Shown here piece after piece: positions 1 to 64,000 of a stretch of 64,000 nt of DNA. Within the stretch, counting starts at the first letter, position 1. Each line of letters starts with the position of its first letter. The translations under genes were made by a program, and so were the position numbers. The DNA is from Spirosoma foliorum (GTDB lineage: Bacteria; Bacteroidota; Bacteroidia; Cytophagales; Spirosomataceae). The stretch is from contig NZ_CP059732.1 of the NCBI RefSeq assembly GCF_014117325.1, positions 2,555,001 through 2,619,000 of the forward strand. Direction: 5' to 3'. The notes beneath the pieces are model-generated. The model was not told the origin of the DNA and made no database searches. It saw only the letters and a program-made list of their open reading frames with translations.

Positions 1-1
1 T

Positions 2-997
2 CATTTCATGGAATGCGTCTACCCCGAGCCTCGCCAAAACTTTATTGGTCATGGTTTTTTAGCCGTCGACTTTTTCTTTTGTCTATCCGGATTTGTTATC
101 GGGTATGCCTATGATGACCGAATTGAAAAAATAGGGATTACGGAGTTCTTAAAAGCCCGACTAATCCGGTTGCATCCATTGGTTATACTAGGGTCTGTGC
201 TGGGCCTGATCGCTTTTCTGGCCGATCCGTTTGTCGATAATTCGGAGGCCTACACGATCGGTAAACTTATACTGCTATTTACCTGCTCGATTCTTGTGAT
301 TCCGCTTCCCATCATGAAGGAGCGTGTTTTTAACCTCTTTGGCTTCAATGCCCCTGCTTGGTCATTGTTTTGGGAGTATATCGCCAATCTGGTTTATGTG
401 CTTATTCTTTGTCGGCTCAAACGTCGTTATCTGGCTGTGCTGACCATACTGGCAGGCGCGTGGATTTTTTGGATTAGCTACCAGACCGGGAATCTGATGG
501 GTGGCTGGAGTAAAGACAATTTCTGGGATGGCTGTGCCCGTGTTTCCTATTCGTTTTCGGCGGGCCTGTTCATCTACCGGGCTAACTGGATTATCAAAAA
601 CAAAATCGGATTTCTTGGGCTGGCCGTATTCGTATCGTTTGCCTTCTTGATGCCATATGGTAACTGGAATTGGCTTGCCGAAGCGCTGGTAGTATTAGTG
701 TATTTCCCGCTTATCATTTCGTTGGGAGCGGGTTCGACATTGTCGCCCAGCATGGTCAATTTCTCGGATTTCCTGGGGAAATTGTCCTATCCCTTGTACA
801 TGACGCATTACTGGGCTATCTGGCTATTTGCCTACTACATCAGCAACCACAAACTCAGCGCCCAAGAACTTTTCCTGATTATATCGCTAACCATCGTTTT
901 CATGATCGTGCAAGCCTATATCGCCATGACCTTGTACGATATTCCACTTCGTGGATATTTGAATGGGAAGCGGTATAGAGGAGATATGAAATCATAA
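2..997 (+). CDS. Membrane O-acyltransferase (acyltransferase 3 family), 5' end cut off
   Basis: Multi-spanning membrane protein of the OafA/acyltransferase 3 type, which moves acyl groups onto cell-envelope sugars. The reading frame is open to the left edge, so the first methionine at base 8 is internal: the family's usual N-terminal membrane segment and histidine motif are missing, while the following part (HGFLAVDFFFCLSGFVIGY) is a typical second segment. About nine hydrophobic segments follow and the C-terminus is intact. Its position beside a polysaccharide locus suggests acylation of an exopolysaccharide or O-antigen; the substrate is unknown. Confidence 0.85.
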   Translation, partial: HFMECVYPEPRQNFIGHGFLAVDFFFCLSGFVIGYAYDDRIEKIGITEFLKARLIRLHPLVILGSVLGLIAFLADPFVDNSEAYTIGKLILLFTCSILVIPLPIMKERVFNLFGFNAPAWSLFWEYIANLVYVLILCRLKRRYLAVLTILAGAWIFWISYQTGNLMGGWSKDNFWDGCARVSYSFSAGLFIYRANWIIKNKIGFLGLAVFVSFAFLMPYGNWNWLAEALVVLVYFPLIISLGAGSTLSPSMVNFSDFLGKLSYPLYMTHYWAIWLFAYYISNHKLSAQELFLIISLTIVFMIVQAYIAMTLYDIPLRGYLNGKRYRGDMKS

Positions 998-1095
998 CTG
1001 GGACGCAACTGTTATAAACTTACAATGATTTCACTAACTCGCTTTTTGGGGTTCAGGACTATTATCTTTACGACAAATAATCCTACTACATTATT

Positions 1096-1260
1096 ATGAC
1101 TATTCGGCTAAAGAAGGACGCTACGCCTAAACAGATTAAGGAAGCCCTGGACAAAATCAAGCCATCTACTGGGCAGCCTTTGGATGTGAGCCGATTTTCG
1201 GGAAAAATAAAGTGGGGGCAGGATGCTGTGGAATATCAGCGCGAATTACGGGGTGAATAA
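1096..1260 (+). CDS. Small antitoxin-like protein (VapB-type position)
   Basis: A 54-residue, charged protein (starts MTIRLKKDATPKQIKEALDK) whose stop codon TAA is followed at once by the ATG of a PIN-domain toxin. Size, charge and zero spacing are those of a VapB-type antitoxin. The N-terminal half looks helical and could bind DNA; the C-terminal half (KIKWGQDAVEYQRELRGE) would wrap the toxin. No clear antitoxin family signature can be named by eye, so the role rests on context. An ATTATTATG run sits just before the start, with no strong ribosome-binding site. Confidence 0.65.
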   Translation: MTIRLKKDATPKQIKEALDKIKPSTGQPLDVSRFSGKIKWGQDAVEYQRELRGE

Positions 1261-1632
1261 ATGAAAGAACGCCTGTTTTGCGATACAAACGCCCTAATCC
1301 GGTTATTAGAAGGGGATGCTCTAGTAAGTGCTTTATTGGCTGAAAAGCGGATCTATATTTCAGCTATTACTGAGATGGAAATGCAGTGCAAACCAAATAT
1401 CAAGGCGAGTGAACGAGCAATTATTCGTGATTTATTATCCTATTGCATCATTGTCGATCTGACAGATGCAATTAAAGATCGGGCTATCAAGGTCCGCTTA
1501 TCAACCCGACTTAAATTAATGGATGCAATCGTTGGTGCATCGGCTATAGAGGCTGGATTACCCTTAGTAACGGCCGACGAGAAGTTTAGTAGCTTACGTG
1601 GTACTGATGTAATAATGCTCCCACAGCGTTAA
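1261..1632 (+). CDS. PIN-domain ribonuclease toxin, VapC-like
   Basis: 123-residue PIN-domain protein, a predicted magnesium-dependent RNase toxin. The acidic active-site residues are visible: D8 in CDTNALI, E40 in ITEMEM, D88 in LMDAIVGA, and D106 in VTADEKF. Length is normal for VapC. It is cotranscribed with the small gene directly before it. VapC toxins usually cut tRNA or rRNA; the target here cannot be read from sequence. A tRNA-Val gene lies convergently just downstream. Confidence 0.85.
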   Translation: MKERLFCDTNALIRLLEGDALVSALLAEKRIYISAITEMEMQCKPNIKASERAIIRDLLSYCIIVDLTDAIKDRAIKVRLSTRLKLMDAIVGASAIEAGLPLVTADEKFSSLRGTDVIMLPQR

Positions 1633-1690
1633 GAATCCAAAAAAAAAATACTATTTATTAGCTTTAGTAAGGTGTGCACTGCCGCAAATA

Positions 1691-1723
1691 AAAATCCCCA
1701 AATTCAGCGAATTTGGGGATTTT
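1691..1723. terminator. Bidirectional terminator between vapC-like gene and tRNA-Val
   Basis: Perfect 15-bp hairpin: AAAATCCCCAAATTC, loop AGC, GAATTTGGGGATTTT. A-rich and T-rich flanks fit a factor-independent terminator for both the plus-strand toxin gene and the minus-strand tRNA. Confidence 0.85.
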
Positions 1724-1725
1724 AG

Positions 1726-1800
1726 TAGGAAGTAGCGGGCTCGAACCGCTGACCTCTGCTCTGTCAAAGCAGCGCTCTGAACCAACTGAGCTAACCTCCT
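1726..1800 (-). tRNA. tRNA-Val (anticodon GAC)
   Basis: 75-base cloverleaf read on the minus strand: acceptor AGGAGGT pairs with ACTTCCT (one G-U), D arm GCTC...GAGC, anticodon stem CTGCT/AGCAG with loop TTGACAG (anticodon GAC), and a T arm with loop TTCGAGC. CCA is not encoded. A strong hairpin terminator follows at once on its 3' side. Confidence 0.93.
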
Positions 1801-1805
1801 TTAGT

Positions 1806-1857
1806 GAATGACAATGATTCAATGGCATAATGCATTATCCACTATACATTATTCATT
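1806..1857. repeat. AT-rich inverted-repeat spacer
   Basis: Gap upstream of tRNA-Val. It holds the perfect palindrome ATAATGCATTAT (1827-1838) inside a longer imperfect inverted repeat running from AATGACAATG to ATACATTATTCATT. Its words (CATTATCC, TACATTATTCATT) closely resemble those in the spacer at 30521-30603, so both may be members of one intergenic repeat class. Confidence 0.5.
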
Positions 1858-1877
1858 CCCGTTTAGGGAGTGCAAAA

Positions 1878-3194
1878 TTACAAAACTTCCTCAGTTTCTA
1901 AAGGGGTGTGGTAAACTTTTTGTGAAGGAATTCGCAATAAAAGTAGGAACCCAATGACAAACAGGACCAATAGCGCTAGTATACTGTTGCGCATGCTGCC
2001 CGTTAGTTGTTCGATCAATCCGTAAACCAGCGTGCCAAATACCGTGGATGTCTTGTCGATGACGTCGTAAAAGCTGAAATAAGAGGCCGTATCGCTCGTA
2101 GCCGGAATGAGCTTGGAATAGGTCGAACGAGACAGCGACTGGATACCGCCCATAACTAAGCCTACGACGGCTGCCAGGGCAAAAAACTGCGTCTCGGTTT
2201 GCACAAAATAGGCCCCGGTACAGATCAGAATCCAGATGAAAACCGCCGTCATTAGGGCATACGTATTGCCGATTCGCTCAGATAACCAGGAAAATCCGTA
2301 GGCCCCCGGAATGGCTACCAGCTGAATAAGCAGAATCGTAATAATCAGGCTTTGACCGGGTAGTTTTAATTCATCGCTTCCGAAAATGGTGGCCACGTAC
2401 ATAACAGTCATTACCGCCATGTTATATACAAAAAACGATATCAGAAAGCGTTTGGCGAGTGGGCGCTCCTGCAAAGTGCCCCATACCTGCTGCAACTCTT
2501 TAAAGCCATTGAGCAGGTAATTGCCGGTTTTATCAGTCGCCTTTTTAACGCCGTCAGGTAGCCTACTAAACGGAATTTGCGCGAACCCAACCCACCATAA
2601 GCCAACAGTGAGGAAGGCAATTCGGGACGCCATAGCCTCCGATATATTCCCAAACCACTCCCGTTTCAGAATCACCAGCAGGTTCAGAATCATGAGCAAT
2701 ACGCTCCCCAAATACCCCATCGAAAAGCCGCGCGCGCTGACGCGGTCAAATTGATCTTCGGTGGCAATGTCGGGCAGGTAGGAGTTGTAAAATACGATAC
2801 TGCCGCTCCAGCCTATGAGGCTGATCCAGAAGCAGATAATGGCGAATGTGGTGGTTTCCTTCGTGAAAAAATAAAGTAGACTGCAACTAATAGCTCCGGT
2901 ATAGCAGAAAACTTTCATAAACGTTTTCTTCCGGCCACTATAATCGGCAATGGCTGAGCAAAGGGGCGACAACAGGGCCGTAAACAGAAATGCAGCCGAG
3001 ATGGTATAGGAAAACAGGACTGAGTTCTTAATGGAAATGCCCAGAAAGTTAATGATGGGTCCACCGGCCTCATTGAGCGCAGTGGCAGAGAAATAAACCG
3101 GAAAAATACTGGACACAATGACCAGCGAATGCACCGAATTGGCCCAGTCATAAAAAGTCCAGGCAGTCAGGATGCGGGGGGAGTTTTTGGACAT
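1878..3194 (-). CDS. MFS transporter, UMF1/Atg22-like
   Basis: Twelve-segment membrane permease of the UMF1 (vacuole effluxer Atg22-like) branch of the major facilitator superfamily; the N-terminus has the family hallmark TAWTFYDWANS. The substrate is not predictable. I place the start at the ATG at 3194 (MSKNSPRIL), giving 438 residues. The in-frame ATG at 3275 would add 27 residues encoded entirely by the inverted repeat at 3199-3284, which is unlikely to be coding. The conserved loop after segment 2 (DYSGRKK) is present. Confidence 0.85.
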   Translation of the reverse strand: MSKNSPRILTAWTFYDWANSVHSLVIVSSIFPVYFSATALNEAGGPIINFLGISIKNSVLFSYTISAAFLFTALLSPLCSAIADYSGRKKTFMKVFCYTGAISCSLLYFFTKETTTFAIICFWISLIGWSGSIVFYNSYLPDIATEDQFDRVSARGFSMGYLGSVLLMILNLLVILKREWFGNISEAMASRIAFLTVGLWWVGFAQIPFSRLPDGVKKATDKTGNYLLNGFKELQQVWGTLQERPLAKRFLISFFVYNMAVMTVMYVATIFGSDELKLPGQSLIITILLIQLVAIPGAYGFSWLSERIGNTYALMTAVFIWILICTGAYFVQTETQFFALAAVVGLVMGGIQSLSRSTYSKLIPATSDTASYFSFYDVIDKTSTVFGTLVYGLIEQLTGSMRNSILALLVLFVIGFLLLLRIPSQKVYHTPLETEEVL

Positions 3195-3198
3195 AGAA

Positions 3199-3284
3199 AG
3201 TGAATGAGTGAAAGAGCGAATGAGCGAGAGAGTGAAGATACGAAACGCAGTTGTTGATGTGACGCGCTCTTTCACTCATTCACT
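3199..3284. repeat. Long intergenic inverted repeat
   Basis: Perfect 20-bp arms, AGTGAATGAGTGAAAGAGCG (3199-3218) and its complement at 3265-3284, separated by 46 bases that contain further partial copies of the same words (GAATGAGCGAGAGAGTGAAG). It fills the gap between the hydrolase gene and the transporter gene. It may be a hairpin-forming repeat or processing site; there is no T-run. Confidence 0.75.
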
Positions 3285-3290
3285 CTTTCG

Positions 3291-4154
3291 CTAATTAAAA
3301 AGTTTATGACCGCCTTTAGTAAATGCATGATTTGAATCGCCGGCAACCATATGGCCGGCATCGGAAACACTCACGCTGTGCACGTGTGGAACCGCATCCA
3401 GAAATTCAGCCATTACTTTTTCGCTGACTACATCGCTGATTCCTCCTCGAACAATCAGCGTGGGCACGGTTAGCGCCCGGGCGGCCTTGTACAAGCGTTC
3501 TTCATTCTGAGTCTGCCTGGCCGGGTCTGTCGTTTGTCTCCAGACGGCCAACATAGTTGGGTCCCAGTGCCAGTAGTACCGAGGCTCACCAGATGGGCCT
3601 TTTCGCAGACGAAGGTTTTTTTCTAAGCGGCTGTGATCGGATGGACGCGGACGATGGGGGAGGTAAGCCGCAACGGCGTCGGCAGCTTCATCCAGATTGG
3701 CAAATCCGTTCTGATTGTTACTCATAAAGGCAAAAATCCGCTCAATGCCTTTTTGCTCAGTTCGTGGTGCTATGTCGACCAGAACAATGGCCGTACAGAT
3801 GGATTCGGTACCAGTTGGACGCTCGCCTTCGGCAATCAGCGCCGTCATGCCACCCATCGATGCACCCACCAGAGCGGGTTTCTGATCGAGTTGAGATACT
3901 AAAGCGCGGAGGTCGCTGGCCAGGTAGTCAATACTATAATGGGCCTCAGCCGACCAGTCGCTGTCGCCGTGCCCGCGTGCATCGAAGGCAATCGCGTACC
4001 AGCCTGCATCGGCCAGCCAACGAGCGGTATCGCCCCAAGAATGTCTTGTTTGGCCACCACCATGTAATAGCAGCACAGGGGGATTCGCCGGATCGCCCCA
4101 GGCATCGGCCGTAATAAAAAATCCGGGTTCAGTTTCAAAGCGTAGAGCTTGCAT
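3291..4154 (-). CDS. Alpha/beta hydrolase
   Basis: 287-residue alpha/beta-hydrolase fold enzyme. Visible elements are the oxyanion loop HGGG (31-34), the nucleophile elbow GASMGG with S99, an acidic residue in GGISDVVSE and the catalytic His in DAGHMVAGD. There is no signal peptide, so it is probably cytoplasmic. The substrate is unknown; general esterase, lipase or epoxide-hydrolase-like activities are all possible. It precedes the transporter on the same strand but is separated from it by a long inverted repeat. Confidence 0.85.
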   Translation of the reverse strand: MQALRFETEPGFFITADAWGDPANPPVLLLHGGGQTRHSWGDTARWLADAGWYAIAFDARGHGDSDWSAEAHYSIDYLASDLRALVSQLDQKPALVGASMGGMTALIAEGERPTGTESICTAIVLVDIAPRTEQKGIERIFAFMSNNQNGFANLDEAADAVAAYLPHRPRPSDHSRLEKNLRLRKGPSGEPRYYWHWDPTMLAVWRQTTDPARQTQNEERLYKAARALTVPTLIVRGGISDVVSEKVMAEFLDAVPHVHSVSVSDAGHMVAGDSNHAFTKGGHKLFN

Positions 4155-4188
4155 ACGTGCGACCAGGTCAGAATAAAAGTAAAGTAGG

Positions 4189-4983
4189 TTAGTTAACTTG
4201 ATTTAGCTCATCGAACAATGCCTGATTGCGGAGCGGTTGTTGGGCCAGAAGGGGATAATCTGCCGAAGTGACTAATTGGTTAAACAAGCTCAGATCAGCT
4301 GGTCGATGAATATCCGATCCCATAAAATCGACCCATTTGTTCGTCAATAAGCGGTGGGCCTGGGCTTGCACTTTTCGCCCATAACGGCCGGTCATAGAGC
4401 CCCAGTTTAATTGAAACAAACAGCCCGCCTTGCGCAAATCTGACAGGGCTTTCAGGTCGTTGTGGTAATACGTATAACGTTCAGGGTGAGCTAACAATGG
4501 CTGATATCCCTGAGTGAGTAAATGAAAAATTATTTCGTTCAGAAAGGTAGGCGCTGCCGCCCATCCCGTTTCAAACAACACATACTTTTGGCTCCCAAAA
4601 CTCAGTAACTGGTCATCGCGTAGCAGATCCAGAAATAATTCGTCGACTTGATATTCGGCGGCCACCTCAACGACCAGTGGAATCTGGTGTTCGTTCACTA
4701 AAGCTTGTAGCATAGCCTGCCCGTCGAGTAATGTCGCTTTCGTATTTGGATACCAATCCTGGCTAACGTGTGGTGTAGTAATGATTCTGCGAATTCCCCA
4801 GTCCGAAAATTGTTGCAGACAAATAAGCGCTTCTTCCTGACTGTTGACCCCATCGTCGACACCTGGCAGAAAATGAGAGTGTATGTCCGTTTGCCAGTAG
4901 CAAGTGGGTGGTTCAGTAGACGAGCCAGGCTGATTTCGGAACAGGGAAAGCAGGCGGCTTAGTAATTTATTTACACGATTCAT
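4189..4983 (-). CDS. CpsB/YwqE-type tyrosine-protein phosphatase (PHP domain)
   Basis: 264-residue PHP-fold metal-dependent phosphatase. The metal site motif DIHSHFLPGVDDG is at about 33-45, with further histidines in TTPHVSQDWY, LLAHPERY and MGSDIHRP. In capsule systems this enzyme dephosphorylates the Wzc/CpsD tyrosine kinase and so controls chain length. The matching Wzc-like kinase is in the same window at 13915-16263 but in a separate transcription unit; this gene stands alone on the minus strand, divergent from the glycosyltransferase run that begins at 5169. Confidence 0.88.
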   Translation of the reverse strand: MNRVNKLLSRLLSLFRNQPGSSTEPPTCYWQTDIHSHFLPGVDDGVNSQEEALICLQQFSDWGIRRIITTPHVSQDWYPNTKATLLDGQAMLQALVNEHQIPLVVEVAAEYQVDELFLDLLRDDQLLSFGSQKYVLFETGWAAAPTFLNEIIFHLLTQGYQPLLAHPERYTYYHNDLKALSDLRKAGCLFQLNWGSMTGRYGRKVQAQAHRLLTNKWVDFMGSDIHRPADLSLFNQLVTSADYPLLAQQPLRNQALFDELNQVN

Positions 4984-5168
4984 TGGGTGGAAGGCACGAC
5001 TAATGTCAGATGTTCAACTCATCTGCTTGTAAATGTACAGTAAACTGCATTGAGAAGGTTCATCTAATCGGCTTTCTATCGTTAAGCTACGCTCCGGCGA
5101 ATTCCTGAACAATGTTACTTTCAGGTGAAATTACGTCTACTAGCAATAGGTTATTAGTCGTAGGTACT

Positions 5169-5957
5169 ATGTCATTTTCAATTACTTCCGACGCACAAGC
5201 ACTGCTCTCTTTTCGGAAGAAAATTGGTAGTCTGGAGGTGACGCTTGTTTCGTATCATGAGTTTATTCGGGAAGTACTGCAAGCGGTTCACCAACGCCGT
5301 TCGGGCTACGCGTGTTTTGCCAATGCACACATGGTTGTTGAAGCCACTCGCGATCCGGCTTTTGCCAATAGAGTCAATGCCGCTACCTGGACTACTGCTG
5401 ATGGTGTACCAGTAGCCTGGGCACTGCGGTTCCTATACGGCATTCGGCAGGAACGGATTACAGGGTTAGACGTACTCCCGACATTACTACAGGAAGCGGC
5501 TTCGGAGAACGTGCCCGTTTATTTCTATGGTTCGACGCCTGAAGTCCTCGACTCCTGCGCTAATTTTTGTCGGCATCACCACCCTAACCTGTCGATTGCG
5601 GGTATGTATTCTCCACCTTTTCGATCCCTTACGTTTGCCGAAGAAGAGGACATTGTGGAACGCATCAGCGCGTCGGGAGCGCGCCTGGTTTTTGTAGTGT
5701 TAGGTTGCCCAAAGCAGGAGAAGTGGATGGCTGGTTTATCCCATCGAATTCCTGCTGTTTTGCTCGGTGTAGGAGGAGCATTGCCCGTAACTGTGGGTGT
5801 GCAAAAACGAGCTCCCCGCTGGATGCAACTGGCTGGTCTAGAGTGGCTCTATCGGTTACTTCAGGAGCCACGCCGTTTGTTCTCACGCTATTTTATGACC
5901 AATTCCTTGTTTGTGTATTACCTCCTGAAGCAATGGTTTCTCCAGAAGTCAGACTAA
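5169..5957 (+). CDS. WecG/TagA/CpsF family glycosyltransferase (GT26)
   Basis: 262-residue enzyme of the GT26 family, which adds the second sugar (often ManNAc or its uronic acid) to a lipid-linked intermediate. Family features seen are NAHMVVEA, TADGVPVAWA, the FYGSTPE segment, VVLGCPKQEKWM and LLGVGGALPV. I prefer the ATG at 5169, which gives the usual family length; an in-frame ATG at 5112 would add 19 residues without similarity to the family. It heads a three-gene plus-strand run of glycosyltransferases. Confidence 0.87.
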   Translation: MSFSITSDAQALLSFRKKIGSLEVTLVSYHEFIREVLQAVHQRRSGYACFANAHMVVEATRDPAFANRVNAATWTTADGVPVAWALRFLYGIRQERITGLDVLPTLLQEAASENVPVYFYGSTPEVLDSCANFCRHHHPNLSIAGMYSPPFRSLTFAEEEDIVERISASGARLVFVVLGCPKQEKWMAGLSHRIPAVLLGVGGALPVTVGVQKRAPRWMQLAGLEWLYRLLQEPRRLFSRYFMTNSLFVYYLLKQWFLQKSD

Positions 5958-5965
5958 CGACTACT

Positions 5966-6919
5966 ATGCCAGCCCCAATAGTTTTATTCGCTTTTAAACG
6001 TGTTGACGAACTTCAGCAAACACTTACGGCCCTACAGAACAACTACTTAGCTTCTGAAAGTGAGTTGTACGTTTTTGTGGATGGACCCAGACCCGAACGG
6101 GCGGATGAAGCGGCTAAAGTTGACGCTGTTCGGGCGTTAGTAGATTGTGTAACCGGATTTAAACAAGTACATCGGGTTTATCAAAAGCAGAATCAGGGAT
6201 GTGCTAATTCGATTATTGCAGGCGTAACGTCTGTCGTTCAGAAACATAAGTCAGTGATTGTTCTGGAAGACGATATCGTAACCAGCCGAAACTTCCTGGA
6301 TTACATGAACCAGTGTCTGGCAGAATATGCCGATACCCCCAAGGTATTCTCGATAGGGGGGTATACGTTTCCATTTTCACGACCATCTGGCTACGAGTCA
6401 GACGTGTATTTCTTCGGAAGAAGCTGTGCCTGGGGGTGGGCCATTTGGGCCGATCGTTGGCAGAAAGTAGACTGGGAGTTGACCGATTTTGACGCGTTCA
6501 TTGCCGACGAAGCAGCCCGAAAGGCGTTTAATAAAGATGGTCAGGATCGGGTTCGGATGTTGACACGAGCACAAACGAAAGAAATTGATGCCTGGGATAT
6601 TCGTCTGTGTTATAGTGAGTTTAAAGCGAATGGAGTAACCGTTTATCCGACCGTTTCCAAAACGATCAATATTGGTGTCGACTCCATTGATTCAACGACT
6701 GAGGTTGTTTACAACCGCTATAAAACCGCTCTGGATTCGGGAGTAAGCCGACAGTTTTACTTACCTACCTCTGTAGTAATCAATCCAGACTATGCCCAGC
6801 GGTTTCGTCGAAAATTCAGTATTCCGGTTCGAGCCTGGAATAAGCTGAAGACATATTTGATGCTGGGACTATCTGCTCTTAAAAGTGGTGGGGGAATAAC
6901 TAATTGGGTTGGGAAATAA
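5966..6919 (+). CDS. Glycosyltransferase, GT-A fold
   Basis: 317 residues starting MPAPIVLFAFKRVDELQQTL. GT-A nucleotide-sugar site elements are FVDGPRPE and VIVLEDDIVTSRNFLDYM (the EDD/DxD-type metal site), followed by WGWAIWADRW, which is typical of sugar transferases that modify capsule or lipooligosaccharide. The start at 5966 lies 8 bases after the preceding stop; in-frame extension upstream would overlap the previous gene heavily and is rejected. No membrane segments. Donor and acceptor are unknown. Confidence 0.83.
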   Translation: MPAPIVLFAFKRVDELQQTLTALQNNYLASESELYVFVDGPRPERADEAAKVDAVRALVDCVTGFKQVHRVYQKQNQGCANSIIAGVTSVVQKHKSVIVLEDDIVTSRNFLDYMNQCLAEYADTPKVFSIGGYTFPFSRPSGYESDVYFFGRSCAWGWAIWADRWQKVDWELTDFDAFIADEAARKAFNKDGQDRVRMLTRAQTKEIDAWDIRLCYSEFKANGVTVYPTVSKTINIGVDSIDSTTEVVYNRYKTALDSGVSRQFYLPTSVVINPDYAQRFRRKFSIPVRAWNKLKTYLMLGLSALKSGGGITNWVGK

Positions 6920-6921
6920 CT

Positions 6922-8124
6922 ATGCGCGTATTACTCATTCATAATTTTTATCAGCAAGCTGGGGGAGAGGATACTGTTTTTTACCAGGAGACCAATTTAC
7001 TGCGCGAAAATGGCGTTGAGGTTGAGACGCTTACATTTACGAATGAAACCTTCGAGGGATCCCTGCTGAATAAGCTGGGTTCTGTTACCAGATCCTTATA
7101 TAATACCAAGTCGGCCGCCCGAACAGAAGCCGTTATTGACTGGTTTAAACCCGATGTTGTTCATATTCACAATCTGTTTTATACCGCTACAGCAGCTGTG
7201 ATCCGGGTGGCTAAGGTACGTGGTGTGCCTGTGGTCATGACGGTACACAATTATCGCTTGCTGTGCTTAAATGGCTTGCTCATGCGTGAAGGCAAGGTGC
7301 CCTGCGAAACCTGCCTGACGCAAATGGTTCCGCTGGCGGGGATCCGTCATGGCTGTTTCCGTGATTCGCATCTGCAATCGGCACAGCTAAGTCTAATAAC
7401 GACGCTGCATAAACTGACTGGCATCTGGCGAAGTGTGGACCGATTTGTTGTTCTAACTGAGTTTGTTCGTCAGAAAATCCTCGCGTCGTCGCTGAACCTA
7501 TCAACTGCTCAGGTGGTGGTCAAACCGAATTTTGTGTCCGATTCGGGTGAGGCTGACGCTACTGGGCGGCAGGATTTCTTTTTGTACGTAGGCCGATTAT
7601 CAGGTGAGAAAGGGATAGATGTGCTGCTCAATGCAGTGCGGAAGTCCCCGTTCCCCCTCAAAATTATTGGTAGTGGCCCCTTGGAAAATAAGGTGTTGCA
7701 AACCGCAGCCGCTCAGTCTGGCATTGACTACGCGGGCTGGCAGGACCGCTCCGCCGTAACCTTAGCCATGAAAACGTGCCGTGCCCTCATTGTCCCGTCG
7801 CTTTGTTACGAAGCGGCTTTGCCACTCGTGGTGCTCGAAGCGTTTGCTACCGGTACGCCGGTAATCTGTTCAGACCAGGGTAATCTGCGGGAGGTAGGGG
7901 AGGCTCCGGCCGCCGGACATTTGTTTGCACCCGGCAACAGCGACGATCTGAGCCGGATTATTGATCAGATCAACCGACAACCGGAGTTGCGAGAACGATA
8001 TGCTATGGCCAGTCGACAACGGTATGAGCCGTATTCTAAAGAAGCGTCGCACCAGGCGACATTGAATCTGTATGAAACGTTAATCAAGGGCAAAAAGATA
8101 AGTAATCAAGCAGAGTTGAGTTGA
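6922..8124 (+). CDS. Glycosyltransferase family 4 (GT-B fold)
   Basis: 400-residue GT-B enzyme starting MRVLLIHNFYQQAGGEDTVF, with an N-terminal acceptor domain and a C-terminal GT1-type nucleotide-sugar domain. The latter shows YVGRLSGEKGIDVLL and the EX7E-like motif in EAALPLVVLEAFATGTPVI. The ATG at 6922 is 2 bases beyond the previous stop, so translation is probably coupled. It is the last gene of the plus-strand polysaccharide run and ends at a pair of palindromes shared with the convergent operon. Confidence 0.87.
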   Translation: MRVLLIHNFYQQAGGEDTVFYQETNLLRENGVEVETLTFTNETFEGSLLNKLGSVTRSLYNTKSAARTEAVIDWFKPDVVHIHNLFYTATAAVIRVAKVRGVPVVMTVHNYRLLCLNGLLMREGKVPCETCLTQMVPLAGIRHGCFRDSHLQSAQLSLITTLHKLTGIWRSVDRFVVLTEFVRQKILASSLNLSTAQVVVKPNFVSDSGEADATGRQDFFLYVGRLSGEKGIDVLLNAVRKSPFPLKIIGSGPLENKVLQTAAAQSGIDYAGWQDRSAVTLAMKTCRALIVPSLCYEAALPLVVLEAFATGTPVICSDQGNLREVGEAPAAGHLFAPGNSDDLSRIIDQINRQPELRERYAMASRQRYEPYSKEASHQATLNLYETLIKGKKISNQAELS

Positions 8125-8137
8125 TCGACATCTTGTG

Positions 8138-8207
8138 TGACCCCGACGGGGTCAAATATTTATAGTGAAAGCTCATTTTCTACAAACATTTGACCCCATC
8201 GGGGTCA
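8138..8207. repeat. Two near-identical 17-bp palindromes at a convergent junction
   Basis: TGACCCCGACGGGGTCA at 8138-8154 and TGACCCCATCGGGGTCA at 8191-8207 differ only in two central bases. Each folds to a 7-bp GC-rich hairpin. The second lies inside the 3' end of the minus-strand acyltransferase gene. They look like short REP-type elements and could act as a bidirectional terminator between the two convergent polysaccharide units. Confidence 0.7.
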
Positions 8208-8925
8208 TACTTGGATCGTAAATACGGTCCCGGTTCCAGGTTATATTCTCCCTCAAAATTTTAGCAGGGTTGCCGCCAACAATTATACCGTCCTGATTAA
8301 ATGATTTTGTTAATACCGATCGGGTGGCTACGATTGAGTCTTTTCGAACACGGACTCCTTTCAATATGCTGCAGTGGGCAGCAACCCAAACATGATCTTC
8401 GATGATCACATCTTTGGCATAGTTAATTCGTCGCTGGGTTGCGGCATCTAGTATTGAGTGTGAATCCCCAGTACGTATATCAATATCATACGCTAATAAG
8501 CAGCCTTTGCCGATCTGGACGGCGGAGCCAGGTTCTGTAACCGCAACATGCACATCTTCAATTTCGGTTCGTTCGCCAATACTGATTTCTCCCCGTTCGT
8601 CTTCGATCCAGAGACTGCCTCCCTTATTGAACCGCACCTGTTTAGCAATAAAAATACGATTTTCATTGCCTCTGATGTAGAACGTGACCCCGTTAAGCCG
8701 AGCTCCTTCTTCTACGATAATGATGTTATTGCTGCCGACAATATCAACCACGCAGTTTACGCAAAAGGCGGAGAGAGCAACCGTGATTCTGTTTTGTTTG
8801 CCCCGAATCTTTTTCGTTAACGTTAGCTTCAGCAACGATCCCGTTTGAATCACCAGGGCTAGCTTTACTAACATCGGGTGTTGCTTGATAAATGCCTTGA
8901 TTCGCTGTTTCATTCGGGGGGGCAA
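8173..8925 (-). CDS. Left-handed beta-helix acyltransferase
   Basis: 250-residue protein with imperfect hexapeptide repeats (IGERTEIEDVHVAV, IGKGCLLAYDIDIR) and the late conserved segment HVWVAAHCSILKGVRV, as in WcaF/Vat-type O-acetyltransferases. The N-terminus carries a short basic and hydrophobic stretch. It is the last gene of the minus-strand polysaccharide operon, 15 bases after the family 2 glycosyltransferase, and probably acetylates a sugar of the repeat unit. Its 3' end overlaps a palindromic element. Confidence 0.83.
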   Translation of the reverse strand: MPPRMKQRIKAFIKQHPMLVKLALVIQTGSLLKLTLTKKIRGKQNRITVALSAFCVNCVVDIVGSNNIIIVEEGARLNGVTFYIRGNENRIFIAKQVRFNKGGSLWIEDERGEISIGERTEIEDVHVAVTEPGSAVQIGKGCLLAYDIDIRTGDSHSILDAATQRRINYAKDVIIEDHVWVAAHCSILKGVRVRKDSIVATRSVLTKSFNQDGIIVGGNPAKILRENITWNRDRIYDPSMTPMGSNVCRK

Positions 8926-8940
8926 TTAAATGGGGTAGTT

Positions 8941-9813
8941 TTAGCGCATTTTTCGCAGAATGTAGCCACCAAAAATGCGAGCCAGATCGAATGAGAAATA
9001 GAGCGGCATGATCGGCGCGTGAATTCGGGCGAAGTGATACCGTGTGTTGAGGTTTAAAGGCGAACGGATCGTAAATAAAGCTTCCCAGAACTGGCGTAGC
9101 GAGGTCGTTTTGTTGTAGATCAAGCCGGTTGCGTCAGCATGTTCAAAGACTACACAATCGGTGGCAATAACTAAAGGGAAACCGGCTTTTCGGGCGCGTA
9201 TTGAAAAATCAAGATCGGCCATGTGGTGCCGAAAGTGGGTTTCATCGAATAGCCCAATTTTAGTAAAGACGATTTTGGGAATCAATAGGCCACGACCGGG
9301 CAAACAGTCTGTAGGCAAGTAAAGCGGACCTTTGGCTAACGTTGCGTACTGCTGATGAAAGCGGCTTTGGGCCACGTCTCGTATCTTGGCGAATGCCATG
9401 TCCAACTCTGTTCCGGCATATAGCAGACGGTTCGGGTCCTGACTATCAATGGATATTGAACCGATCAGGCAGGGGCGGTTTGTGTTGAACGCCTTCAATA
9501 AATTGGTTAAGTAATCGGGGCCTACTTCGGTATCGTCATTTAGGGTCAATAGGAAGTCATTTTCAGTAATAGGCAAATTTTTCAGTGCGTATTGAATCCC
9601 TAAATTGGTGCCGCCTGCCCACCAGAGCGAGCCCGTTCCTGTGCAGACAATCACCTCAGGAAATTCAGCGTGAATCATCTCTGCTGTTCCGTCAGTAGAC
9701 CCATCATCAACAACGATTACCGTATGCGCACGCTCTGTTTGCGCGCTCAGGCAGGAAAGACATTTTCGGGTATATTGCTTTCGATTATAAACTGGAATAA
9801 CCACGTAGATCAT
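8941..9813 (-). CDS. Glycosyltransferase family 2
   Basis: 290-residue GT-A enzyme starting MIYVVIPVYNRKQYTRKCLS. Nucleotide-binding motif VVDDGSTDGT is near residue 36, metal site LNDDTEVGPDY near 92, and HHMADLDFSIRARKAGFPL is the usual C-terminal acceptor region; this resembles rhamnosyltransferase-type enzymes. It is 11 bases downstream of the polymerase gene and part of the same operon. Confidence 0.87.
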   Translation of the reverse strand: MIYVVIPVYNRKQYTRKCLSCLSAQTERAHTVIVVDDGSTDGTAEMIHAEFPEVIVCTGTGSLWWAGGTNLGIQYALKNLPITENDFLLTLNDDTEVGPDYLTNLLKAFNTNRPCLIGSISIDSQDPNRLLYAGTELDMAFAKIRDVAQSRFHQQYATLAKGPLYLPTDCLPGRGLLIPKIVFTKIGLFDETHFRHHMADLDFSIRARKAGFPLVIATDCVVFEHADATGLIYNKTTSLRQFWEALFTIRSPLNLNTRYHFARIHAPIMPLYFSFDLARIFGGYILRKMR

Positions 9814-9824
9814 AACTTCAGAGG

Positions 9825-11237
9825 TTATCGTACCGGATACGTTAGATCAGGACTCTCCATTGGGTGTTTATCGAACGGTTCGCCTTCCCGATCGAGGGAA
9901 TCCTCGTCATTGGTATAGCGCGTTGGTCGGGCCCACCGAATCACGAGATGTAAGTAGAATAGCACGCATAACGAGCCCGCTGTTACTGAACTTTGCCCAA
10001 AAGCAGTTAGCATCAACAGCGAAAAAATAACAATAAGCAGAAGCATATTGGATTTCATCTGCGCAGCCAACATGGCATAGGCCACATAGCTGACCATATA
10101 GCCGAAGACCAGCATAATAATCAGCCCGTAGAAATCATAGGCAAAGTATAGTTCCGAAATCAGACCCGTACGAATCCCCATTATATTGTCTGGGTCAAAG
10201 AGAGTCATAAATGTCATGGCACTGTCTTTCATAACCAGGTCAATTTTGTTGATACCCGCTATGTTTAGAATCGCTGAATTAATCAGGTTGGCCAAGGTAC
10301 TGGCGGTGAGGTCGTAACCAGGAATTTCGCCCGGTTTAAATTCATTCACAGCCCGGATATACTCCCGAAATTCGACTCCCATAGGAAGACCTTCTCTGGC
10401 AAATTGGGAAGCTGCACTACTTCCTAATCGTAAGTTCTGTAAACTGATATAAAGTATGGCTGCTCCGAAAACCATACCCACCGATCGAAGATTAATCGTG
10501 AATTTGCCCGCCATAATTTTTTCATAGAAAAAAATAGAAGCAATGGATATGAGCAGGAATAAGCGTTTGCTATCGATTGAGGTAATCAGAATCGCTAGTA
10601 TCGTCATCGAAAGCCAGACTATTTTCTCGGATTTTCGGCTGCTTTTCAGAAAACGGTCGTAGAGCAGGAGTGAGGAAACACAATTGAAGAAGCCAAAATT
10701 ATACACGTAGCCATAGTTGATATGGTACATTTTTTCGGTTACGTCGCTTCCTGAAAAAATGGGGATATACCCTACATTACGAAAGAAGTCGATAAACCAG
10801 ATTAGCGGGAAAAGTAAAAGTGGGTATTCGAACCAGGTCAAATCATTCAAGAGGGGGCGACCTTTTTCGGCTTGCTCTGGCGTGATGGGTGGAATGGTGT
10901 GGTTTACATCGTAGAGGAGCATCCCGATGCTCATGGCAATCAGGAAGAGATTGTAAATGATACACCCTTCATCCATTGAAATGTAATACGGATTAATGGA
11001 GTAGTAGTTTAATATTTTGAGCTCTCCAAGGTGGAGCCACAATATCCAAAAGGTCAGGAAGGTTTTGGTAAAGCGATTCTTTAAGTGGAATAAGATGAAG
11101 ATGGGGACAATTAATAAGGTATGGCTCAGGAAAGATGGATAGATAAAATACTCATTGTAGTTGAATACAGCCCGGTATAGGAGCGGTGTTAGCTGGGCTG
11201 CCAGACAACAAACGATGATCAGAAGATACTTTTTCAT
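9825..11237 (-). CDS. Wzy-like polysaccharide polymerase
   Basis: 470-residue integral membrane protein with about eleven or twelve hydrophobic segments and a large soluble loop in the second half, matching the O-antigen/oligosaccharide repeat-unit polymerase type. Sequence is weakly conserved in this family, so the call rests on topology and on neighbours: Wzx flippase, initiating transferase, Wza and Wzc in the same operon. The ATG overlaps the stop of the upstream acetyltransferase by 4 bases (11234-11237). Confidence 0.78.
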   Translation of the reverse strand: MKKYLLIIVCCLAAQLTPLLYRAVFNYNEYFIYPSFLSHTLLIVPIFILFHLKNRFTKTFLTFWILWLHLGELKILNYYSINPYYISMDEGCIIYNLFLIAMSIGMLLYDVNHTIPPITPEQAEKGRPLLNDLTWFEYPLLLFPLIWFIDFFRNVGYIPIFSGSDVTEKMYHINYGYVYNFGFFNCVSSLLLYDRFLKSSRKSEKIVWLSMTILAILITSIDSKRLFLLISIASIFFYEKIMAGKFTINLRSVGMVFGAAILYISLQNLRLGSSAASQFAREGLPMGVEFREYIRAVNEFKPGEIPGYDLTASTLANLINSAILNIAGINKIDLVMKDSAMTFMTLFDPDNIMGIRTGLISELYFAYDFYGLIIMLVFGYMVSYVAYAMLAAQMKSNMLLLIVIFSLLMLTAFGQSSVTAGSLCVLFYLHLVIRWARPTRYTNDEDSLDREGEPFDKHPMESPDLTYPVR

Positions 11238-11875
11238 GATCCTGAGTCGGTAGATAGATCTTTCACAAACTGAGCAGGGTTACCCGCCCAGATCTGCCTG
11301 GCTGGAACGCTTTTGGTAACAACGGAACCTGCACCGATTACGGCGTGGTGGCCAATGGTAACTCCTTTCAATATGGTAACGTGAGCGCCAATGAAGGCTC
11401 CGTCCTGAATAAGCACAGGAGCCGTGGCTGCCAGTGCATTGTCGGCATGGCCTGCTCGGATAGTAGCATCCAGACTGTGAAAATCGGTATCGTAAATGAC
11501 CGTGTTGCCACCGATGGTCACGTTGTTGCCAATCGTGATCGACTCGTGGCAGACCAGGGCAGTAGCACTCATGCCCACATGATCGCCGATCTGGATTTTT
11601 CCGCCCAGATTCGCAATGAAAAAACAGGGTTGCTGCCTGCCAATCCGATTGCTATAATTCATCCCATTGATCAATACAAACGACTCACCTACGATCATTA
11701 GACTTCCATCCACAATGTCGATAACCGGAACGCCATAGCTTCTCATACCCTTTCCATAACGTACCCCGTTCAGGTAGAAATGCAGTTGAGTGAGTGCCTG
11801 TTGAGCTACCTGCCAGATTCTCCTTTTTACGAATCGAACACTTCTATAGGCAAGTCGACTAATCCTGAAGAGCAT
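11234..11875 (-). CDS. Hexapeptide-repeat O-acetyltransferase
   Basis: 213 residues with a left-handed beta-helix core: IGDHVGMSATALVCHE, IGNNVTIGGNTVIYDTD, IGAHVTILKGVTIG, and the C-terminal signature ARQIWAGNPAQFVKDL. The catalytic His is likely in the DTDFHSLD segment, as in maltose/virginiamycin acetyltransferases. It overlaps the flippase gene by 17 bases at its start and the polymerase gene by 4 bases at its end, so translation is tightly coupled. Confidence 0.87.
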   Translation of the reverse strand: MLFRISRLAYRSVRFVKRRIWQVAQQALTQLHFYLNGVRYGKGMRSYGVPVIDIVDGSLMIVGESFVLINGMNYSNRIGRQQPCFFIANLGGKIQIGDHVGMSATALVCHESITIGNNVTIGGNTVIYDTDFHSLDATIRAGHADNALAATAPVLIQDGAFIGAHVTILKGVTIGHHAVIGAGSVVTKSVPARQIWAGNPAQFVKDLSTDSGS

Positions 11876-13295
11876 AAACAGCGGGTTTATGGTTTAGTCT
11901 AGTCATAATCTGACGGTATTGTCTCATGCAAACGATCAGCAAATAGCAATTCCAGATCGTACCAGCAATAACGACACTGGTTGCACCCGCATCCGTAAAC
12001 CGAAAAAGCACGTAGTTGAGCGGGAAGTACAGGACAATGCCCGCCAGAGAAGCATGAACGAGTGGCTTGATTTGGCCAACACCGTTGACGAAATAATTGT
12101 AATTGCTCAGAAATATAAAGCTGATTACATAGGCTGTCAGCCAGATGGCCAGGCTGGTTGGAATGTATATTTTAGTCCCAATCCAGACCGAAAATACAGG
12201 CTGAGCTACTACCAGCATGAGTAACGCAAGCCCAGCCGTAGCAACGCAGATCAGGTTGAGCCGTCGAATTGTAGCCTGAATCCAGGCAGTATCCTGTTTG
12301 AGGTAGGCATCCGTAAATGCCGACCAATATGGGGTTATGAAAATGCCGTAAATAAAGGGCAACACACTGAAATACTTGTTCGCGATACTATATGGTGCCA
12401 CGCTATCGGAACCAAGATAATAGGAAATGAAAAGGCCGCCAGACGTGAATACAATAACGCTGATCAGCTGTAGAAAGAAAAACTGGCCACTTACAGTGAT
12501 TAACTTGGGGATTAACGTAACGTCTATGTGTGTAATACCGGGGCCTAATCGCGAATAGGTAGTTCGAAAATAATAGACCGAAACACCACCATACACAAGC
12601 ACGGGCACCACATTATAAATGTGCGCAATGACTAACAACGATTCATGTAATACGATTGATGCGATATAGATTATACTAATAATCAGTAGGTTGACAAAGA
12701 ATAAAATTCCGGCGACCGCTGAAGCTCGTTGATCGGCCAGAAGTATAGAGTTGATTGGTTTTAGCAGAAGCTGTATACTAAAACTGAGTAAGGTATAGGT
12801 AATGATTGTGTTAATAAGCGCAGGTTGATTGCTGTCGATATTGAGCAGAAGTGTCCAGTCCAGGAAAAAATGAATAATGCCGAAGACAACGCAGAGTAAC
12901 AGCGCAACCATGCCCGAAAGGAAATAAAGCGTACTGACATATTTTTTTGCCTGCTCATCGTCGCCGGTATCAAAAAAGAGCATCAGGCTATTTCGCAATC
13001 CATTTCCAAAACTTACATCTACTAAACTGAACCAGCTGGTTAGATAAGTAATAGTCATCCAGATACCAAAATCTTTAACACTTATATACTGAACAGTCAG
13101 GGTAACCGTCAGAAAGCCGATCAAGACACCAGCCCCTTTAAGAAGGATCGACTCGACTATGTTTCGATAGACGATCAGGCTCCGGGCATCAATGCGTTGA
13201 CGAAACGTAGATTTTATCACAAATGGACGTTGATTAATGAAAGTTAAAAAGCATCGGTATTGCTTGAGAACATAGCTACCAGTGTTCGTAGGCAA
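11859..13295 (-). CDS. Wzx-like polysaccharide flippase
   Basis: Membrane protein of the polysaccharide transporter/MOP exporter type with about twelve to fourteen hydrophobic segments; the N-terminal SILLKGAGVLIGFLTVTLTVQY is typical. It would flip lipid-linked repeat units across the inner membrane. The ATG at 13295 overlaps the upstream transferase gene by 52 bases; a GTG at 13220 (VIKSTFRQRI), 24 bases after that gene's stop, is an alternative start that avoids the overlap and leaves the membrane core intact. Confidence 0.83.
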   Translation of the reverse strand: MPTNTGSYVLKQYRCFLTFINQRPFVIKSTFRQRIDARSLIVYRNIVESILLKGAGVLIGFLTVTLTVQYISVKDFGIWMTITYLTSWFSLVDVSFGNGLRNSLMLFFDTGDDEQAKKYVSTLYFLSGMVALLLCVVFGIIHFFLDWTLLLNIDSNQPALINTIITYTLLSFSIQLLLKPINSILLADQRASAVAGILFFVNLLIISIIYIASIVLHESLLVIAHIYNVVPVLVYGGVSVYYFRTTYSRLGPGITHIDVTLIPKLITVSGQFFFLQLISVIVFTSGGLFISYYLGSDSVAPYSIANKYFSVLPFIYGIFITPYWSAFTDAYLKQDTAWIQATIRRLNLICVATAGLALLMLVVAQPVFSVWIGTKIYIPTSLAIWLTAYVISFIFLSNYNYFVNGVGQIKPLVHASLAGIVLYFPLNYVLFRFTDAGATSVVIAGTIWNCYLLIVCMRQYRQIMTRLNHKPAVYALQD

Positions 13296-13903
13296 ATGAG
13301 GGTGTCAAGCATAAATGACGCTTTCTGAATGTAGAATAGATCGTAGCGAACCCGGTGTTTCATCATCAGGTTGTAGCTAATACTACCCCGGCAACCTCGT
13401 ATTTGTGCCAAGCCCGTAATACCAGGGCGAATGCCGTAACGGAGGGGGTAGTTGGGTAATGTATGCCAATATTCGGCGTCCAGGCTAAGCGGGTGGGGAC
13501 GTGGTCCAACCAAGCTCATGTCGCCCATCAACACGTTTAAAAATTGCGGCAGCTCATCCAAGTTTGTCCTACGAAGAATGCGCCCAAGCGGGGTTACGCG
13601 AGGATCATTTTTAGCCGCTGGCAAAAAAGCATCTTTCGATGTATACATCGTCCGGAATTTTAAGCATCGAAACGGCTGCCCATTTCGACCGGAGCGAAGT
13701 TGTACAAAAATGACTGGTCCCGGCGACGTAAGCACAATAGCTATTCCGATAAGCGGAATTAACCAGCTTAGAAAAAGGAGAGTAATCAGACTACTCATTA
13801 CCAGATCGAATACCCGTTTCGTGGAATAACGAACCGAATACGTTGCCAGAAGCTGGGCTTTACGTTGCTCAACCCCCTGGGATTTAACTGCCTCGGAGAC
13901 CAT
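13244..13903 (-). CDS. Initiating sugar-phosphate transferase (WcaJ/RfbP C-terminal type)
   Basis: 219 residues: one N-terminal membrane segment (about 35-57), then the bacterial sugar transferase domain with LKFRTMYTSKD, RRTNLDELPQFLNVL and MSLVGPRPHP, all diagnostic for enzymes that load the first sugar-1-phosphate on undecaprenyl phosphate. It lacks the multi-span N-terminal half of full-length WcaJ, as is common in PglC-like short forms. It commits sugar to the pathway encoded by the surrounding operon. Confidence 0.9.
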   Translation of the reverse strand: MVSEAVKSQGVEQRKAQLLATYSVRYSTKRVFDLVMSSLITLLFLSWLIPLIGIAIVLTSPGPVIFVQLRSGRNGQPFRCLKFRTMYTSKDAFLPAAKNDPRVTPLGRILRRTNLDELPQFLNVLMGDMSLVGPRPHPLSLDAEYWHTLPNYPLRYGIRPGITGLAQIRGCRGSISYNLMMKHRVRYDLFYIQKASFMLDTLICLRTLVAMFSSNTDAF

Positions 13904-13914
13904 AGTTGCCGGTT

Positions 13915-16263
13915 TTAGTTTAGGTTGAATCGACTGAGAAATGTCTTCTTTTTCAGGGGTCCTTTGGCCTGATACAAATCGCTTTTGTAGCCACCGTAGC
14001 TGTAATAGCTGGAGGCATCGTTTTGTACGGCGTTGAGTATGACATTGAGTTTATTAAACCGTTTCTCCCGATAAAGGGCTTCCAGCATTCTCAGGCAGTT
14101 TTTGGGTGTTACGTCGTGTCGAACAATATAAAGAGTGGCGTCGGCATGGTTGGCAATCAGTTGCGCGTCGGTGACCAGGCCAACTGGCGGGGCATCAATC
14201 AGAATATAATCAAAGTGTTTTCGTAGCTCGAGAATGAGTTGTTGTAGCCGCGTTCCCGCCAGAATTTCCGATGGATTGGGCGGTAGGGCACCACTGGTAA
14301 TGATAAAATAGTTCGGTTTATCGGGTAAAGCCGTAACAATCTGGCCCAGTGTTGTTTCGCCCGAAAGGTATTCGCTCAGGCCGGGTGCATCGGGTAAATT
14401 AAGGGATTGTCGAAGCCGGGGTTTCCGAAGATCCATTTCCAGAATTACCGTTCGCATCCCGACCAAGGCCAGGCTAGCGCCAAGGTTCAACGATATAAAG
14501 GATTTCCCTTCTCCCTCAATGCTGGACGTGAATAATAGAACCTGGCTACTGTCCTGATTGCTGCGCAGATAGTTTAAGTTCGTCCGTAGCATTCGGATCT
14601 GTTCCGCAATGACGGTGTTACTTCGGTTCGCAACTACAACGGCCTCTGTCTGTCTTTTCTTTATAATCTCACCCAGAATAGGAACGTGCGTACCTTCTTC
14701 GACATCGGAGCGATGCATAACCCGATTATTGACCAGATCATATACGCCCAGAAAAGCGGTTGGCAGCGCCAGACCCGCCAGAGCAAACAGCAGATAAAAT
14801 AAAGACTGGTTTGGCTTAATTGGCTTTTCGTCCGTAAGGGCAGCATCAATAACGCGGGAGTCCGAGATAGCCGATGCGTATGAAACGGCCGTTTCTTCCC
14901 GCTTTCGGAGCAAATAGGTATACAGGTCGTTCTTGATGGCCTGTTGCCGGGTAATGTTCAACAGAATACGTTCTTTGGCAGGAATCGTTTTAATGACACT
15001 CTCTATTTTTCGGTTGTTCGCTAAATATTGCTGCCGGGTCCCTGACAGAATTTCCCGCATCGTGCCAATATTCTCTGAAATATTGGATTTAACCGTCCGA
15101 AGCTGACTATTAACCGTTTGCAGCAATGGGTTTTGCTCAGATGTGGTCCGCATTAACTGATCGCGCTGTGCTTCCAGTTTCATGAACATTTCGAACAGAC
15201 CCAGCAGTGTAGGGTCACTTAACCCTATTGTTGCGGGTGTACCACTGCGATGAGAAGGCTGGCTGCTTACATACTTCTGAATGTCGTTCAGTGCATTGAG
15301 CTGAATAGTTACCTGATTCAGTTCGGTATCGTTTTGCTGCGCGCTTTCCAGAAACCCTTTCGCCTGAATGCCTAAGTCAGTAATTCCCTCCGATGATTTA
15401 TAGTTTTCAACTCCCTTTTCAACCGTTTGCAATTCACCGGATACCAGTTGCAATCGGTCGTCAATAAAATTCAGGGTATTGGAGGCAACCCGGTTCTTAT
15501 CCAATACAGAGGCCTTAGTGTACAAGTCAATCAACCGGTTCAAAATCGCTTCTCCTTTGTCGGGGACGCCCGTTTCAATGGATAGCATAATCACGGTAGA
15601 TGCCTTGCTGGTGGGTTCTGCTTTCAATACGCGCAGAAAATTATTCGTGGTCTGGTTGCGGGGTGATACCTGAATGAGTAATGGCTCGGTGTTAGCAGAA
15701 ACGGCCTGTCGGGGAAAGAATCGCAGGCGTCCCATGGGCGTTTGTATGCTGGTATTAAGCAAATACAGCTTATCGTCGACTTTAATCGAATTGGCGTCGA
15801 TAAACTGAACCGTAAATGGCTTTTTCTGATATAGTGCGTTGGTGGCTTGTTCAATAATAAGTCGAACAGGGGCCTGCTGAAATACTTCCCGCCGACCGTA
15901 AGGGGTATCGTGATAATAGGTTACGTCGAGCCCTAGTTCTCGTACTACCTGATTCATCAGGGTGTGCGATTTGAACACTTCGATCTCGTTCTCAACTATT
16001 TTTTTTGGTGCGAAAATCTCCAGGTCTTTCAGAATATTATCCGAATCGAGCCCTTTCTTCTCGTCCTTTATTAACAAACTACTCTGACTGAGGTAGATTG
16101 GCTGCTTAAACTGTAAGAAAAAATAAGCAGCTAATAGCATCAGCCCAATCGTTAGTAAAAACCAGTACCAGTGGCGGGCATAGCGAAGCAACGTTGCTCG
16201 AAAGTTGCTATCGGCATCCATTACCTGGTAAGGCACATAAGAATAAGTAGATGTATTAGACAT
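13915..16263 (-). CDS. Wzc-like tyrosine autokinase / chain-length determinant
   Basis: 782-residue inner-membrane BY-kinase fused to a polysaccharide co-polymerase. The N-terminal Wzz part has a membrane segment near 35-52 and a long periplasmic coiled coil; the second segment is near 490-510. The cytoplasmic kinase has Walker A in SSIEGEGKSF (about residue 570), Walker A' VILEMDLRKPRL and Walker B YILIDAPPVG. A C-terminal tyrosine cluster (SSYYSYGGYKSDLY) supplies autophosphorylation sites. It works with the outer-membrane export lipoprotein encoded 17 bases upstream and, by inference, with the CpsB-type phosphatase at 4189. Confidence 0.92.
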   Translation of the reverse strand: MSNTSTYSYVPYQVMDADSNFRATLLRYARHWYWFLLTIGLMLLAAYFFLQFKQPIYLSQSSLLIKDEKKGLDSDNILKDLEIFAPKKIVENEIEVFKSHTLMNQVVRELGLDVTYYHDTPYGRREVFQQAPVRLIIEQATNALYQKKPFTVQFIDANSIKVDDKLYLLNTSIQTPMGRLRFFPRQAVSANTEPLLIQVSPRNQTTNNFLRVLKAEPTSKASTVIMLSIETGVPDKGEAILNRLIDLYTKASVLDKNRVASNTLNFIDDRLQLVSGELQTVEKGVENYKSSEGITDLGIQAKGFLESAQQNDTELNQVTIQLNALNDIQKYVSSQPSHRSGTPATIGLSDPTLLGLFEMFMKLEAQRDQLMRTTSEQNPLLQTVNSQLRTVKSNISENIGTMREILSGTRQQYLANNRKIESVIKTIPAKERILLNITRQQAIKNDLYTYLLRKREETAVSYASAISDSRVIDAALTDEKPIKPNQSLFYLLFALAGLALPTAFLGVYDLVNNRVMHRSDVEEGTHVPILGEIIKKRQTEAVVVANRSNTVIAEQIRMLRTNLNYLRSNQDSSQVLLFTSSIEGEGKSFISLNLGASLALVGMRTVILEMDLRKPRLRQSLNLPDAPGLSEYLSGETTLGQIVTALPDKPNYFIITSGALPPNPSEILAGTRLQQLILELRKHFDYILIDAPPVGLVTDAQLIANHADATLYIVRHDVTPKNCLRMLEALYREKRFNKLNVILNAVQNDASSYYSYGGYKSDLYQAKGPLKKKTFLSRFNLN

Positions 16264-16280
16264 AGCGCGGGTGCATTGAC

Positions 16281-17051
16281 TTAACTTCGAGTGAGTAAAA
16301 TGGCGATGAATGACAATGCACTGAGTACAGTTGGGACAATCAGGTAAAAGCGGTCGGCATTTGCTACGCGAGCTTTACCCGGTTCGACATAAACAATATC
16401 ATTAGGGTGCAAATAGTAATAAGGGGAGCGGAAGAGGTCGCGTTGTGTTAAGTCGACTCGGGCAAATGTCTTTTTGCCATTTTCTTCCCGAATAACCAGC
16501 ACATTGTTCCGGCGCCCATAAATAGTAGCATCTCCCGCCAGCCCTATCGCTTCAATTAACGTGACCTGATCATTAGGAATCGTGAAAAGAGCCGGACGAT
16601 TTACTTCACCAAGTACCGAAATACGAAAGTTTAGATTTCGGATATTAACGGTTGGTTCCTTCAGGAAAGGTGTCAATTTCTTTTTAATCAGTGCATTACA
16701 TTCGCTGATGGTCAGATCGGAAACGGTCAGACGGCCAACAAGGGGCAACTCAATATCGCCGGATGGGGTTACCAGATAACCGGCCATTTCGGGTAATCCG
16801 CTGGTATTGGTCTGTTGCTGAGTGCGTACACTAGCTGTGCTGGTAGGTGTATATGGATTAAAGTAAACACTAGCTTCCGGGTTAAGGCTACTAACCTGAA
16901 TCGACAGGACATCCCCCGGTTTTATAGTTGGTATGTAAGCCTCCGCAAGTTGGACACTATTTCGTGCTCCGGCATTGTCTTGAAAATAGACAACTTGCTT
17001 AGACGATACACATCCCATCATATGCCCTAATACTCCCCAGATGGTGAGCAT
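16281..17051 (-). CDS. Wza-like polysaccharide export lipoprotein
   Basis: 256 residues from the ATG at 17051. That start gives a proper lipoprotein signal, MLTIWGVLGHMMGC with the lipid-modified Cys at residue 14; an ATG at 17132 would add 27 residues ahead of it. Then come the polysaccharide export domain (IKPGDVLSIQVSSLNPEA; YLVTPSGDIELPLVGRL) and a soluble-ligand-binding beta-grasp domain (ISVLGEVNRPALF). A C-terminal hydrophobic helix (FYLIVPTVLSALSFIAILL) is typical of Bacteroidota forms. First gene of the minus-strand operon. Confidence 0.9.
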   Translation of the reverse strand: MLTIWGVLGHMMGCVSSKQVVYFQDNAGARNSVQLAEAYIPTIKPGDVLSIQVSSLNPEASVYFNPYTPTSTASVRTQQQTNTSGLPEMAGYLVTPSGDIELPLVGRLTVSDLTISECNALIKKKLTPFLKEPTVNIRNLNFRISVLGEVNRPALFTIPNDQVTLIEAIGLAGDATIYGRRNNVLVIREENGKKTFARVDLTQRDLFRSPYYYLHPNDIVYVEPGKARVANADRFYLIVPTVLSALSFIAILLTRS

Positions 17052-17687
17052 TCTGACTACACGAAGAATTGTTAGACTAAAACTAGTCCAACCGTTCAAA
17101 TAGGGTACTATTCTATTTCGGTAGAAATCCATAAACAGGTCAAAAAACCAAGATTTTATGCCGTCCTAAGACAGTTCTTGGGCAGACTAAATCAAGCTCA
17201 TTCTGGCTGGCTAATTATCAGTAAAAAATACGTGAAACAGCCAGTTTGAGAAAAGAGATTATGATAATTAATAAGCTATTTTTAGCAAAATTTATACCAA
17301 TAAATATCTATCTATGAATAATTGTCTATTTAATAATAAGTTTGTGCTGTGCTCTAATGTATAATAGCTCTTAGACGCTGTTTGGGCGCATAGTCACTGG
17401 CCACTCTACTCAAGGCTACGTAAATTCAGCCGAGTTGGGCAATGTAGTTAGGCGCGAATCTGAACAGTTTTGTGAGCTAGAGAGGATTCAGATTACGATT
17501 GATGAAAACAGGGTGTAAAAGACAATGCACCTCCCTTAATTTCTTAAAAGAGGTGCATTGTAGGGGAATTATATTGATTTCGATTATTACCTATTTGAAG
17601 TTAACGATAGGGTATAAACGTAACTTTTTAGGTTGACAATTCTCGCTTATAGTTGTCGGACTGTTTTGCTGCTAAAGTGGCGAGTAT
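17052..17687. other. Regulatory spacer upstream of the export operon, with one hairpin
   Basis: AT-rich, no believable gene. It should carry the promoter of the wza-wzc operon, but I see no clean TAnnTTTG box. At 17523-17560 there is a hairpin with 11-bp arms (CAATGCACCTC / GAGGTGCATTG) and a 16-base loop, which could end transcripts reading in from either side. Confidence 0.5.
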
Positions 17688-18143
17688 TTATAATGTAGGA
17701 TCGAACTCCAGATTGATATCGGCGTCTTTTCCATCAACTGGAGCCCGCTGGCGAAGGATAAGCTTGTTCTTTGTCAATTGAACAATAGGGAAGTTGCCTT
17801 TAAAACCCGATACATCTACATCGATCGATAAGTTGTCGGTAGCTAATTTCCAGGTGCCACCATTGACAACCGAATTGGATTGCTTTGGATCAAGGGCGCG
17901 TACAGTACCATCGTTTCGAAACTGCATATTTAGGTCATAAAGTACCTGCGTCACCAGGTTTAGACGACTTTTGTTGATGGCCTGTCCGTCGGGAGTCGAT
18001 ACCTGAACGGTTCGCCAATTGTTGGCAACCAGTAAGTCGGTTTGTGAGGATTGGGTAGGAGTGGGGTTGTTGCTATCGGTAGAGCAGTGAGTCAGTGTAA
18101 GCAACAACGTGGTACATACCATCAAAAATCGGAGTGTATTCAT
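17688..18143 (-). CDS. Putative lipoprotein, lipocalin-like
   Basis: 151 residues with a lipoprotein signal (MNTLRFLMVCTTLLLTLTHC, lipid-modified Cys at 20), a Ser/Thr/Asn linker and a small beta-rich domain with alternating strands (MQFRNDGTVRAL, GGTWKLATDNLSIDVDV, KLILRQRA). This pattern fits the small lipocalin-like lipoproteins common in Bacteroidota. No ligand or pathway can be named. Confidence 0.75.
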   Translation of the reverse strand: MNTLRFLMVCTTLLLTLTHCSTDSNNPTPTQSSQTDLLVANNWRTVQVSTPDGQAINKSRLNLVTQVLYDLNMQFRNDGTVRALDPKQSNSVVNGGTWKLATDNLSIDVDVSGFKGNFPIVQLTKNKLILRQRAPVDGKDADINLEFDPTL

Positions 18144-18243
18144 AACGAGATAAAGTCGTTTTATTAGACCTATTTAACGAAATAACGAGCGGTGTTTGCC
18201 AATTCGTTTAGCAACCGGGTCATTTTGCGCCCCTAAAATTCAC

Positions 18244-18251
18244 TAGTTTTG
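18244..18251 (+). promoter_or_regulatory. Possible -7 box upstream of the T9SS cargo gene
   Basis: TAGTTTTG fits the Bacteroidota -7 consensus TAnnTTTG, and a TTG lies at 18225-18227. The spacing of 16 bases is shorter than the usual 19-20, so this is tentative. Confidence 0.3.
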
Positions 18252-18266
18252 GCGAAATTTCAACCC

Positions 18267-19910
18267 ATGCGCGTCTCATTTGGCATTTTTGTCTGGCTTA
18301 TTGGATGTTGGCTATGTTTTTGCTCAACGGCCAACGCCCAGGAGTGTGCTGCTCCGCTTAGCTTCACGCCGGTCAGCACACCTAACCAGATTGAGTGGAG
18401 TAAGTTCCCTGATTTTACACTCCCCTTCCCGGTTATCTACGGTGGGCCGCGTTTTTCCGATACGCAGGCCAGCCCACTTCGGCATGGCTTTAGCCATTTA
18501 GTGGATATTAAAGATAATGAGTATGGTTCACTGGTACAGGCGAAGCAACGAGCCTTGGTGTATTACGGATTTGCAGACGGATTAGGTCAGCCGTGGGAGA
18601 CGATCGAAAGCCCCTGGTCGAATGATTTGACTGCTTATCGGGCCAAGTGGGATCGTTTTTTGTCGGATCTGTCAGGTGGGCAGAAAAATGCAGCTGGCCT
18701 GTATGTTATTCCCGTAAATCGACTGGCTTTAGATATTGAACGCTTTCTGGAAACCGACACCCGAATCCTGAAAATCAAAACAGATACGCGGGTTCCTGAC
18801 GCCTATCGTAACCTTTCCGACGCTGACTTTGTGACGGCCTATAAAAAAGCAATGCGCAATCTCTACGCCGAGGGCATGCGGTATGTACGCCAACACGCCG
18901 ATCTTTCGGGGGGTAGTGTGACAAGTTATGCCGACACTCCTGTACTAAATACGTACCTGAACGTTCCAACCTTTACCTGGACCGATTGGACGACTAACCT
19001 AAGTCGAACCAATTACATGGTGCAGGATTCGCTGGGGCGTGGTATTGGGGGGCCTTATTACGATCAACTCGATGCCTTATCGCCCTCGGCTTATTATTAT
19101 TACGACTATCCGAACCCGCTGGCAAAGGATTATCTGGCCTATCTATTGTTTCAGGTCGAGGTGCAGCGGGCGTGGAGTACAAAGCCCGTCGTGCCCTGGG
19201 TCTGGATGAGGTATCACGACGATGTCTCAAGTAGTGCCCTGAACTTCATTCAGCCGTTCATGGCCGAAGCAACCGCCATTTTTCCCTTCTTTTCTGGCGC
19301 AGCGGGCTTGTGGCTTTGGGAGAACCCGACACTGGCATCAACGCGTACAGATATCTATGCAGCTTACGAGCATTTTACGCACGGTCTTTATCGCCTGTCT
19401 CGCTTTGCCGATATGTTTCAGGCGCCGTTTGAGCTGGTGATTGAAACACCAGCACGAGACCTGATGGATAAGCAACTGCCCGTTTGGCGGGGTGTCGTGA
19501 AGGATACTAAAATCCTGATTGCTGCGCAAAATCCGTACGCGGCCGATGGCGTGAAAACCAGCCTTACAGTTCGTTATAAATCATGGCAGCGCATCATTGA
19601 ATTAACCGGTACGGAAGTGTACCTATGCCGATTTGATATAGGGACTGTAACCGGAGTAGATCCTGCATTTGCCGACCTTACGGTGTCCCCAAACCCGACC
19701 CAAACTACCTTAATCGTGTCGTTTGGAAGCCTGCCTACGGTCGCCACCGATCTGATTTTATTAAACACAAATGGCCAGCCCGTCGTTAGGAGAGGGGTTA
19801 ACAGTGTTAAGGAGGTTATTGACGTAGCTGCTTTGCCCGCCGGATTATATGTTCTCCGGATTCAAAACGAAATCGGAAGTCAGACGAAAAAAATAATTAT
19901 AAATCGATAG
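18267..19910 (+). CDS. Secreted protein with T9SS type A sorting domain
   Basis: 547 residues. Signal peptide MRVSFGIFVWLIGCWLCFCS...NAQ (start at 18267; an upstream TTG at 18249 is less likely). The large central domain is rich in aromatic residues and contains segments such as LALDIERFLETDTRI and VPWVWMRYHD, suggestive of a carbohydrate-active or TIM-barrel-like fold, though I cannot assign a family. The last 80 residues (TVSPNPTQTTLIVSFG ... LPAGLYVLRIQ) form a classic Por secretion C-terminal domain, so the protein should be exported and anchored or released at the surface through type IX secretion. Confidence 0.85.
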   Translation: MRVSFGIFVWLIGCWLCFCSTANAQECAAPLSFTPVSTPNQIEWSKFPDFTLPFPVIYGGPRFSDTQASPLRHGFSHLVDIKDNEYGSLVQAKQRALVYYGFADGLGQPWETIESPWSNDLTAYRAKWDRFLSDLSGGQKNAAGLYVIPVNRLALDIERFLETDTRILKIKTDTRVPDAYRNLSDADFVTAYKKAMRNLYAEGMRYVRQHADLSGGSVTSYADTPVLNTYLNVPTFTWTDWTTNLSRTNYMVQDSLGRGIGGPYYDQLDALSPSAYYYYDYPNPLAKDYLAYLLFQVEVQRAWSTKPVVPWVWMRYHDDVSSSALNFIQPFMAEATAIFPFFSGAAGLWLWENPTLASTRTDIYAAYEHFTHGLYRLSRFADMFQAPFELVIETPARDLMDKQLPVWRGVVKDTKILIAAQNPYAADGVKTSLTVRYKSWQRIIELTGTEVYLCRFDIGTVTGVDPAFADLTVSPNPTQTTLIVSFGSLPTVATDLILLNTNGQPVVRRGVNSVKEVIDVAALPAGLYVLRIQNEIGSQTKKIIINR

Positions 19911-19915
19911 TTACC

Positions 19916-20022
19916 AGTGCTTTTCCAACTTAGATTCTATAGTTTCTGTAGATTCTGATAATCAGGCATCTAGTATCAAAAGAATCTGGTAGAATCAAAA
20001 AAAACTATTTTGGAAAAGCACT
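19916..20022. repeat. Long imperfect inverted repeat
   Basis: Terminal arms AGTGCTTTTCCAA (19916-19928) and TTGGAAAAGCACT (20010-20022) enclose further complementary words (ATAGTTT with AAACTAT, GATTCT with AGAATC). The roughly 107-base element follows the T9SS cargo gene and may be its terminator or a small MITE-like insertion. Confidence 0.65.
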
Positions 20023-20131
20023 AGTCTTGACTTCTCCTTAAAACTATATTCCGATCGAAGCAGGATTACGGGTTTAACGAAGCCTGACCATTTCTGACTG
20101 TTGCCTGACGGCTATTGACTACTTACTGATT

Positions 20132-22168
20132 ATGCCCAATCAACTCCAATACGAAACAAGCCCTTATTTACTTCAGCACGCCGAAAATCCAGTTGACTGG
20201 TACCCTTGGGGCGAAGAAGCGCTCAATAAAGCCATTGCCGAAGACAAACCGATTCTCGTTAGCATCGGCTACTCGGCTTGCCATTGGTGTCATGTGATGG
20301 AGCGGGAGTCCTTTGAGAAAGAAGACGTGGCCGACGTGATGAATCAGAATTTCGTCTGCATTAAAGTTGACCGTGAAGAACGACCGGATGTTGACGCTAT
20401 CTATATGGATGCGGTGCAGGCAATGGGCGTGCAGGGTGGCTGGCCACTCAACGTCTTTCTGATGCCAGATGCCAAGCCCTTCTACGGGTTGACTTATCTA
20501 CCCAAAAAGAACTGGGTCAATTTACTCGATAGTATTCGGTCTGCTTTTGCGGAACACCGGCAGGATTTAACGCAATCGGCAGAGGGGTTTGCCAGAGAGC
20601 TGAACCTGACCGATGCCGAGCGCTATGGACTAACTCAAAATGATCCTTTGTTTGCGCCCGAAACGATCGATGTGCTGTATCGAAAAGTGGCAGTGAAAGC
20701 GGATGATGAAAAGGGAGGTATGCGTCGGGCACCGAAGTTTCCGATGCCAAGTATCTGGCGATTCCTGTTACGCTATTATAAGGCGACCGGAAATGAGGCT
20801 GCTCTTTATCAGGTGAAACTGACACTTGATCGGATGGCTTTAGGCGGTATTTATGATCAGCTTGGGGGCGGTTTTGCCCGTTATTCGACAGATGGTGACT
20901 GGTTGGCTCCCCATTTTGAAAAGATGCTGTACGACAACGGTCAACTCCTTTCTTTATATGGAGAAGCGTATAGTTTAACGAAAAGCCCACTCTATAAACA
21001 TGTGGTTTATCAGACCATTGGCTTTGCACAACGGGAGCTGCTTAGCCCGGAAGGCGGATTCTATTCGGCTTTGGATGCAGACAGCGAAGGTGTAGAGGGT
21101 AAGTTTTACACCTTCACCACGCCGGAGTTGAAGGAAATACTAGGGCCAGATTATGACTGGTTCGCTGAATTATACAACCTGACCGACACCGGCAACTGGG
21201 AACATACGAATATTCTGCACCGTACTGAGTCGGACGAAGCGTTTGCTGAGCGGATGGGTTGGTCACTGGCCGACCTGAACGTTCGTTTAGATGCCACCCA
21301 TATCCGACTACTGCAAGTGCGGGATACACGTATACGACCTGGGCTGGACGACAAAATTCTGTGTTCGTGGAATGGTCTGATGCTAAAAGGGTTGGCAACT
21401 GCTTACCGCGTTTTCGGTGAGCCTGAATTTTTGACACTTGCGCTTCGGTTAGCTTACTTTTTATTAAAAAAAATGCGGGATAGTCGAAATGGGCGACTCT
21501 GGCATACATACAAATTGGGCCGTGCCCGTCAGGCTGGTTTCCTGGACGATTACGCTGCGGTCATTGATGGATTATTGGCTCTCTATCAGGCTACTTTTGC
21601 TGAGAGCTGGCTTTCTGAAGCTGATCAGCTAACAAAATACGTATTGGCTAATTTTAGCGACGCGTCTGAAGATGAGTTAACGGGTCCCGAAGTCCTTTTT
21701 TTCTTTACTGATAAAAATGGAGAAGAGTTGATTGCCCGCCGAAAAGAGTTGTTCGACAATGTGATACCATCATCCAACTCGATGATGGCCGAAAATCTCT
21801 ATACGCTGAGCCTGTTACTTGACCGGCCTGAATATGTCGAACGGACCGATCAGATGTTGGGACGGATGCAACCGCTTGTGCAACAAAATGCCGATTACCT
21901 CACTAACTGGGCCGCTCAGTTTGCCCTGCGTTCACGACCTACTGCTGAAATTGCGATTGTTGGCCCCAAAGCAGACCAGTTTAGAGCTGAGCTTGATGCG
22001 GAGTTTTATCCGAACAAAGTCCTGAGTGGTACATCTGAAAAAAGTAATCTGCCCTTACTAGAACAACGGGATTTAGTAAACGGAGAAACGGCGATTTATG
22101 TCTGCTATAACCGCGCTTGCCAGCTACCCGTAACAAGTGTAGAGGAAGTATGGCAGCTATTGCACTGA
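20132..22168 (+). CDS. DUF255/YyaL-type thioredoxin-domain protein
   Basis: 678 residues. The N-terminal DUF255 thioredoxin-like domain starts with [23 protein letters not shown] and contains a CHWC redox motif (C50, C53). The rest is an alpha/alpha toroid like N-acylglucosamine epimerases, with [29 protein letters not shown] and [10 protein letters not shown]. This is the conserved YyaL/spermatogenesis-associated protein 20 family; its biochemical role is not settled. Full length, cytoplasmic, no operon partners. Confidence 0.92.
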
Positions 22169-22389
22169 CTTGCGACTCATTATAGCTGGTATCGTGTACT
22201 TTGTGTACTTGCTCTGTATTTTGTCCAAAAAGATATTGAAATTGACTAGGAAATTAAATGCATTCATAGCAGATTAGTATAGTCTAAATCAACTAAGCGC
22301 TACTGTTTTATAGCTCTGATAAATAGACGCTTATTTGATACAGTCTTAAGTGTATAACTTGAAACATAATAGTTTACCACTATACTGCT

Positions 22390-23274
22390 ATGAATACTAC
22401 ACGTTTACTGCAAAGCTTTTGTGTTCTGCTCCTTTTGGTGGGCTTTTTTGGGTGTAAGGATCATCTAAATCCAGCGATTGCGCCCGGAGATAGTCGAATT
22501 CGGATAAAAACGATAACTCAGGATGGAGGTAGTAATACATCTAAGGTGAGCGCATTTAAATACGATGCACAAGGACGTCTTAGTCTGATTATTGGATACC
22601 AGGCTCTTGATAGTAGTACAACTTCTGTAGAGAACACAGTTTTCCAATATGATAGTCAAAGTCGGCTTACGCAGGCACAACACTCGGTGGTTAGGCGCGG
22701 ATCAACTACTGAAACTTACATGTTTTCGTACAATTCAGCCGGGCAACTGTCGGGATTGCTGAATTCACCATCCACCTATACGATTGGCCTTCAATATAAT
22801 ACGGCTAATCAGGTCTCAACCTATACTAAAGCAATTGCAGTAGGCGGTCTGGTGTCCAGCGGAGGTGGTTCGTTTACCTTTACAGGAAGTAACCTGACCT
22901 CGTCCTCTGAGAAATTTACGGTAAGACGTATAGGTGAGCCATCGACTTTCCCGCCAGTGTATGGTAGATCTGTAAACACCACCTATACATTCGACGATAA
23001 AATAAATCCGTTTTATGGCGTATTTGTCATTCCGGCCCCAGGTGTATTTCTTCCTTTTGCAGGATCGGGAGTGCTTGGCCCCTTTTACACCTATTACGGT
23101 GGAATTGATAACTCGTTGAATATGAGTCAGAATAATGTAACCTCAGCCGTAGCAGGTAGTACCACGACCTTCTATTCGTACACGTACAATGTTAACAATT
23201 TGCCAATCAGGCGTATCACGACTACTGGCGGTAATGTAGTTGAGACATTAACTTTTGAATATGAAAGTTACTAA
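22390..23274 (+). CDS. Putative lipoprotein with YD-like repeats
   Basis: 294 residues with a lipoprotein signal (LLQSFCVLLLLVGFFGC) and repeated FKYDAQGRLSLI / FQYDSQSRLTQAQH / FSYNSAGQLSGLL units. These resemble the YD or RHS-type repeats of Bacteroidota lipoproteins of the DUF4595 type. Probably outer-membrane anchored. Function unknown. Confidence 0.75.
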   Translation: MNTTRLLQSFCVLLLLVGFFGCKDHLNPAIAPGDSRIRIKTITQDGGSNTSKVSAFKYDAQGRLSLIIGYQALDSSTTSVENTVFQYDSQSRLTQAQHSVVRRGSTTETYMFSYNSAGQLSGLLNSPSTYTIGLQYNTANQVSTYTKAIAVGGLVSSGGGSFTFTGSNLTSSSEKFTVRRIGEPSTFPPVYGRSVNTTYTFDDKINPFYGVFVIPAPGVFLPFAGSGVLGPFYTYYGGIDNSLNMSQNNVTSAVAGSTTTFYSYTYNVNNLPIRRITTTGGNVVETLTFEYESY

Positions 23275-23315
23275 ACGCATAACTCTCAACTTAGCAATTG
23301 ATTAATAGTTATGTA

Positions 23316-23360
23316 TAGGAAATGGCGCCTGGTTTTATTAAAACCAGGCGCCATTTCCTA
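23316..23360. terminator. Perfect 21-bp hairpin between convergent genes
   Basis: TAGGAAATGGCGCCTGGTTTT, loop ATT, then its exact complement. It overlaps the stop codon of the minus-strand YjbQ gene and follows the plus-strand lipoprotein gene by about 40 bases. A run of T after the GC-rich core on both strands makes it a bidirectional terminator. Confidence 0.88.
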
Positions 23361-23780
23361 TTCTCCCCAGGCCGTTATGACCAGCGTTCGTCGGCCGCCA
23401 TCATTGCGGTGCTCGCCCAGGTAAATACCCTGCCATGTACCTAAATTTAGTTTCCCGTTTGTGATTGGAATGGTTACCGAATGGCCAAGCATGGCGGCTT
23501 TTAAATGGGCAGGCATATCGTCGGAGCCTTCGTAATCATGCTGAAAGTAAGGTTCATTTTCAGGGACGGTCTTATTGAAAAATCGCTCAAAGTCGCCCCG
23601 AACGGTTGGGTCCGCATTTTCATTGATGGTCAAACTAGCTGATGTATGTTTAATAAACACATGCAACAGGCCAACCCGAATTCGTTGTAGATCAGTAAAT
23701 TCCCGTTCAATAAGTCGGGTGATCAGATGAAAGCCACGAGCGTAAGCGGGTAAGTGAAGGGTGCGTTGGTAGACGGCCAT
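23358..23780 (-). CDS. YjbQ/UPF0047 family protein
   Basis: 140 residues, full length for the UPF0047 family. Motif HTSASLTINENADPTVRGD (about 47-65) and GEHRNDGGRRTLVITAWGE at the end are the family signatures; conserved His and Asp probably bind metal. E. coli YjbQ has weak thiamine-phosphate synthase activity, but the true function is unclear. Monocistronic. Confidence 0.9.
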   Translation of the reverse strand: MAVYQRTLHLPAYARGFHLITRLIEREFTDLQRIRVGLLHVFIKHTSASLTINENADPTVRGDFERFFNKTVPENEPYFQHDYEGSDDMPAHLKAAMLGHSVTIPITNGKLNLGTWQGIYLGEHRNDGGRRTLVITAWGE

Positions 23781-23867
23781 AATGGAAAGTTAATGGTGCA
23801 CTATTGGAAGAATAACTATCTTAGGCACTCATCAGTTGTGATTGCGTAAAGCTTATATAGTTGTGAA

Positions 23868-24725
23868 ATGAGGATTATGCTCAACGAGAAGTATTGGCTC
23901 AATGGCCTAAGCTTCCTGATGTTTTGGTTAGTAAGTCAACCGGTATGGGCACAGGCAGATTCTGCTCATACTGGACTTGCATATTCAGTTCGTCATGAGT
24001 TTGCTGACTACAATGAAGAAATCCTGTACTTTGGAAAACATAACCAGTACTTTACTGTTCGGATTTACCGGAAAAATGGCATCCTATTCCGAACCGATTC
24101 CTATACCTTATTGCCCAAAACGCTCGCTAACGGGTTTCAACTGGATAGTATAAGCCGGATAATTCATCACGGACCTACCAAAATTATGTATCCTTCCGGC
24201 CAGTTATACATAAACTGCGAATATAAGGAGGATGTGCTAAATGGGCCCTTCATGGCTTTTTATGAAGATGGCACTATCAAGCGCAAAGAGTTTTATAAGA
24301 GTGGGCGCCTTACCAAGAGTAAGTGTTATACGCTGGATGGAGTAGAGCAACAATGCGAACCGTTTTACCAACCAGCGAAGTTTTTGGGTAAACCCAAAGA
24401 TTTACAGAACTACTTGGGCCAAAAATTGGCAACCGTACTGGATGGAGAGCGGGTAAGACGAGTCAATGCGTCGTTGACAATCAATGAGATAGGTCAGGTA
24501 ATTCGGGTTAGCGTGTCTGTTTATACAGCTCCCTATTATGAGTCGCAGGTGCCCGCTGTTGGCAATTATGTCCAGCAGGTAATTCGAAACATGCCCGAGT
24601 GGACTCCCGAAAAATTAAACTGGAAACCTGCCATCAATGATGGAGAAGCCACCTCATCAACCTGCGTTTTGTCAATTTATCGAACAACTTCAGGCGTACA
24701 ATGCTATATGAGTTATCGGCTGTAA
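23868..24725 (+). CDS. Exported MORN/YwqK-like protein with TonB-like C-terminus
   Basis: 285 residues with a signal peptide (WLNGLSFLMFWLVSQPVWAQA). The middle has MORN-like units typical of YwqK-type proteins (MYPSGQLYINCEYKEDVLNG, FYEDGTIKRKEFYKSGRL). The C-terminal 110 residues (VNASLTINEIGQVIRVSVSV ... VIRNMPEWTPEKLNWKPAIN) resemble a TonB C-terminal or energy-transducer-like domain common in Bacteroidota. It is probably periplasmic; partner unknown. Confidence 0.75.
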   Translation: MRIMLNEKYWLNGLSFLMFWLVSQPVWAQADSAHTGLAYSVRHEFADYNEEILYFGKHNQYFTVRIYRKNGILFRTDSYTLLPKTLANGFQLDSISRIIHHGPTKIMYPSGQLYINCEYKEDVLNGPFMAFYEDGTIKRKEFYKSGRLTKSKCYTLDGVEQQCEPFYQPAKFLGKPKDLQNYLGQKLATVLDGERVRRVNASLTINEIGQVIRVSVSVYTAPYYESQVPAVGNYVQQVIRNMPEWTPEKLNWKPAINDGEATSSTCVLSIYRTTSGVQCYMSYRL

Positions 24726-24748
24726 GTGCCTCTAATTCTGCTTGCTTA

Positions 24749-25471
24749 CTAACTATACATCGGGACTTCCAATAATAAGAGGAGAGCTTCGTTAGATAAA
24801 GCCTCAAAATCAACTTCACCGTTTCGTATAGACGATAACGCGAGTCCGTCGCGTTCGTGAAGCAGCCGATTCTGTACTTCGAATGCACCGTTTAAAACAA
24901 ACACGAAGACGCCATTTTCCGCTTTTCTTGTCTGATAAACAGCTTCTTCCCGGCCAGTATAGCTACCAATAAAACCAATATGCTGGCAATGGTTAGCCTG
25001 ATCGTCGGTATTAATGGCTACTAGGGGAAGGAGCTGATTTTTGTTGGTCAGATCAAAATTTGTTTGATGGCTAGCGGGTGCCAACTCATTGGATTGATCC
25101 GTCAGCCAGATCTGGATAAAATTAATAAGCTCCGTTTCGTATGGATTGCTGACCTCGTAGCTCATACCAGCCGCCAGCGACAAAATCTGAACCTGCCCCG
25201 CTTCCAGAAACCCAGCCTCCAGACTACTTTTGAATTCAAGTCCACCAGCCACTGGAAGCAGCATGACGGTTGTGTTTTCTTCGACCTGCATACTAATCGT
25301 ACTGCCGGCCTTTAACGTATCGTCGTTCAGGAGTTTCAGGGCACCAAACGGTGTTCTATGTTCGCTCACATAGCTGCCAAAATTAAACCCGTGAAAACTT
25401 CGAAAATACTCAATTTGGGAGCAGCCTCTCTGATCGGCCAGGTAGAGCTGGGCCTGCGTTTGGTTATCCAT
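24749..25471 (-). CDS. Pirin-like bicupin protein
   Basis: 240 residues starting MDNQTQAQLYLADQRGCSQI. Two cupin halves are visible: FGALKLLNDDTLKAGSTISM leading to VMLLPVAGGLEF, then AENGVFVFVLNGAFEVQNRLL. The EHRTPFGALKLLNDD segment is the pirin N-terminal pattern, although the usual metal-binding HxHxGxE motif of canonical pirins is not obvious and the metal site may be altered. Six bases separate it from the upstream gene, so the two are likely cotranscribed. Confidence 0.75.
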   Translation of the reverse strand: MDNQTQAQLYLADQRGCSQIEYFRSFHGFNFGSYVSEHRTPFGALKLLNDDTLKAGSTISMQVEENTTVMLLPVAGGLEFKSSLEAGFLEAGQVQILSLAAGMSYEVSNPYETELINFIQIWLTDQSNELAPASHQTNFDLTNKNQLLPLVAINTDDQANHCQHIGFIGSYTGREEAVYQTRKAENGVFVFVLNGAFEVQNRLLHERDGLALSSIRNGEVDFEALSNEALLLLLEVPMYS

Positions 25472-25477
25472 AGAAGC

Positions 25478-26005
25478 TTAAACTGATAAGTTGGCCTGCT
25501 GATACGACGAAATGCTCAGATACGGTTGCAGCGCAATGAAGTCCGTTTCTAGGTCGTTGCTTGCCTGTAATGCTTCCCGTTGATCACCGTACGCAATGAG
25601 TAACCGATCATGAACGGTGTCGATCCAGGTGAGCGGTTCACTGTAGAATACAATGGCTATTCGATGCGCATCTTTGGCCTGAACATGCGACTGGATAATC
25701 TCAAACTTGAATTGCGTAAAGGGAAGACACAGTTTTCCGGAGCTGTTTGCAATATCTGGGATGATCTGATTCAACTGCCGGATATACCCAATAGCCGCCC
25801 TACTGGTCAACTGATGGAGTTTATCGGCGTTGGGAACGTTGTCCAGTAATTCCTGAAAAGTACTGTAGTTAGCTTCCTGGTTATAATACTGTGCCTGCAT
25901 GTAGAACTCCATGTAGGTATCCTCAAAAACGAATTTGTCCCAGGGCTTCTGAGACGTAACATCGATAATTTTCCGATAACTCAGGCGAATGATCCCTTTA
26001 CTCAT
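25478..26005 (-). CDS. Uncharacterised protein upstream of the pirin-like gene
   Basis: 175 residues from the ATG at 26005 (MSKGIIRLSYRKIIDV); an ATG at 26065 would read through an intergenic inverted repeat and is rejected. The protein is soluble, alpha/beta and aromatic-rich, without motifs I recognise. It shares a transcript with the pirin-like gene (6-base gap). Confidence 0.65.
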   Translation of the reverse strand: MSKGIIRLSYRKIIDVTSQKPWDKFVFEDTYMEFYMQAQYYNQEANYSTFQELLDNVPNADKLHQLTSRAAIGYIRQLNQIIPDIANSSGKLCLPFTQFKFEIIQSHVQAKDAHRIAIVFYSEPLTWIDTVHDRLLIAYGDQREALQASNDLETDFIALQPYLSISSYQQANLSV

Positions 26006-26023
26006 AAAATGATTTACGATGTG

Positions 26024-26081
26024 CGATGTACGAATTACGGTGCGCTTCAGTACTAATTCATACACCGTAATTCGTACATCG
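26024..26081. repeat. Intergenic inverted repeat with 19-bp arms
   Basis: CGATGTACGAATTACGGTG (26024-26042) and its exact complement (26063-26081), with a 20-base loop. Partial copies of the same words lie outside the arms (TTACGATGTGCGATG). Same architecture as the repeats at 3199, 30521 and 31760 but different sequence. Confidence 0.8.
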
Positions 26082-26089
26082 TAACTAAC

Positions 26090-26848
26090 TTAAGCGCTTA
26101 CGACAATCGTATGGGTAAGCGTATACCCACCCGATATACTTCCCGAAACGGTCGCTAATTCGGTTGTAAAGCCATCCGAAAATACGTTATCCGATTCATT
26201 TTTAGTATCCTGAACGCCTTTCGTGTACCCATACGACTGAGCAGTTGTATAAACAATGGTCGTGATGTCGTACGGGAAGGCAATTTGGGTCACGAGCAAC
26301 GACTTTCCGGCTGAGTTATAAATATGTACGTGAACGTGAGGAGCCCGACCTGCATACCATCCTGGGAAAATAGACGTGAACGAGACTAACCCATTGCTGT
26401 CGGTTGTTTGTCGACCGCGCAGGAAGTCGACAGTCGTAAAATTAACGCTTTGCATCCCCGTTCCACCGTATTCCGAATAATAGCCGTCTTTATCGCAATG
26501 CCAGACATCAACTAGCGCGCCCGACAAAGCAGCACAGCTGTTGTTGGCATTTTTGATCGTGATATTCATAGTAAACGCTACGCCTGTTCGACCATCCGTG
26601 ATGTCTTTTCGGACGAAATTAGCAGGAACTTTAGTAGGAAAAGGTCCCTCCGTTTCGCTGGGGGTAACGCTACAATTGCTTGATGAACTTCCATTGGTCG
26701 AGCCGGTTGATGTGCTGGTGCCCGAACTCGTTGTTGTGGTCGACGCCGGATCAATGGTTGAGGATGAGCAGCCTCCAACAAGCGGTGCAACGGCAGCGAT
26801 GCCTAATAAACTACCAAAACCACGTTTCAAAAACTCTTTGCGTTCCAT
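26090..26848 (-). CDS. Exported intradiol-dioxygenase-like protein
   Basis: 252 residues. The N-terminus MERKEFLKRGFGSLLGIAAVAPLVGGC is a lipoprotein-type signal with a KR pair, possibly Tat-dependent. After it comes a 35-residue Ser/Thr-rich linker and then a protocatechuate/catechol dioxygenase-like domain with ETEGPFP, VDVWHCDKDGYYSEYG, and APHVHVHIYNSAG. Tyr and His residues in these motifs match the usual non-haem iron ligands. The extracytoplasmic location is unusual compared with catabolic enzymes; the natural aromatic substrate is unknown. Confidence 0.85.
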   Translation of the reverse strand: MERKEFLKRGFGSLLGIAAVAPLVGGCSSSTIDPASTTTTSSGTSTSTGSTNGSSSSNCSVTPSETEGPFPTKVPANFVRKDITDGRTGVAFTMNITIKNANNSCAALSGALVDVWHCDKDGYYSEYGGTGMQSVNFTTVDFLRGRQTTDSNGLVSFTSIFPGWYAGRAPHVHVHIYNSAGKSLLVTQIAFPYDITTIVYTTAQSYGYTKGVQDTKNESDNVFSDGFTTELATVSGSISGGYTLTHTIVVSA

Positions 26849-26966
26849 ACTATAGGATTAAACAGGAAGTTGATTTATACCAGCTAGTACGCAGCGATTC
26901 TCTTTAATGTTGCTTTGTTAGTAGGGTTTGCGGTAAACAGTCCGTTTGTGTCGGTAAACATAAGGT

Positions 26967-27710
26967 TTATTGTCCGAGCCGGTTTAGTAAGTCGGTTTCG
27001 TAGCTGGCACCAATCGGAATCTCACGACCTTCCAGTAAAATAGTTTTGTTTCGAACGGCCTCAATGCGTTGTAAGGGAACGATATAAGAGCGATGGACCC
27101 GGCTGAATCGATCGCTGGGGAGTCGTTCCAGCATCGCTTTCATGGTCATTCGGGCAACAATAGGTCGGTTCGCGGCACCCTTTTCGGATTGAAAGTGAAT
27201 TTTTAAATAATCGTCTAAACCTTCAATGAATAAAATATCGGCCAACGCAATTTTGTGTAAGGTGTAATCGGCTCGGACGTAAATGTAGGCTTCGTGGACC
27301 TTATCGGAATGTTGCTGCCAGCGGTAGAAATCAGCCGCTTTATTCGTGGCCTGTAAAAAACGCTCGAACGTAAATGGCTTTAACAGATAATCGACCGCGT
27401 TTAGGGTGAAGCCTTCCACCGCATATTCCGCGTAGGCCGTGGTGAAAATAACCATACGATTCGCCGGTAGAGTGGGTGACGACCGATCTTCCGAAGCTGA
27501 ACCAATAGCCTTGTAAAAGTCAATGCCCGACATCGACGGCATGTTGATATCCAGAAACAGTAGATCGACTGGAAATTGCTCGATATACCGCAAGGCTTCA
27601 TCGGTACGCGTAAAGGTTTTTTGCAGATCGATAAAGTCTACTTGCTGGCAGAAGTGGGTGAGCACCCGTAAAGCAGGTGGTTCGTCGTCCAGGGCAATGG
27701 CACGTATCAT
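26967..27710 (-). CDS. LytTR-family response regulator
   Basis: 247 residues: CheY-like receiver with acidic pocket LDDE and phospho-acceptor D54 in LLFLDINMPSMSG, a conserved Lys in YLLKPF, and a C-terminal LytTR DNA-binding domain (YIYVRADYTLHKI ... FSRVHRSYIVPLQRI). It shares a 4-base ATGA overlap with the upstream sensor kinase gene, so the two form one signalling unit. Targets are unknown. Confidence 0.93.
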   Translation of the reverse strand: MIRAIALDDEPPALRVLTHFCQQVDFIDLQKTFTRTDEALRYIEQFPVDLLFLDINMPSMSGIDFYKAIGSASEDRSSPTLPANRMVIFTTAYAEYAVEGFTLNAVDYLLKPFTFERFLQATNKAADFYRWQQHSDKVHEAYIYVRADYTLHKIALADILFIEGLDDYLKIHFQSEKGAANRPIVARMTMKAMLERLPSDRFSRVHRSYIVPLQRIEAVRNKTILLEGREIPIGASYETDLLNRLGQ

Positions 27711-28819
27711 GAGAGAGTAATGGATAAATCGATTGTGAAACTGTCCGGTTTGTCCGTGATAATCAGGCGATGCCGTTCAGGATACAGGATTTGTAAACGA
27801 GCCTGCGTATTGGTCAGCCCAATGCCACTAGCAACCGCCGTTGGCTGAAAGACACGTACTTTCTTATTGGCTACGAAACAATGAAGTTCGTCGCCTTTAA
27901 GAAAAATCGAAATGTCGATAGTCGATGGCTCTTCCGGACTGACACCGTATTTGAATGCGTTTTCGATGAACGAAATCAGGAGTAGGGGCACAATCTGCTT
28001 ACCATTGGCATGACCTGCAACTGTAAAATTAATCTGAGCTGTATCGCCCAGCCGCAGCTTTTGGAGGGCAATATATTGATCAATATAATCTAGCTCGTTT
28101 CGGAGTGAAACCAGATTTTTCTGGGACTCCTGAATAACGTAGCGTAAAAACGAAGATAGTTTAACAATGGCATCGGCCGTTGGGGGCGATTCGACAATGG
28201 CCAATGAATAAATGCTGTTGAGCGTATTGAATAAAAAATGGGGGTTAATCTGGGCTTTGAGATACGACAGTTCAGTCTGAATTTTTTCCTGTTCGGTTTC
28301 CCGCCATCGATTATTAATGCGGATAGCCAGCGCCAGCAGAAAGCCAACCAGCGTCAGAAAAAACGTCTGACTAAGCTCCGAAGGCAAATTATATCGTTCA
28401 GGACCTGGATTTGGAAACCCCTCTGACGGGAAAGGATGGCGCTCTCCGTTGGGGAAGGGTGGTGGGGACCGGTGTTCCATTCGTTCGCCAGGAGGAGGTT
28501 CTGGTTGCCTCACAGATGAACCCAATCCTTGTTTGTTGATCACGACAAGCGCACTTTCAATCAACAAAAAGCAGCCTAGCGAAGCTAATGCATAGAGAAC
28601 ATAGCTTCGGTGAAAAAACAGCTTTGGAATCAGGATGTAGTAGTTCGCGTAGAAAAAAGCAATCGTCAATAAATACGAAACCAGGTTGCGTTGCTCATGC
28701 GGATTTCGAGGGAGTTCAGCCAGCTTTGCCAATCCATTCGACGCAAAAATATAGGGTAGGGCCAGAAAGGTGAGACAACCAAGGACATGAATGGCGATGG
28801 TCGAAAGCCGATTATTCAT
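27707..28819 (-). CDS. LytS/YpdA-type sensor histidine kinase
   Basis: 370 residues. Four N-terminal membrane segments lack a large sensor domain; segment 3-4 is interrupted by a Pro-rich loop (residues about 105-150). The kinase core has the histidine in INPHFLFNTLNSIYSLA and the ATP-binding N and G boxes (LLISFIENAFKYGV; GIGLTNTQARLQ). It is cotranscribed with the LytTR regulator. Confidence 0.93.
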   Translation of the reverse strand: MNNRLSTIAIHVLGCLTFLALPYIFASNGLAKLAELPRNPHEQRNLVSYLLTIAFFYANYYILIPKLFFHRSYVLYALASLGCFLLIESALVVINKQGLGSSVRQPEPPPGERMEHRSPPPFPNGERHPFPSEGFPNPGPERYNLPSELSQTFFLTLVGFLLALAIRINNRWRETEQEKIQTELSYLKAQINPHFLFNTLNSIYSLAIVESPPTADAIVKLSSFLRYVIQESQKNLVSLRNELDYIDQYIALQKLRLGDTAQINFTVAGHANGKQIVPLLLISFIENAFKYGVSPEEPSTIDISIFLKGDELHCFVANKKVRVFQPTAVASGIGLTNTQARLQILYPERHRLIITDKPDSFTIDLSITLS

Positions 28820-28903
28820 GCAGGGAAATTACTCCTCAATCGGCTAACTCGGTTGGTCTGTAGCTAGAATTGTGGTCAGCAGGCAAAATGTGTCGGTGAA
28901 TAG

Positions 28904-29494
28904 CTACATCACTCGCCCTGAATTCTCGCTGACGAAGGCGCCCCAGGCACCTTTTTTCGTTTTTTTGCCCGGAGCCACAGGCAATGCATTTTCGTGAAAA
29001 TGATGGCAAATGGCAATCGCCAGCGCATCCGTAGCGTCGAAGTATTGAGGGTCTAAATCTTCTTTCAGCAAATGACTTACCATTTGCGATACCTGATCTT
29101 TAGAGGCATTTCCATTACCCGTTACCGACTGCTTAATTCGGCGAGGAGCATACTCAACAATGGGGATATTGCGAGACAAGGCAGCAGCCATCACAACGCC
29201 CTGTGCTCGCCCAAGTTTAAGCATGGCCTGTACATTTTTTCCGAAAAACGGATCTTCAATAGCCATCTCGTCGGGATGGTATTCGTCGATTAAACGGAGA
29301 ATGGTTTCGTACAGTTTCTGTAGCTTCAGTTGGTAAGTGCTATATTTGGTCAATTGAACCACGCCATACTGCATCATACTCATGGCGCCCGCTTTTACCG
29401 AAATGATGCCATAGCCAGCAATTTGGGTTCCGGGATCGACACCGAGAATAATTTTTTCTTTGGTAAGGGTAGATGAAGTCGGTGCTGTAATCAT
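28904..29494 (-). CDS. ruvC: Holliday junction resolvase RuvC
   Basis: 196 residues, the standard RuvC fold. Active-site acids are D20 in LGVDPGTQIAGYG, Glu in MAIEDPFFGKN and the pair in FDATDALAIAICHH. It cuts Holliday junctions made by RuvAB during recombinational repair. A divergent membrane-protein gene starts 32 bases away. Confidence 0.96.
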   Translation of the reverse strand: MITAPTSSTLTKEKIILGVDPGTQIAGYGIISVKAGAMSMMQYGVVQLTKYSTYQLKLQKLYETILRLIDEYHPDEMAIEDPFFGKNVQAMLKLGRAQGVVMAAALSRNIPIVEYAPRRIKQSVTGNGNASKDQVSQMVSHLLKEDLDPQYFDATDALAIAICHHFHENALPVAPGKKTKKGAWGAFVSENSGRVM

Positions 29495-29526
29495 AAACTG
29501 GGCGTTGGGCTCTTGTACAAAGTAAC

Positions 29527-30513
29527 GTGTTCTCCTACGTATTGACGCTGAAACCGAATAAAAAAATCGTCTTTTGGGCTAAAGTTGTCGTTTTTTCGGG
29601 GCTACTGGCCTACATCGCTCATGTTGTTCGACAGCAACCATTCAATTGGGAAATAGTAAAAACGCAATTCCGGACAGTTGACCATCCCGAACGATGGGCG
29701 CTCGGGTTGCTCTTTTTGACGCCTATGAACTGGGGATTTGAAGCGCTCAAATGGCAGATTTTGCTCCAACGCGTTGAAAAAACGTCCTTCTGGCAGGCTT
29801 ATCGGGGCGTCCTGACGGGTGTTTCGTTGGGTTTTGCCTTGCCTGCACAATTAGGCGATACGGCTGGGCGTGTATTATCCGTGCATACCCATCGGGCCGA
29901 AGCAATCGGGGCGTCATTAGTATCTGGGGGGATGCAATTTTACGTAGCTCTCGTATTTGGAACACTAGCTTGGGCTAAACATCTGGAAATCGTACCTGAA
30001 CGAAATACACCAACGGGAAAAGGCTTACTCATTGGCCTAAGCATACTATCGTTCGGCGGGATCGGGTTTGGATTAGTGCGTCGCCGACTGGTTCAATGGC
30101 TTTCGTCGCGACGTTCGTTAGCGCGCTTTGCTACCTATTGGAAGGTGGCTGGCATATACACAAACGCCGAGATTGGGTTAGCCTTAGGCGTGGCCTCCTT
30201 GCGATATGTCATTTTTTCGGTGCAGTTTTACTGCGCCTTACGTTTGGTGGGAATTGCATTACCGACCGCCATTTCGGCTTCTGGCATTGGACTGGTATTT
30301 CTGGTAAAAACGGTTACGCCTGCTTTCAATTTACTGAGCGATTTGGGTGTTCGGGAAGCTGCTGCTTTATGGGTTTTTTCTCCCTTCGAACAAACGCATA
30401 ATGCAGCAGCTCCAGTATTACTCACAGCAACCCTGGCACTCTGGCTGGTAAATATTCTGACGCCTGTGTTGGTGGGCCTGATCTGGGTGTGGAAACTGAA
30501 AATTAACCGGTAA
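29527..30513 (+). CDS. Flippase-like membrane protein (UPF0104/AglD type)
   Basis: 328 residues, seven or eight membrane segments, with GVSLGFALPAQLGDTAGRVL and the C-terminal FNLLSDLGVREAAALWVF typical of the lysylphosphatidylglycerol synthase TM/AglD-like family. The start is a GTG at 29527. The genes after it encode two glycosyltransferases and a polysaccharide deacetylase, so a role in moving or making an envelope glycolipid is plausible. Confidence 0.82.
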   Translation: MFSYVLTLKPNKKIVFWAKVVVFSGLLAYIAHVVRQQPFNWEIVKTQFRTVDHPERWALGLLFLTPMNWGFEALKWQILLQRVEKTSFWQAYRGVLTGVSLGFALPAQLGDTAGRVLSVHTHRAEAIGASLVSGGMQFYVALVFGTLAWAKHLEIVPERNTPTGKGLLIGLSILSFGGIGFGLVRRRLVQWLSSRRSLARFATYWKVAGIYTNAEIGLALGVASLRYVIFSVQFYCALRLVGIALPTAISASGIGLVFLVKTVTPAFNLLSDLGVREAAALWVFSPFEQTHNAAAPVLLTATLALWLVNILTPVLVGLIWVWKLKINR

Positions 30514-30520
30514 AGCAATC

Positions 30521-30603
30521 AATGAATAATGATTAATGATTAATGTACAATGGATAATCACCGATCGCCAACATTATCCATTGTACATTAGTCATTATTC
30601 ATT
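30521..30603. repeat. Nested intergenic inverted repeat
   Basis: Inner arms TAATGTACAATGGATAAT (30541-30558) and its complement (30573-30590); outer arms AATGAATAATGA (30521-30532) and its complement (30592-30603). The left side carries an 8-base bulge and the right side one base. Shares words with the spacer at 1806-1857. Confidence 0.82.
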
Positions 30604-30618
30604 ACATCGGTAACGTTA

Positions 30619-31749
30619 ATGACATTCTTTTTACTTACAGTTAGTCTACTATATGCGTTGTTTACGCTTACGCTATGGGTTGCCTGGTTACGAATTCCGC
30701 GTGTTCTACCTCAACTTATAGAAACAGACGCCAAAACGTTGCCTTTTATAACCGTCGTTATTCCAGTCCGCAACGAAGCGGAGCAGATTGGAAACCTGCT
30801 TGACGATCTTAACCGACAATCGTACCAAAACTTTGAGGTAATTGTTGCTGATGATTCGTCGACCGATGCCACATTCTCAATTGTCCAGCAATATGCTCAG
30901 CGAGCCTCTTTTACCTTGCGGCCACTTGCTTTAGCCAATGAGAAAACGGCGTCACCCAAAAAACGAGCCATTACGCAAAGCATCAGGCTGGCGGCAGGTG
31001 ATCTGATTGTTACAACCGACGGCGATTGCCGGGTTGGTCCCAACTGGTTGACGACGATAGCCTCTTTTTATCAGCAAACTGGCGCTCGATTGATTTCGGG
31101 ACCGGTAACCTTTACAACCGAACAAGGCATTTTTGACTCCTTACAAACCGTAGAGTTTTCGAGCCTGATTGGTACAGGAGCCTGCACCATGTCGTTAGGT
31201 TTTCCGACCATGTGCAACGGAGCCAATCTTTGTTACGTAAAGGAAATATTTACCGAAGTAGGTGGTTTTGCGGGTGTTGATCATCTGGCCTCTGGCGATG
31301 ATGAGTTCCTGATGCATAAGATTGCTGCCCGCTATCCGGATGGCGTTCGGTTTTTGAAAAGTGAAGAGGCCATTGTTCGCACACAACCCCACCGGTCGTT
31401 GCGGGCATTTTATAATCAGCGGAAACGATGGGCGAGCAAATGGCGTGCTTACGAGAGTTACCTGCCTTCGTTGCTGGCCATTTTCGTTTTTCTAAGTAAT
31501 AGCGTTCCTGTGGTAGCCATAGTGGGCTGGTTAGCTGGATTTTTAAACGGAAATACGGCTCTTGTAGTTATAGGATTAAAAGCAGTACCTGAGTTTTTGT
31601 TTTTACGACAGATTCTTGTTTTTTTACAAAAAAAAATGTCAGTCAGGGTCATTCCACTGACGCAATTGATTTACCCGCTGTACGTTATTTTCTTCGGGTT
31701 AGCTGCCCAGGGAAAAGGGTATGTCTGGAAAGACCGCAAGTTAAGTTGA
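30619..31749 (+). CDS. Membrane-bound glycosyltransferase family 2
   Basis: 376 residues with an N-terminal membrane segment and about three at the C-terminus. GT-A motifs are VIVADDSSTDATF, TTDGDCRVGPNW and FYNQRKRWASKW (the processive QxxRW-type motif). Related to the family around ceramide or polyprenol glucosyltransferases. It starts a run with a NodB deacetylase and a second glycosyltransferase. Confidence 0.88.
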   Translation: MTFFLLTVSLLYALFTLTLWVAWLRIPRVLPQLIETDAKTLPFITVVIPVRNEAEQIGNLLDDLNRQSYQNFEVIVADDSSTDATFSIVQQYAQRASFTLRPLALANEKTASPKKRAITQSIRLAAGDLIVTTDGDCRVGPNWLTTIASFYQQTGARLISGPVTFTTEQGIFDSLQTVEFSSLIGTGACTMSLGFPTMCNGANLCYVKEIFTEVGGFAGVDHLASGDDEFLMHKIAARYPDGVRFLKSEEAIVRTQPHRSLRAFYNQRKRWASKWRAYESYLPSLLAIFVFLSNSVPVVAIVGWLAGFLNGNTALVVIGLKAVPEFLFLRQILVFLQKKMSVRVIPLTQLIYPLYVIFFGLAAQGKGYVWKDRKLS

Positions 31750-31759
31750 ACAGGTTTGG

Positions 31760-31824
31760 TTTATAGTTTACGGTTCGTCATGAATCCACTAACTGTAGAC
31801 CGTAAACTATAAACCGTAAACTAT
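31760..31824. repeat. Intergenic inverted plus direct repeat
   Basis: TTTATAGTTTACGGT (31760-31774) pairs with ACCGTAAACTATAAA (31799-31813). A direct copy of ACCGTAAACTAT follows at 31813-31824, ending 1 base before the next start codon. Confidence 0.8.
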
Positions 31825-31825
31825 T

Positions 31826-32473
31826 TTGTCTTTTTTTCTGCATAAGTCAAACTTTCTACTTCGAACAGTCTATCCTGAATGCTGGTGGAAGATCGAAGAT
31901 GAGTCCGAACCGACAATCTATCTGACGTTCGACGATGGACCTATTCCCGAGGTTACAGAGTTTGTGCTGGGGCAATTGGATAAATTCTCGGCTCAGGCAA
32001 CGTTTTTCTGCATTGGCGACAACGTTCGTAAGCACCGGGATATGCTTTACAAAGTACTCGAAGCGGGGCATATGGTCGGCAATCATACGTTTAACCATCT
32101 GAATGGCTGGAAAACAGATGATGCGGTTTATCTGGAAAATATCCAAAAATGCCAGGAGCACTTAGGGGTAGAAACATCGCTGTTTCGCCCACCCTACGGG
32201 CGAATTAAAAAGACACAGGCTGCCCAGGTTATGGAAAATTATTCCATCGTTATGTGGGATGTTCTTACGGGTGATTTCGACCGTAATCTGCCTGCTGAGG
32301 TGTGCCTGAAAAAAACAATTCAATACACCAAACCCGGTTCTATTGTGGTGTTTCATGATAGCCTGAAGGCCTGGCCTACTATGCGAAAAGTGTTGCCCCG
32401 AATGCTGGCTCATTTTTCGGAACGAGGCTATTCGTTCCGGGCTGTTCCCCAACCTGTTTATGCTGGATATTAA
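31826..32473 (+). CDS. NodB-type polysaccharide deacetylase
   Basis: 215 residues, a single NodB domain. Motif 1 YLTFDDGPIPE carries the catalytic and metal Asp, motif 2 is GNHTFNHLNGW, motif 3 FRPPYGRIK and motif 5 IVVFHDSLKAW. It uses a TTG start at 31826, directly after a repeat. It overlaps the next glycosyltransferase by 14 bases. Probably N- or O-deacetylates an envelope glycan made by its neighbours. Confidence 0.9.
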   Translation: MSFFLHKSNFLLRTVYPECWWKIEDESEPTIYLTFDDGPIPEVTEFVLGQLDKFSAQATFFCIGDNVRKHRDMLYKVLEAGHMVGNHTFNHLNGWKTDDAVYLENIQKCQEHLGVETSLFRPPYGRIKKTQAAQVMENYSIVMWDVLTGDFDRNLPAEVCLKKTIQYTKPGSIVVFHDSLKAWPTMRKVLPRMLAHFSERGYSFRAVPQPVYAGY

Positions 32474-33476
32474 CCAGCCTGTCTCAAATCGACCGTCAAG
32501 TAGTATCCTGATTGCTGCTCGTAATGAAGAGGCAGCGATTCAGGAGTGTCTTTCGGCGATTGATCAACTTAAGTTTAGTCCCGGTACCGTTGAGGTGGTA
32601 ATTGGCGATGATCAGTCTACCGATCAAACGGCCGAACGGACAACTCAGTTTATCGACAACCATCCTGATTTTCGATTAATCTCTATTACACAAACCGTTC
32701 CTGGATTAGCGGGAAAGGCGAATGTGTTGGCTCAGCTGGTGCGCCAGACACAGGGAGAAATCTTGTTTTTCACCGATGCTGATACGCAGGTTCCGCCGAG
32801 CTGGCTTGCCGAAATGAGCCGACAGTTTAACGGAAATGTGGGCGTTGTTACTGGCGTTACCTTACCCGAAGGCCCACGACTATTTCATAAACTGCAAAAA
32901 ATCGACTGGCTCTATAATTTGACGCTAACCCATTTAGTGAGTAGTGTGGGGATTCCCATTACCGCAATGGGCAATAATATGGCCGTGAGTCGGCAAGCGT
33001 ACGATGCCGTTGGAGGATATGAGTCGATTCCGTTCTCAGTAACGGAAGACTACGCGCTCTTTGAGGCCATCATTCGGCAAGGTTATGGATTCCGAAATTT
33101 ACTGGATGAGCGGGTCTTGGCTCATACTAAGCCCGTTGAGACTGTTTCAGCTTTCCTGCAGCAGCGTAAACGATGGATGCGGGGCGCAACCAGTTTACCA
33201 ATCTGGATGGTTAGCCTGTTATACCTGCAATACCTGGCCGCTCCACTGTTAGTCGGGCTGGCTTTTGTTGCCCCCGTGTTGGCTTTAGGCCTGTATCTGG
33301 TCAAATTGTTCATCCAAACGATGGTACTTTCGTTTGGATTAAGTCGTCTGAAGCAAACCAAGTTGTGGCCGTATGCGTTGCTTTTTGAGATTTACCAACT
33401 CATCGTCGGGCCAATATCGGTCGTCTTCTACCTGTTACCTACGACGGTTGAGTGGAAAGGACGAACCTATAATTAG
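32460..33476 (+). CDS. Glycosyltransferase family 2
   Basis: 338 residues: VVIGDDQSTDQTAE, FFTDADTQVPPSWL, SVTEDYALFEAII and LQQRKRWMRGA form a full GT-A processive-type motif set; two or three hydrophobic segments are at the C-terminus. The start lies inside the preceding deacetylase gene, so translation is coupled. Resembles the partner at 30619, suggesting stepwise assembly of one glycan. Confidence 0.88.
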   Translation: MLDINQPVSNRPSSSILIAARNEEAAIQECLSAIDQLKFSPGTVEVVIGDDQSTDQTAERTTQFIDNHPDFRLISITQTVPGLAGKANVLAQLVRQTQGEILFFTDADTQVPPSWLAEMSRQFNGNVGVVTGVTLPEGPRLFHKLQKIDWLYNLTLTHLVSSVGIPITAMGNNMAVSRQAYDAVGGYESIPFSVTEDYALFEAIIRQGYGFRNLLDERVLAHTKPVETVSAFLQQRKRWMRGATSLPIWMVSLLYLQYLAAPLLVGLAFVAPVLALGLYLVKLFIQTMVLSFGLSRLKQTKLWPYALLFEIYQLIVGPISVVFYLLPTTVEWKGRTYN

Positions 33477-33553
33477 GCGATTGCCAAGAGTCGTTAGTGG
33501 ATGTGTATCCTCAAACTTGTGCCTCTTGACTATCGACTGACAACTTACTTCCA

Positions 33554-34363
33554 ATGATTTTAATTGATACCCACGCTCATATTTATGATCAGCAGTTTGC
33601 CGACGAGCAAAAAGCGATGCTTGAGCGGGCCGAGATGCAACAGATTAGCCAAATCTGGATGCCAAACTGTGCTACTGAAACAATACCCGGTATGATGGAC
33701 CTTGCTGGCCAATACCCCGATCGTTGTTTGCCCATGATGGGTTTGCACCCGGCTTACGTGAATGATACGTTCGAGCAGGAGCTTGCCGTTGTTAATGAGC
33801 AGCTGAATAAAACGGCGTTTATGGCTGTTGGCGAAATCGGGCTGGATTTCTACTGGGATATGACTTACGTAGATCAGCAGTTCGTGGCGTTCGAAAGCCA
33901 ATTGCGCTGGGCCTCCGAACAGAAATTGCCGGTTTCGATGCATACCCGATCAGGGCATGATCGAAACGCCTTTGCCGAAGCTGCCGATTTGATTGAAAAG
34001 TTAGCCTTGCCAAATTTGACGGGCATTTTTCACTGCTTTGTCGGTACCCTTGATGAAGCCAACCGAGCCATTGAGTTAGGCTTTAAGCTAGGCATTGGGG
34101 GAGTGTGTACCTTCAAGAATGGAGGACTCGACAAGGTGCTTCCTCATATTAGTTTAGAACACCTCGTTCTGGAAACCGACGCGCCTTATCTGGCTCCTGT
34201 TCCCCATCGCGGAAAACGCAACGAACCTGCTTACATTCGACTTATTGCCCAGCGAATTGCCGACATCAAGCAAGTACACATTGATGATGTTGCCCGGCAT
34301 ACAACCGCTAATGCCGTATCGTTATTGCCTGCTTTATATGCCAATTTGCTTCCTGGCAATTAG
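33554..34363 (+). CDS. TatD-family metal-dependent hydrolase
   Basis: 269 residues, full-length TatD. Metal ligands: H7 and H9 in DTHAHIYD, Glu in VGEIGLDFYWD, His in HTRSGHDRN, HCFVG and Asp in LETDAPYLAP. TatD proteins are 3'-5' DNases involved in DNA quality control; the close family is broad. A type I asparaginase gene follows 76 bases later. Confidence 0.92.
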   Translation: MILIDTHAHIYDQQFADEQKAMLERAEMQQISQIWMPNCATETIPGMMDLAGQYPDRCLPMMGLHPAYVNDTFEQELAVVNEQLNKTAFMAVGEIGLDFYWDMTYVDQQFVAFESQLRWASEQKLPVSMHTRSGHDRNAFAEAADLIEKLALPNLTGIFHCFVGTLDEANRAIELGFKLGIGGVCTFKNGGLDKVLPHISLEHLVLETDAPYLAPVPHRGKRNEPAYIRLIAQRIADIKQVHIDDVARHTTANAVSLLPALYANLLPGN

Positions 34364-34439
34364 TAAGGCATACCTTAAAATGAAACCACAATTACTCCAG
34401 TTCAAGGAGGAGCAACCTTCGATTATCCAGTTTTTGCGC

Positions 34440-35540
34440 ATGAATTATAGAACCATTCACATTAATCCAACCTCGGTCAAAAGCTCTCGTTCGTCTGTAT
34501 TAGTCATTTATACTGGCGGTACATTTGGGATGGTTTATGATACAAAAGCCAGTCAGCTTGTTCCGTTCGATTTTGAGCGAGTACTTGACCGTTTACCTGA
34601 ACTAAATCGGCTTGACTTTGATATAACACTGTTGACCCTGCCCGAGATCATTGACTCGTCGAATATGAAGCCCGATGCATGGGTTGAATTGGCGCGTATT
34701 ATTCAGACGAATTACGACCAGTATACCAGCTTTGTTATTCTGCATGGCACCGATACGATGTCTTATACCGCATCGGCATTGAGTTTTATGCTGGATGGGC
34801 TTAATAAACCCGTTATTCTTACTGGCGCGCAACTGCCAATTGGGGTAGCCCGAAGCGATGCACGTGAGAATTTTATCACAGCGCTTGAAATTGCAGCGGC
34901 TGTAGATACCGATGCTGAGGGGAATAAATGCCCGGTTGTGTCGGAGGTGTGTGTGTATTTTAACTCCCTACTGTTACGAGGGAATCGGTCTACGAAGCGG
35001 GAAAGTGTTCAATTTAACGCCTTTGCTTCGGAAAATTACCCTCACCTGGCTACAGCAGGTGTTCGTATTGATTATAACCGACCATTCATCCGTGCTTACC
35101 AGCCCGACCAGTCGCTTATCATAAGAACTGCACTGGATTCGAGCGTAACGATTCTGAAACTCTTTCCAGGCATTACACAGGCGGTCGTCGAATCGATTGT
35201 AAACATCCCTAATTTGCGCGGAATAGTACTTGAAACTTTCGGGGCGGGTAATGCCCCTACCGATAGCTGGTTTTTGGATACCCTCAAAGAAGCTATTGAT
35301 CGGGGAGTATTGGTCTTCAATGTGTCGCAATGCGAAGGAGGGCGTGTTACACAAGGGCAGTACCAAACCAGCAAGCAACTTCTGCAAATTGGCGTGGTCA
35401 GTGGCGCTGATATTACGACTGAAGCCGCAATTACCAAGCTTATGGTGTTACTCGGTCGTGAAAGTGACCGTGGAGTAGCTGCATCAATCCGTTTACGAAC
35501 CCTTCTGGCTGAACCGATTAGCGGTGAAATGAGCGAATAG
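34440..35540 (+). CDS. ansA: Type I (cytoplasmic) L-asparaginase
   Basis: 366 residues from the ATG at 34440 (MNYRTIHINPTS); an in-frame ATG at 34380 would add 20 residues and cannot be excluded. The two catalytic threonines are in VIYTGGTFGMVYD and ILHGTDTMSYTA; TGAQLPIGVARSDARENF is the adjacent conserved segment. Converts L-asparagine to aspartate and ammonia. No signal peptide. The last host protein gene before tRNA-Ser and the prophage. Confidence 0.9.
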   Translation: MNYRTIHINPTSVKSSRSSVLVIYTGGTFGMVYDTKASQLVPFDFERVLDRLPELNRLDFDITLLTLPEIIDSSNMKPDAWVELARIIQTNYDQYTSFVILHGTDTMSYTASALSFMLDGLNKPVILTGAQLPIGVARSDARENFITALEIAAAVDTDAEGNKCPVVSEVCVYFNSLLLRGNRSTKRESVQFNAFASENYPHLATAGVRIDYNRPFIRAYQPDQSLIIRTALDSSVTILKLFPGITQAVVESIVNIPNLRGIVLETFGAGNAPTDSWFLDTLKEAIDRGVLVFNVSQCEGGRVTQGQYQTSKQLLQIGVVSGADITTEAAITKLMVLLGRESDRGVAASIRLRTLLAEPISGEMSE

Positions 35541-35563
35541 GTATTTTTTTTGCGGATTACATA

Positions 35564-35594
35564 TTGCGTTTTTACAATCAATCCTGCATCTTTG
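35564..35594 (+). promoter_or_regulatory. Promoter of tRNA-Ser
   Basis: TTG at 35564-35566 and CATCTTTG at 35587-35594 are 20 bases apart, close to the Bacteroidota -33/-7 consensus (one mismatch in the TA). Confidence 0.6.
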
Positions 35595-35622
35595 CACTCC
35601 GATTCGCGTCGGACGACCAAAC

Positions 35623-35709
35623 AGAGAGCTGCCAGAGTGGTCGAATGGGTCTGATTCGAAATCAGAAGTACTCGCAAGGGTACCGGGGGTTCGAATCCCT
35701 CGCTCTCTG
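35623..35709 (+). tRNA. tRNA-Ser (anticodon CGA), likely prophage attachment gene
   Basis: 87-base class II tRNA with long variable arm. Acceptor AGAGAGC pairs with GCTCTCT, anticodon stem CTGAT/ATCAG with loop TTCGAAA (anticodon CGA), variable-arm hairpin from TACTCGCAAGGGTA, T loop TTCGAAT. CCA is not encoded (GCA follows). Phage DNA starts just downstream, so its 3' end is the natural attL candidate. Confidence 0.94.
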
Positions 35710-35742
35710 CATCTTAAAGGCAAATGCATCTTCTGCCACTAC

Positions 35743-35769
35743 AAAACCCGCTAGAAACCAGCGGGTTTT
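35743..35769 (+). terminator. Terminator after tRNA-Ser
   Basis: AAAACCCGCT, loop AGAAACC, with AGCGGGTTTT: 10-bp hairpin followed by TTTC. Works on either strand. Confidence 0.85.
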
Positions 35770-35834
35770 CTGTTTAAAGCCCATTTCGACTACGCTACGC
35801 CATATCCTAAAATCCTACGACTAGGACACAAGGG

Positions 35835-35864
35835 CGGGTACTGCAATTTTTGTTACAGTACCCG
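35835..35864. repeat. Inverted repeat upstream of the integrase
   Basis: CGGGTACTG (35835-35843) and CAGTACCCG (35856-35864), 9-bp arms with a 12-base T-rich loop. Could be an integrase or excisionase arm site, or a terminator from the left. Confidence 0.55.
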
Positions 35865-35923
35865 GAAGAAATACTTTCCGTTTGCTCAATCACTTTTTTT
35901 AATCTCTCCTTATATCTGGTACT

Positions 35924-35955
35924 TTTAGGTGAAAAAATTACACAATACACCTAAA
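35924..35955 (+). promoter_or_regulatory. Palindromic site in the integrase leader
   Basis: TTTAGGTG (35924-35931) and CACCTAAA (35948-35955) flank 16 bases and lie 11-43 bases before the integrase start. Placement suggests an operator or an integrase-binding site. Confidence 0.5.
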
Positions 35956-35966
35956 TCCCGTAAGAT

Positions 35967-37166
35967 ATGACCAACACCATGCACATAAATTTCTATTTTC
36001 GACCATCTACGGTTGACGATACGATAGGATCAATCTACGTTCAGGTAACAATCAATAAAGAGCGTGTTGTTTTGGGGGCTGTCACCTCTGTGTCGGGGCT
36101 ACGACTACCCAAAGTGATGATGATAAAAGCCAAGCATTGGGACGCCAAAGAACAACGCGTTCGCCGGGTATCCGATCAGGCGTTAGTCATAAATAAAGCC
36201 ATTGGCAAGTGCGAAGAAAAGCTAAATAAACTATATGCCCAGCATGAAGGCTTTGATATCACCATGAATGGGAGACAGCTAAAGCTCTTGTTTTTTGGTG
36301 AAACCAGAGTCCGACCGACCTTGCCGTTACTGATGGATGCTTTCATCAAGGATCGAACTGACAAACGAGGCAATGAGAACACAATTGCAACATATCAGTT
36401 TAAGTTTCGTCCGTTTACCGCCTTCCTGACAAAATTCAATTACTTGAATCTTCCCGCAGAAGAATTCACTCCCGAATTACTGGAGAATTATAAGACCTAT
36501 CTGATGGTAGATCGGAAAAATTCGGATCGGACGGCCGACAAATCGCGCCAGGTTGTCAAAACAATTTTGTTGTGGGCTGCCGGTACTGGACTTATCAAAA
36601 TTAACCCTTTGCTCAATACCCGCATTCGGGTAGATAAAACCCCAAACCTGGAATGTCTTAGCCAGGAGGAGGTGCAGATTGTGCGGAGTGCCCCTTTAAT
36701 GCCGCAACTTCGGGCCATTGCCGACTGCTTTATTTTTGCCTGCTATACCGGACTTGCCTATCAGGACCTAAAGGATCTGAGCCCCGAAAATCTACAGGTA
36801 AAGGAAGGTAAACGCTGTATTGTCGGCAATCGCAATAAAACGGGTACCGAGTATATAGTACCCGTAACCCCGATTGTAAATGAATTGATGGTCAAATATA
36901 ACGGCGTTAAACTTCCATTGCCTTCCAATCAGCGGTACAATACCTATCTGAAAGATATCATGTTTTTGCTTGGCATTAAGAAGCGAATCACGACCCACAC
37001 AGCCCGAAAAACCTTTGCTGACTGGTGTATCAATGAAATTATGATGAGTGATGAGGCAACCATTGTTGCAATGGGACAGAAAGACCCCAAAGAGCTCACG
37101 CCTTATCGAAAAATTAAATCAAAGCGACTGATTTCTGAGTTCCCTAAAGACCTACTGATGGAATAG
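35967..37166 (+). CDS. int: Tyrosine recombinase (phage integrase)
   Basis: 399 residues, three parts: an N-terminal arm-binding domain (about 1-95), a SAM-like core-binding domain (about 105-205) and a catalytic domain. Box II region is THTARKTFADW (HxxR), the motif Lys is in RNKTGTEYIV, and the Tyr nucleophile is likely the one in TPYRKIKS. The usual first catalytic Arg is replaced: the box I segment reads CYTGLAYQDLKDL, as in many Bacteroidota integrases. The normal GH before the nucleophile reads GQ. It should integrate the phage, probably at tRNA-Ser next door. Confidence 0.9.
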   Translation: MTNTMHINFYFRPSTVDDTIGSIYVQVTINKERVVLGAVTSVSGLRLPKVMMIKAKHWDAKEQRVRRVSDQALVINKAIGKCEEKLNKLYAQHEGFDITMNGRQLKLLFFGETRVRPTLPLLMDAFIKDRTDKRGNENTIATYQFKFRPFTAFLTKFNYLNLPAEEFTPELLENYKTYLMVDRKNSDRTADKSRQVVKTILLWAAGTGLIKINPLLNTRIRVDKTPNLECLSQEEVQIVRSAPLMPQLRAIADCFIFACYTGLAYQDLKDLSPENLQVKEGKRCIVGNRNKTGTEYIVPVTPIVNELMVKYNGVKLPLPSNQRYNTYLKDIMFLLGIKKRITTHTARKTFADWCINEIMMSDEATIVAMGQKDPKELTPYRKIKSKRLISEFPKDLLME

Positions 37167-37224
37167 TTTGTGTATTTATACTTAAAAAAGGTCACTTTTG
37201 CAACTTAATACCTCAAATCTAACT

Positions 37225-37524
37225 ATGTCACCCTCACCTGAAAATGTTAAACCTTTTGTTTGGTACACTTCCGATAAGAAGCCACCCAAACGAACCCAGA
37301 AATACGGCGGATTACCCCTTGTGCTCTTAATAAATGAGCACATCCAGGAAGGCTTTTATTCTCATTATGAAGGTAAGTTTTACGCTTATGCTGAACGATA
37401 TACGCCTGTTGATCTGGTCGATGAGTTGCTACTTAGTATAGATCAAATTAACAAGTCGTTGACCTGGCAACAGGTTGAGGTGAATAATCCTCAGTGGATG
37501 TTGGTCGCCAATCCAGCGGAGTAG
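37225..37524 (+). CDS. Small phage protein, unknown
   Basis: 99 residues from the ATG at 37225 (MSPSPENVKPFVWYTS). Acidic in its C-terminal half (DLVDELLLSIDQINKSLTW), no membrane segment and no motif I recognise. It has its own leader, with TTTG near 37168 and CACTTTTG before 37200 resembling a weak promoter, and is closed by a terminator at 37530. It stands between the integrase and the repressor region, where excisionase-like or accessory genes often sit, but I cannot assign that role. Confidence 0.6.
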   Translation: MSPSPENVKPFVWYTSDKKPPKRTQKYGGLPLVLLINEHIQEGFYSHYEGKFYAYAERYTPVDLVDELLLSIDQINKSLTWQQVEVNNPQWMLVANPAE

Positions 37525-37529
37525 GAGAG

Positions 37530-37560
37530 GAGTGCCCCACAAGTGCGGGGTACTCTTTTT
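37530..37560 (+). terminator. Factor-independent terminator
   Basis: GAGTGCCCC / GGGGTACTC hairpin with an 8-base loop, then TTTTT. Ends the 37225 gene. Confidence 0.85.
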
Positions 37561-37571
37561 ACACCCTCATC

Positions 37572-37587
37572 GTATGCACTTGCATAC
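37572..37587. promoter_or_regulatory. Operator candidate, GTATGC-N4-GCATAC (upstream copy)
   Basis: GTATGCACTTGCATAC, perfect 6-bp arms. It lies 65 bases before a small DNA-binding gene (37653); an identical-arm site follows that gene at 37875. Confidence 0.65.
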
Positions 37588-37652
37588 ATCCCGTTTTCTT
37601 CCCCATTTACCCCTCGTGCGACACTCTTATATTCCCCTAAAAACGGAATAGA

Positions 37653-37865
37653 GTGACCATCATCGAACAATCAGTACATAAATTCCTTACGCATCGGGCC
37701 ATTAAAAAATCGTGGGTAGCCGAACAGTTATACGGCGAAAACACGAAAGCGACACGGGCAGAGCTGAGCAATAAACTCAAAGGAACTCAGGGGCGCTATT
37801 TTAGTGCTGAAGAACTTGATAAGCTCGATCAGTTGCGTCGGTCGCTGATCAATGACCTGATTTAG
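37653..37865 (+). CDS. Small helix-turn-helix-like regulator (repressor candidate)
   Basis: 70 residues with a GTG start at 37653. Helical throughout: HRAIKKSWVAEQLYGENTK, ELSNKLKG, GRYFSAEELDKLDQL, a layout seen in compact Cro-like phage proteins and close to the product at 41348 (ARKVWPDNKD, YLTRKING, GRPLTAKDEEKI). Two copies of GTATGC-N4-GCATAC flank the gene, which fits an autoregulated DNA-binding dimer. The exact family is not recognised. Confidence 0.65.
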   Translation: MTIIEQSVHKFLTHRAIKKSWVAEQLYGENTKATRAELSNKLKGTQGRYFSAEELDKLDQLRRSLINDLI

Positions 37866-37874
37866 AAAAATTAG

Positions 37875-37909
37875 GTATGCTATTGCATACAGAAAAATAA
37901 TTATCTTTG
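37875..37909 (+). promoter_or_regulatory. Operator and promoter of the tRNA-like/RNA unit
   Basis: GTATGCTATTGCATAC (37875-37890, perfect 6-bp arms) overlaps a TTG (37883-37885); TATCTTTG at 37902-37909 is a perfect -7 box. The 16-base spacing is shorter than usual. A protein bound here would block transcription of the RNA unit that begins about 37916. Confidence 0.55.
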
Positions 37910-37920
37910 TCATGTTACAC

Positions 37921-37991
37921 ACCTCGGTAGTTCAAGGGTAGAATAGCGGTCTCCAAAACCGTTGATGATAGTTCGAATCTGTCCCGTTGTG
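37921..37991 (+). tRNA. tRNA-Trp-like element (anticodon CCA), degenerate acceptor stem
   Basis: 71-base cloverleaf: D arm GTTC-AAGGGTA-GAAT, anticodon stem GCGGT/ACCGT with loop CTCCAAA (anticodon CCA), 4-base variable loop, T stem GATAG/CTGTC with loop TTCGAAT. The acceptor stem ACCTCGG/CCGTTGT has two adjacent mismatches (pairs 3 and 4). The 3' sequence G-CAA is not CCA. It is either a weak phage tRNA, a decayed one, or a tRNA mimic at the 5' end of the structured RNA that follows. Confidence 0.6.
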
Positions 37992-38212
37992 CAAATAGAG
38001 AGACAATCAGTGGTAAACTTTGTGAATCTGGTTAGCTGCCTGGAGAGCAGAGGAATGGCGAAAGCCCGTTAGTAGTGGGAGGCCACCAAACCGCCATGAA
38101 AAGTAAGCCCGGGCGCGGGCAAGAACACTCTATTTAACACTAACAGGCGTGACGTGTAAAAGCGAAGCATTCGCCAGCCCCCGGAATGGTACGCCCTCCG
38201 GGGTATTTTTTT
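37992..38212 (+). ncRNA. Structured phage RNA, candidate
   Basis: No reading frame of useful length, but a dense run of hairpins: CTGC/GCAG, ATGGCG/CGCCAT enclosing GTGG-GAGG-CCAC, GCCCG-GGCG-CGGGC, GCGAA-GCA-TTCGC and a final strong terminator with T-run (38179-38212). It is transcribed from the same promoter as the tRNA-like element. I do not recognise an RNA family. Confidence 0.55.
38179..38212 (+). terminator. Terminator of the RNA unit
   Basis: CCCCGGA / TCCGGGG with an 11-base loop, then TATTTTTTT. Confidence 0.88.
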
Positions 38213-38220
38213 GCCCTGAT

Positions 38221-38267
38221 CAGGCGTGGCTTTCGCGTTTATCACCACCACCTTTTCCCCCACGCCT
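38221..38267. repeat. Hairpin with recurrent loop sequence
   Basis: CAGGCGTGG ... CCACGCCTG arms (38221-38229 and 38259-38267). The loop contains TGGCTTTCGCGTTTATC (38227-38243), which recurs exactly at 39851-39867. Confidence 0.6.
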
Positions 38268-38372
38268 GCCGATGGGATCGAAAGTCCACGGCTCAGGGTT
38301 CTGATAAATAATTCTGAATGACGTAAAAAGATTACGTTCTGAGGGCTAGTCCTTTACAATAAAAAAAAGAAA

Positions 38373-38666
38373 ATGAAAACATCACTAGCAGGCCCAGACG
38401 CAAATTTCAGGTTACAATTTTGGGTAGATGAATTTAAAGCCGATCCCAAGCTTACAAATTTTCAGGTGTTTATTCACGACGACGGAACTACACATGATGA
38501 ATTAGTAAGTGAGGATTACAGGGGTCTAGCAGATTCGGGTCTTACAGAGGAAGACGTGACAGAAATGTTGGCGAACAACCAACTCTACATTGATGATTTG
38601 CCAGATGGGAGTGGTGGCCACAGTGGTATGGCATATTATTATTTTAACGAACCTGATCCTAGATAG
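38373..38666 (+). CDS. Small acidic phage protein, unknown
   Basis: 97 residues, start MKTSLAGPDANFRLQFWVDE, preceded by an A-rich leader (AATAAAAAAAAGAAA) as usual for Bacteroidota starts. Very acidic (calculated from many D/E, few K/R), with HDDGTTHDELVSEDY and LTEEDVTEML. Small acidic phage early proteins are often DNA mimics or inhibitors of host enzymes; that is only a possibility here. No known domain is recognised. Confidence 0.6.
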   Translation: MKTSLAGPDANFRLQFWVDEFKADPKLTNFQVFIHDDGTTHDELVSEDYRGLADSGLTEEDVTEMLANNQLYIDDLPDGSGGHSGMAYYYFNEPDPR

Positions 38667-38790
38667 CTATAAATGGCATCACAATAGGCTGTTTGATTTA
38701 CTAGCTATGTCCGTTCGCTTAACTAAAAAGAAACAGAAGGAAATCCTGGGCGCATTGATCAGATCATCATGGCACACCCTCTGTTTTTTT

Positions 38791-38829
38791 GCCCCTACTC
38801 AGGGATGGGTAGTGGCTTTCTTTTTTGCC
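38791..38829 (+). terminator. Repeated hairpin terminator, copy 1
   Basis: GCCCCTAC...GTAGTGGC stem followed by TTTCTTTTTT. The 29 bases 38791-38819 are identical to 39868-39896, downstream of another early gene. Confidence 0.7.
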
Positions 38830-38842
38830 GTTTAATAAAATT

Positions 38843-38907
38843 AGCACGCAATGCGTACAAATAATTCAACTTTTACTTGACACGAAAGCACGCAATGCGT
38901 ACCTTTG
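38843..38907 (+). promoter_or_regulatory. Promoter with two copies of a palindromic operator
   Basis: AGCACGCAATGCGTAC occurs at 38843-38858 and again at 38887-38902 (core palindrome ACGCA-N-TGCGT). TTG at 38877-38879 and TACCTTTG at 38900-38907 form a near-ideal Bacteroidota promoter; the second operator overlaps the -7 box. It should drive 38937-39825. Confidence 0.75.
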
Positions 38908-38936
38908 ATTCATCAATAACACAAACAAACACGACG

Positions 38937-39284
38937 ATGAAATCTCAGGTAATGTCGATCGCTCACAAATTGGTTAAGGCAAATCGGTTTTATAAAGTTG
39001 CTAAATACAGTGAGTTGCTTTCTGTTGCTATGAAACAAGCATGGGCGCAAGCAAAAGCGCCAGCCGTTGCCCTGACTGCTGAGCTTGTAAAAACTTTCTC
39101 TGATTCAATTCCTGCCTGCTTTGGCTGGATTGCTTCTGAAAAGAAAGTTGAAGTTACGTTTCGCGGTAAAAAGTCAGACAAGGTATTTGTTAACCTTGAT
39201 GCTCGTAAAGTCTCGTTCATGGGCAACACCTCTACTATCGCTTCTCAAATTGCTAGTCAATTCAACTTATCAATCGCTTACTAA
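38937..39284 (+). CDS. Small basic phage protein, paralogue-like of 40103
   Basis: 115 residues from the ATG at 38937; the promoter 30 bases upstream rules out the earlier in-frame ATG at 38877. N-terminal helix KSQVMSIAHKLVKAN followed by SELLSVAMKQAWAQAKAPA, then a beta-rich half (VEVTFRGKKSDKVFVNL). The helical pattern (K-S-Q ... S-x-x-L-x-x-A-x-K-x-A-W-A-x-A-K) matches the protein at 40103, suggesting paralogy. Function unknown. Confidence 0.65.
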   Translation: MKSQVMSIAHKLVKANRFYKVAKYSELLSVAMKQAWAQAKAPAVALTAELVKTFSDSIPACFGWIASEKKVEVTFRGKKSDKVFVNLDARKVSFMGNTSTIASQIASQFNLSIAY

Positions 39285-39285
39285 T

Positions 39286-39825
39286 ATGGCTTACTCATCA
39301 CGTGTCTACATGCAGCATCACGGGCAAACGTTTTTGGTTGAAATTGAAGGTGATTCGCTCTATTTAGTCGTTCAAAATGAAGACAGTTCGTTTAAACGAT
39401 TAGGGCCATCTGCTCAAATAACCAGCGCTCCCATGCTTGATCCTGTCGTGTTTCCTACTCAACCCCATTACGAGGGCGTTTTAAATACAGGACACCGCTA
39501 TTCTGTATGGGAGAACGGCGGAGCTGCCTACAAAGATGCCAGGAAAGAGCGTGAGGCATTGGTTAAGTATCTAATTGACAAATTGCTTGACAAGGTCATT
39601 GATCTTTTCCCGGGCAACAAGAAAGTACAATACACCGATCCCGTTCAACAGGAAGTTGATAGTGAACGTTTGAAAAGTATTCGTAGCAACCTCGGATTAA
39701 CTCAGGAACAGTTTGGCGAGTTTCTGGGCAATTCAGCAAAACGCACCGTTCAGGATTGGGAGTCCGGAGTTAGAAAAATTCCCTCCACCGTTGTTGAAAT
39801 CCTTCGCTTAAAGGGGCAGTTATAA
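39286..39825 (+). CDS. XRE-family DNA-binding protein
   Basis: 179 residues from the ATG at 39286, one base after the previous stop. The N-terminal half is beta-rich (VYMQHHGQTFLVEIEGDSLY), the middle helical and charged, and the C-terminus is a clear helix-turn-helix: IRSNLGLTQEQFGEFLGNS then RTVQDWESGVRKIPSTV, as in MqsA/HigA-type or phage XRE regulators. It is the likely binder of the AGCACGCAATGCGTAC sites at its own promoter. Confidence 0.8.
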   Translation: MAYSSRVYMQHHGQTFLVEIEGDSLYLVVQNEDSSFKRLGPSAQITSAPMLDPVVFPTQPHYEGVLNTGHRYSVWENGGAAYKDARKEREALVKYLIDKLLDKVIDLFPGNKKVQYTDPVQQEVDSERLKSIRSNLGLTQEQFGEFLGNSAKRTVQDWESGVRKIPSTVVEILRLKGQL

Positions 39826-39838
39826 TTATTTTTGATTG

Positions 39839-39935
39839 ACCCTGTGGGGCTGGCTTTCGCGTTTATCGCCCCTACTCAGGGATGGGTAGTGGCTTTTGTT
39901 GCCAGCTTCCGCAATGGGTGGGGACTGGCTTTTTT
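39839..39935 (+). terminator. Tandem hairpin cassette, copy 2, ending in a T-run
   Basis: First hairpin: GGGGC ... GCCCC around TGGCTTTCGCGTTTATC (39851-39867). Then 29 bases (39868-39896) identical to 38791-38819. Then GCCAG (39901-39905) with CTGGC (39925-39929) followed by TTTTTT. This stops the XRE transcript. Confidence 0.7.
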
Positions 39936-40007
39936 GTGCCCAAGGGAAAATAAATATGCGAATTACCAATAATTCGTTGTACTTTATGAAGAATATTAGT
40001 GTTTTAC

Positions 40008-40049
40008 TTTCCTAAAGTATTGACTTTAGGAAAATTATTGCTACCTTTA
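40008..40049 (+). promoter_or_regulatory. Promoter overlapped by an 11-bp palindrome
   Basis: TTTCCTAAAGT (40008-40018), ATTG, ACTTTAGGAAA (40023-40033): perfect inverted repeat covering the TTG at 40020-40022. TACCTTTA at 40042-40049 is the -7 box, 19 bases away. Drives the 40103 gene. Confidence 0.72.
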
Positions 40050-40102
40050 TCATGTCCTAACGAAAGGACAACGGGTTGCCGCCCGATAAAACTCTTACAA
40101 CA

Positions 40103-40477
40103 ATGTCTACCAAATTCAACAAATCGCAAATCTTCTCTTCTGCCTGGTCTATCGTTCGTTCTACCGGCAAAACCATCTCGCAGGCATTAAAATCAGCCTG
40201 GGCAATTGCTAAGAACGCTGGCAAAAACATCCTCACCACGGCTGCTGCAAAATTCGGTGTCGTTCTACCCGAAACCATCTACGAAACAGGATCGGTCGTT
40301 GGTAAAGTCTGGGAAAAGGATGGAAAAGTTCGTTTGTATGTTCGGGCCCTGTTTGCTAAATCGTCACCTGCCGATTGTGGCTACATTGATCTGATTTCAG
40401 GCAAATCATTCCTGCAATCAACTCCACGGGGCATCGCCCAGCGTATTGAATCAATGACCCAAATCATCGCTAAATAA
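40103..40477 (+). CDS. Small basic phage protein, paralogue-like of 38937
   Basis: 124 residues from the ATG at 40103 (MSTKFNKSQIFSSAWSIVRS); an ATG at 40076 lies too near the promoter. The helix SQALKSAWAIAKNAGK parallels the 38937 product, and the second half is again beta-rich (VGKVWEKDGKVRLYVRAL). Proteins with such A-x-x-AW-x-x-AK helices are common in Bacteroidota phages and mobile elements but have no assigned role that I know. Confidence 0.65.
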   Translation: MSTKFNKSQIFSSAWSIVRSTGKTISQALKSAWAIAKNAGKNILTTAAAKFGVVLPETIYETGSVVGKVWEKDGKVRLYVRALFAKSSPADCGYIDLISGKSFLQSTPRGIAQRIESMTQIIAK

Positions 40478-40500
40478 TCCACCCAAAAAAAGATACGACA

Positions 40501-40743
40501 ATGGCAACTGCACAAATAACCCTTGGAACTCAGGTCGTCACCTACAATACAGACACCTTGGTTATCACCTCGCTAGTAGATTTCAAAACCGCTAAAAATG
40601 AAGCGATTGATCGGACTTCCTTCGGAAGTAATGACGATGTGTTTCGGTTTGAGTCAGTCGACGAATTAGACTGCATTATCTTTACCAGTGGCGATAATTA
40701 TGTGGGTGACTATAAGGCTACTGTAGATAATTACGAAGCCTAG
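40501..40743 (+). CDS. Small phage protein, unknown
   Basis: 80 residues, MATAQITLGTQVVTYNTDTL, predicted all-beta and acidic. 23 bases after the 40103 gene and ended by a GC-rich hairpin, so probably cotranscribed with it. No motif recognised. Confidence 0.6.
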   Translation: MATAQITLGTQVVTYNTDTLVITSLVDFKTAKNEAIDRTSFGSNDDVFRFESVDELDCIIFTSGDNYVGDYKATVDNYEA

Positions 40744-40754
40744 AAAACAAAAAA

Positions 40755-40780
40755 CCCTCACACCTTGCCGGGTGTGAGGG
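40755..40780. terminator. GC-rich hairpin
   Basis: CCCTCACACC, loop TTGCC, GGGTGTGAGGG: perfect stem. An A-run precedes it, so it is a better terminator for minus-strand transcripts coming from 41563 than for plus-strand ones. Confidence 0.7.
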
Positions 40781-40934
40781 TAACTACTAGCAAACTCTTA
40801 CATAAACCAGTAGCAAAGTTCTTTTAAGGTACTAACCCTTACCACCCCGCGACCAATACTGGCGACCCCCAACAGGAGCTGAGTTATGATGCGGCACGAG
40901 CTAGTATCAGCAAACCTACTAAACTTTTTTTGAA

Positions 40935-41276
40935 ATGTCAAAAGGATATCATAGCGACGGATCACCCCTTACTCCGCCGACCAAACAAAAAACTAAAGCT
41001 AAGAAGAAGGGTCCCTATAATTTTTCGCAGGACATTGTAACTATTCTCGAATCGGATTCGATCAAAAATGCCACTGCTCACATAGAACATTGCCTGCGGC
41101 AGTACGAAACTTATACCAATGGTGGCAAGTCAGCTCATGCGGCTTACCTTTATAGTAGGATTCAAGCCTTGCAGGCAAAGGATCAATATGCTACGTTAGA
41201 ACCTGAAGAAAGTCAGGAGCTTGACTGGCTAAACAAAACGTATGCCGACTTGGAAAATACACCTATGAAACCATAA
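40935..41276 (+). CDS. Phage protein, unknown
   Basis: 113 residues. Lys-rich N-terminus (TPPTKQKTKAKKKGPYNF) followed by a helical region (IKNATAHIEHCLRQYETY; YLYSRIQALQAKDQYATL). The basic tail could bind nucleic acid; nothing more can be said. It is separated from the convergent 41348 gene by a C/G-tract hairpin. Confidence 0.6.
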   Translation: MSKGYHSDGSPLTPPTKQKTKAKKKGPYNFSQDIVTILESDSIKNATAHIEHCLRQYETYTNGGKSAHAAYLYSRIQALQAKDQYATLEPEESQELDWLNKTYADLENTPMKP

Positions 41277-41335
41277 TTACCCCCCCCCCATGTGCCGGGC
41301 TTTCTTTACCCCGTCAACCGGCCAGGGGGGGGTAA
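41277..41335. repeat. Poly-C / poly-G inverted repeat between convergent genes
   Basis: TTA plus a run of ten C (41280-41289) pairs with eight G plus TAA (41325-41335). It marks the junction of the 40935 and 41348 genes and overlaps neither. Likely terminator or transcription block; also a likely indel hotspot. Confidence 0.6.
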
Positions 41336-41347
41336 AGTAGGGGATTG

Positions 41348-41563
41348 CTACGGCTTAGGTTGGGTGTTTGAGATTAGTTTATAACCCAACTCCTGCAAAG
41401 CTGTTCTAATCTTTTCCTCGTCCTTCGCCGTTAAGGGTCGTCCACCATTTATTTTTCGAGTCAGATAGGATTCTGCATCTTTATTGTCAGGCCATACCTT
41501 TCGTGCCAGCGAGGTAAGACTAATATCCTCCTTTATACTCTTTAGAAACTTCCGTAACTCCAT
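41348..41563 (-). CDS. Small repressor-like protein on the minus strand
   Basis: 71 residues from the ATG at 41563 (MELRKFLKSIKEDISL); an upstream in-frame ATG at 41635 lies inside an operator and is rejected. Helical, basic, and similar in layout to the 37653 product (ARKVWPDNKD, YLTRKINGGRPLTAKDEEKI). Divergent from the RNA ligase gene, with two direct repeats between them. I infer an autoregulated phage repressor that controls the gene block starting at 41663. Confidence 0.65.
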   Translation of the reverse strand: MELRKFLKSIKEDISLTSLARKVWPDNKDAESYLTRKINGGRPLTAKDEEKIRTALQELGYKLISNTQPKP

Positions 41564-41581
41564 AGCACAAAGATGCGAAAA

Positions 41582-41638
41582 GTACGATAAAAATAGTACA
41601 TAAAGGTTTTGTTTTGTACGACATTTGTAGTACATTTA
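41582..41638 (+). promoter_or_regulatory. Divergent control region with two 20-bp direct repeats
   Basis: GTACGA-N6-TAGTACAT occurs at 41582-41601 and 41616-41635, 34 bases apart. TTG at 41609-41611 and TACATTTA at 41631-41638 form a plus-strand promoter that the second repeat covers. Regulates the 41348 gene and the RNA ligase gene. Confidence 0.7.
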
Positions 41639-41662
41639 TGGTGTAAATCAATAGACAAACCC

Positions 41663-42586
41663 ATGTTTATCGGCTATCAGCATCTTGAACGGTTCGGCAC
41701 CACCGAAGTAGCACAAATTGAATTAGGTGAGTGTTATGTATTTCCCAAGATCGACGGAACGAACGCGTCATTATGGTTCAGGGATGAAAATTTACAGGCC
41801 GGTTCTCGTAATAGACACCTGACGCTTGAAAAGGACAATGCTGGATTCTTTGCCTGGGCTCTTGAGCAACCTAACCTACTCGAATATTTCAAATGCTTTC
41901 CCAACCATCGTTTGTTCGGCGAATGGCTTGTTCCTCATAGCTTAAAGACCTACCGACAGAACGCTTGGCGTCGTTTCTACGTGTTCGATGTAGCGATTGA
42001 CAAAGAGGAGTCAGACCTACTTCATGAAGGTGATAGTAGATTGAATTACCTACACTATGAAATCTACAAGCCGGGCCTGGATGAGTTTGGTATTGATTAC
42101 ATTCCTCCAATCAGCAAAATCAGAAACGCTAACTATGAGCAGCTGGTCGACCAATTATCGAAAAACGTTTTTTTAGTCGATGATGGAAAAGGTGTCGGCG
42201 AGGGTATTGTTATCAAGAACTATGCGTTTCGTAATAAATACAATCGTCAAACGTGGGCTAAAATCATTACCTCTGAATTTAAAGAACAACACGCCAAAGT
42301 GATGGGCGCGAGTTCCCTTGAAGGGAAGCGATTGGTTGAGGAGGAGATTGTAGAAAAATACGTTACTGTTGCTCTATGTGAAAAGGTGCTGGCTAAAATC
42401 GAATTGGAAGCTCAGGGTTGGTCAAGTAAGATGATTCCGCGTTTGCTGAATACTGTCTTTTATGATTTGGTTAGAGAAAATAGTTGGGAGTTCATCAAAG
42501 AGCATAAGAATCCATCTATCAATTTCAGTACGCTTCATCACCTGACTATCATGAAGGTGAAAAGTAGCCTGCCACACTTATTTTAG
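41663..42586 (+). CDS. RNA ligase, T4 Rnl2-like
   Basis: 307 residues from the ATG at 41663. Nucleotidyltransferase motifs: I FPKIDGTNASLWF (K29 takes AMP), III RLFGEW, IIIa FYVFDVAID, IV GEGIVIKNY, V TWAKIITSEF. It should seal 3'-OH/5'-phosphate RNA nicks. No kinase/phosphatase (Pnkp) gene is visible next to it. In lytic phages such ligases repair tRNA cut by host defence nucleases; that role is an inference here. Confidence 0.87.
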   Translation: MFIGYQHLERFGTTEVAQIELGECYVFPKIDGTNASLWFRDENLQAGSRNRHLTLEKDNAGFFAWALEQPNLLEYFKCFPNHRLFGEWLVPHSLKTYRQNAWRRFYVFDVAIDKEESDLLHEGDSRLNYLHYEIYKPGLDEFGIDYIPPISKIRNANYEQLVDQLSKNVFLVDDGKGVGEGIVIKNYAFRNKYNRQTWAKIITSEFKEQHAKVMGASSLEGKRLVEEEIVEKYVTVALCEKVLAKIELEAQGWSSKMIPRLLNTVFYDLVRENSWEFIKEHKNPSINFSTLHHLTIMKVKSSLPHLF

Positions 42587-42648
42587 CCCCCCCCCACTCC
42601 CTCCCCCGCCACGAACCGGGAGCATGGGGGCAAAACAGGAAGAGAAAG

Positions 42649-42978
42649 ATGAAAAACGCAGAAGAGATACTGGAATCGATTTGGGATGATGCGATGAAGC
42701 GCATTGCCAAAGACCGAGATCCTATCAAAACCTACTATGCCTATTTTGTACCCGCTACCCGCGTCTGGCATATTGCGCCGGTCATGAAAGGGCCAAAGGG
42801 GAGTAGGTGCTTAAGCGTCCTTCGCTGCGAAATTACGACCGAAGCGCTTCACTGGCCCGAACCCTACCCAATCGTAGGTTCAGTTGGTGTGGCTTCCGAC
42901 AAGAAGCGAATTAAGGTTATTGAGGTGACGCCTTTCAAGAATCGAGACTATTATACAATACTTAAGTCTGGGAAATGA
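42649..42978 (+). CDS. Small phage protein, unknown (42649)
   Basis: 109 residues (MKNAEEILESIWDDAMKRIA), alpha/beta with a conserved-looking middle KTYYAYFVPATRVWHIAPVM. Preceded by a C-rich spacer and an AGGAAGAG ribosome site. Its stop overlaps the next ATG (ATGA). First of about ten small genes with tight spacing; none recognised. Confidence 0.62.
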   Translation: MKNAEEILESIWDDAMKRIAKDRDPIKTYYAYFVPATRVWHIAPVMKGPKGSRCLSVLRCEITTEALHWPEPYPIVGSVGVASDKKRIKVIEVTPFKNRDYYTILKSGK

Positions 42979-43262
42979 AGATGGAGAAGAGAGTTGAAGA
43001 TCAGTCACTAGGTATTTTGCCAAGCATTGAGGAAATACGTTATTTCTTTGATGAACAGTTGGGCGATGTCATTTCAGTTAATGAAGATGTTAGCCCAATT
43101 CACGAGGGAGTTTGTATGCTTAACATGAAGGTGCTTATAGAATATGGTATTGATCTAGTCAATTTATATGATGAATCGAAAGCTAGCGGTATACCGATTA
43201 GCAGCATGTTCTGGGAGTCAAAAGGCATTGAGTTCTGGTTTAGTCGAAGAAAAGCAAACTAA
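42975..43262 (+). CDS. Small phage protein, unknown (42975)
   Basis: 95 residues; the ATG at 42975 overlaps the previous stop, and a second ATG at 42981 is possible. Acidic N-terminal two thirds, ending IEFWFSRRKAN. No domain recognised. Confidence 0.58.
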   Translation: MKMEKRVEDQSLGILPSIEEIRYFFDEQLGDVISVNEDVSPIHEGVCMLNMKVLIEYGIDLVNLYDESKASGIPISSMFWESKGIEFWFSRRKAN

Positions 43263-43267
43263 TTCCC

Positions 43268-43618
43268 ATGCCAACACACGAACTACTAAAACCGCTTGAA
43301 TCCCTTTTGGACCTCAGTGCTGAACAGTGCAACGCCCTGACCGATGAGGGCTACCAACCCCACGAAGTTGTTAGTGAGGTCGCCCAGGTGTTGGATCGGC
43401 TGAATCGAAAGGCACAGATTAACATGGCCGCTAGGGCGCTACCCATTGACCACAAATCCGCGTTGCAAGCCATCGCCTACGCGCTTACGCTTGATTCAGG
43501 TCCAGATTATCGGGCTGAATGCCAGAAGGCATTCATGAAGTTGTGTGGATTGGATAGCTTCGATTATCAGGATTCAAAACTGGTCATGGATGTATTGAGG
43601 CCTTATAATATAGTTTAA
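43268..43618 (+). CDS. Small phage protein, unknown (43268)
   Basis: 116 residues (MPTHELLKPLESLLDLSAEQ), almost all helical, acidic. Segments EVAQVLDRLNRKAQINMAAR and SALQAIAYALTLD could form a helical bundle. No motif recognised. Confidence 0.58.
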   Translation: MPTHELLKPLESLLDLSAEQCNALTDEGYQPHEVVSEVAQVLDRLNRKAQINMAARALPIDHKSALQAIAYALTLDSGPDYRAECQKAFMKLCGLDSFDYQDSKLVMDVLRPYNIV

Positions 43619-43675
43619 TTGCCCCCCAGTCGATCACAAGCCGGGTAGCCAAAAAAAAATGAGGAGGAAATAAGG

Positions 43676-43924
43676 ATGGAAGAGAATAACGGTTGGTTTC
43701 CCAAAGAATCAGCACCTAAAGACGGATCATGGTTTTTGGTTTTAGTGCCTGATAGTGCCATGTGTTGGGGGCCTTATGACTTCGCTGCATGGCAAACCAT
43801 TGATTGGCAACGCTGGGACAATTTAAGCTTTGAGAGTGGTACACAAGGCTATTTTGGCGGAACTGATACCAGCGAGGTAATTGAATTCTATTGGTGGCGC
43901 CCATTGCCAGCGCTGCCGAACTAA
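43676..43924 (+). CDS. DUF551-like small phage protein
   Basis: 82 residues with the Trp/Pro-rich pattern of DUF551-type phage proteins: GWFPKESAPKDGSWFLVLVP at the start and EFYWWRPLPALPN at the end. Strong AGGAGGAAA ribosome site before the start. Function of DUF551 is unknown; common in phage early regions. Confidence 0.7.
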   Translation: MEENNGWFPKESAPKDGSWFLVLVPDSAMCWGPYDFAAWQTIDWQRWDNLSFESGTQGYFGGTDTSEVIEFYWWRPLPALPN

Positions 43925-43968
43925 CTAAACCACACCCCCGGCGCGGGGAGACAGGAGGAAGAAAAGGG

Positions 43969-44241
43969 ATGGAAGGACTACGATTTAATATAAATAATCA
44001 TATTGGTGTTAGGCTTACACCCAAAGGTTTTGCAAGGTGGAAGGCCAATGATGATGCTATCCTGCCGAAGGAGTTTCAGCGTCCATTATCCTATTATGAG
44101 GATCAGCAAGACGCTAATGGATATGTTCGATTTTGCCTGTGGATGTTTATGCAAACGTTTGGCCCACACATTTACATGGGCATGAAGGAGACGTATTTCG
44201 AATCAAATGAGATTGTAATACCAAGCGTTTATTTCGAATGA
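43969..44241 (+). CDS. Small phage protein, unknown (43969)
   Basis: 90 residues from the ATG at 43969, chosen for its AGGAGGAAG site. MEGLRFNINNHIGVRLTPKG ... EIVIPSVYFE, mixed alpha/beta. Overlaps the next gene by 4 bases. No domain recognised. Confidence 0.58.
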   Translation: MEGLRFNINNHIGVRLTPKGFARWKANDDAILPKEFQRPLSYYEDQQDANGYVRFCLWMFMQTFGPHIYMGMKETYFESNEIVIPSVYFE

Positions 44242-44729
44242 CTACTCCACCACCACCCCGCCCCTTAAGCATCCACCAGCGTGTCGTCATCACCCAGGCA
44301 GAGCATGGCTTTGCGGGTAGCTCAGCGACCATTACCGGACTTGACTACCGAGACCCGAAAGAGCCCAAGGTATGGGTACTTGTTGAGGGCGATTCGGAAA
44401 GTTACCCGTTTTCGCCCGAGCAGTTGCAAGGAGTGAGTAGTAGAGGATTAGGTGAGATCACCGAAGCCGAAGCCAGGGAGTGCTTTAAGGTTGCGTTTGG
44501 TTCCCCACTAGAACAATATGCAATGTCTGGGGTCAGTCCAGAAGAGGGAGCTATTGAGATTTATGCCTATGAAAAAGATGGGGAGCGGATCGATATAACA
44601 ATATTGAGCGACGGACAAATGGCAGCAACTGCGTACTATCCAGACCAGCGCATGTTTTCGCCCTTTTTTAACGCCCCGGCTTTGGTTCGCTACCTGGAGT
44701 CGATCGGGGTGAAGTTTATAGTAGATTAG
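44238..44729 (+). CDS. Phage protein, unknown (44238)
   Basis: 163 residues. The N-terminus VVITQAEHGFAGSSATITG ... EGDSESYPFSPEQL suggests a small beta-barrel (SH3- or KOW-like); the C-terminus (MFSPFFNAPALVRYLESIG) is helical. The first half resembles the sort of domain that binds nucleic acids, but that is inference only. Coupled to 43969 by ATGA. Confidence 0.58.
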   Translation: MTTPPPPRPLSIHQRVVITQAEHGFAGSSATITGLDYRDPKEPKVWVLVEGDSESYPFSPEQLQGVSSRGLGEITEAEARECFKVAFGSPLEQYAMSGVSPEEGAIEIYAYEKDGERIDITILSDGQMAATAYYPDQRMFSPFFNAPALVRYLESIGVKFIVD

Positions 44730-44736
44730 CAGAGAA

Positions 44737-45192
44737 ATGAAGAAGCAAACAATTACATATCACACTAACCTGGAAGCATATCGGGAAGTCAATAAGGCTA
44801 CGTATGCTACTGACTGTATGTGGTCATTCCGCATTCGCATGGAGGTTGATACGCTAACAATTTCTTTAGCACATATCCTCAATGATCCCGTTCCTGCCAA
44901 AGAGATTGTAGCCCAATTACTTGATAAGTCGTGGTCACATGAGAGCCCAGCTTCATACCTGACGATTCATGGAGACAATTGTAGGCAACTTGCATTAATG
45001 GGGACTAGTATTGATGATTTATTGCTTTGCAATGGCTTTTTCCCGCCTATATTAGTCAGCGTGATCCGAGCAAAGCAACCCATTCACATTAGTCTTGAAA
45101 AGTTGATAAATCCAGCCCAGTATGGCCCTTTGCCCTCACGCAGAGGTCGCAACCTACGCCCCCAGCAGGGCAAGAAAACCAGGTATACATAG
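44737..45192 (+). CDS. Phage protein, unknown (44737)
   Basis: 151 residues (MKKQTITYHTNLEAYREVNK). Soluble mixed fold; the basic, Arg-rich C-terminus (SRRGRNLRPQQGKKTRYT) could contact nucleic acid. Seven bases after the previous stop with an AGAGAAATG start context. No domain recognised. Confidence 0.58.
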   Translation: MKKQTITYHTNLEAYREVNKATYATDCMWSFRIRMEVDTLTISLAHILNDPVPAKEIVAQLLDKSWSHESPASYLTIHGDNCRQLALMGTSIDDLLLCNGFFPPILVSVIRAKQPIHISLEKLINPAQYGPLPSRRGRNLRPQQGKKTRYT

Positions 45193-45212
45193 TATAATTA
45201 TTACAATTGAAT

Positions 45213-45464
45213 ATGAGAGTATTTGATATTGAGAGAGATGGACTGCCTGACATGGATAAATTAGTTGGTCGGGTAGCCTTTATTTTTGATGGGTGTATCG
45301 TTTCCGGGTGGCCACTATACAATATCCATTTAGAATATCCAGAAAATAATTATCCTGAATACGGAATGGACGTATGGGAAGCAAATAGTGATGTTGGCCG
45401 AGCAGTCAGATTTGAAGGGATTAAAAAGTACGTCATATTTGATGTGCCGGTGTGGGACCTATGA
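45213..45464 (+). CDS. Small acidic phage protein (45213)
   Basis: 83 residues from the ATG at 45213 (MRVFDIERDGLPDMDKLVGR). Acidic, aromatic-rich, mostly beta. No motif recognised. Confidence 0.55.
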   Translation: MRVFDIERDGLPDMDKLVGRVAFIFDGCIVSGWPLYNIHLEYPENNYPEYGMDVWEANSDVGRAVRFEGIKKYVIFDVPVWDL

Positions 45465-45539
45465 AACGCCAACCACTACCTGCCCCCTCCGCCGAGGGAT
45501 TGGAATGACGCAGGAATCAGGACATACCAAACTATCACA

Positions 45540-45980
45540 ATGACCACCCAGCAACTACGATCGATTGCCAGCTATTGGGGTACATATACTGCATCTTATA
45601 TTGATTCACATCAAAAAAGCCACCACAGGCTATTGGTTGATGCTGATGTGATGCGCGATCTGGAAGAGACAATGGTCAGGAGCTTCAAGCTCCACCTCCG
45701 ACGCATTGACAGCCTGACGGATGAGGAAGTAGAAACCCTCATGCAACTAACCGAGCAACACAATCCAGAATTTCAATTTAATGGTGATACCCGGATTGAT
45801 CGAAGCGCAGAGGACTGTATCTATATCGGTATGGATGGGAAGTTGATTCTGTATTTTAATGGAGAAATCGCTATCGACCGCCACTATAGCGGAATCACAG
45901 CGCCTTTATACGCCTACCTGCAATCCATTGCCGTGTACGTGCCAGGAACTATTGAGGAGGAGTTTGTTGAATTTGTATGA
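45540..45980 (+). CDS. Phage protein, unknown (45540)
   Basis: 146 residues, acidic, with LEETMVRSFKLHLRRIDSLT and the closing IAVYVPGTIEEEFVEFV. Its last bases overlap the 45977 gene by 4. The C-terminal part of the two proteins (YAYLQSIAVYV here, IVAMFNAAGVEM there) is alike in layout and also resembles the end of the 44238 product (LVRYLESIGVKF), hinting at a repeated domain among these small genes. Confidence 0.58.
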   Translation: MTTQQLRSIASYWGTYTASYIDSHQKSHHRLLVDADVMRDLEETMVRSFKLHLRRIDSLTDEEVETLMQLTEQHNPEFQFNGDTRIDRSAEDCIYIGMDGKLILYFNGEIAIDRHYSGITAPLYAYLQSIAVYVPGTIEEEFVEFV

Positions 45981-46273
45981 CCTTTCGAGAACTAACCAAC
46001 AACCCCCAACTACTGGCAAATCCCGCATTGGCTACCTTATTAGGGATTGAGCCAGGCAGCCAGATAGACTTCTTCTCAGAACTACAGCGATATGCCTGCG
46101 ACTATCAAGACCTAGATTACACCAATTACGGTCACTATGTTGTTCTGTGCGATGGAAATGTTGAGCTTTTCCAATCCGGCACTATTGAGGTGCGTTGTTA
46201 CAATCTAGGCATTAACATCTTTCGCATTGTTGCCATGTTCAATGCAGCAGGAGTTGAGATGCAATTTGCTTGA
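45977..46273 (+). CDS. Phage protein, unknown (45977)
   Basis: 98 residues (MTFRELTNNPQLLANPALAT), coupled to 45540 by ATGA. Last gene before the structural operon. The segment VLCDGNVELFQSGTIEVRCY parallels the 45540 product (IGMDGKLILYFNGEIAIDRH), so the two may share a small domain. Function unknown. Confidence 0.58.
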   Translation: MTFRELTNNPQLLANPALATLLGIEPGSQIDFFSELQRYACDYQDLDYTNYGHYVVLCDGNVELFQSGTIEVRCYNLGINIFRIVAMFNAAGVEMQFA

Positions 46274-46337
46274 CTCGTATTTTTTTTGCACATTTACTTT
46301 GAAAAAAGAAGAACTTTGTTTTAGAAAGTAAGTTCAA
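46274..46337 (+). promoter_or_regulatory. Likely leader of the packaging/structural operon
   Basis: AT-rich 64-base gap with TTTACTTTG and AACTTTG, both near-matches to the -7 box, before the terminase genes. The position suits the late promoter, but neither box is perfect. Confidence 0.35.
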
Positions 46338-46874
46338 ATGCCAGCACCGAAGGGGAATAAGTATGCATTAGGCAATCAGGGAGGGCGACCACCGATCTAC
46401 AGCAGTGTAGAGGATTTGGCGACTAACATCGAAGCCTATTTTACTTATTGTGAGGGGGAGAGTCACGAGGAAGAACGGACAGAGAAGAAAAAGCAGAAAA
46501 ACCCAACCACCAAAAAGATGGAAACGGTTGAGGTGAAAACTATGGTCACGGTTTGGGATCGTGACCCAGAGCGGCCAACATGGACGAATTTAGCCTTGTT
46601 TTTGGGGTTTGAATCAAGAAAAACCCTGCATGACTACTCACAGAAGGAAGAGTTTAGTTACCCGATTAAAAGGGCCCTTACAATCATTGAGAGTATATAT
46701 GAAGATGCCCTCATGTCACAGGGACCAACGGGGGCCATATTTGCCTTGAAAAATCTTGGATGGACTGATAGTAAGGAAGTTACGGGTAAAGATGGTGGAC
46801 CAATCCAACATTCGCACACGCTTACACCTGAGGACGTTGCCGCATTCTCCGCCAAATTCAATAAGACTTATTAA
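46338..46874 (+). CDS. Terminase small subunit
   Basis: 178 residues starting MPAPKGNKYALGNQGGRPPI, the hallmark N-terminus of Bacteroidota phage small terminases (also seen as DNA-packaging protein). A helix-turn-helix-like segment (WTNLALFLGFESRKTLHDYS) would bind the packaging site; the C-terminus is predicted to bind the large subunit. It ends one base into the terL start. Confidence 0.85.
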   Translation: MPAPKGNKYALGNQGGRPPIYSSVEDLATNIEAYFTYCEGESHEEERTEKKKQKNPTTKKMETVEVKTMVTVWDRDPERPTWTNLALFLGFESRKTLHDYSQKEEFSYPIKRALTIIESIYEDALMSQGPTGAIFALKNLGWTDSKEVTGKDGGPIQHSHTLTPEDVAAFSAKFNKTY

Positions 46875-48352
46875 TGGTTGATGAACTCAATATAAAGGAG
46901 TGGAAATTCAATAGACTCAATACACAAGAGAGCCTATTGAATCATACCCGCTACTTTTTTAAAGAGCTATATGGTCGAAAGTTTGTCGTTAACTCACACC
47001 ACGAGGCTGTTTGTGAGCTATTAGATCGAGTTATTAAAGGTGAGGTAACTAAGGTGATGATTAACATTGCTCCACGATATGGAAAAACGGAGATTGCTGT
47101 AAAGAATTTTATATCTCATGGCCTAGCCCTCAATCCAGCCTCTAAGTACATTCACCTGTCCTACTCGGATGACCTGGCGCTGGATAACTCCGAAGGGGTA
47201 AAAGCTATCGTTGAACACGAAGCCTATCAAGCCCTTTTTCCTGAAGTTCAGATCAAGAAAGATTCCAAAGCCAAAAAGAAATGGTATACTACTGCTGGAG
47301 GTGGTGTTTATGCGACCTCAACAGCTGGCCAGGTGACTGGTTTCGGGGCGGGTCACGTTGACAAGGAAGAAGATGAGGAAGAGTTTTTAAGTGAACTGGA
47401 CTCACTGTTAAATCAAATAGGCATTAATACCGGTTTTGGTGGCGCATTAGTTATTGATGACCCCATTAAACCTGAAGACGCTGACAGCGAAGACCGTCGA
47501 AATCGAATCAATGCTCGGTATGACAGCACCATCAAGAATCGCGTTAACTCCCGTCGCACTCCCATAATATTGATGGGTCAGCGCACTCATGATAATGATC
47601 TGTGTGGCTATTTGCTGAAAAATGAACCTGGAGAATGGACTGTGCTAAGTCTGCCTTGCATTCAGGAAGATAGCAATGGCGGACAGTATGCCTTGTGGCC
47701 ATTCAAGCACAAATTAAGTGAACTGATAACCCTTCGTACTCAAAACCCTGTCGTCTTCGAGCGGCAGATGCAGCAAAATCCAACACCCGCCGAAGGATTT
47801 CTCTACGACCGTCCATTCAAGACTTACGAGGTTATTCCTGTAACGGTTAAGAAGCCAATTCGTAAGAACTATACCGATACGGCTGATGAGGGTTCTGATT
47901 TTTTGTGCTCTATAGATTACATCGAAACCGACACGGCCATGTACGTAACAGATATTCTCTTTACACAGGCAAGCATGGAGACTACCGAAACCCAAACGGC
48001 TAAAATGGTATGGGGAGATGAAGTGGATGTGTGCCGGGTTGAATCTAATAACGGGGGTAAAGGCTTTCAGCGCAATGTTGAAAAACAGGTTCGTCTGCTG
48101 GGTAATCTACGCATGCGCTTTGTGTGGTTCCATCAGGGCGAGAATAAATACGCTCGCATATTCACCAATTCCAATACCGTCCTTAACCTAATTCACTTCC
48201 CGAAAGATTGGGAAGCCCGTTGGCCAAAATTTGCCCAGCAAGTAAAGACGTATATGGCGGTAGGTAAGAATGCCCATGACGATGCTCCGGATACCTTGAC
48301 GGGCATGGTCGAGTTTTTTGGTAAAGATAAATCTGAACGCGTATTCCTGTAA
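46874..48352 (+). CDS. terL: Terminase large subunit
   Basis: 492 residues. ATPase domain with Walker A-like APRYGKTEIAVKNF (about 70) and Walker B GALVIDDPIK; the nuclease domain follows with the acidic pocket at LCSIDYIETDTAMYVTD and a late HDDAPD motif. Between the GFGAGH segment and Walker B there is an acidic insertion (KEEDEEEFLSELDSL) of about 30 residues. It drives DNA into proheads and cuts it. Confidence 0.92.
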   Translation: MVDELNIKEWKFNRLNTQESLLNHTRYFFKELYGRKFVVNSHHEAVCELLDRVIKGEVTKVMINIAPRYGKTEIAVKNFISHGLALNPASKYIHLSYSDDLALDNSEGVKAIVEHEAYQALFPEVQIKKDSKAKKKWYTTAGGGVYATSTAGQVTGFGAGHVDKEEDEEEFLSELDSLLNQIGINTGFGGALVIDDPIKPEDADSEDRRNRINARYDSTIKNRVNSRRTPIILMGQRTHDNDLCGYLLKNEPGEWTVLSLPCIQEDSNGGQYALWPFKHKLSELITLRTQNPVVFERQMQQNPTPAEGFLYDRPFKTYEVIPVTVKKPIRKNYTDTADEGSDFLCSIDYIETDTAMYVTDILFTQASMETTETQTAKMVWGDEVDVCRVESNNGGKGFQRNVEKQVRLLGNLRMRFVWFHQGENKYARIFTNSNTVLNLIHFPKDWEARWPKFAQQVKTYMAVGKNAHDDAPDTLTGMVEFFGKDKSERVFL

Positions 48353-48355
48353 CCC

Positions 48356-48529
48356 ATGCTAATATTCATTCCCGCCATTCTCCTTGCCACTATTCAGGCG
48401 CTCGTCTGTGCTTACTTTCTGATGCAGGCCATCAAGGAAGAGGAGGGGCGTACCGGTAGTTTGATCTATTCAGGCATAGCGGCCTGTACTACTTTGTTTC
48501 TGTTCACCATAGCGGCACTACACGTATGA
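48356..48529 (+). CDS. Two-helix membrane miniprotein between terL and portal
   Basis: 57 residues: MLIFIPAILLATIQALVCAY, a polar turn KEEEGRTG, then a second hydrophobic stretch (IYSGIAACTTLFLFTIAAL). Its ATGA overlaps the portal start, so coupling is tight. The layout is holin-like in size and topology, but holins rarely sit here; the role is unknown. Confidence 0.6.
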   Translation: MLIFIPAILLATIQALVCAYFLMQAIKEEEGRTGSLIYSGIAACTTLFLFTIAALHV

Positions 48530-49899
48530 GCCTATTTTCTTCCCTTTCCCTGGCTGCCAGTAAAGCTGCTAAGCCACCCAAGCCAACAAACCGGGAAATC
48601 ACCCGCGATGTGCTTGGCGATGGTAAAATCAAGATCCTCAACGGGCAGGTGACGTTATATGGCGATGGCACGGAAACCCTGATTCGCAATAGCTACATGG
48701 CCAATGCGGACTTGTATGCCATTGTTCGCTATATCGTCAACAAGGCCCTTCGCGCCAAGTATTTTAACTACAAGGTCGTTGATGAAAAGGCGCTGGCCGA
48801 CTACCGGATGCTTAAAGGCCCAGGCTCTAATGAAGCCAGCCTGAAAGAAGCCCGTAAGGTACGGACAAAAGCCCTGGTGAACACGGTAAATCCGGGTATT
48901 GATGCTTTACTGACCAAGCCCAACCCGAGCCAAAGTTTCAAAGTGCTTACCGAAGCGGCTGTGGCATATAAATTACTGACGGGTGAGCGGTTCCTGCAAC
49001 GCATTGAGGGACTAAGTCCAGTAACACGCCTATTCATCCTACCCCCTACGCAGATGGAGGTAAAAACGGGCGATAAGTATCTGGAAATTGAAAGTTACCT
49101 CTACCGGCCCACGCAAAGCGAATTAACGCCACAAGAAATTATCTTCTCCAAAATGTTTCACCCCGCCATGGGTGGCTATGGGGATGAGCTACGGGGGCTA
49201 TCCCCCCTGCGCGTCATGGCGCTACAGATTCAGAAATCGAACGAGGGCATTCTATCGGGTCTGCGGCAGTATCAAAACGCAGGTCCTCCAGGGTTGTTAT
49301 CGCTGACGGATGATGAGGTGCCGCTTTCACCCGAACAGTCGGAGCAGTACGAAGCCAGATTGGCCCGTCGTAACGGCTCTAACAACCGGGGACGTATCAA
49401 CATTACCGGTATGCACGCCGAATGGGTCGCCCTGGGCCTTTCGCCCGTTGATTTGGATATCCTACAATCGGGTGTATTTGATCTTCGAGCCATGTGTAGG
49501 GCTTATGGGCTGGACAGTAAGCTGTTTAACGATAACGCAGCCTCGACCATGAACAACCAGACCGATGCGGGCAAGGCGGCTATTGTGAACGCGGTTATAC
49601 CTGCCGTTGAGGATTGGGGGGATGACTTAAACACTATGATTGAGCCGTTTAACGTGAAGGGCGAACGTAACTACATTGATGCCGACGTGACGCACTTCCC
49701 CGAACTGGCCGATGATCTGGACAAGGTAATGGATCGCATGATAAAGGGGCCGTTTAAGCCCAACCAGATATTGGAGGCTATGCACTATGAGGCCGACCCC
49801 AACCCGTTAATGGATGAGGTCTGGATGCCAAACGATAAAACGCCATTGTCTCAGTTTAGCCCCGACGCACCACCAGTAAAAAATGATAATACGTACTGA
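48526..49899 (+). CDS. Portal protein, HK97 family
   Basis: 457 residues with the typical phage portal core: ANADLYAIVRYIVNKALRA, a beta-rich wing (LFILPPTQMEVKTGDKYLE), SPLRVMALQIQKSNEGILSG and the C-terminal MNNQTDAGKAAIVNAVIPAV. Forms the dodecameric ring at one capsid vertex. Overlaps the next gene by 17 bases. Confidence 0.9.
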   Translation: MSLFSSLSLAASKAAKPPKPTNREITRDVLGDGKIKILNGQVTLYGDGTETLIRNSYMANADLYAIVRYIVNKALRAKYFNYKVVDEKALADYRMLKGPGSNEASLKEARKVRTKALVNTVNPGIDALLTKPNPSQSFKVLTEAAVAYKLLTGERFLQRIEGLSPVTRLFILPPTQMEVKTGDKYLEIESYLYRPTQSELTPQEIIFSKMFHPAMGGYGDELRGLSPLRVMALQIQKSNEGILSGLRQYQNAGPPGLLSLTDDEVPLSPEQSEQYEARLARRNGSNNRGRINITGMHAEWVALGLSPVDLDILQSGVFDLRAMCRAYGLDSKLFNDNAASTMNNQTDAGKAAIVNAVIPAVEDWGDDLNTMIEPFNVKGERNYIDADVTHFPELADDLDKVMDRMIKGPFKPNQILEAMHYEADPNPLMDEVWMPNDKTPLSQFSPDAPPVKNDNTY

Positions 49900-50443
49900 G
49901 TTGAGCCTAACGCTATTGCGAGATCATCAGGCGGCAATAATGCCCGCAATATCGCCACTGTTAATAACCGGAGATGTTGGGCGTATTGTTCATGAAGTCA
50001 TTACATTGGCACATAAACGCAATCTGATCAATAGTAGTAACCTGCACGAGATAGCGGGCGTATTGACTGGCTTTAATTTAATTGAGTCAATCTATTCAGG
50101 TTGTGGTGGGTATTGTGAGATTGACGCCAAAAATATTGCTATCAGTTCTGAGTACTCGTTAATCAATAAGAAACTAACCCTCTGCCATGAAATGGGTCAT
50201 GCCATACAGGTAAGATCGGGGCATTTTGATAAACGTACATTATTACTTAGTGACTTGATTCGCGAAGAGCAACAGGCAGAGACAATTGGGTATTATTTGT
50301 TTAAAGCACTATTCCCTTCTGTCACACCAAAAAAGGAATGGTTCAGCGTCTACTTCGAGCAAAGCGACTTTGTGTTTTTGCGCAACTGGTATGGCGAGTA
50401 TTGCCAAAATGATCTATACAAAGAACCTAGTCCAACGCTTTGA
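49883..50443 (+). CDS. ImmA/IrrE-type metallopeptidase
   Basis: 186 residues; zinc site CHEMGHAIQ (H102, E103, H106) plus a downstream Glu in REEQQAE, matching the ImmA/IrrE family. Members cleave phage repressors or transcription regulators. There is no adjacent XRE partner. The start at 49883 lies inside the portal gene; an ATG at 49940 (MPAISPLL) would avoid the overlap. Sits in a structural operon as a moron. Confidence 0.8.
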   Translation: MIIRTELSLTLLRDHQAAIMPAISPLLITGDVGRIVHEVITLAHKRNLINSSNLHEIAGVLTGFNLIESIYSGCGGYCEIDAKNIAISSEYSLINKKLTLCHEMGHAIQVRSGHFDKRTLLLSDLIREEQQAETIGYYLFKALFPSVTPKKEWFSVYFEQSDFVFLRNWYGEYCQNDLYKEPSPTL

Positions 50444-50492
50444 TATTCAGCCGTTCGGTTGTAATTTAGTAGGATATAAATACTTATAGTTT

Positions 50493-50837
50493 ATGGATAT
50501 GAGTGGCGTATTAGCAGGCATTAATCAGGGTCAGTTGAGGCAAGATTTTTTTCGGACATTCGCTACTCCGGCACAAATTTTCTACAAAAGGGGCATCACG
50601 GTAGAGGATCAGGCCGTAATTAATTCCCTGCTTTTGTCTGGACTTACAAAGGCAAATCCCGGCAAAGAGGTTTATGCCTATGCGGGGTTGGTTTACAACA
50701 GCAAGGCTTTGTTTGTTGAGCTTAGAGTTGAACAGGCATCAACGTTTACACTATATCCAACAGGAGATATTTATCCGTATTGGGATGTAGAAAAAGGCTT
50801 TGATTACACCAAACTAGCTGAACGCATATTAGGATGA
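50493..50837 (+). CDS. Phage protein, unknown (50493)
   Basis: 114 residues, MDMSGVLAGINQGQLRQDFF. The C-terminal half is a beta-rich domain (YAYAGLVYNSKALFVELRVE). ATGA overlap with the next gene. Function unknown. Confidence 0.58.
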   Translation: MDMSGVLAGINQGQLRQDFFRTFATPAQIFYKRGITVEDQAVINSLLLSGLTKANPGKEVYAYAGLVYNSKALFVELRVEQASTFTLYPTGDIYPYWDVEKGFDYTKLAERILG

Positions 50838-51085
50838 AACGACGAAACTTCTTTGGCAGCCTCTTCGCTGCCGGTGCTGTGATTAAGAACTCTGTGCCGA
50901 TTGTATTGGGCAAGGATACGGGCAAGAGTGCGGAGGTGGTGACGCCAGTGGATAGGCTGAAATTTGATTTTGAGGGTGCCCTTAGTGCGCCCGTTCGGAC
51001 TATGCAGACTCATATCAAGGTGAGTAGCACGGATTTGTTTACAGTGTTGGATCGGGCCAAGAAAATCCAGAACGAGTATCGGTAA
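50834..51085 (+). CDS. Small phage protein with Tat-like N-terminus
   Basis: 83 residues starting MKRRNFFGSLFAAGAVI: twin arginine followed by a hydrophobic stretch, as in Tat signals of Bacteroidota exported proteins, though short. The remainder (VVTPVDRLKFDFEGALSAPV) is soluble. Whether it is truly exported is uncertain. Confidence 0.55.
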   Translation: MKRRNFFGSLFAAGAVIKNSVPIVLGKDTGKSAEVVTPVDRLKFDFEGALSAPVRTMQTHIKVSSTDLFTVLDRAKKIQNEYR

Positions 51086-51348
51086 TGCCAACAGAAACGG
51101 AGAAGAGCCTTGCTAGTGCCGTAGTTCGGCTTGTTGCCGAGAAAGCGGCTTTGCAGACGATTATGGAAAATATGGATCAAGAATTACTGTTTGGTAATGG
51201 ACCTGGCTTGCCCTATCCACAAATAGACTACGGGGAAAAGCGCCAACGGCTTTTTAATATGCACGACGAAGCACAGGACCGCAAACGTCGCGGCACGTTC
51301 GGGCCATTTGCCAAACCTAAAGGAATGTTGAAAACTAACTTATACTAA
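51085..51348 (+). CDS. Small phage protein, unknown (51085)
   Basis: 87 residues; start overlaps the previous stop by one base (TAATG). Helical N-terminal half (VVRLVAEKAALQTIMENMDQ) then a basic tail (RKRRGTFGPFAKPKG). No domain recognised. Confidence 0.58.
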   Translation: MPTETEKSLASAVVRLVAEKAALQTIMENMDQELLFGNGPGLPYPQIDYGEKRQRLFNMHDEAQDRKRRGTFGPFAKPKGMLKTNLY

Positions 51349-51351
51349 CTC

Positions 51352-51762
51352 GTGGAAATATACGCAATAGGATTTTGTGTGCTTATTGTCGTCTTAACGG
51401 CTCTTGATTTCTATTTAAGAATCAAGCTTTATAAGCTGAGTAAGGCTCGGATAGACAATTGGATTGAGATTACGGAGCTTAATTCCGAGGCAATAAAGGC
51501 AAACGCTGAGGATATAAAACGACTAAAGAAGTGGCCCAAAGCTTCGCCCATCATAAGTACCCACCAAGATAAGGCATGGTGTACACTGTTTATAGAAAAT
51601 GGCACGGCAATACTTAGAATGCCCGATGGTACGATTATTCCTACGCAAACTGGGCTGACCTACACCAGTAACGTTGACCAGTTGCCAACTGCAACCGTGA
51701 CGCTATTCGTGAATCTGGCCGAATCCGCAGTAGAATACGAGGAAGGGTTAGCGGAATGTTGA
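51352..51762 (+). CDS. Membrane-anchored phage protein
   Basis: 136 residues with a GTG start; one N-terminal membrane helix (IGFCVLIVVLTALDFYL), a coiled-coil-like segment (EITELNSEAIKANAEDIKRL), then a beta domain (TLFIENGTAILRMPDGTIIP). Such anchors with soluble domains occur in Rz-like or superinfection-exclusion proteins; the role here is not known. Confidence 0.6.
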   Translation: MEIYAIGFCVLIVVLTALDFYLRIKLYKLSKARIDNWIEITELNSEAIKANAEDIKRLKKWPKASPIISTHQDKAWCTLFIENGTAILRMPDGTIIPTQTGLTYTSNVDQLPTATVTLFVNLAESAVEYEEGLAEC

Positions 51763-51763
51763 G

Positions 51764-52018
51764 ATGATACGAACATCAATCGTGCTAGGTCTAGAGGACG
51801 GTAGATGGCCAATCATGCACAAATCCGCTGGATTAGCTAAGACGCTACCTATAGCCCGTTGGTTATTTGATTTTACAGGATGGAAGCGGGAAGAAGGCGA
51901 AGAGTTTCCAGATATGTGTTATGTAGTCGAAACTGTAGAGTGGCCCGAAGGCGACAAGTACTTTCCCTGCAATATGCGCGAGTTGTTTGTTTTGGAGAAT
52001 CGATTGATAATGAATTAG
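51764..52018 (+). CDS. Small phage protein, unknown (51764)
   Basis: 84 residues (MIRTSIVLGLEDGRWPIMHK), mixed fold, one base after the previous stop. No domain recognised. Confidence 0.55.
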   Translation: MIRTSIVLGLEDGRWPIMHKSAGLAKTLPIARWLFDFTGWKREEGEEFPDMCYVVETVEWPEGDKYFPCNMRELFVLENRLIMN

Positions 52019-52064
52019 GTATGATATATTCTGGATTATTTCCCTTATCGTTCTTACCTACGTC

Positions 52065-52169
52065 ATGATGTGGGTGTATCTATTCTGCTATTGGAAAGGC
52101 AAGGCGCTATGGATGCTTTTTCTTTATTGGGCTAATTATTGGTCACTTAAACAAATAAAGAGGCTATGA
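52065..52169 (+). CDS. Possible membrane miniprotein
   Basis: 34 residues (MMWVYLFCYWKGKALWMLFL) with a stop that overlaps the next ATG (ATGA). The frame stays open back to 52014 and continues the hydrophobic stretch (IFWIISLIVLTYV), but only a non-standard ATT is available there as a start. The evidence is weak; it may be a real coupled membrane peptide with an unusual start. Confidence 0.35.
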   Translation: MMWVYLFCYWKGKALWMLFLYWANYWSLKQIKRL

Positions 52170-52390
52170 AAATGACCTATTACTTCAAGAGTACCAAAAT
52201 GACTATTGAGCAGCCTGGTGACTATAACAAGGAAGAGTGGGACGCCTTAATTGATAAAATTACCGCTAATAGCTCAAGTGTATATGTTGAAGTTGAGGTA
52301 AGTGGCAATAAATTCGAGGGAGCACTTGATAAGTTTAAGGAATGGGTTAATACTCAATGGCTAAAACGATTAGGTATAGGAAATAATTAA
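52166..52390 (+). CDS. Small phage protein, unknown (52166)
   Basis: 74 residues (MKMTYYFKSTKMTIEQPGDY). A beta segment then two helices with EWVNTQWLKRLGI at the end. Ends 1 base before the MuF start. No domain recognised. Confidence 0.55.
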   Translation: MKMTYYFKSTKMTIEQPGDYNKEEWDALIDKITANSSSVYVEVEVSGNKFEGALDKFKEWVNTQWLKRLGIGNN

Positions 52391-52391
52391 C

Positions 52392-53249
52392 ATGACCCTC
52401 GCCCAAGCCACCACCTACCACCGTCAATACCTCCGCTGGCATGTCCAACAGGAGCGTTTTGCCGTGCGTGTCGTGATGGCTCGGTTCCGGCAATTAGCAG
52501 GCTCGTTAATACATACCTTAAACGCGGGTACACCCGCCACGTTAGCAGGCATGATTGACGTTATTGTGTCCACGCAGGCTCACAATTCAATCCTGAGTAC
52601 CATTTACACCGCCGTGGGCGTAAACGCGGCACAGCGCGAATATGAGCGCTTGTTGCCACAAGCCAAAAGCGCAGGGGTGCCGATGCTGACCAAAGACAAA
52701 GACCCAAGTATTCCCTCTTTAACCCCACAATCGCCCAAACCATCGGGTAACCTTACGATCGCTTTCTACTCTCAGCAATGGCGTAGTAAAATGGCGGAAC
52801 TCGCCCGAAGCAGCGAAACGGCGGCCCGCATTACCAAAATGACGGAGAAAACCCGTGATCTGATTCGAAACGTACTGGCCGACGCAGGGGCGAACGGCTG
52901 GAGTATTGCCAAAATCGCCAAGGGTATTCGTAATGTAGTAGCGGATAAAGCTCGTGCATTACTGATTGCCCGAACGGAAACGACATTAGCGGCTAGTGCA
53001 GGCCACGAAGCGGGGGCCATGACAACATTGCTCCGGCTGGAAAAGAAATGGATTGCTACGGCCGACACCCGGACGCGTGACGCGCATCTGGCCATGCTGA
53101 ACGCGAAGCCCGTGCCGAGGGATGGGGTATTTATGGTTGGCGGAAGGCAAATGAAATTTCCAGGTGACCCCAATGGTGGCCCAGAAAATTGCTGCAATTG
53201 CAGATGTACATTAGCCTATATTCCCGCTAGAAATTATTTGGATAACTAG
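52392..53249 (+). CDS. MuF/SPP1 gp7-like minor head protein
   Basis: 285 residues. N-terminal helical half, then the MuF-type head-morphogenesis domain: LIARTETTLAASAGHEAG, KKWIATADTRTRDAHLAML, and the Cys motif NCCNCRCTLAYIPARNYL at the very end. It is packaged with the portal and may help ejection. Its last 30 residues are matched by a second, diverged copy at 54181-54309 beyond the homing endonuclease. Confidence 0.88.
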   Translation: MTLAQATTYHRQYLRWHVQQERFAVRVVMARFRQLAGSLIHTLNAGTPATLAGMIDVIVSTQAHNSILSTIYTAVGVNAAQREYERLLPQAKSAGVPMLTKDKDPSIPSLTPQSPKPSGNLTIAFYSQQWRSKMAELARSSETAARITKMTEKTRDLIRNVLADAGANGWSIAKIAKGIRNVVADKARALLIARTETTLAASAGHEAGAMTTLLRLEKKWIATADTRTRDAHLAMLNAKPVPRDGVFMVGGRQMKFPGDPNGGPENCCNCRCTLAYIPARNYLDN

Positions 53250-53347
53250 CTGATATTTAGTATCTTGTGTTGTCTAAAATAGACAACCCCGCAACGTGCT
53301 GGACACACGAAACGGGGTCTAATCACAACTAGTAAAGCACTACTGTT
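53250..53347 (+). other. Spacer between MuF and endonuclease genes with two hairpins
   Basis: GTTGTCTA-AAA-TAGACAAC (53269-53287) is a perfect hairpin; CCCCG (53287-53291) can pair with CGGGG (53313-53317). No T-run. The structure may belong to the endonuclease's mobile unit. Confidence 0.55.
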
Positions 53348-53914
53348 ATGACTGCTACAAATGTAGAGGGTTTGGGTGAGGTATGGAAGGATATTCCAGG
53401 TTATGAAGGTCGTTACCAAGCTAGTAATCTTGGTAGAATCAAAAGTTTAGCAAGAGTTGCCGTAATGGGTGGACATGGGCAATGTTTTAAGGAAGTTAAA
53501 GAGAAAGTCTTAAATCCCGGAATACATAAGTCGTCTGGGTATCGCTTTGTAGGGTTAAACGGCAGGAAAACTAAAACCCCTGTCCATCGAGCAATTGCGA
53601 AAACGTTTATTCCAAATCCAGACAATAAGCCATTCATTAATCATATTGACGGTAACAAAATAAATAACAGGGTTGAGAATTTAGAATGGTGTACTGCAAA
53701 AGAAAATGTTCGGCACGCTATCGCAATGGGTTTAACAAATGTTTCCGGCGTTAATCAACCTACGGCTCAAATCAATGATGATATAGTCAGGCAAATGAGA
53801 GCAATGTACAAAGAAACAAATATGACCTATAGGGAAATTGCTAATCATTTCGGCGTAATAAGGCAATTGGCTGAGAGAGTCATTACTGGATACACATGGA
53901 AGCACGTACAATGA
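53348..53914 (+). CDS. HNH homing endonuclease with NUMOD4 domain
   Basis: 188 residues: NUMOD4 (EVWKDIPGYEGRYQASNLGR, about 10-32), HNH core (INHIDGNKINNRVENLEW, about 95-115) with the ENVRHAI stretch, and a C-terminal helix-turn-helix DNA-binding region (MTYREIANHFGVIRQLAERV). It cuts a target near its insertion site and spreads by repair. Base composition is lower in GC than the neighbouring MuF gene. Inserted beside the 3' end of the MuF gene; see the remnant at 54181. Confidence 0.9.
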   Translation: MTATNVEGLGEVWKDIPGYEGRYQASNLGRIKSLARVAVMGGHGQCFKEVKEKVLNPGIHKSSGYRFVGLNGRKTKTPVHRAIAKTFIPNPDNKPFINHIDGNKINNRVENLEWCTAKENVRHAIAMGLTNVSGVNQPTAQINDDIVRQMRAMYKETNMTYREIANHFGVIRQLAERVITGYTWKHVQ

Positions 53915-54072
53915 AAGTAGACTATAGCCTACAAGACGAATATGGACTGTTTGTTAATGCAGACAATTATTCGCCTTGTAGGCGACTCTATGAGCAAATA
54001 GAGCCAGTCAAGGTAAGGACTAAAAAAAAAGCCAGATATGGAAATATCGTTCGATTCAAATTGCATTTTTAG
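53911..54072 (+). CDS. Small protein after the endonuclease
   Basis: 53 residues (MKVDYSLQDEYGLFVNADNY), with an ATGA overlap with the endonuclease stop. The C-terminus is basic (VKVRTKKKARYGNIVRFKL). It may be part of the inserted unit. No known family. Confidence 0.45.
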   Translation: MKVDYSLQDEYGLFVNADNYSPCRRLYEQIEPVKVRTKKKARYGNIVRFKLHF

Positions 54073-54180
54073 ACTTCGCTTATTTGGAAGACTATTCTCG
54101 CTAAAAGATCCTAAGAGGCATTTAGTGCTTTTTAGTGAACGTGTTGGTGCCAACTGTAAAATGTACGTTCTTTTTGGCTT

Positions 54181-54309
54181 ATGTCTGTCTATAAGGACAT
54201 TAAAGTAATGCCCATGAAGTATCCCGGCGATCCAAATGGCGGGGCGGCTCAATGCTGCAACTGTCGTTGTGCGATTGCGTATGTGCCAGCACGGGAATAC
54301 TTAAACTAG
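54181..54309 (+). pseudogene. Displaced 3' end of a MuF-type gene
   Basis: The frame to the stop at 54307 reads MKYPGDPNGGAAQCCNCRC then AIAYVPAREYLN, aligning along about 31 residues with the end of the complete MuF protein (MKFPGDPNGGPENCCNCRC then TLAYIPARNYLDN). Codon choice differs strongly between the two copies. It lacks the upstream MuF domain, so it is a leftover or hybrid end rather than a gene. Confidence 0.82.
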
Positions 54310-54314
54310 GTACA

Positions 54315-54554
54315 ATGGAAAAAAGAGAAGGTATTGTTGAAATAAGTAATGAATTCCGTGACGACTTCACGGCTTGGACTACATTGGCTCAGTTCATGAA
54401 GCCCATTTGTGAGCTAAAGGAAATGGCTCGACATCCATCAACGCAAATGTGGCTATTTGAAAGCGATCTATTTGAGCCAGGGCGAGCCGAATATGAAGTA
54501 AGTTTTTCTCGTCAAATGGATAACACATTTTCGGTGCAAGCAATAAAGAGATAA
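54315..54554 (+). CDS. Small phage protein, unknown (54315)
   Basis: 79 residues (MEKREGIVEISNEFRDDFTA) from the ATG 5 bases after the MuF remnant stop. Acidic, mixed fold. The GGTACAATG context is weak. No domain recognised. Confidence 0.55.
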   Translation: MEKREGIVEISNEFRDDFTAWTTLAQFMKPICELKEMARHPSTQMWLFESDLFEPGRAEYEVSFSRQMDNTFSVQAIKR

Positions 54555-54567
54555 ACTAACCACCACC

Positions 54568-54936
54568 ATGCCACAGATTTACGGTAAACTCGGAAAGACT
54601 CAGGTTATTGAAGTGCCTGTTCAGGCAACCCACCTACCGGCCGAGCTACAGACATTTCCGGTGCTTCAGGTAGACATTCAGGTACTCAGTGTAGGAGGTT
54701 CGATACTATACACCTACGGAGACCAGATACCCGCTACCAATGGGAATGTAAACACCACCAATCACCCATTCCTTGCGGGCTTTACGAATGCGTATCCATC
54801 CAAGATAGGCATATCGGCCGCACCTGGTGATCCAATTTCTGTGGACAAGTTTGATTTACCTGGCTTTCAGTTCTGCCTAATGGATGCTACAGTGCCAGCC
54901 TGGTTAGTTGTTACACCCCGTTTATCGACAATGTGA
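54568..54936 (+). CDS. Phage protein, probably structural (54568)
   Basis: 122 residues, MPQIYGKLGKTQVIEVPVQA, all-beta prediction, no charge clusters; a decoration- or fibre-type profile. Ends with TGATG overlap into the collagen-like gene. Not recognised. Confidence 0.6.
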   Translation: MPQIYGKLGKTQVIEVPVQATHLPAELQTFPVLQVDIQVLSVGGSILYTYGDQIPATNGNVNTTNHPFLAGFTNAYPSKIGISAAPGDPISVDKFDLPGFQFCLMDATVPAWLVVTPRLSTM

Positions 54937-55880
54937 TGAAACACGCCCTATTCATGCCCTTTTTGCTGCTATCGTTCTGCTGTTTCGGACAAGGCAAAGA
55001 GCAGCCCATGAGCGTCAATAAGTACGGTGTCACAACCATGAAGCAAGTGACGGGCCTGCCTGCTTCCTTGTCTGCGATTCGGGCTAGAATTGACAGTTTG
55101 AAGAATGTGATGGGAGCTGGTGGGCAACAAGGCCCGCAGGGAATCCAGGGCAATCCGGGTACGAATGGTACCAACGGAACAAATGGCACAAATGGGCAGG
55201 CTGCTACCATATCTGTTGGCTCTGTTACGACCTTACCATCTGGCAGTACGGCGACGGTAAGTAATTCAGGAACATCATCGGCAGCCGTTTTCAACTTTGG
55301 CATACCTCGTGGACCAAATGGGCTTGATGGAGCACAAGGGCCGACAGGCGCAACAGGTCAGGCGGGGACTGCGGCAACTATTACCATTGGCACGACTACC
55401 ACAACAGCATCGGGAAATTCGGCTAGTGTAACCAATACCGGAACAGCATCGGCGGCAATACTTAATTTCGTTATTCCAAAAGGCGCAACAGGAGCTAGTG
55501 GCTCAACTGGACCAGCGGGCACCAATGGTAGCAATGCCTCACTTTATACGAGTTCGGGTTTAGTATCCGGTACTACCAAGATATGGTCCACAACGCTCGT
55601 GCCTACCTCGGCCATTGGGCAAACGGTGGATATTTCCAGTGCTGGCTTTAGTCAGGTGTTGAGTGTCCAGGTTATTGCCATGCGCAATACCACTGACCCA
55701 ATGCAGGTACCGAATGTGGCTATTAAATCCTATACCACCAGTCAGTTAGTACTGAATATTGTGCAGCCCAATAACGCCACTGTGACAATCTTAGGTATTA
55801 ACGTGCTTTCGGGTGGCCCATCAGTCGCAGCCTCCCCCCTTACCAACATAACACTACTCGCAACTGTAACTGGCATCTAA
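54936..55880 (+). CDS. Collagen-like exported prophage protein
   Basis: 314 residues. Signal peptide MKHALFMPFLLLSFCCFGQG, a helical segment (LSAIRARIDSLKNVMGAGG), then three Gly-X-Y tracts (QQGPQGIQGNPGTNG; GLDGAQGPTGATGQAG; GATGASGSTGPAGTNG). Between the tracts is a duplicated beta unit of about 45 residues (VTTLPSGSTATVSN / TTTTASGNSASVTN). The C-terminus forms a beta domain (VLSVQVIAMRNTTDPMQVP). A trimeric surface fibre is likely. Its Sec signal is unexpected for a tail fibre and points to a host-surface role. Confidence 0.85.
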   Translation: MKHALFMPFLLLSFCCFGQGKEQPMSVNKYGVTTMKQVTGLPASLSAIRARIDSLKNVMGAGGQQGPQGIQGNPGTNGTNGTNGTNGQAATISVGSVTTLPSGSTATVSNSGTSSAAVFNFGIPRGPNGLDGAQGPTGATGQAGTAATITIGTTTTTASGNSASVTNTGTASAAILNFVIPKGATGASGSTGPAGTNGSNASLYTSSGLVSGTTKIWSTTLVPTSAIGQTVDISSAGFSQVLSVQVIAMRNTTDPMQVPNVAIKSYTTSQLVLNIVQPNNATVTILGINVLSGGPSVAASPLTNITLLATVTGI

Positions 55881-55895
55881 CCCACCCGCAACGCT

Positions 55896-56105
55896 ATGAG
55901 CTTACTCACCAATCAACTATCTGAAATCCTGACCCCAAAGGGGTTTTATAATACCGTCAAGCAGCTAACGCCCGAATTGCCCCTCGAAATGGCTTATGAA
56001 GAGGCCGAACGCACCCATATTGCCATTACAGGCAACCCGCGTTATCCTGGGGGGTTTAGCTCGTTTGACCGGGTAAAGAAGCGGTATGATCAGAAAAGGG
56101 AATAA
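55896..56105 (+). CDS. Small phage protein, unknown (55896)
   Basis: 69 residues (MSLLTNQLSEILTPKGFYNT), helical, basic at the end (FDRVKKRYDQKRE). It sits between the fibre-like gene and the minus-strand gene. Not recognised. Confidence 0.55.
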   Translation: MSLLTNQLSEILTPKGFYNTVKQLTPELPLEMAYEEAERTHIAITGNPRYPGGFSSFDRVKKRYDQKRE

Positions 56106-56108
56106 ACT

Positions 56109-56477
56109 TTAATCAAGCGTTAGTTCATGTCTCGAGAAAGATATAGACATATCGCGCAACTTCATTGCATCAAAATCTAATAGGAAATCCCGAAGATGTT
56201 CTGCGCCAATGCACGTGCCTGTCAGTTCGCTGTATCCCTCGAAAATGCCTTTCTTCCATCCTATAATTATCTCATATTCCGGAATCTTTCTATTGTCGCT
56301 AAAAATAGTAGTAGCAATTTTTAGGACACCCTTATAACTAGCGAATGCCCCCTCTTTGGCGCGAATACGCCATGTGACACCAAGCCCATAACTGACTTGG
56401 TCATAAACCAACCAATTAACTCGTTGGCCGCCGATAGTTGGCAGTAGCTTTGACGGTCTAGTATGTAGCTTTTTCAT
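56109..56477 (-). CDS. Lone minus-strand phage gene (moron candidate)
   Basis: 122 residues (MKKLHTRPSKLLPTIGGQRV) in opposite orientation to the whole structural operon. Soluble, mixed fold, with VSYGLGVTWRIRAKEGAF and IPEYEIIIGWKKG. Its position between fibre-like and protease genes and opposite strand fit an independently transcribed cargo gene expressed in the lysogen. No domain recognised; defence or exclusion functions are possible but unsupported. Confidence 0.62.
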   Translation of the reverse strand: MKKLHTRPSKLLPTIGGQRVNWLVYDQVSYGLGVTWRIRAKEGAFASYKGVLKIATTIFSDNRKIPEYEIIIGWKKGIFEGYSELTGTCIGAEHLRDFLLDFDAMKLRDMSISFSRHELTLD

Positions 56478-56573
56478 ACCTCAATCTATGAATAATACGT
56501 GACATTGTCACTGTTCTACCCCTTTTAACCTCCCCAATTTCACGGCAACGAATTTACTCCATTCACTGCTGCC

Positions 56574-57281
56574 GTGCTCTTTAAGAATCTTTCTTCTGCT
56601 GCTGCCGACGTTGATCCCGCACAGGGCATCATTAAAGGTTATTTCGCTCATTTTGGCAGTAAAGACAGCGATGGCGACATTATCACAAAGTCAGCCTTTG
56701 ATCGCACTATCAAGGATCACGGACCAAAGGGATCAAATCAGATTAAGCATTTGCTCAATCACAATCCTAACTGGCTTCTTGGCTCTATCAAAGAGCTTAA
56801 CCCCGATCAGGTTGGACTTGCCTATGTCTCTCAACTCCTGAAAGGCACTGACGGAAAGTTTATTCCAGATGCCGAACTGGTTATGGCAGCCGTTGCGCAA
56901 GGCGTCAATCTGGAGCACTCAATTGGCTACAATGAGATTCCTGGCAAGACCGAGAAAAAGGCGGATGGCAACTACCTCAATGAGCTAAAGCTTTGGGAAG
57001 GCTCAACACTAACCTTCTATGGAGCTAATCCAAACACCCCCGTAACGGAACTTAAATCCATGAACCTAACGGGCATGGTGTCCATCTACAATGCACTTGA
57101 AAAAGCCCTACATACTGGCGAATGGTCAGATGAGGGTTTCAAGCTTATACAAAAACATCACGACGCATTCGGTATCGCACTGAAATCTCGACAAGCAACC
57201 CTGATATCTACAAGTCAGGAGCAGCACAACGCACTCAAAGCCGCCGATCTAGTCACTAACCATTTTAATCTCACGCTGTAA
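56574..57281 (+). CDS. Prohead protease, HK97 family
   Basis: 235 residues with a GTG start at 56574. IIKGYFAHFGSKDSDGDII, KHLLNHNP (catalytic His candidate) and LEHSIGYNEI (catalytic Ser candidate) fit the U35/HK97 protease fold. It cleaves capsid delta domains during maturation. The capsid gene follows 14 bases after it. No separate scaffold gene is visible. Confidence 0.88.
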   Translation: MLFKNLSSAAADVDPAQGIIKGYFAHFGSKDSDGDIITKSAFDRTIKDHGPKGSNQIKHLLNHNPNWLLGSIKELNPDQVGLAYVSQLLKGTDGKFIPDAELVMAAVAQGVNLEHSIGYNEIPGKTEKKADGNYLNELKLWEGSTLTFYGANPNTPVTELKSMNLTGMVSIYNALEKALHTGEWSDEGFKLIQKHHDAFGIALKSRQATLISTSQEQHNALKAADLVTNHFNLTL

Positions 57282-57295
57282 CGCATTCACTGCTC

Positions 57296-58561
57296 ATGAA
57301 CGAACAGGAACTCATAGCAGCCCTTGAAGCCAAAGCAACAGCCTTAGTTGCGCAGGTAAAGGGTATTACCGATCCGCTTGATGCCAAGCTCAAGCAAATC
57401 GAAGAAACCTTTAAAGAAGGCGGCACCAAAGTAGACCCAGCCCTCAAAGCCGAGGTTGAAAAGCTGGCCAAGATGCACGAAACACTGGCCACGCAGATCG
57501 ATCAGAAATTCGCTGACATCGCTACCCTTCGTAATTCAGGGAAGCCCGGTAGTATCAAGTCCCTGAACGAAGTTCTTTTCGAGGAATTTAACAAGAAAGA
57601 GGCAGGTAGTTTATCTATTGTCGACCGAATCAAAGGCATGGCCTCGGGTTCGATGGGCAAAAACAGCATTGATGTCAACATCAAAGCGGTTGCCGATATG
57701 AGTTCGGCGGGTAACCTGACGGGCACCTATTTTCAGGGGTATGATCTTCGTCCAGGCGTAACGATTCGCCCTCTGTTCGACGCTCACCTACGCCCAACCA
57801 TTCCAGCCACCACAACCGAAAAGCCACTCGTTCGCTACGTACGGGAAACCACATCAGAAGGTGGTTTTGATATGGTGGCAGAAGGTGCGGAAAAGCCAGA
57901 AATCGACTGGGATTTCGATATCGTAGATGCCCCCGTTCGTAAGATCGCGGGTATTTTCCGGTTGCCGGAGGAAATGATTGATGATATTCCGTACCTGCTT
58001 ACCTACCTGACGACTCGGGGTATGGAAGAGCTGAAAAACAAGGAAGATCAGCAAATCCTGTACGGTACGGGCTCAGGTCAACAACTTTCCGGCGTATTCC
58101 AGGTAGCAACTCAGTTTGCAGCGGGGGGCTTAACGGGCATCACAACGCCAAACTATTTTGACGTACTGGTAGCGGCTAAAAAGCAACTTCGCTTACTGAA
58201 CCTGGTGCCAAACTTTGTTTGGGTATCGCCCGAAGATTACGCTAAAATGCGCTTATCGAAGGCGACGACGGGTGAATATATCTTCCCGGTTCTACCCGGC
58301 ACAGACACGATCACCGTCGATGGTACACCCATCATTCAGAATAACCGCATCAATACGGGTTCGTTTGTTGTGCTGGACACGCGCTGGATGGAGATCGCCG
58401 ACCGGATGCAGTCAACGGTTCGCCTGTTTGACCAGGACCGTGACAACGTAATCAAGAACCTGGTTACCTGCGTAATCGAAGAACGCCTGGCCTTCCCAAT
58501 CTACCGGCCACAGGCAATCATCAAGGGTACATTCACCGACGCTATCGCTGCCATCGCTTAA
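57296..58561 (+). CDS. Major capsid protein, HK97 fold
   Basis: 421 residues. An N-terminal coiled-coil delta domain (about 1-80, ALEAKATALVAQVKGITDPL...) acts as internal scaffold and would be removed by the protease; the main fold follows with VRYVRETTSEGGFDMVAEGA, a P-domain helix and GTPIIQNNRINTGSFVVLD. Ends before a perfect hairpin at 58574. Confidence 0.92.
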   Translation: MNEQELIAALEAKATALVAQVKGITDPLDAKLKQIEETFKEGGTKVDPALKAEVEKLAKMHETLATQIDQKFADIATLRNSGKPGSIKSLNEVLFEEFNKKEAGSLSIVDRIKGMASGSMGKNSIDVNIKAVADMSSAGNLTGTYFQGYDLRPGVTIRPLFDAHLRPTIPATTTEKPLVRYVRETTSEGGFDMVAEGAEKPEIDWDFDIVDAPVRKIAGIFRLPEEMIDDIPYLLTYLTTRGMEELKNKEDQQILYGTGSGQQLSGVFQVATQFAAGGLTGITTPNYFDVLVAAKKQLRLLNLVPNFVWVSPEDYAKMRLSKATTGEYIFPVLPGTDTITVDGTPIIQNNRINTGSFVVLDTRWMEIADRMQSTVRLFDQDRDNVIKNLVTCVIEERLAFPIYRPQAIIKGTFTDAIAAIA

Positions 58562-58573
58562 TCTGTCCCATCT

Positions 58574-58604
58574 CATCAGGCTACTCTAACCCAGTAGCCT
58601 GATG
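58574..58604 (+). terminator. Hairpin after the capsid gene
   Basis: CATCAGGCTACT, loop CTAACCC, AGTAGCCTGATG: perfect 12-bp stem without a T-run. It may partly terminate transcription or protect the 3' end of capsid mRNA. Confidence 0.65.
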
Positions 58605-58623
58605 TCAATCTCATAGCAACACA

Positions 58624-58980
58624 ATGAAAAAACTACTGGTATTCGGACTGATGTTGGTACTGGCTTCCCTAAGCGCAAACGCCCAGATCATCAGCTCTAT
58701 TACGAAAGTAACCGCCCCAACGTCGGCAACCGGATCGTTGGTATTAGAAGACACGTTAGCCGCTTCTACAAATTACTGGTCACCACGTCGGGGCGATGTG
58801 TTTGTGGCCATCAAAGGTGCGGGCGCTACGGCCAAGCTATTTATCTATAGCAAAGGCAATAACAGCCAGGTGCTAGCCTCCGCGTTACTATCAGCTATCT
58901 ACGTTCCCTTAGCGGGGGGTAACCCATCTACGCAAACGTCGACGCAAAAAGCTACGTATCTGAAGGCTAACACCAACTAG
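58624..58980 (+). CDS. Secreted phage protein, unknown
   Basis: 118 residues with a Sec signal (MKKLLVFGLMLVLASLSANA, then Q) and a small beta domain (TGSLVLEDTLAASTNYWSP; AKLFIYSKGNNSQVL). The position right after the capsid gene would suit a decoration protein, yet the signal peptide predicts export, so it is more likely host-surface or periplasmic. Not recognised. Confidence 0.62.
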   Translation: MKKLLVFGLMLVLASLSANAQIISSITKVTAPTSATGSLVLEDTLAASTNYWSPRRGDVFVAIKGAGATAKLFIYSKGNNSQVLASALLSAIYVPLAGGNPSTQTSTQKATYLKANTN

Positions 58981-58981
58981 G

Positions 58982-59197
58982 ATGGAGCGAATCGAAGTCG
59001 AACTGGTCCACCCGGATACGGCAATTGCCTTTGGCAAAGCGGTAGGAGAAACCGTTCATATCTATCCCCATCACGCCAAGCCGTTACTAGCTGATGGCCG
59101 GGTAAAGGAAATTGAGGCTAAGAAAAAAGAATCCAAGCCTGCCGACCAGCGCAAGACCAAAGAGGATAAATCTGCCGGTAAGATTGACACTAAGTAA
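58982..59197 (+). CDS. Small phage protein with Lys-rich tail
   Basis: 71 residues (MERIEVELVHPDTAIAFGKA), C-terminal half Lys/Glu-rich (EIEAKKKESKPADQRKTKED). It precedes the connector gene directly (stop then ATG). Possibly a small head-tail junction or assembly factor. Confidence 0.58.
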   Translation: MERIEVELVHPDTAIAFGKAVGETVHIYPHHAKPLLADGRVKEIEAKKKESKPADQRKTKEDKSAGKIDTK

Positions 59198-59812
59198 ATG
59201 AGCTTCCCCTACACATCCAATCAGGCTACTATTCTGGCTCCCGTCATCGAGCGGACGCCGGTTGTCGTCACCGATCAGACTGGACAAAGCGTGTCAGGGG
59301 AAGCTATATTTTACAAAGACGATCTGAAACAGCGATTATCTATCGATCTGGAGATTGAGGATTACGATAACGCCTTACTGGCCCTGCTTCGTACAGCAAT
59401 TGGTGCGGTCGAATCGTATACCCGACTAGCCATTCAGCCCCAAACGGTAGTGGTTCGCTACACTTCGTATGAAGGTGGTCCACTACCGTTTGGGCCGGTT
59501 TGGGCTTTAAATCCGAACCCCGTCGTAACGCCAGTCGTAACGGGGAGTACAGTGACATTCAACAATGGTACGAGTGATGCCTTGACAGACGGGGATTTTC
59601 CCTACATCAATGGCAGTTTCGAAGCTGGAACGGTTAGCTATACAAGTGGCTATTCACGGGCGCAGGACAGCATTCGCCCTGTACCGGATGAATTGATTGG
59701 GGCGGTATTGGAGCACGCGGCAAGTTCGTTTCGGGCGGGTGGTGTGACAGGCTCAGGCAATCCCGGCACGTACTGGAAAGTGCTGGCCGGGCCTAAACGA
59801 CGCTTTGACTAA
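59198..59812 (+). CDS. Head-tail connector, gp6-like
   Basis: 204 residues. DNALLALLRTAIGAVESYTRLAI near residue 60 is the typical connector helix; then a central beta insertion (WALNPNPVVTPVVTGSTVTF) and a C-terminal helix (PDELIGAVLEHAASSF). Binds below the portal. Coupled to both neighbours. Confidence 0.85.
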   Translation: MSFPYTSNQATILAPVIERTPVVVTDQTGQSVSGEAIFYKDDLKQRLSIDLEIEDYDNALLALLRTAIGAVESYTRLAIQPQTVVVRYTSYEGGPLPFGPVWALNPNPVVTPVVTGSTVTFNNGTSDALTDGDFPYINGSFEAGTVSYTSGYSRAQDSIRPVPDELIGAVLEHAASSFRAGGVTGSGNPGTYWKVLAGPKRRFD

Positions 59813-60120
59813 TGCAGGTAGAACGTGCGCAGTTTCTGGACGAAGTGCCCGTCTCCGATGGGGGTGTGGGTACGATCAGCACTGAGCAAACTGTATACGA
59901 GTGCAATGTGGAGGTGACACCGATCAAGGCCAGCCGAACACTGGAAGCCTCGCAGGATATACTAAAGCAGGCGTATCTGCTGAAGATGTGGGTAACTAAG
60001 CGCTACACGCCAAAAGTCGGGTCGACTGTAATTGTTAAAGGCCAACGCCTGACAATTCAGAACCTGACTTTCACGGATGCTACAGCGAACCGCTACCAGC
60101 TAACGGGTTTATCACAATGA
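59812..60120 (+). CDS. Head closure/head-tail adaptor
   Basis: 102 residues, mostly beta (VYECNVEVTPIKASRT, YTPKVGSTVIVKGQRLTIQN). Size, fold and gene order match the head-tail stopper of SPP1 gp16/HK97 type. TAATG start. Confidence 0.72.
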   Translation: MQVERAQFLDEVPVSDGGVGTISTEQTVYECNVEVTPIKASRTLEASQDILKQAYLLKMWVTKRYTPKVGSTVIVKGQRLTIQNLTFTDATANRYQLTGLSQ

Positions 60121-60539
60121 GCGTCCGTATTCGGGGATTCAACGAGCTGGAACGGTTTCTGCTCAATCTGGCCCCCAGAACAAAACGCGAATGCCAGATC
60201 GCTACGGAGGCCTCGATTCGGGAAATGCAGGCTGATGCGATGCAACATGCGCCGGTTGACACAGGCAAGCTTCGCCAGAGCATCACCTTTGAAATTACCA
60301 AGGGAGGCCTTGCGGCCAGTTTAAGCGCTAACGTAGAATACTGGGCCTATGTGGAGTTTGGGACAGGCGGACTGGTCGAGGTGCCGGAAGGCTTTGAAGA
60401 GTTGGCCGGACCCTACAAAGGGAAGGGTAAGCGAACGATCAACCGGGCGGCACAGCCTTTTTTGATACCCGCCTTTTTGCGACACAGCGAGGCATACTAT
60501 AAACGAATTGACGACGCTCTCGGGCGGATATTCCGGTAA
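60117..60539 (+). CDS. HK97 gp10-like tail completion protein
   Basis: 140 residues: MQADAMQHAPVDTGKLRQSI (the PVDTGxL signature) and YWAYVEFGTGGLVEVPEG are diagnostic for the gp10 family, which joins tail and head. ATGA start overlap. Confidence 0.9.
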   Translation: MSVRIRGFNELERFLLNLAPRTKRECQIATEASIREMQADAMQHAPVDTGKLRQSITFEITKGGLAASLSANVEYWAYVEFGTGGLVEVPEGFEELAGPYKGKGKRTINRAAQPFLIPAFLRHSEAYYKRIDDALGRIFR

Positions 60540-60970
60540 TGAACGACGCATCCTTTGCCCTTTCTGTTGCCTACGCCACCCTGCTGGCAGGACTAACGTA
60601 TAACGGGCAGGAGGTAAAGGTGTACGACCAGAAAGCCAGCAACACGGCCACGTTTCCTTACGTGATTCTAGGCCCCTGGCAGGCACGTTCGGGCAATACC
60701 AAGGATAGTTTTGGTCAGGTTGGCGAAATCAATCTGGATATCGTCACCGGCTTTGTCGGAGATCAGTCCAGCCGAAAGCCTAGCGTCGAGATTGGGAACC
60801 TGATCACCAGCTTACTAAAGCCAACACCAACAGCAGAAGTGCTCACAGCTCCGGGCTTTCGGGTCTGGATGACAGCAATTACCGCCACGCTGGACATCAG
60901 TGACGAACTGAATACCAAGGGGCTACGACGAAAAATAATAACGGTACAACATACACTAACAGAGATTTAA
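60539..60970 (+). CDS. Tail terminator, DUF3168-like
   Basis: 143 residues: VYDQKASNTATFPYVILGPW, GEINLDIVTGFVGD and NLITSLLK match DUF3168/gpU-like terminators, which cap the tail tube. It follows the gp10-like gene in standard order. Confidence 0.83.
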   Translation: MNDASFALSVAYATLLAGLTYNGQEVKVYDQKASNTATFPYVILGPWQARSGNTKDSFGQVGEINLDIVTGFVGDQSSRKPSVEIGNLITSLLKPTPTAEVLTAPGFRVWMTAITATLDISDELNTKGLRRKIITVQHTLTEI

Positions 60971-60992
60971 CCGGGCTTCGCTCACCGCAATT

Positions 60993-61418
60993 ATGGCATT
61001 TAATGGCTCTCTATTACGGCTCAAAATAACCCCTACAGGCGGCTCTACCCCTCTGTTGGTTTCAGAAGAAACTAAAGTTTCATTCGGCGCAAAGAAAGAA
61101 ACCTTCGAGACAACTAATAAGGATTCGGGGCCTTGGCGCAAACGGATTTCCTCGTTCAAGTCGGGCGAGATTCAGTGCGAAGCCTTTATAAACTATACAG
61201 CAGCGTCTGGCCACCTTACTTACGCGCAGCTATGGGCAATGTACAATGGTACAGTATCGGTAGCCTGTGCGTTCACTACCGGCGTTACCGGCGACTTTGG
61301 GTTTACGGGCAATTTCCATCTGACCGATTTCAATTCATCGGGGGAGACTGAAACCGGAGCTACTGTATCATTCACTCTAACCTCAGATGGCGACGTAACT
61401 GGCGCTGCAAACACTTAG
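60993..61418 (+). CDS. Major tail tube protein
   Basis: 141 residues, LLRLKITPTGGSTPLLVSEE then KETFETTNKDSGPWRKRISS and SFKSGEIQCEAFIN, matching TP901-1/gpV-type tube subunits. Stacked hexamers form the tail tube. It has a 22-base leader, longer than its neighbours. Confidence 0.87.
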   Translation: MAFNGSLLRLKITPTGGSTPLLVSEETKVSFGAKKETFETTNKDSGPWRKRISSFKSGEIQCEAFINYTAASGHLTYAQLWAMYNGTVSVACAFTTGVTGDFGFTGNFHLTDFNSSGETETGATVSFTLTSDGDVTGAANT

Positions 61419-61420
61419 TC

Positions 61421-61843
61421 ATGGAAAACGAAACAGGATACATCAAACTTACTTCCGCCAAAGGCAACGTCATTCCAGTCCGTTATGGTCTTTCGGCCCT
61501 TCGTAGGCTCTGCAAACATTTTGAGTGTAAGCTCTCTGAATTGAGCGGGAAAATCAATGAAGCACTAGAAGAGGATCAACTTGAACTGATGTTAGTGCTC
61601 ATCAAAGTTGGCGCTGAGTCAGTAGTTGCATTGGAAAATACAGTCTTTGCCTATAATGACGAAGAATTGCTGTCACTCTTTGACAAGCCTGGCGTTTTCT
61701 CTCAGTTGATGGAAGCATTTAATGGTTCATTTACTGCTTTCTCTGATCCTACCATTACGGCGCCCAACGATGCTTCGGCGGGAAAGACGAAAGCCACCAA
61801 GGAATCGACCCCGGCGACTGGTTCAGTGAGTGGCGAGAAATAG
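61421..61843 (+). CDS. Tail assembly chaperone G
   Basis: 140 residues (MENETGYIKLTSAKGNVIPV), a helical body and an acidic C-terminus, in the lambda gpG position (between tube and tape measure). A GGGAAAG slippery site near the end lets some ribosomes shift -1 and make G-T; the unshifted product ends GSVSGEK. The chaperone should coat the tape measure protein. Confidence 0.88.
   Translation: MENETGYIKLTSAKGNVIPVRYGLSALRRLCKHFECKLSELSGKINEALEEDQLELMLVLIKVGAESVVALENTVFAYNDEELLSLFDKPGVFSQLMEAFNGSFTAFSDPTITAPNDASAGKTKATKESTPATGSVSGEK
61780..61786 (+). promoter_or_regulatory. Programmed -1 frameshift site GGGAAAG
   Basis: The heptamer lies as G GGA AAG in the G frame, identical to the lambda G-T slippery site. 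After slipping, reading continues GAC GAA AGC CAC in the -1 frame to the stop at 62136. Confidence 0.85.
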
Positions 61844-62136
61844 AAGAAACGGGTCTCGGTGAAATAGGTATTCCCCGAGACCGTTTCTGGTGTCTGACCT
61901 ATTGGGAATGGACGCGAATTGTGGTGGGGTATCGCAGACGCCAAACCGAATATTGGCGAATGGCTCGTCAAGTTCTGACATTGATGTATAACACCAATGT
62001 TGAAAAGAAACACCAATGCACACCGGAAGAATTCATGCCATTACCCGGCGATCCTCCTAAAAAGCCAGAAGGCTTTGTCCCGCCACATGTATTCATCGAT
62101 ATGATGAAACAGGCTTTTAGTAAGCCAGAAAATTAA
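61786..62136 (+). CDS. T extension of the G-T tail chaperone (-1 frame)
   Basis: Frame -1 relative to G, open from before the slippery site. Reads DWFSEWREIEETGLGEIGIP, then FWCLTYWEWTRIVVGYRRRQ, EYWRMARQVLTL and a Pro-rich end (PLPGDPPKKPEGFVPPH). Its protein-like composition continues well beyond the G stop at 61843. No start of its own is needed. T domains bind tail tube protein during assembly. Confidence 0.87.
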   Translation, partial: DESHQGIDPGDWFSEWREIEETGLGEIGIPRDRFWCLTYWEWTRIVVGYRRRQTEYWRMARQVLTLMYNTNVEKKHQCTPEEFMPLPGDPPKKPEGFVPPHVFIDMMKQAFSKPEN

Positions 62137-62142
62137 GTAGAA

Positions 62143-64000
62143 ATGGAACGCAATCTGTCGGTAAATATTGGGGCGGACCTGAGTGGACTAACACCGGGCA
62201 TCAATTCAGCTCTCCGGCAGTTTGCGAATTTAGGCCAGTCCGCGCAACGAATGGGTGACCAGCTTGGCGCGGCTGTACAACGGGGATCTACCCAGGCAAT
62301 TGCATCAATTCGGCAACTAGTATATACTAGCCAATCGGCCGGAAATCAGTTAAATAATTCATTCAATGCCCCGATAAACTCTCTGGTTAACCTAACCAAG
62401 GGTTTTGTTTCGGCCCAGGCCGCACTAGCCCTGTTAAAGCAGGGATTAGTTGTTATCTCTGATTTTCAGCGCCTAGATGCTTCCTTAAGGGCTGTATCGA
62501 CCTCTACACTTGATTTTGCAAGGGCTCAGGCTTTTTTGCGCACCGCTTCCGATAGGTATGGCCTTTCACTTGAAGCACTGTCTAAATCCTACGTTTCGTT
62601 TAAAGCCAATACAAACGATACGATCTTAAAAGGGGCAGAGGCTGAGCGTATATTCCTATCAGTGGCCAAGGCCAGTGCAGCTTTACAATTAAGTACGGAA
62701 GACACCACAGGCACACTACGAGCCTTTGGGCAAATGCTTAGTAAAGGCACCGTACAATCTGAAGAACTTAAAGGACAGGTCGGCGAGCGCCTATACAATG
62801 CGTTTGGCTTAGCCGCCAAAGCAATGGGCGTAACCACAATGGAGCTTAACAAAATGCTCCAGTCGGGTGACGTATTGGCCGTCGACCTCCTGCCCAAATT
62901 AGCTACCCAGATTGATAAAACGTTTGGGGTTTCTGCGGCAAATAATGTAGCCACCATGACAGGCGGTTTCACTCGTGCAACCGATCAGTTAAAATTATTT
63001 GTCAGCGAGTTCTCCAAGACCAAAGGGATAGATACCTTTTTTACAAAGGTCCTGAATGGCATTGCCGATACGGTAAAAGGGCTTCGCCGGAGTCAAACCG
63101 GAGCGTTTCAGTCCGAAATAGACGATTTTAATGGCTTGTCTGCTGGTGATAAAAAAGATCGCCTAAAAGAGCTTCAGGGTAAAATCGGCAAGGCACAGGT
63201 TAATTTAGATGGCCTTGCGTCTCAGGCTCCTAGTGACAATGTACTAAAGCGGGAAGCGGACCTGTCCAAGCGGCTGGATTTCATGAAACGTCTGTATGGG
63301 CAGATGTATTTCATCATTCAACAGGGCGAAAAACAGGCGGATGAAGCAGCTAGAAAGAATCAAGTTGGCTCTTCGGGCTTTGATATCGACAAGGCAAAGG
63401 ATCGGCAGGATGCGTTAGCCAAACAGATTCAAAACCTGGTTGGTGGCGGAAAGGCCGTTCCGGCTGCCGTTCGGGCTGAGTACGATAAGTTAACTGCTCA
63501 GATTGACCGCGCCACAGCCGCCACTAAGCGCCATACCATTGCGCAGGTCAGTAATGTTCCTGCTTTAACCAGTAATGAGCAAATCTTAAAGCGGCTCACC
63601 TTCGAGTTAAAACAGTACGGCGATACGGCGGATAATTCCAGAAGCAAGCAAAAGGCGTTGTTTGAGGAATTGGTCAAAGCCGATAAGGAGCGGGCCAATG
63701 CAAAGCCGGTTGACTTAGGGGGCAGGCTCAACACAATTGCTATCCCGAATCAAACAGAGGTAAAATCTAATGACTTCGGAAGTGGCACACTGGCGGGTAT
63801 GCTCAACATGTTTACGATGGTTCAGCAGAAAATGCAGGCCGTGTCCAACATGTGGAATGTGATCGCTAAAATCGGGAAAAGTGATGTTGGGGAGCCAAAG
63901 TTGCCAAACTTAGATAAAACACTGAAGTCTTTAACTGATGCCTTTAAGCCAATAAAAAAAGCTTTCGTTGATCTTAACAGAGATATATCAGAAGGGCTTA
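62143..64000 (+). CDS. Tape measure protein, N-terminal part (runs off the window)
   Basis: At least 619 residues, open to the right edge. Starts MERNLSVNIGADLSGLTPGI; the conserved tape-measure N-terminal domain includes FQRLDASLRAVSTSTLDFAR, SAALQLSTEDTTGTLRAFGQ and VQSEELKGQVGERLYNAFGL. Sets tail length and takes part in DNA ejection. It starts 7 bases after the G-T stop, as expected. Confidence 0.92.
   Translation, partial: MERNLSVNIGADLSGLTPGINSALRQFANLGQSAQRMGDQLGAAVQRGSTQAIASIRQLVYTSQSAGNQLNNSFNAPINSLVNLTKGFVSAQAALALLKQGLVVISDFQRLDASLRAVSTSTLDFARAQAFLRTASDRYGLSLEALSKSYVSFKANTNDTILKGAEAERIFLSVAKASAALQLSTEDTTGTLRAFGQMLSKGTVQSEELKGQVGERLYNAFGLAAKAMGVTTMELNKMLQSGDVLAVDLLPKLATQIDKTFGVSAANNVATMTGGFTRATDQLKLFVSEFSKTKGIDTFFTKVLNGIADTVKGLRRSQTGAFQSEIDDFNGLSAGDKKDRLKELQGKIGKAQVNLDGLASQAPSDNVLKREADLSKRLDFMKRLYGQMYFIIQQGEKQADEAARKNQVGSSGFDIDKAKDRQDALAKQIQNLVGGGKAVPAAVRAEYDKLTAQIDRATAATKRHTIAQVSNVPALTSNEQILKRLTFELKQYGDTADNSRSKQKALFEELVKADKERANAKPVDLGGRLNTIAIPNQTEVKSNDFGSGTLAGMLNMFTMVQQKMQAVSNMWNVIAKIGKSDVGEPKLPNLDKTLKSLTDAFKPIKKAFVDLNRDISEGL

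What the first reader, a model, noticed from the sequence alone, without database searches (positions are those of the whole stretch)
52392..54309. Homing endonuclease beside a duplicated, diverged 3' end of the MuF gene
The complete MuF gene ends in a Cys-rich motif. An HNH/NUMOD4 endonuclease gene and a 53-residue gene follow, and then a second copy of the same last 31 residues appears, with different codons and about three quarters of the residues shared. I infer that the endonuclease arrived with a foreign copy of the MuF 3' end, which replaced the original end and left it stranded downstream. This resembles C-terminal-duplicating mobile genes known from some mitochondrial genomes and would be an unusual mode of spread in a head gene.
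Basis: partly seen in the sequence, partly recalled or inferred. Interest (0 to 1): 0.82.

Follow-up and report, generated by a model that had tools for sequence, protein, structure and literature searches.

The report
Homing endonuclease carrying replacement gene end
A selfish DNA-cutting gene sits inside a phage head gene without destroying it because it seems to bring its own re-spelled copy of the gene's end, and other phage genes show signs of the same trick, one of them with uninvaded, invaded and apparently cured versions.

Summary
In detail: MuF (52392-53249) is followed by a NUMOD4/HNH endonuclease gene (53348-53914), small ORFs and a stranded second MuF 3' end (54208-54309; 22 of 31 residues shared, 63% DNA). 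GC segmentation puts an AT-rich segment (38%) between two GC-rich parts (55%, 56%), so the end now fused to MuF looks imported and the stranded end native. No close relative with an empty site was found, and tail phylogeny is inconclusive.

The arrangement recurs. Of 324 distinct related endonuclease ORFs tested, 13 (window included, three weak) separate two copies of a neighbouring gene's end, against 7 of 1865 control ORFs; one control hit is itself a PD-(D/E)XK endonuclease case. P22-like gene 10 shows the steps: empty alleles; occupied alleles with a native stranded 5' end plus a near-identical imported one; endonuclease and recoded end together in the same 18 of 5426 E. coli genomes; and one endonuclease-free chimera.

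Best reading: an intron-free homing element, endonuclease plus recoded gene terminus, inserted at its own cut site. Mitochondrial precedents exist; I found no phage description in the searched library. Cleavage is untested.

The parts
52392..53144 (+). MuF (phage Mu F-like minor head protein), native body
   Evidence: Pfam PF04233 E 1.2e-13; GC 0.55, GC3 0.59
53145..53249 (+). Imported-looking, recoded 3' end of MuF (RQMKFPGDP...YLDN, stop)
   Evidence: GC 0.41, below the lowest 34-codon window of the MuF body (0.45); GC3 0.35, reached by 8 of 218 body windows; GC segmentation. Left border uncertain by some tens of bases
53250..53347 (+). Leader of the endonuclease gene with two predicted hairpins; function unknown
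   Evidence: fold z-score -2.6 for 53249-53350; no Rfam match
53348..53914 (+). NUMOD4/HNH homing endonuclease gene
   Evidence: PF07463 E 4.3e-18, PF13392 E 9.3e-10; N98 and H99 invariant, N107 at least 90% conserved in alignment A3 of 20 relatives
53911..54072 (+). 53-residue ORF of unknown function (inside ORF 53896-54072)
   Evidence: the longer ORF has no Pfam or PHROG match
54038..54208 (+). 56-residue ORF; a relative lies downstream of MuF in L051; its stop codon overlaps the start of the stranded end
   Evidence: tblastn 41% identity over 44 residues of L051, E 7.9e-7; no homologue found in the protein database
54208..54309 (+). Stranded (orphan) second MuF 3' end, probably the original one (MPMKYPGDP...REYLN)
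   Evidence: GC 0.55, GC3 0.55 like the MuF body; E 2.2e-11 to MuF

Best explanation
Write the native gene as L.R. An intron-free homing element consists of an endonuclease gene plus a recoded copy R' of the gene end beyond the endonuclease's cut site. It inserts at the cut site, giving L-R'(stop)-endonuclease-R. R' keeps the protein whole, so no splicing is needed. Because R' is spelled with other codons, the new L-R' junction should no longer be a cut site, and R' and R should recombine rarely. The stranded R can act as the right-hand homology arm when the element homes into an uninvaded phage. A mirror form carries a 5' end. In the window the element is about 53145-54207 (R', endonuclease, two small phage ORFs) in a prophage MuF gene, and 54208-54309 is the stranded native R. 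Shown: the anatomy, the composition contrast, recurrence at other genes, and empty, occupied and chimeric endonuclease-free alleles for P22-like gene 10. Inferred: that the endonuclease cuts near the junction, that recoding gives immunity, that R serves as homology arm, and that MuF with R' works.
For: Window: GC 0.551/0.384/0.563 segmentation; 63% DNA identity and 5 of 21 same codons. Recurrence: 13 of 324 distinct HEG ORFs versus 7 of 1865 control ORFs (Fisher p 3.8e-7); without the window and batches A4 and P0158, which were seeded by positives, 9 of 226 versus 3 of 907 (p 5.5e-5; batch A7 was also built on a positive). In 8 of 8 same-strand 3' cases besides the window the similarity to the stranded end begins within -28 to +4 bases of the endonuclease stop (my arithmetic on coordinates). 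P22-like gene 10: in six occupied alleles the imported first 31 codons are 65-68% identical to four empty alleles, while five of the six stranded ends are 97-100% identical to their best empty allele and the sixth has a frameshift; a seventh, K56-43-un, agrees. Elements differ from that of L208 at 0-7 of 703 bases. UPF_BP1 is 100% P22 for 694 bases up to the junction, then carries the element, and farther on is CUS-3/Huey-like. Recoded end and endonuclease, each at least 80% covered, occur in the same 18 of 5426 E. coli genomes. Strain AVS0578 has no endonuclease there and a chimera, native to about base 57 and recoded from about base 66.
Against: For MuF itself no empty-site relative was found and the tail phylogeny is inconclusive. 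Extending the GC fit to 54560 gives other breaks. In the window about 295 bases with two small ORFs separate the endonuclease stop from the stranded end, unlike the 8 other same-strand 3' cases. GC3 as low as that of the imported end is seen in 8 of 218 body windows. Three of the other cases are weak (L139, L156, L471 at 35-38 bits). Ten further endonuclease genes (eight named phages, L131, the second gene in L366) showed no flank similarity above 27.3 bits. The endonuclease ORF of gene 10 overlaps the recoded end by 53 bases, so the two searches are not fully independent, and the 18 genomes include near-identical strains. No cleavage data.
Confidence: 0.83

Rival explanations
1. Ordinary phage mosaicism: recombination with an AT-rich relative brought in a stretch that happened to contain the MuF 3' end, an endonuclease gene and small phage genes, with an illegitimate right junction; the endonuclease did not drive it.
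For: The segment contains small ORFs, one with a relative downstream of MuF in L051; the right junction lies about 295 bases beyond the endonuclease.
Against: End duplications are enriched around endonuclease genes (13 of 324 versus 7 of 1865); the stranded end starts at the endonuclease stop in 8 of 8 other same-strand 3' cases; in gene 10 the recoded end and the endonuclease are in the same 18 genomes.
Confidence: 0.12
2. Group I intron: the region between the two ends is spliced out so that the stranded end is an exon.
For: HNH endonucleases often live in phage introns (general knowledge); the leader folds better than shuffles (z -2.6).
Against: MuF is complete without splicing; no Rfam match at E up to 1 in 52300-54700, and only tRNAs at gathering score in 13 analogous loci; P22-like gene 10 is complete without splicing.
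Confidence: 0.02
3. Tandem duplication of the MuF end followed by divergence, the endonuclease inserting between the copies later.
For: The two ends share 71% of residues.
Against: Synonymous difference is near saturation (5 of 21 codons the same) with a GC step; no MuF relative examined has a double end; in gene 10 the stranded copy matches empty alleles and the other does not.
Confidence: 0.03

Closest known systems
Mitochondrial mobile ORFs that duplicate the carboxy-terminal end of atp6, atp9, cox2, nad3 (Allomyces macrogynus, Glomus; PMC3630166, passages seen)
   Same: Endonuclease gene inserted in a gene, imported end fused to the gene, native end stranded downstream and more like relatives lacking the element
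   Different: There LAGLIDADG or GIY-YIG in fungal mitochondria; here NUMOD4/HNH, and one PD-(D/E)XK case, in phages, with both 3' and 5' versions
Free-standing phage homing endonucleases (intronless homing, e.g. T4 SegF; title seen in a reference list)
   Same: No intron or intein; spread presumably by cutting alleles that lack the gene
   Different: As far as I recall those lie beside genes; here the insertion is inside a coding sequence and carries a replacement end
[quoted passage not shown] 2007, cited in a passage of PMC8351571; the paper itself was not read)
   Same: Endonuclease inside a gene without an intron, function kept
   Different: There, as I recall, the two pieces work together; here the gene is made whole by an imported end and the other end is stranded
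Omega HNH gene 51 beside lysin A in Cluster J mycobacteriophages (PMC3706429, section 25 read)
   Same: Endonuclease acquisition gave the neighbouring gene a new 3' end
   Different: 35 bp of the target were lost and the authors offer repair error or a distant donor; that section describes no retained second copy and no general element
Group I introns and inteins with homing endonucleases
   Same: Insertion inside conserved genes at conserved motifs (general knowledge)
   Different: Function is kept by an imported end instead of splicing

Membership tests
NUMOD4/HNH homing endonuclease | NUMOD4 and HNH_3 domains above Pfam cut-offs | tested here: met
   65.7 bits (cut-off 23.4) and 38.4 bits (24.8)
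NUMOD4/HNH homing endonuclease | Sequence-specific cleavage of an allele lacking the gene | not testable with these tools
   needs protein
Mitochondrial-type end-duplicating homing element | Two copies of a gene end flanking an endonuclease gene, the upstream one completing the gene | tested here: met
Mitochondrial-type end-duplicating homing element | Stranded end closer to uninvaded relatives than the imported end, at this locus | tested here: inconclusive
   GC fits; protein identities do not separate the two; no close empty site. Met for the gene 10 analogue
Mitochondrial-type end-duplicating homing element | LAGLIDADG or GIY-YIG endonuclease in a fungal mitochondrial gene | tested here: not met
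   NUMOD4/HNH in a bacterial chromosome. So it works like that type but is not a member
Mitochondrial-type end-duplicating homing element | Hybrid gene transcribed, native end not | not testable with these tools
   no RNA data
Group I intron | Catalytic RNA core | tested here: not met
   no Rfam match at E up to 1
Group I intron | Gene incomplete until spliced | tested here: not met
   MuF complete with stop at 53249
Phage_Mu_F (MuF) | Pfam PF04233 match | tested here: met
   52.2 bits, cut-off 29.6

The most novel reading that the evidence does not exclude
Phages host a general class of intron-free homing elements, using at least two unrelated nuclease folds (NUMOD4/HNH and PD-(D/E)XK), that invade the inside of conserved genes by carrying a recoded 3' or 5' terminus as an antidote to their own insertion. 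Recoding blocks re-cutting and self-deletion, the stranded native end serves as homology arm for the next homing, and loss occurs by recombination between the two ends, leaving a resistant chimeric gene.
Probability: 0.72. Interest if true: 0.9.

Novelty: new variant of a known kind. Interest (0 to 1): 0.85.

Why it matters
A homing endonuclease inside a gene is usually expected to need an intron or intein, or to leave the gene in pieces. A replacement terminus is another way, known from fungal mitochondria and here seen at several phage genes. It would explain orphan gene fragments beside endonucleases (RefSeq calls them incomplete genes in E. coli prophages), swaps of protein ends between phages, and it marks each candidate cut site in the sequence, so specificity can be tested directly. 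The gene 10 system offers empty, occupied and endonuclease-free chimeric alleles for experiment.

Tried and rejected
Intron: Rfam negative. Tail phylogeny of the two MuF ends: no discrimination. Finding the donor through ORF 54038-54208: no database homologue. Exact search for the leader hairpin in viral contigs: nothing. Eight named phages (L352-L359; six chosen because the endonuclease match overlapped two gene names, two with one name), L131 with MuF followed by an HNH gene, and the second NUMOD4 gene of L366: best flank similarity 27.3 bits, no end duplication. First scans (the last gave 10 of 203 versus 4 of 1365) are superseded; its criteria were set after the first cases had been seen. 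In one search the own-genome copies L001, L002, L015, L231, L238 and the named loci L352-L368 were left out; 13 of 337 distinct HEG ORFs and 302 of 2167 controls lacked flanks and were not tested. Any flank similarity of 32 bits or more was seen for 21 of 324 HEG ORFs and 58 of 1865 controls; 13 and 7 met the criteria. The rest failed them or were endonuclease-like; earlier scans showed such rows as tandem endonucleases in L137 and tandem paralogues in L199. Of the 7 control hits one is this finding seen through an antisense ORF, one a tandem pair of glycosyltransferase-like genes, two the same low-complexity pair (L397), one weak (L079), one a 40-residue repeat (L245), and one (L411) a PD-(D/E)XK endonuclease with the same arrangement.

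Full report
Setting. The window lies in an 8.85 Mb single-contig genome; the named MuF homologues closest to it are from Spirosoma. Around 47-60 kb it holds head genes of a prophage: portal, MuF and a prohead protease (Pfam). ORF 57296-58561 I call major capsid from its place only; it was compared by tblastn but not by family search.

What is there. MuF (52392-53249) ends in MKFPGDPNGGPENCCNCRC...; after 98 bases a 188-residue NUMOD4/HNH_3 gene begins. Two overlapping small ORFs follow, and at 54208 a second MuF end, MPMKYPGDPNGGAAQCCNCRC..., runs to the stop at 54309. The two ends share 22 of 31 residues but only 57 of 90 bases, with 5 of 21 codons the same at shared non-Met/Trp residues.

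Which end is foreign. The imported-looking end (53145-53249) has GC 0.41 and GC3 0.35; the MuF body 0.55 and 0.59; the stranded end 0.55 and 0.55; the endonuclease gene GC 0.39. No 34-codon window of the body has GC as low (minimum 0.45), but 8 of 218 have GC3 as low. A three-segment likelihood fit over 52392-54309 gives GC 0.551, 0.384, 0.563 with breaks near 53184 and 54222; the left break is within about 3 log units from 53124 to 53232. When the fit was extended to 54560 it chose another pair of breaks (a short GC-rich stretch at 53059-53127, then 0.403), so the boundaries rest on the shorter fit. Conserved neighbours suggest the site VGG|xxMKYPGDP. Protein identities of either tail to 35 homologues track MuF body identity equally (Spearman 0.33 and 0.34), so phylogeny does not decide.

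None of the MuF relatives examined shows two ends: 131 sequences scanned by motif gave only copies of this region, 20 viral pattern hits had one end each, and among 222 family genomes (12 with MuF) and 390 order genomes (9 with MuF) only the own genome has MuF plus a tail-only match downstream; G132 has two partial matches on different contigs. The closest MuF (P0002, 70%) is known here only as a protein.

Is it a pattern? I collected loci of related endonuclease genes and compared the reading frames of the two flanks of each such gene. In the final scan 13 of 324 tested distinct endonuclease ORFs lie between two copies of a neighbouring gene's end (10 at a 3' end, 3 at a 5' end), against 7 of 1865 other ORFs of 100-300 aa in the same loci (Fisher p 3.8e-7). 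Batches A4, A7 and P0158 were seeded with endonucleases of positive loci; without A4, P0158 and the window the count is 9 of 226 versus 3 of 907 (p 5.5e-5), and for the A3 batch alone 4 of 83 versus 0 of 359 (p 0.0012). L208 was found in the A3 batch but is counted through its copy L448 in A7. The loci are the best matches of each scan, not a random sample.

Genes hit: MuF (window); DNA methyltransferases (N6_N4_Mtase: L162, L242; L023); a DUF2726 protein (L163), a ResIII helicase (L326) and the phage stabilisation protein gp10 (L208/L448); a CHAP protein (L156), a Methyltransf_21 match below cut-off (L139), a PDDEXK_1 nuclease (L514), a large terminase (L471), and genes without a confident family (L331, L404). 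L331 has the gene on the strand opposite to the endonuclease. L139, L156 and L471 are weak (35-38 bits). L243 (partial stranded end) and L240 (methyltransferase and endonuclease without stranded end) were seen by eye and are not counted. Several junctions fall at conserved motifs: methyltransferase motif I, helicase and terminase Walker A regions (motif names recalled; sequences). In 8 of 8 same-strand 3' cases besides the window, the similarity to the stranded end begins within -28 to +4 bases of the endonuclease stop codon; in the window at +299 (my arithmetic on coordinates). In 11 pairs compared (L404, L471, L514 and L411 were not included), DNA identity of the two ends is 52-72% and 79 of 229 shared non-Met/Trp residues use the same codon. 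One control hit, L411, is a ParB/methyltransferase gene whose 3' end is duplicated across a PDDEXK_5 endonuclease gene: the same arrangement with another nuclease fold. Against the pattern, ten further endonuclease genes, eight of them in named phages, had no such duplication.

Natural experiment in P22-like phages. Gene 10 of CUS-3, Huey, Sf6 and P22 is uninterrupted. In L208, Salmonella phage UPF_BP1 and E. coli prophages a stranded 31-codon native 5' end is followed by the endonuclease gene and a complete gene 10 whose 5' end is different. In six occupied alleles the imported 31 codons are 65-68% identical to the four empty alleles; five stranded ends are 97-100% identical to their best empty allele, and that of LD39-1 carries a frameshift (0.65 ungapped). 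In a seventh, K56-43-un, the imported end equals that of L208 and the stranded end differs from CUS-3 at 4 of 93 bases. The 703-base element differs from that of L208 at 0-7 positions in the five others, and the recoded stretch runs to about codon 40. UPF_BP1 is 100% identical to P22 over 694 bases up to the junction; beyond the element the first 406 bases compared do not discriminate (94% to all four), then it is CUS-3/Sf6/Huey-like (93-94% versus 83% P22 at 1801-2300 of L364, 88-93% versus 77% farther on). Homing into a P22-type recipient from another type of donor, with co-conversion on one side, would leave this. In 5426 E. coli genomes the recoded end (at least 80% covered) is in 18 and the endonuclease (at least 80% covered) in 18, and by accession these are the same 18 (lists compared by eye). 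The endonuclease query includes 53 bases of the overlapping recoded end, some strains are near-identical, in strain ES5 the endonuclease region is annotated as two pieces, and 16 more genomes match only 23% of the endonuclease gene. A 19th genome with part of the recoded end, AVS0578, has no endonuclease there and a chimeric gene 10: bases 1-51 98% CUS-3, 52-123 97% recoded, as expected if the element was lost by recombination between its two ends; a pre-insertion recombinant cannot be excluded.

How it works. I propose L-R'-endonuclease-R: the element supplies R', a recoded end, so that its insertion at its own cut site does not break the gene; recoding should abolish the site and hinder deletion by R'/R recombination; R is the homology arm for the next round. 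The last three points are inference. In the window the right junction lies beyond two small ORFs, one with a relative downstream of MuF in L051, so this copy may have arisen by one-sided invasion in MuF with end joining on the right.

Prior work. Mitochondrial precedents: Glomus atp6, atp9, cox2, nad3 and Allomyces atp6 (PMC3630166, passages). In phages: Omega HNH and a new 3' end of lysin A, for which the authors offer repair error or a distant donor (PMC3706429, section 25 read). The passages I saw of PMC10448857, PMC12724721, PMC8351571, PMC2248197 and PMC11990801 describe no such arrangement. Literature searches; only open-licence PMC papers are held, so I cannot say that it is unpublished.

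Noticed in passing
L411:533-2511: PD-(D/E)XK (PF11645) endonuclease gene between two copies of the 3' end of a ParB/DNA methyltransferase gene; found as a control hit.
   Followed up: partly
L366:2816-3349: A second NUMOD4 endonuclease gene after gene 10 of the same E. coli prophage; no duplicated end found around it.
   Followed up: partly
L526:550-672: Endonuclease-free chimeric gene 10 (native then recoded) in E. coli AVS0578.
   Followed up: yes
window 53268-53320: Two predicted hairpins in the leader of the endonuclease gene (z -2.6 for 53249-53350), no Rfam match.
   Followed up: partly
L161 around 3977-4537: A similar stretch (25 residues, 88%, read on the opposite strand) on both sides of the endonuclease gene, possibly a non-coding repeat.
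   Followed up: no
L245 around 683-1030: 40-residue, 80% identical repeat on both sides of a 115-residue control ORF, unexplained.
   Followed up: no
window, both sides of 31826-32473: Two diverged glycosyltransferase-like genes (26% identity) flanking a 215-residue ORF (family name from my reading).
   Followed up: no
L131:3629-4956: MuF gene overlapped at its end by an HNH_3 endonuclease gene (AP2 match just below cut-off) without a second MuF end.
   Followed up: partly
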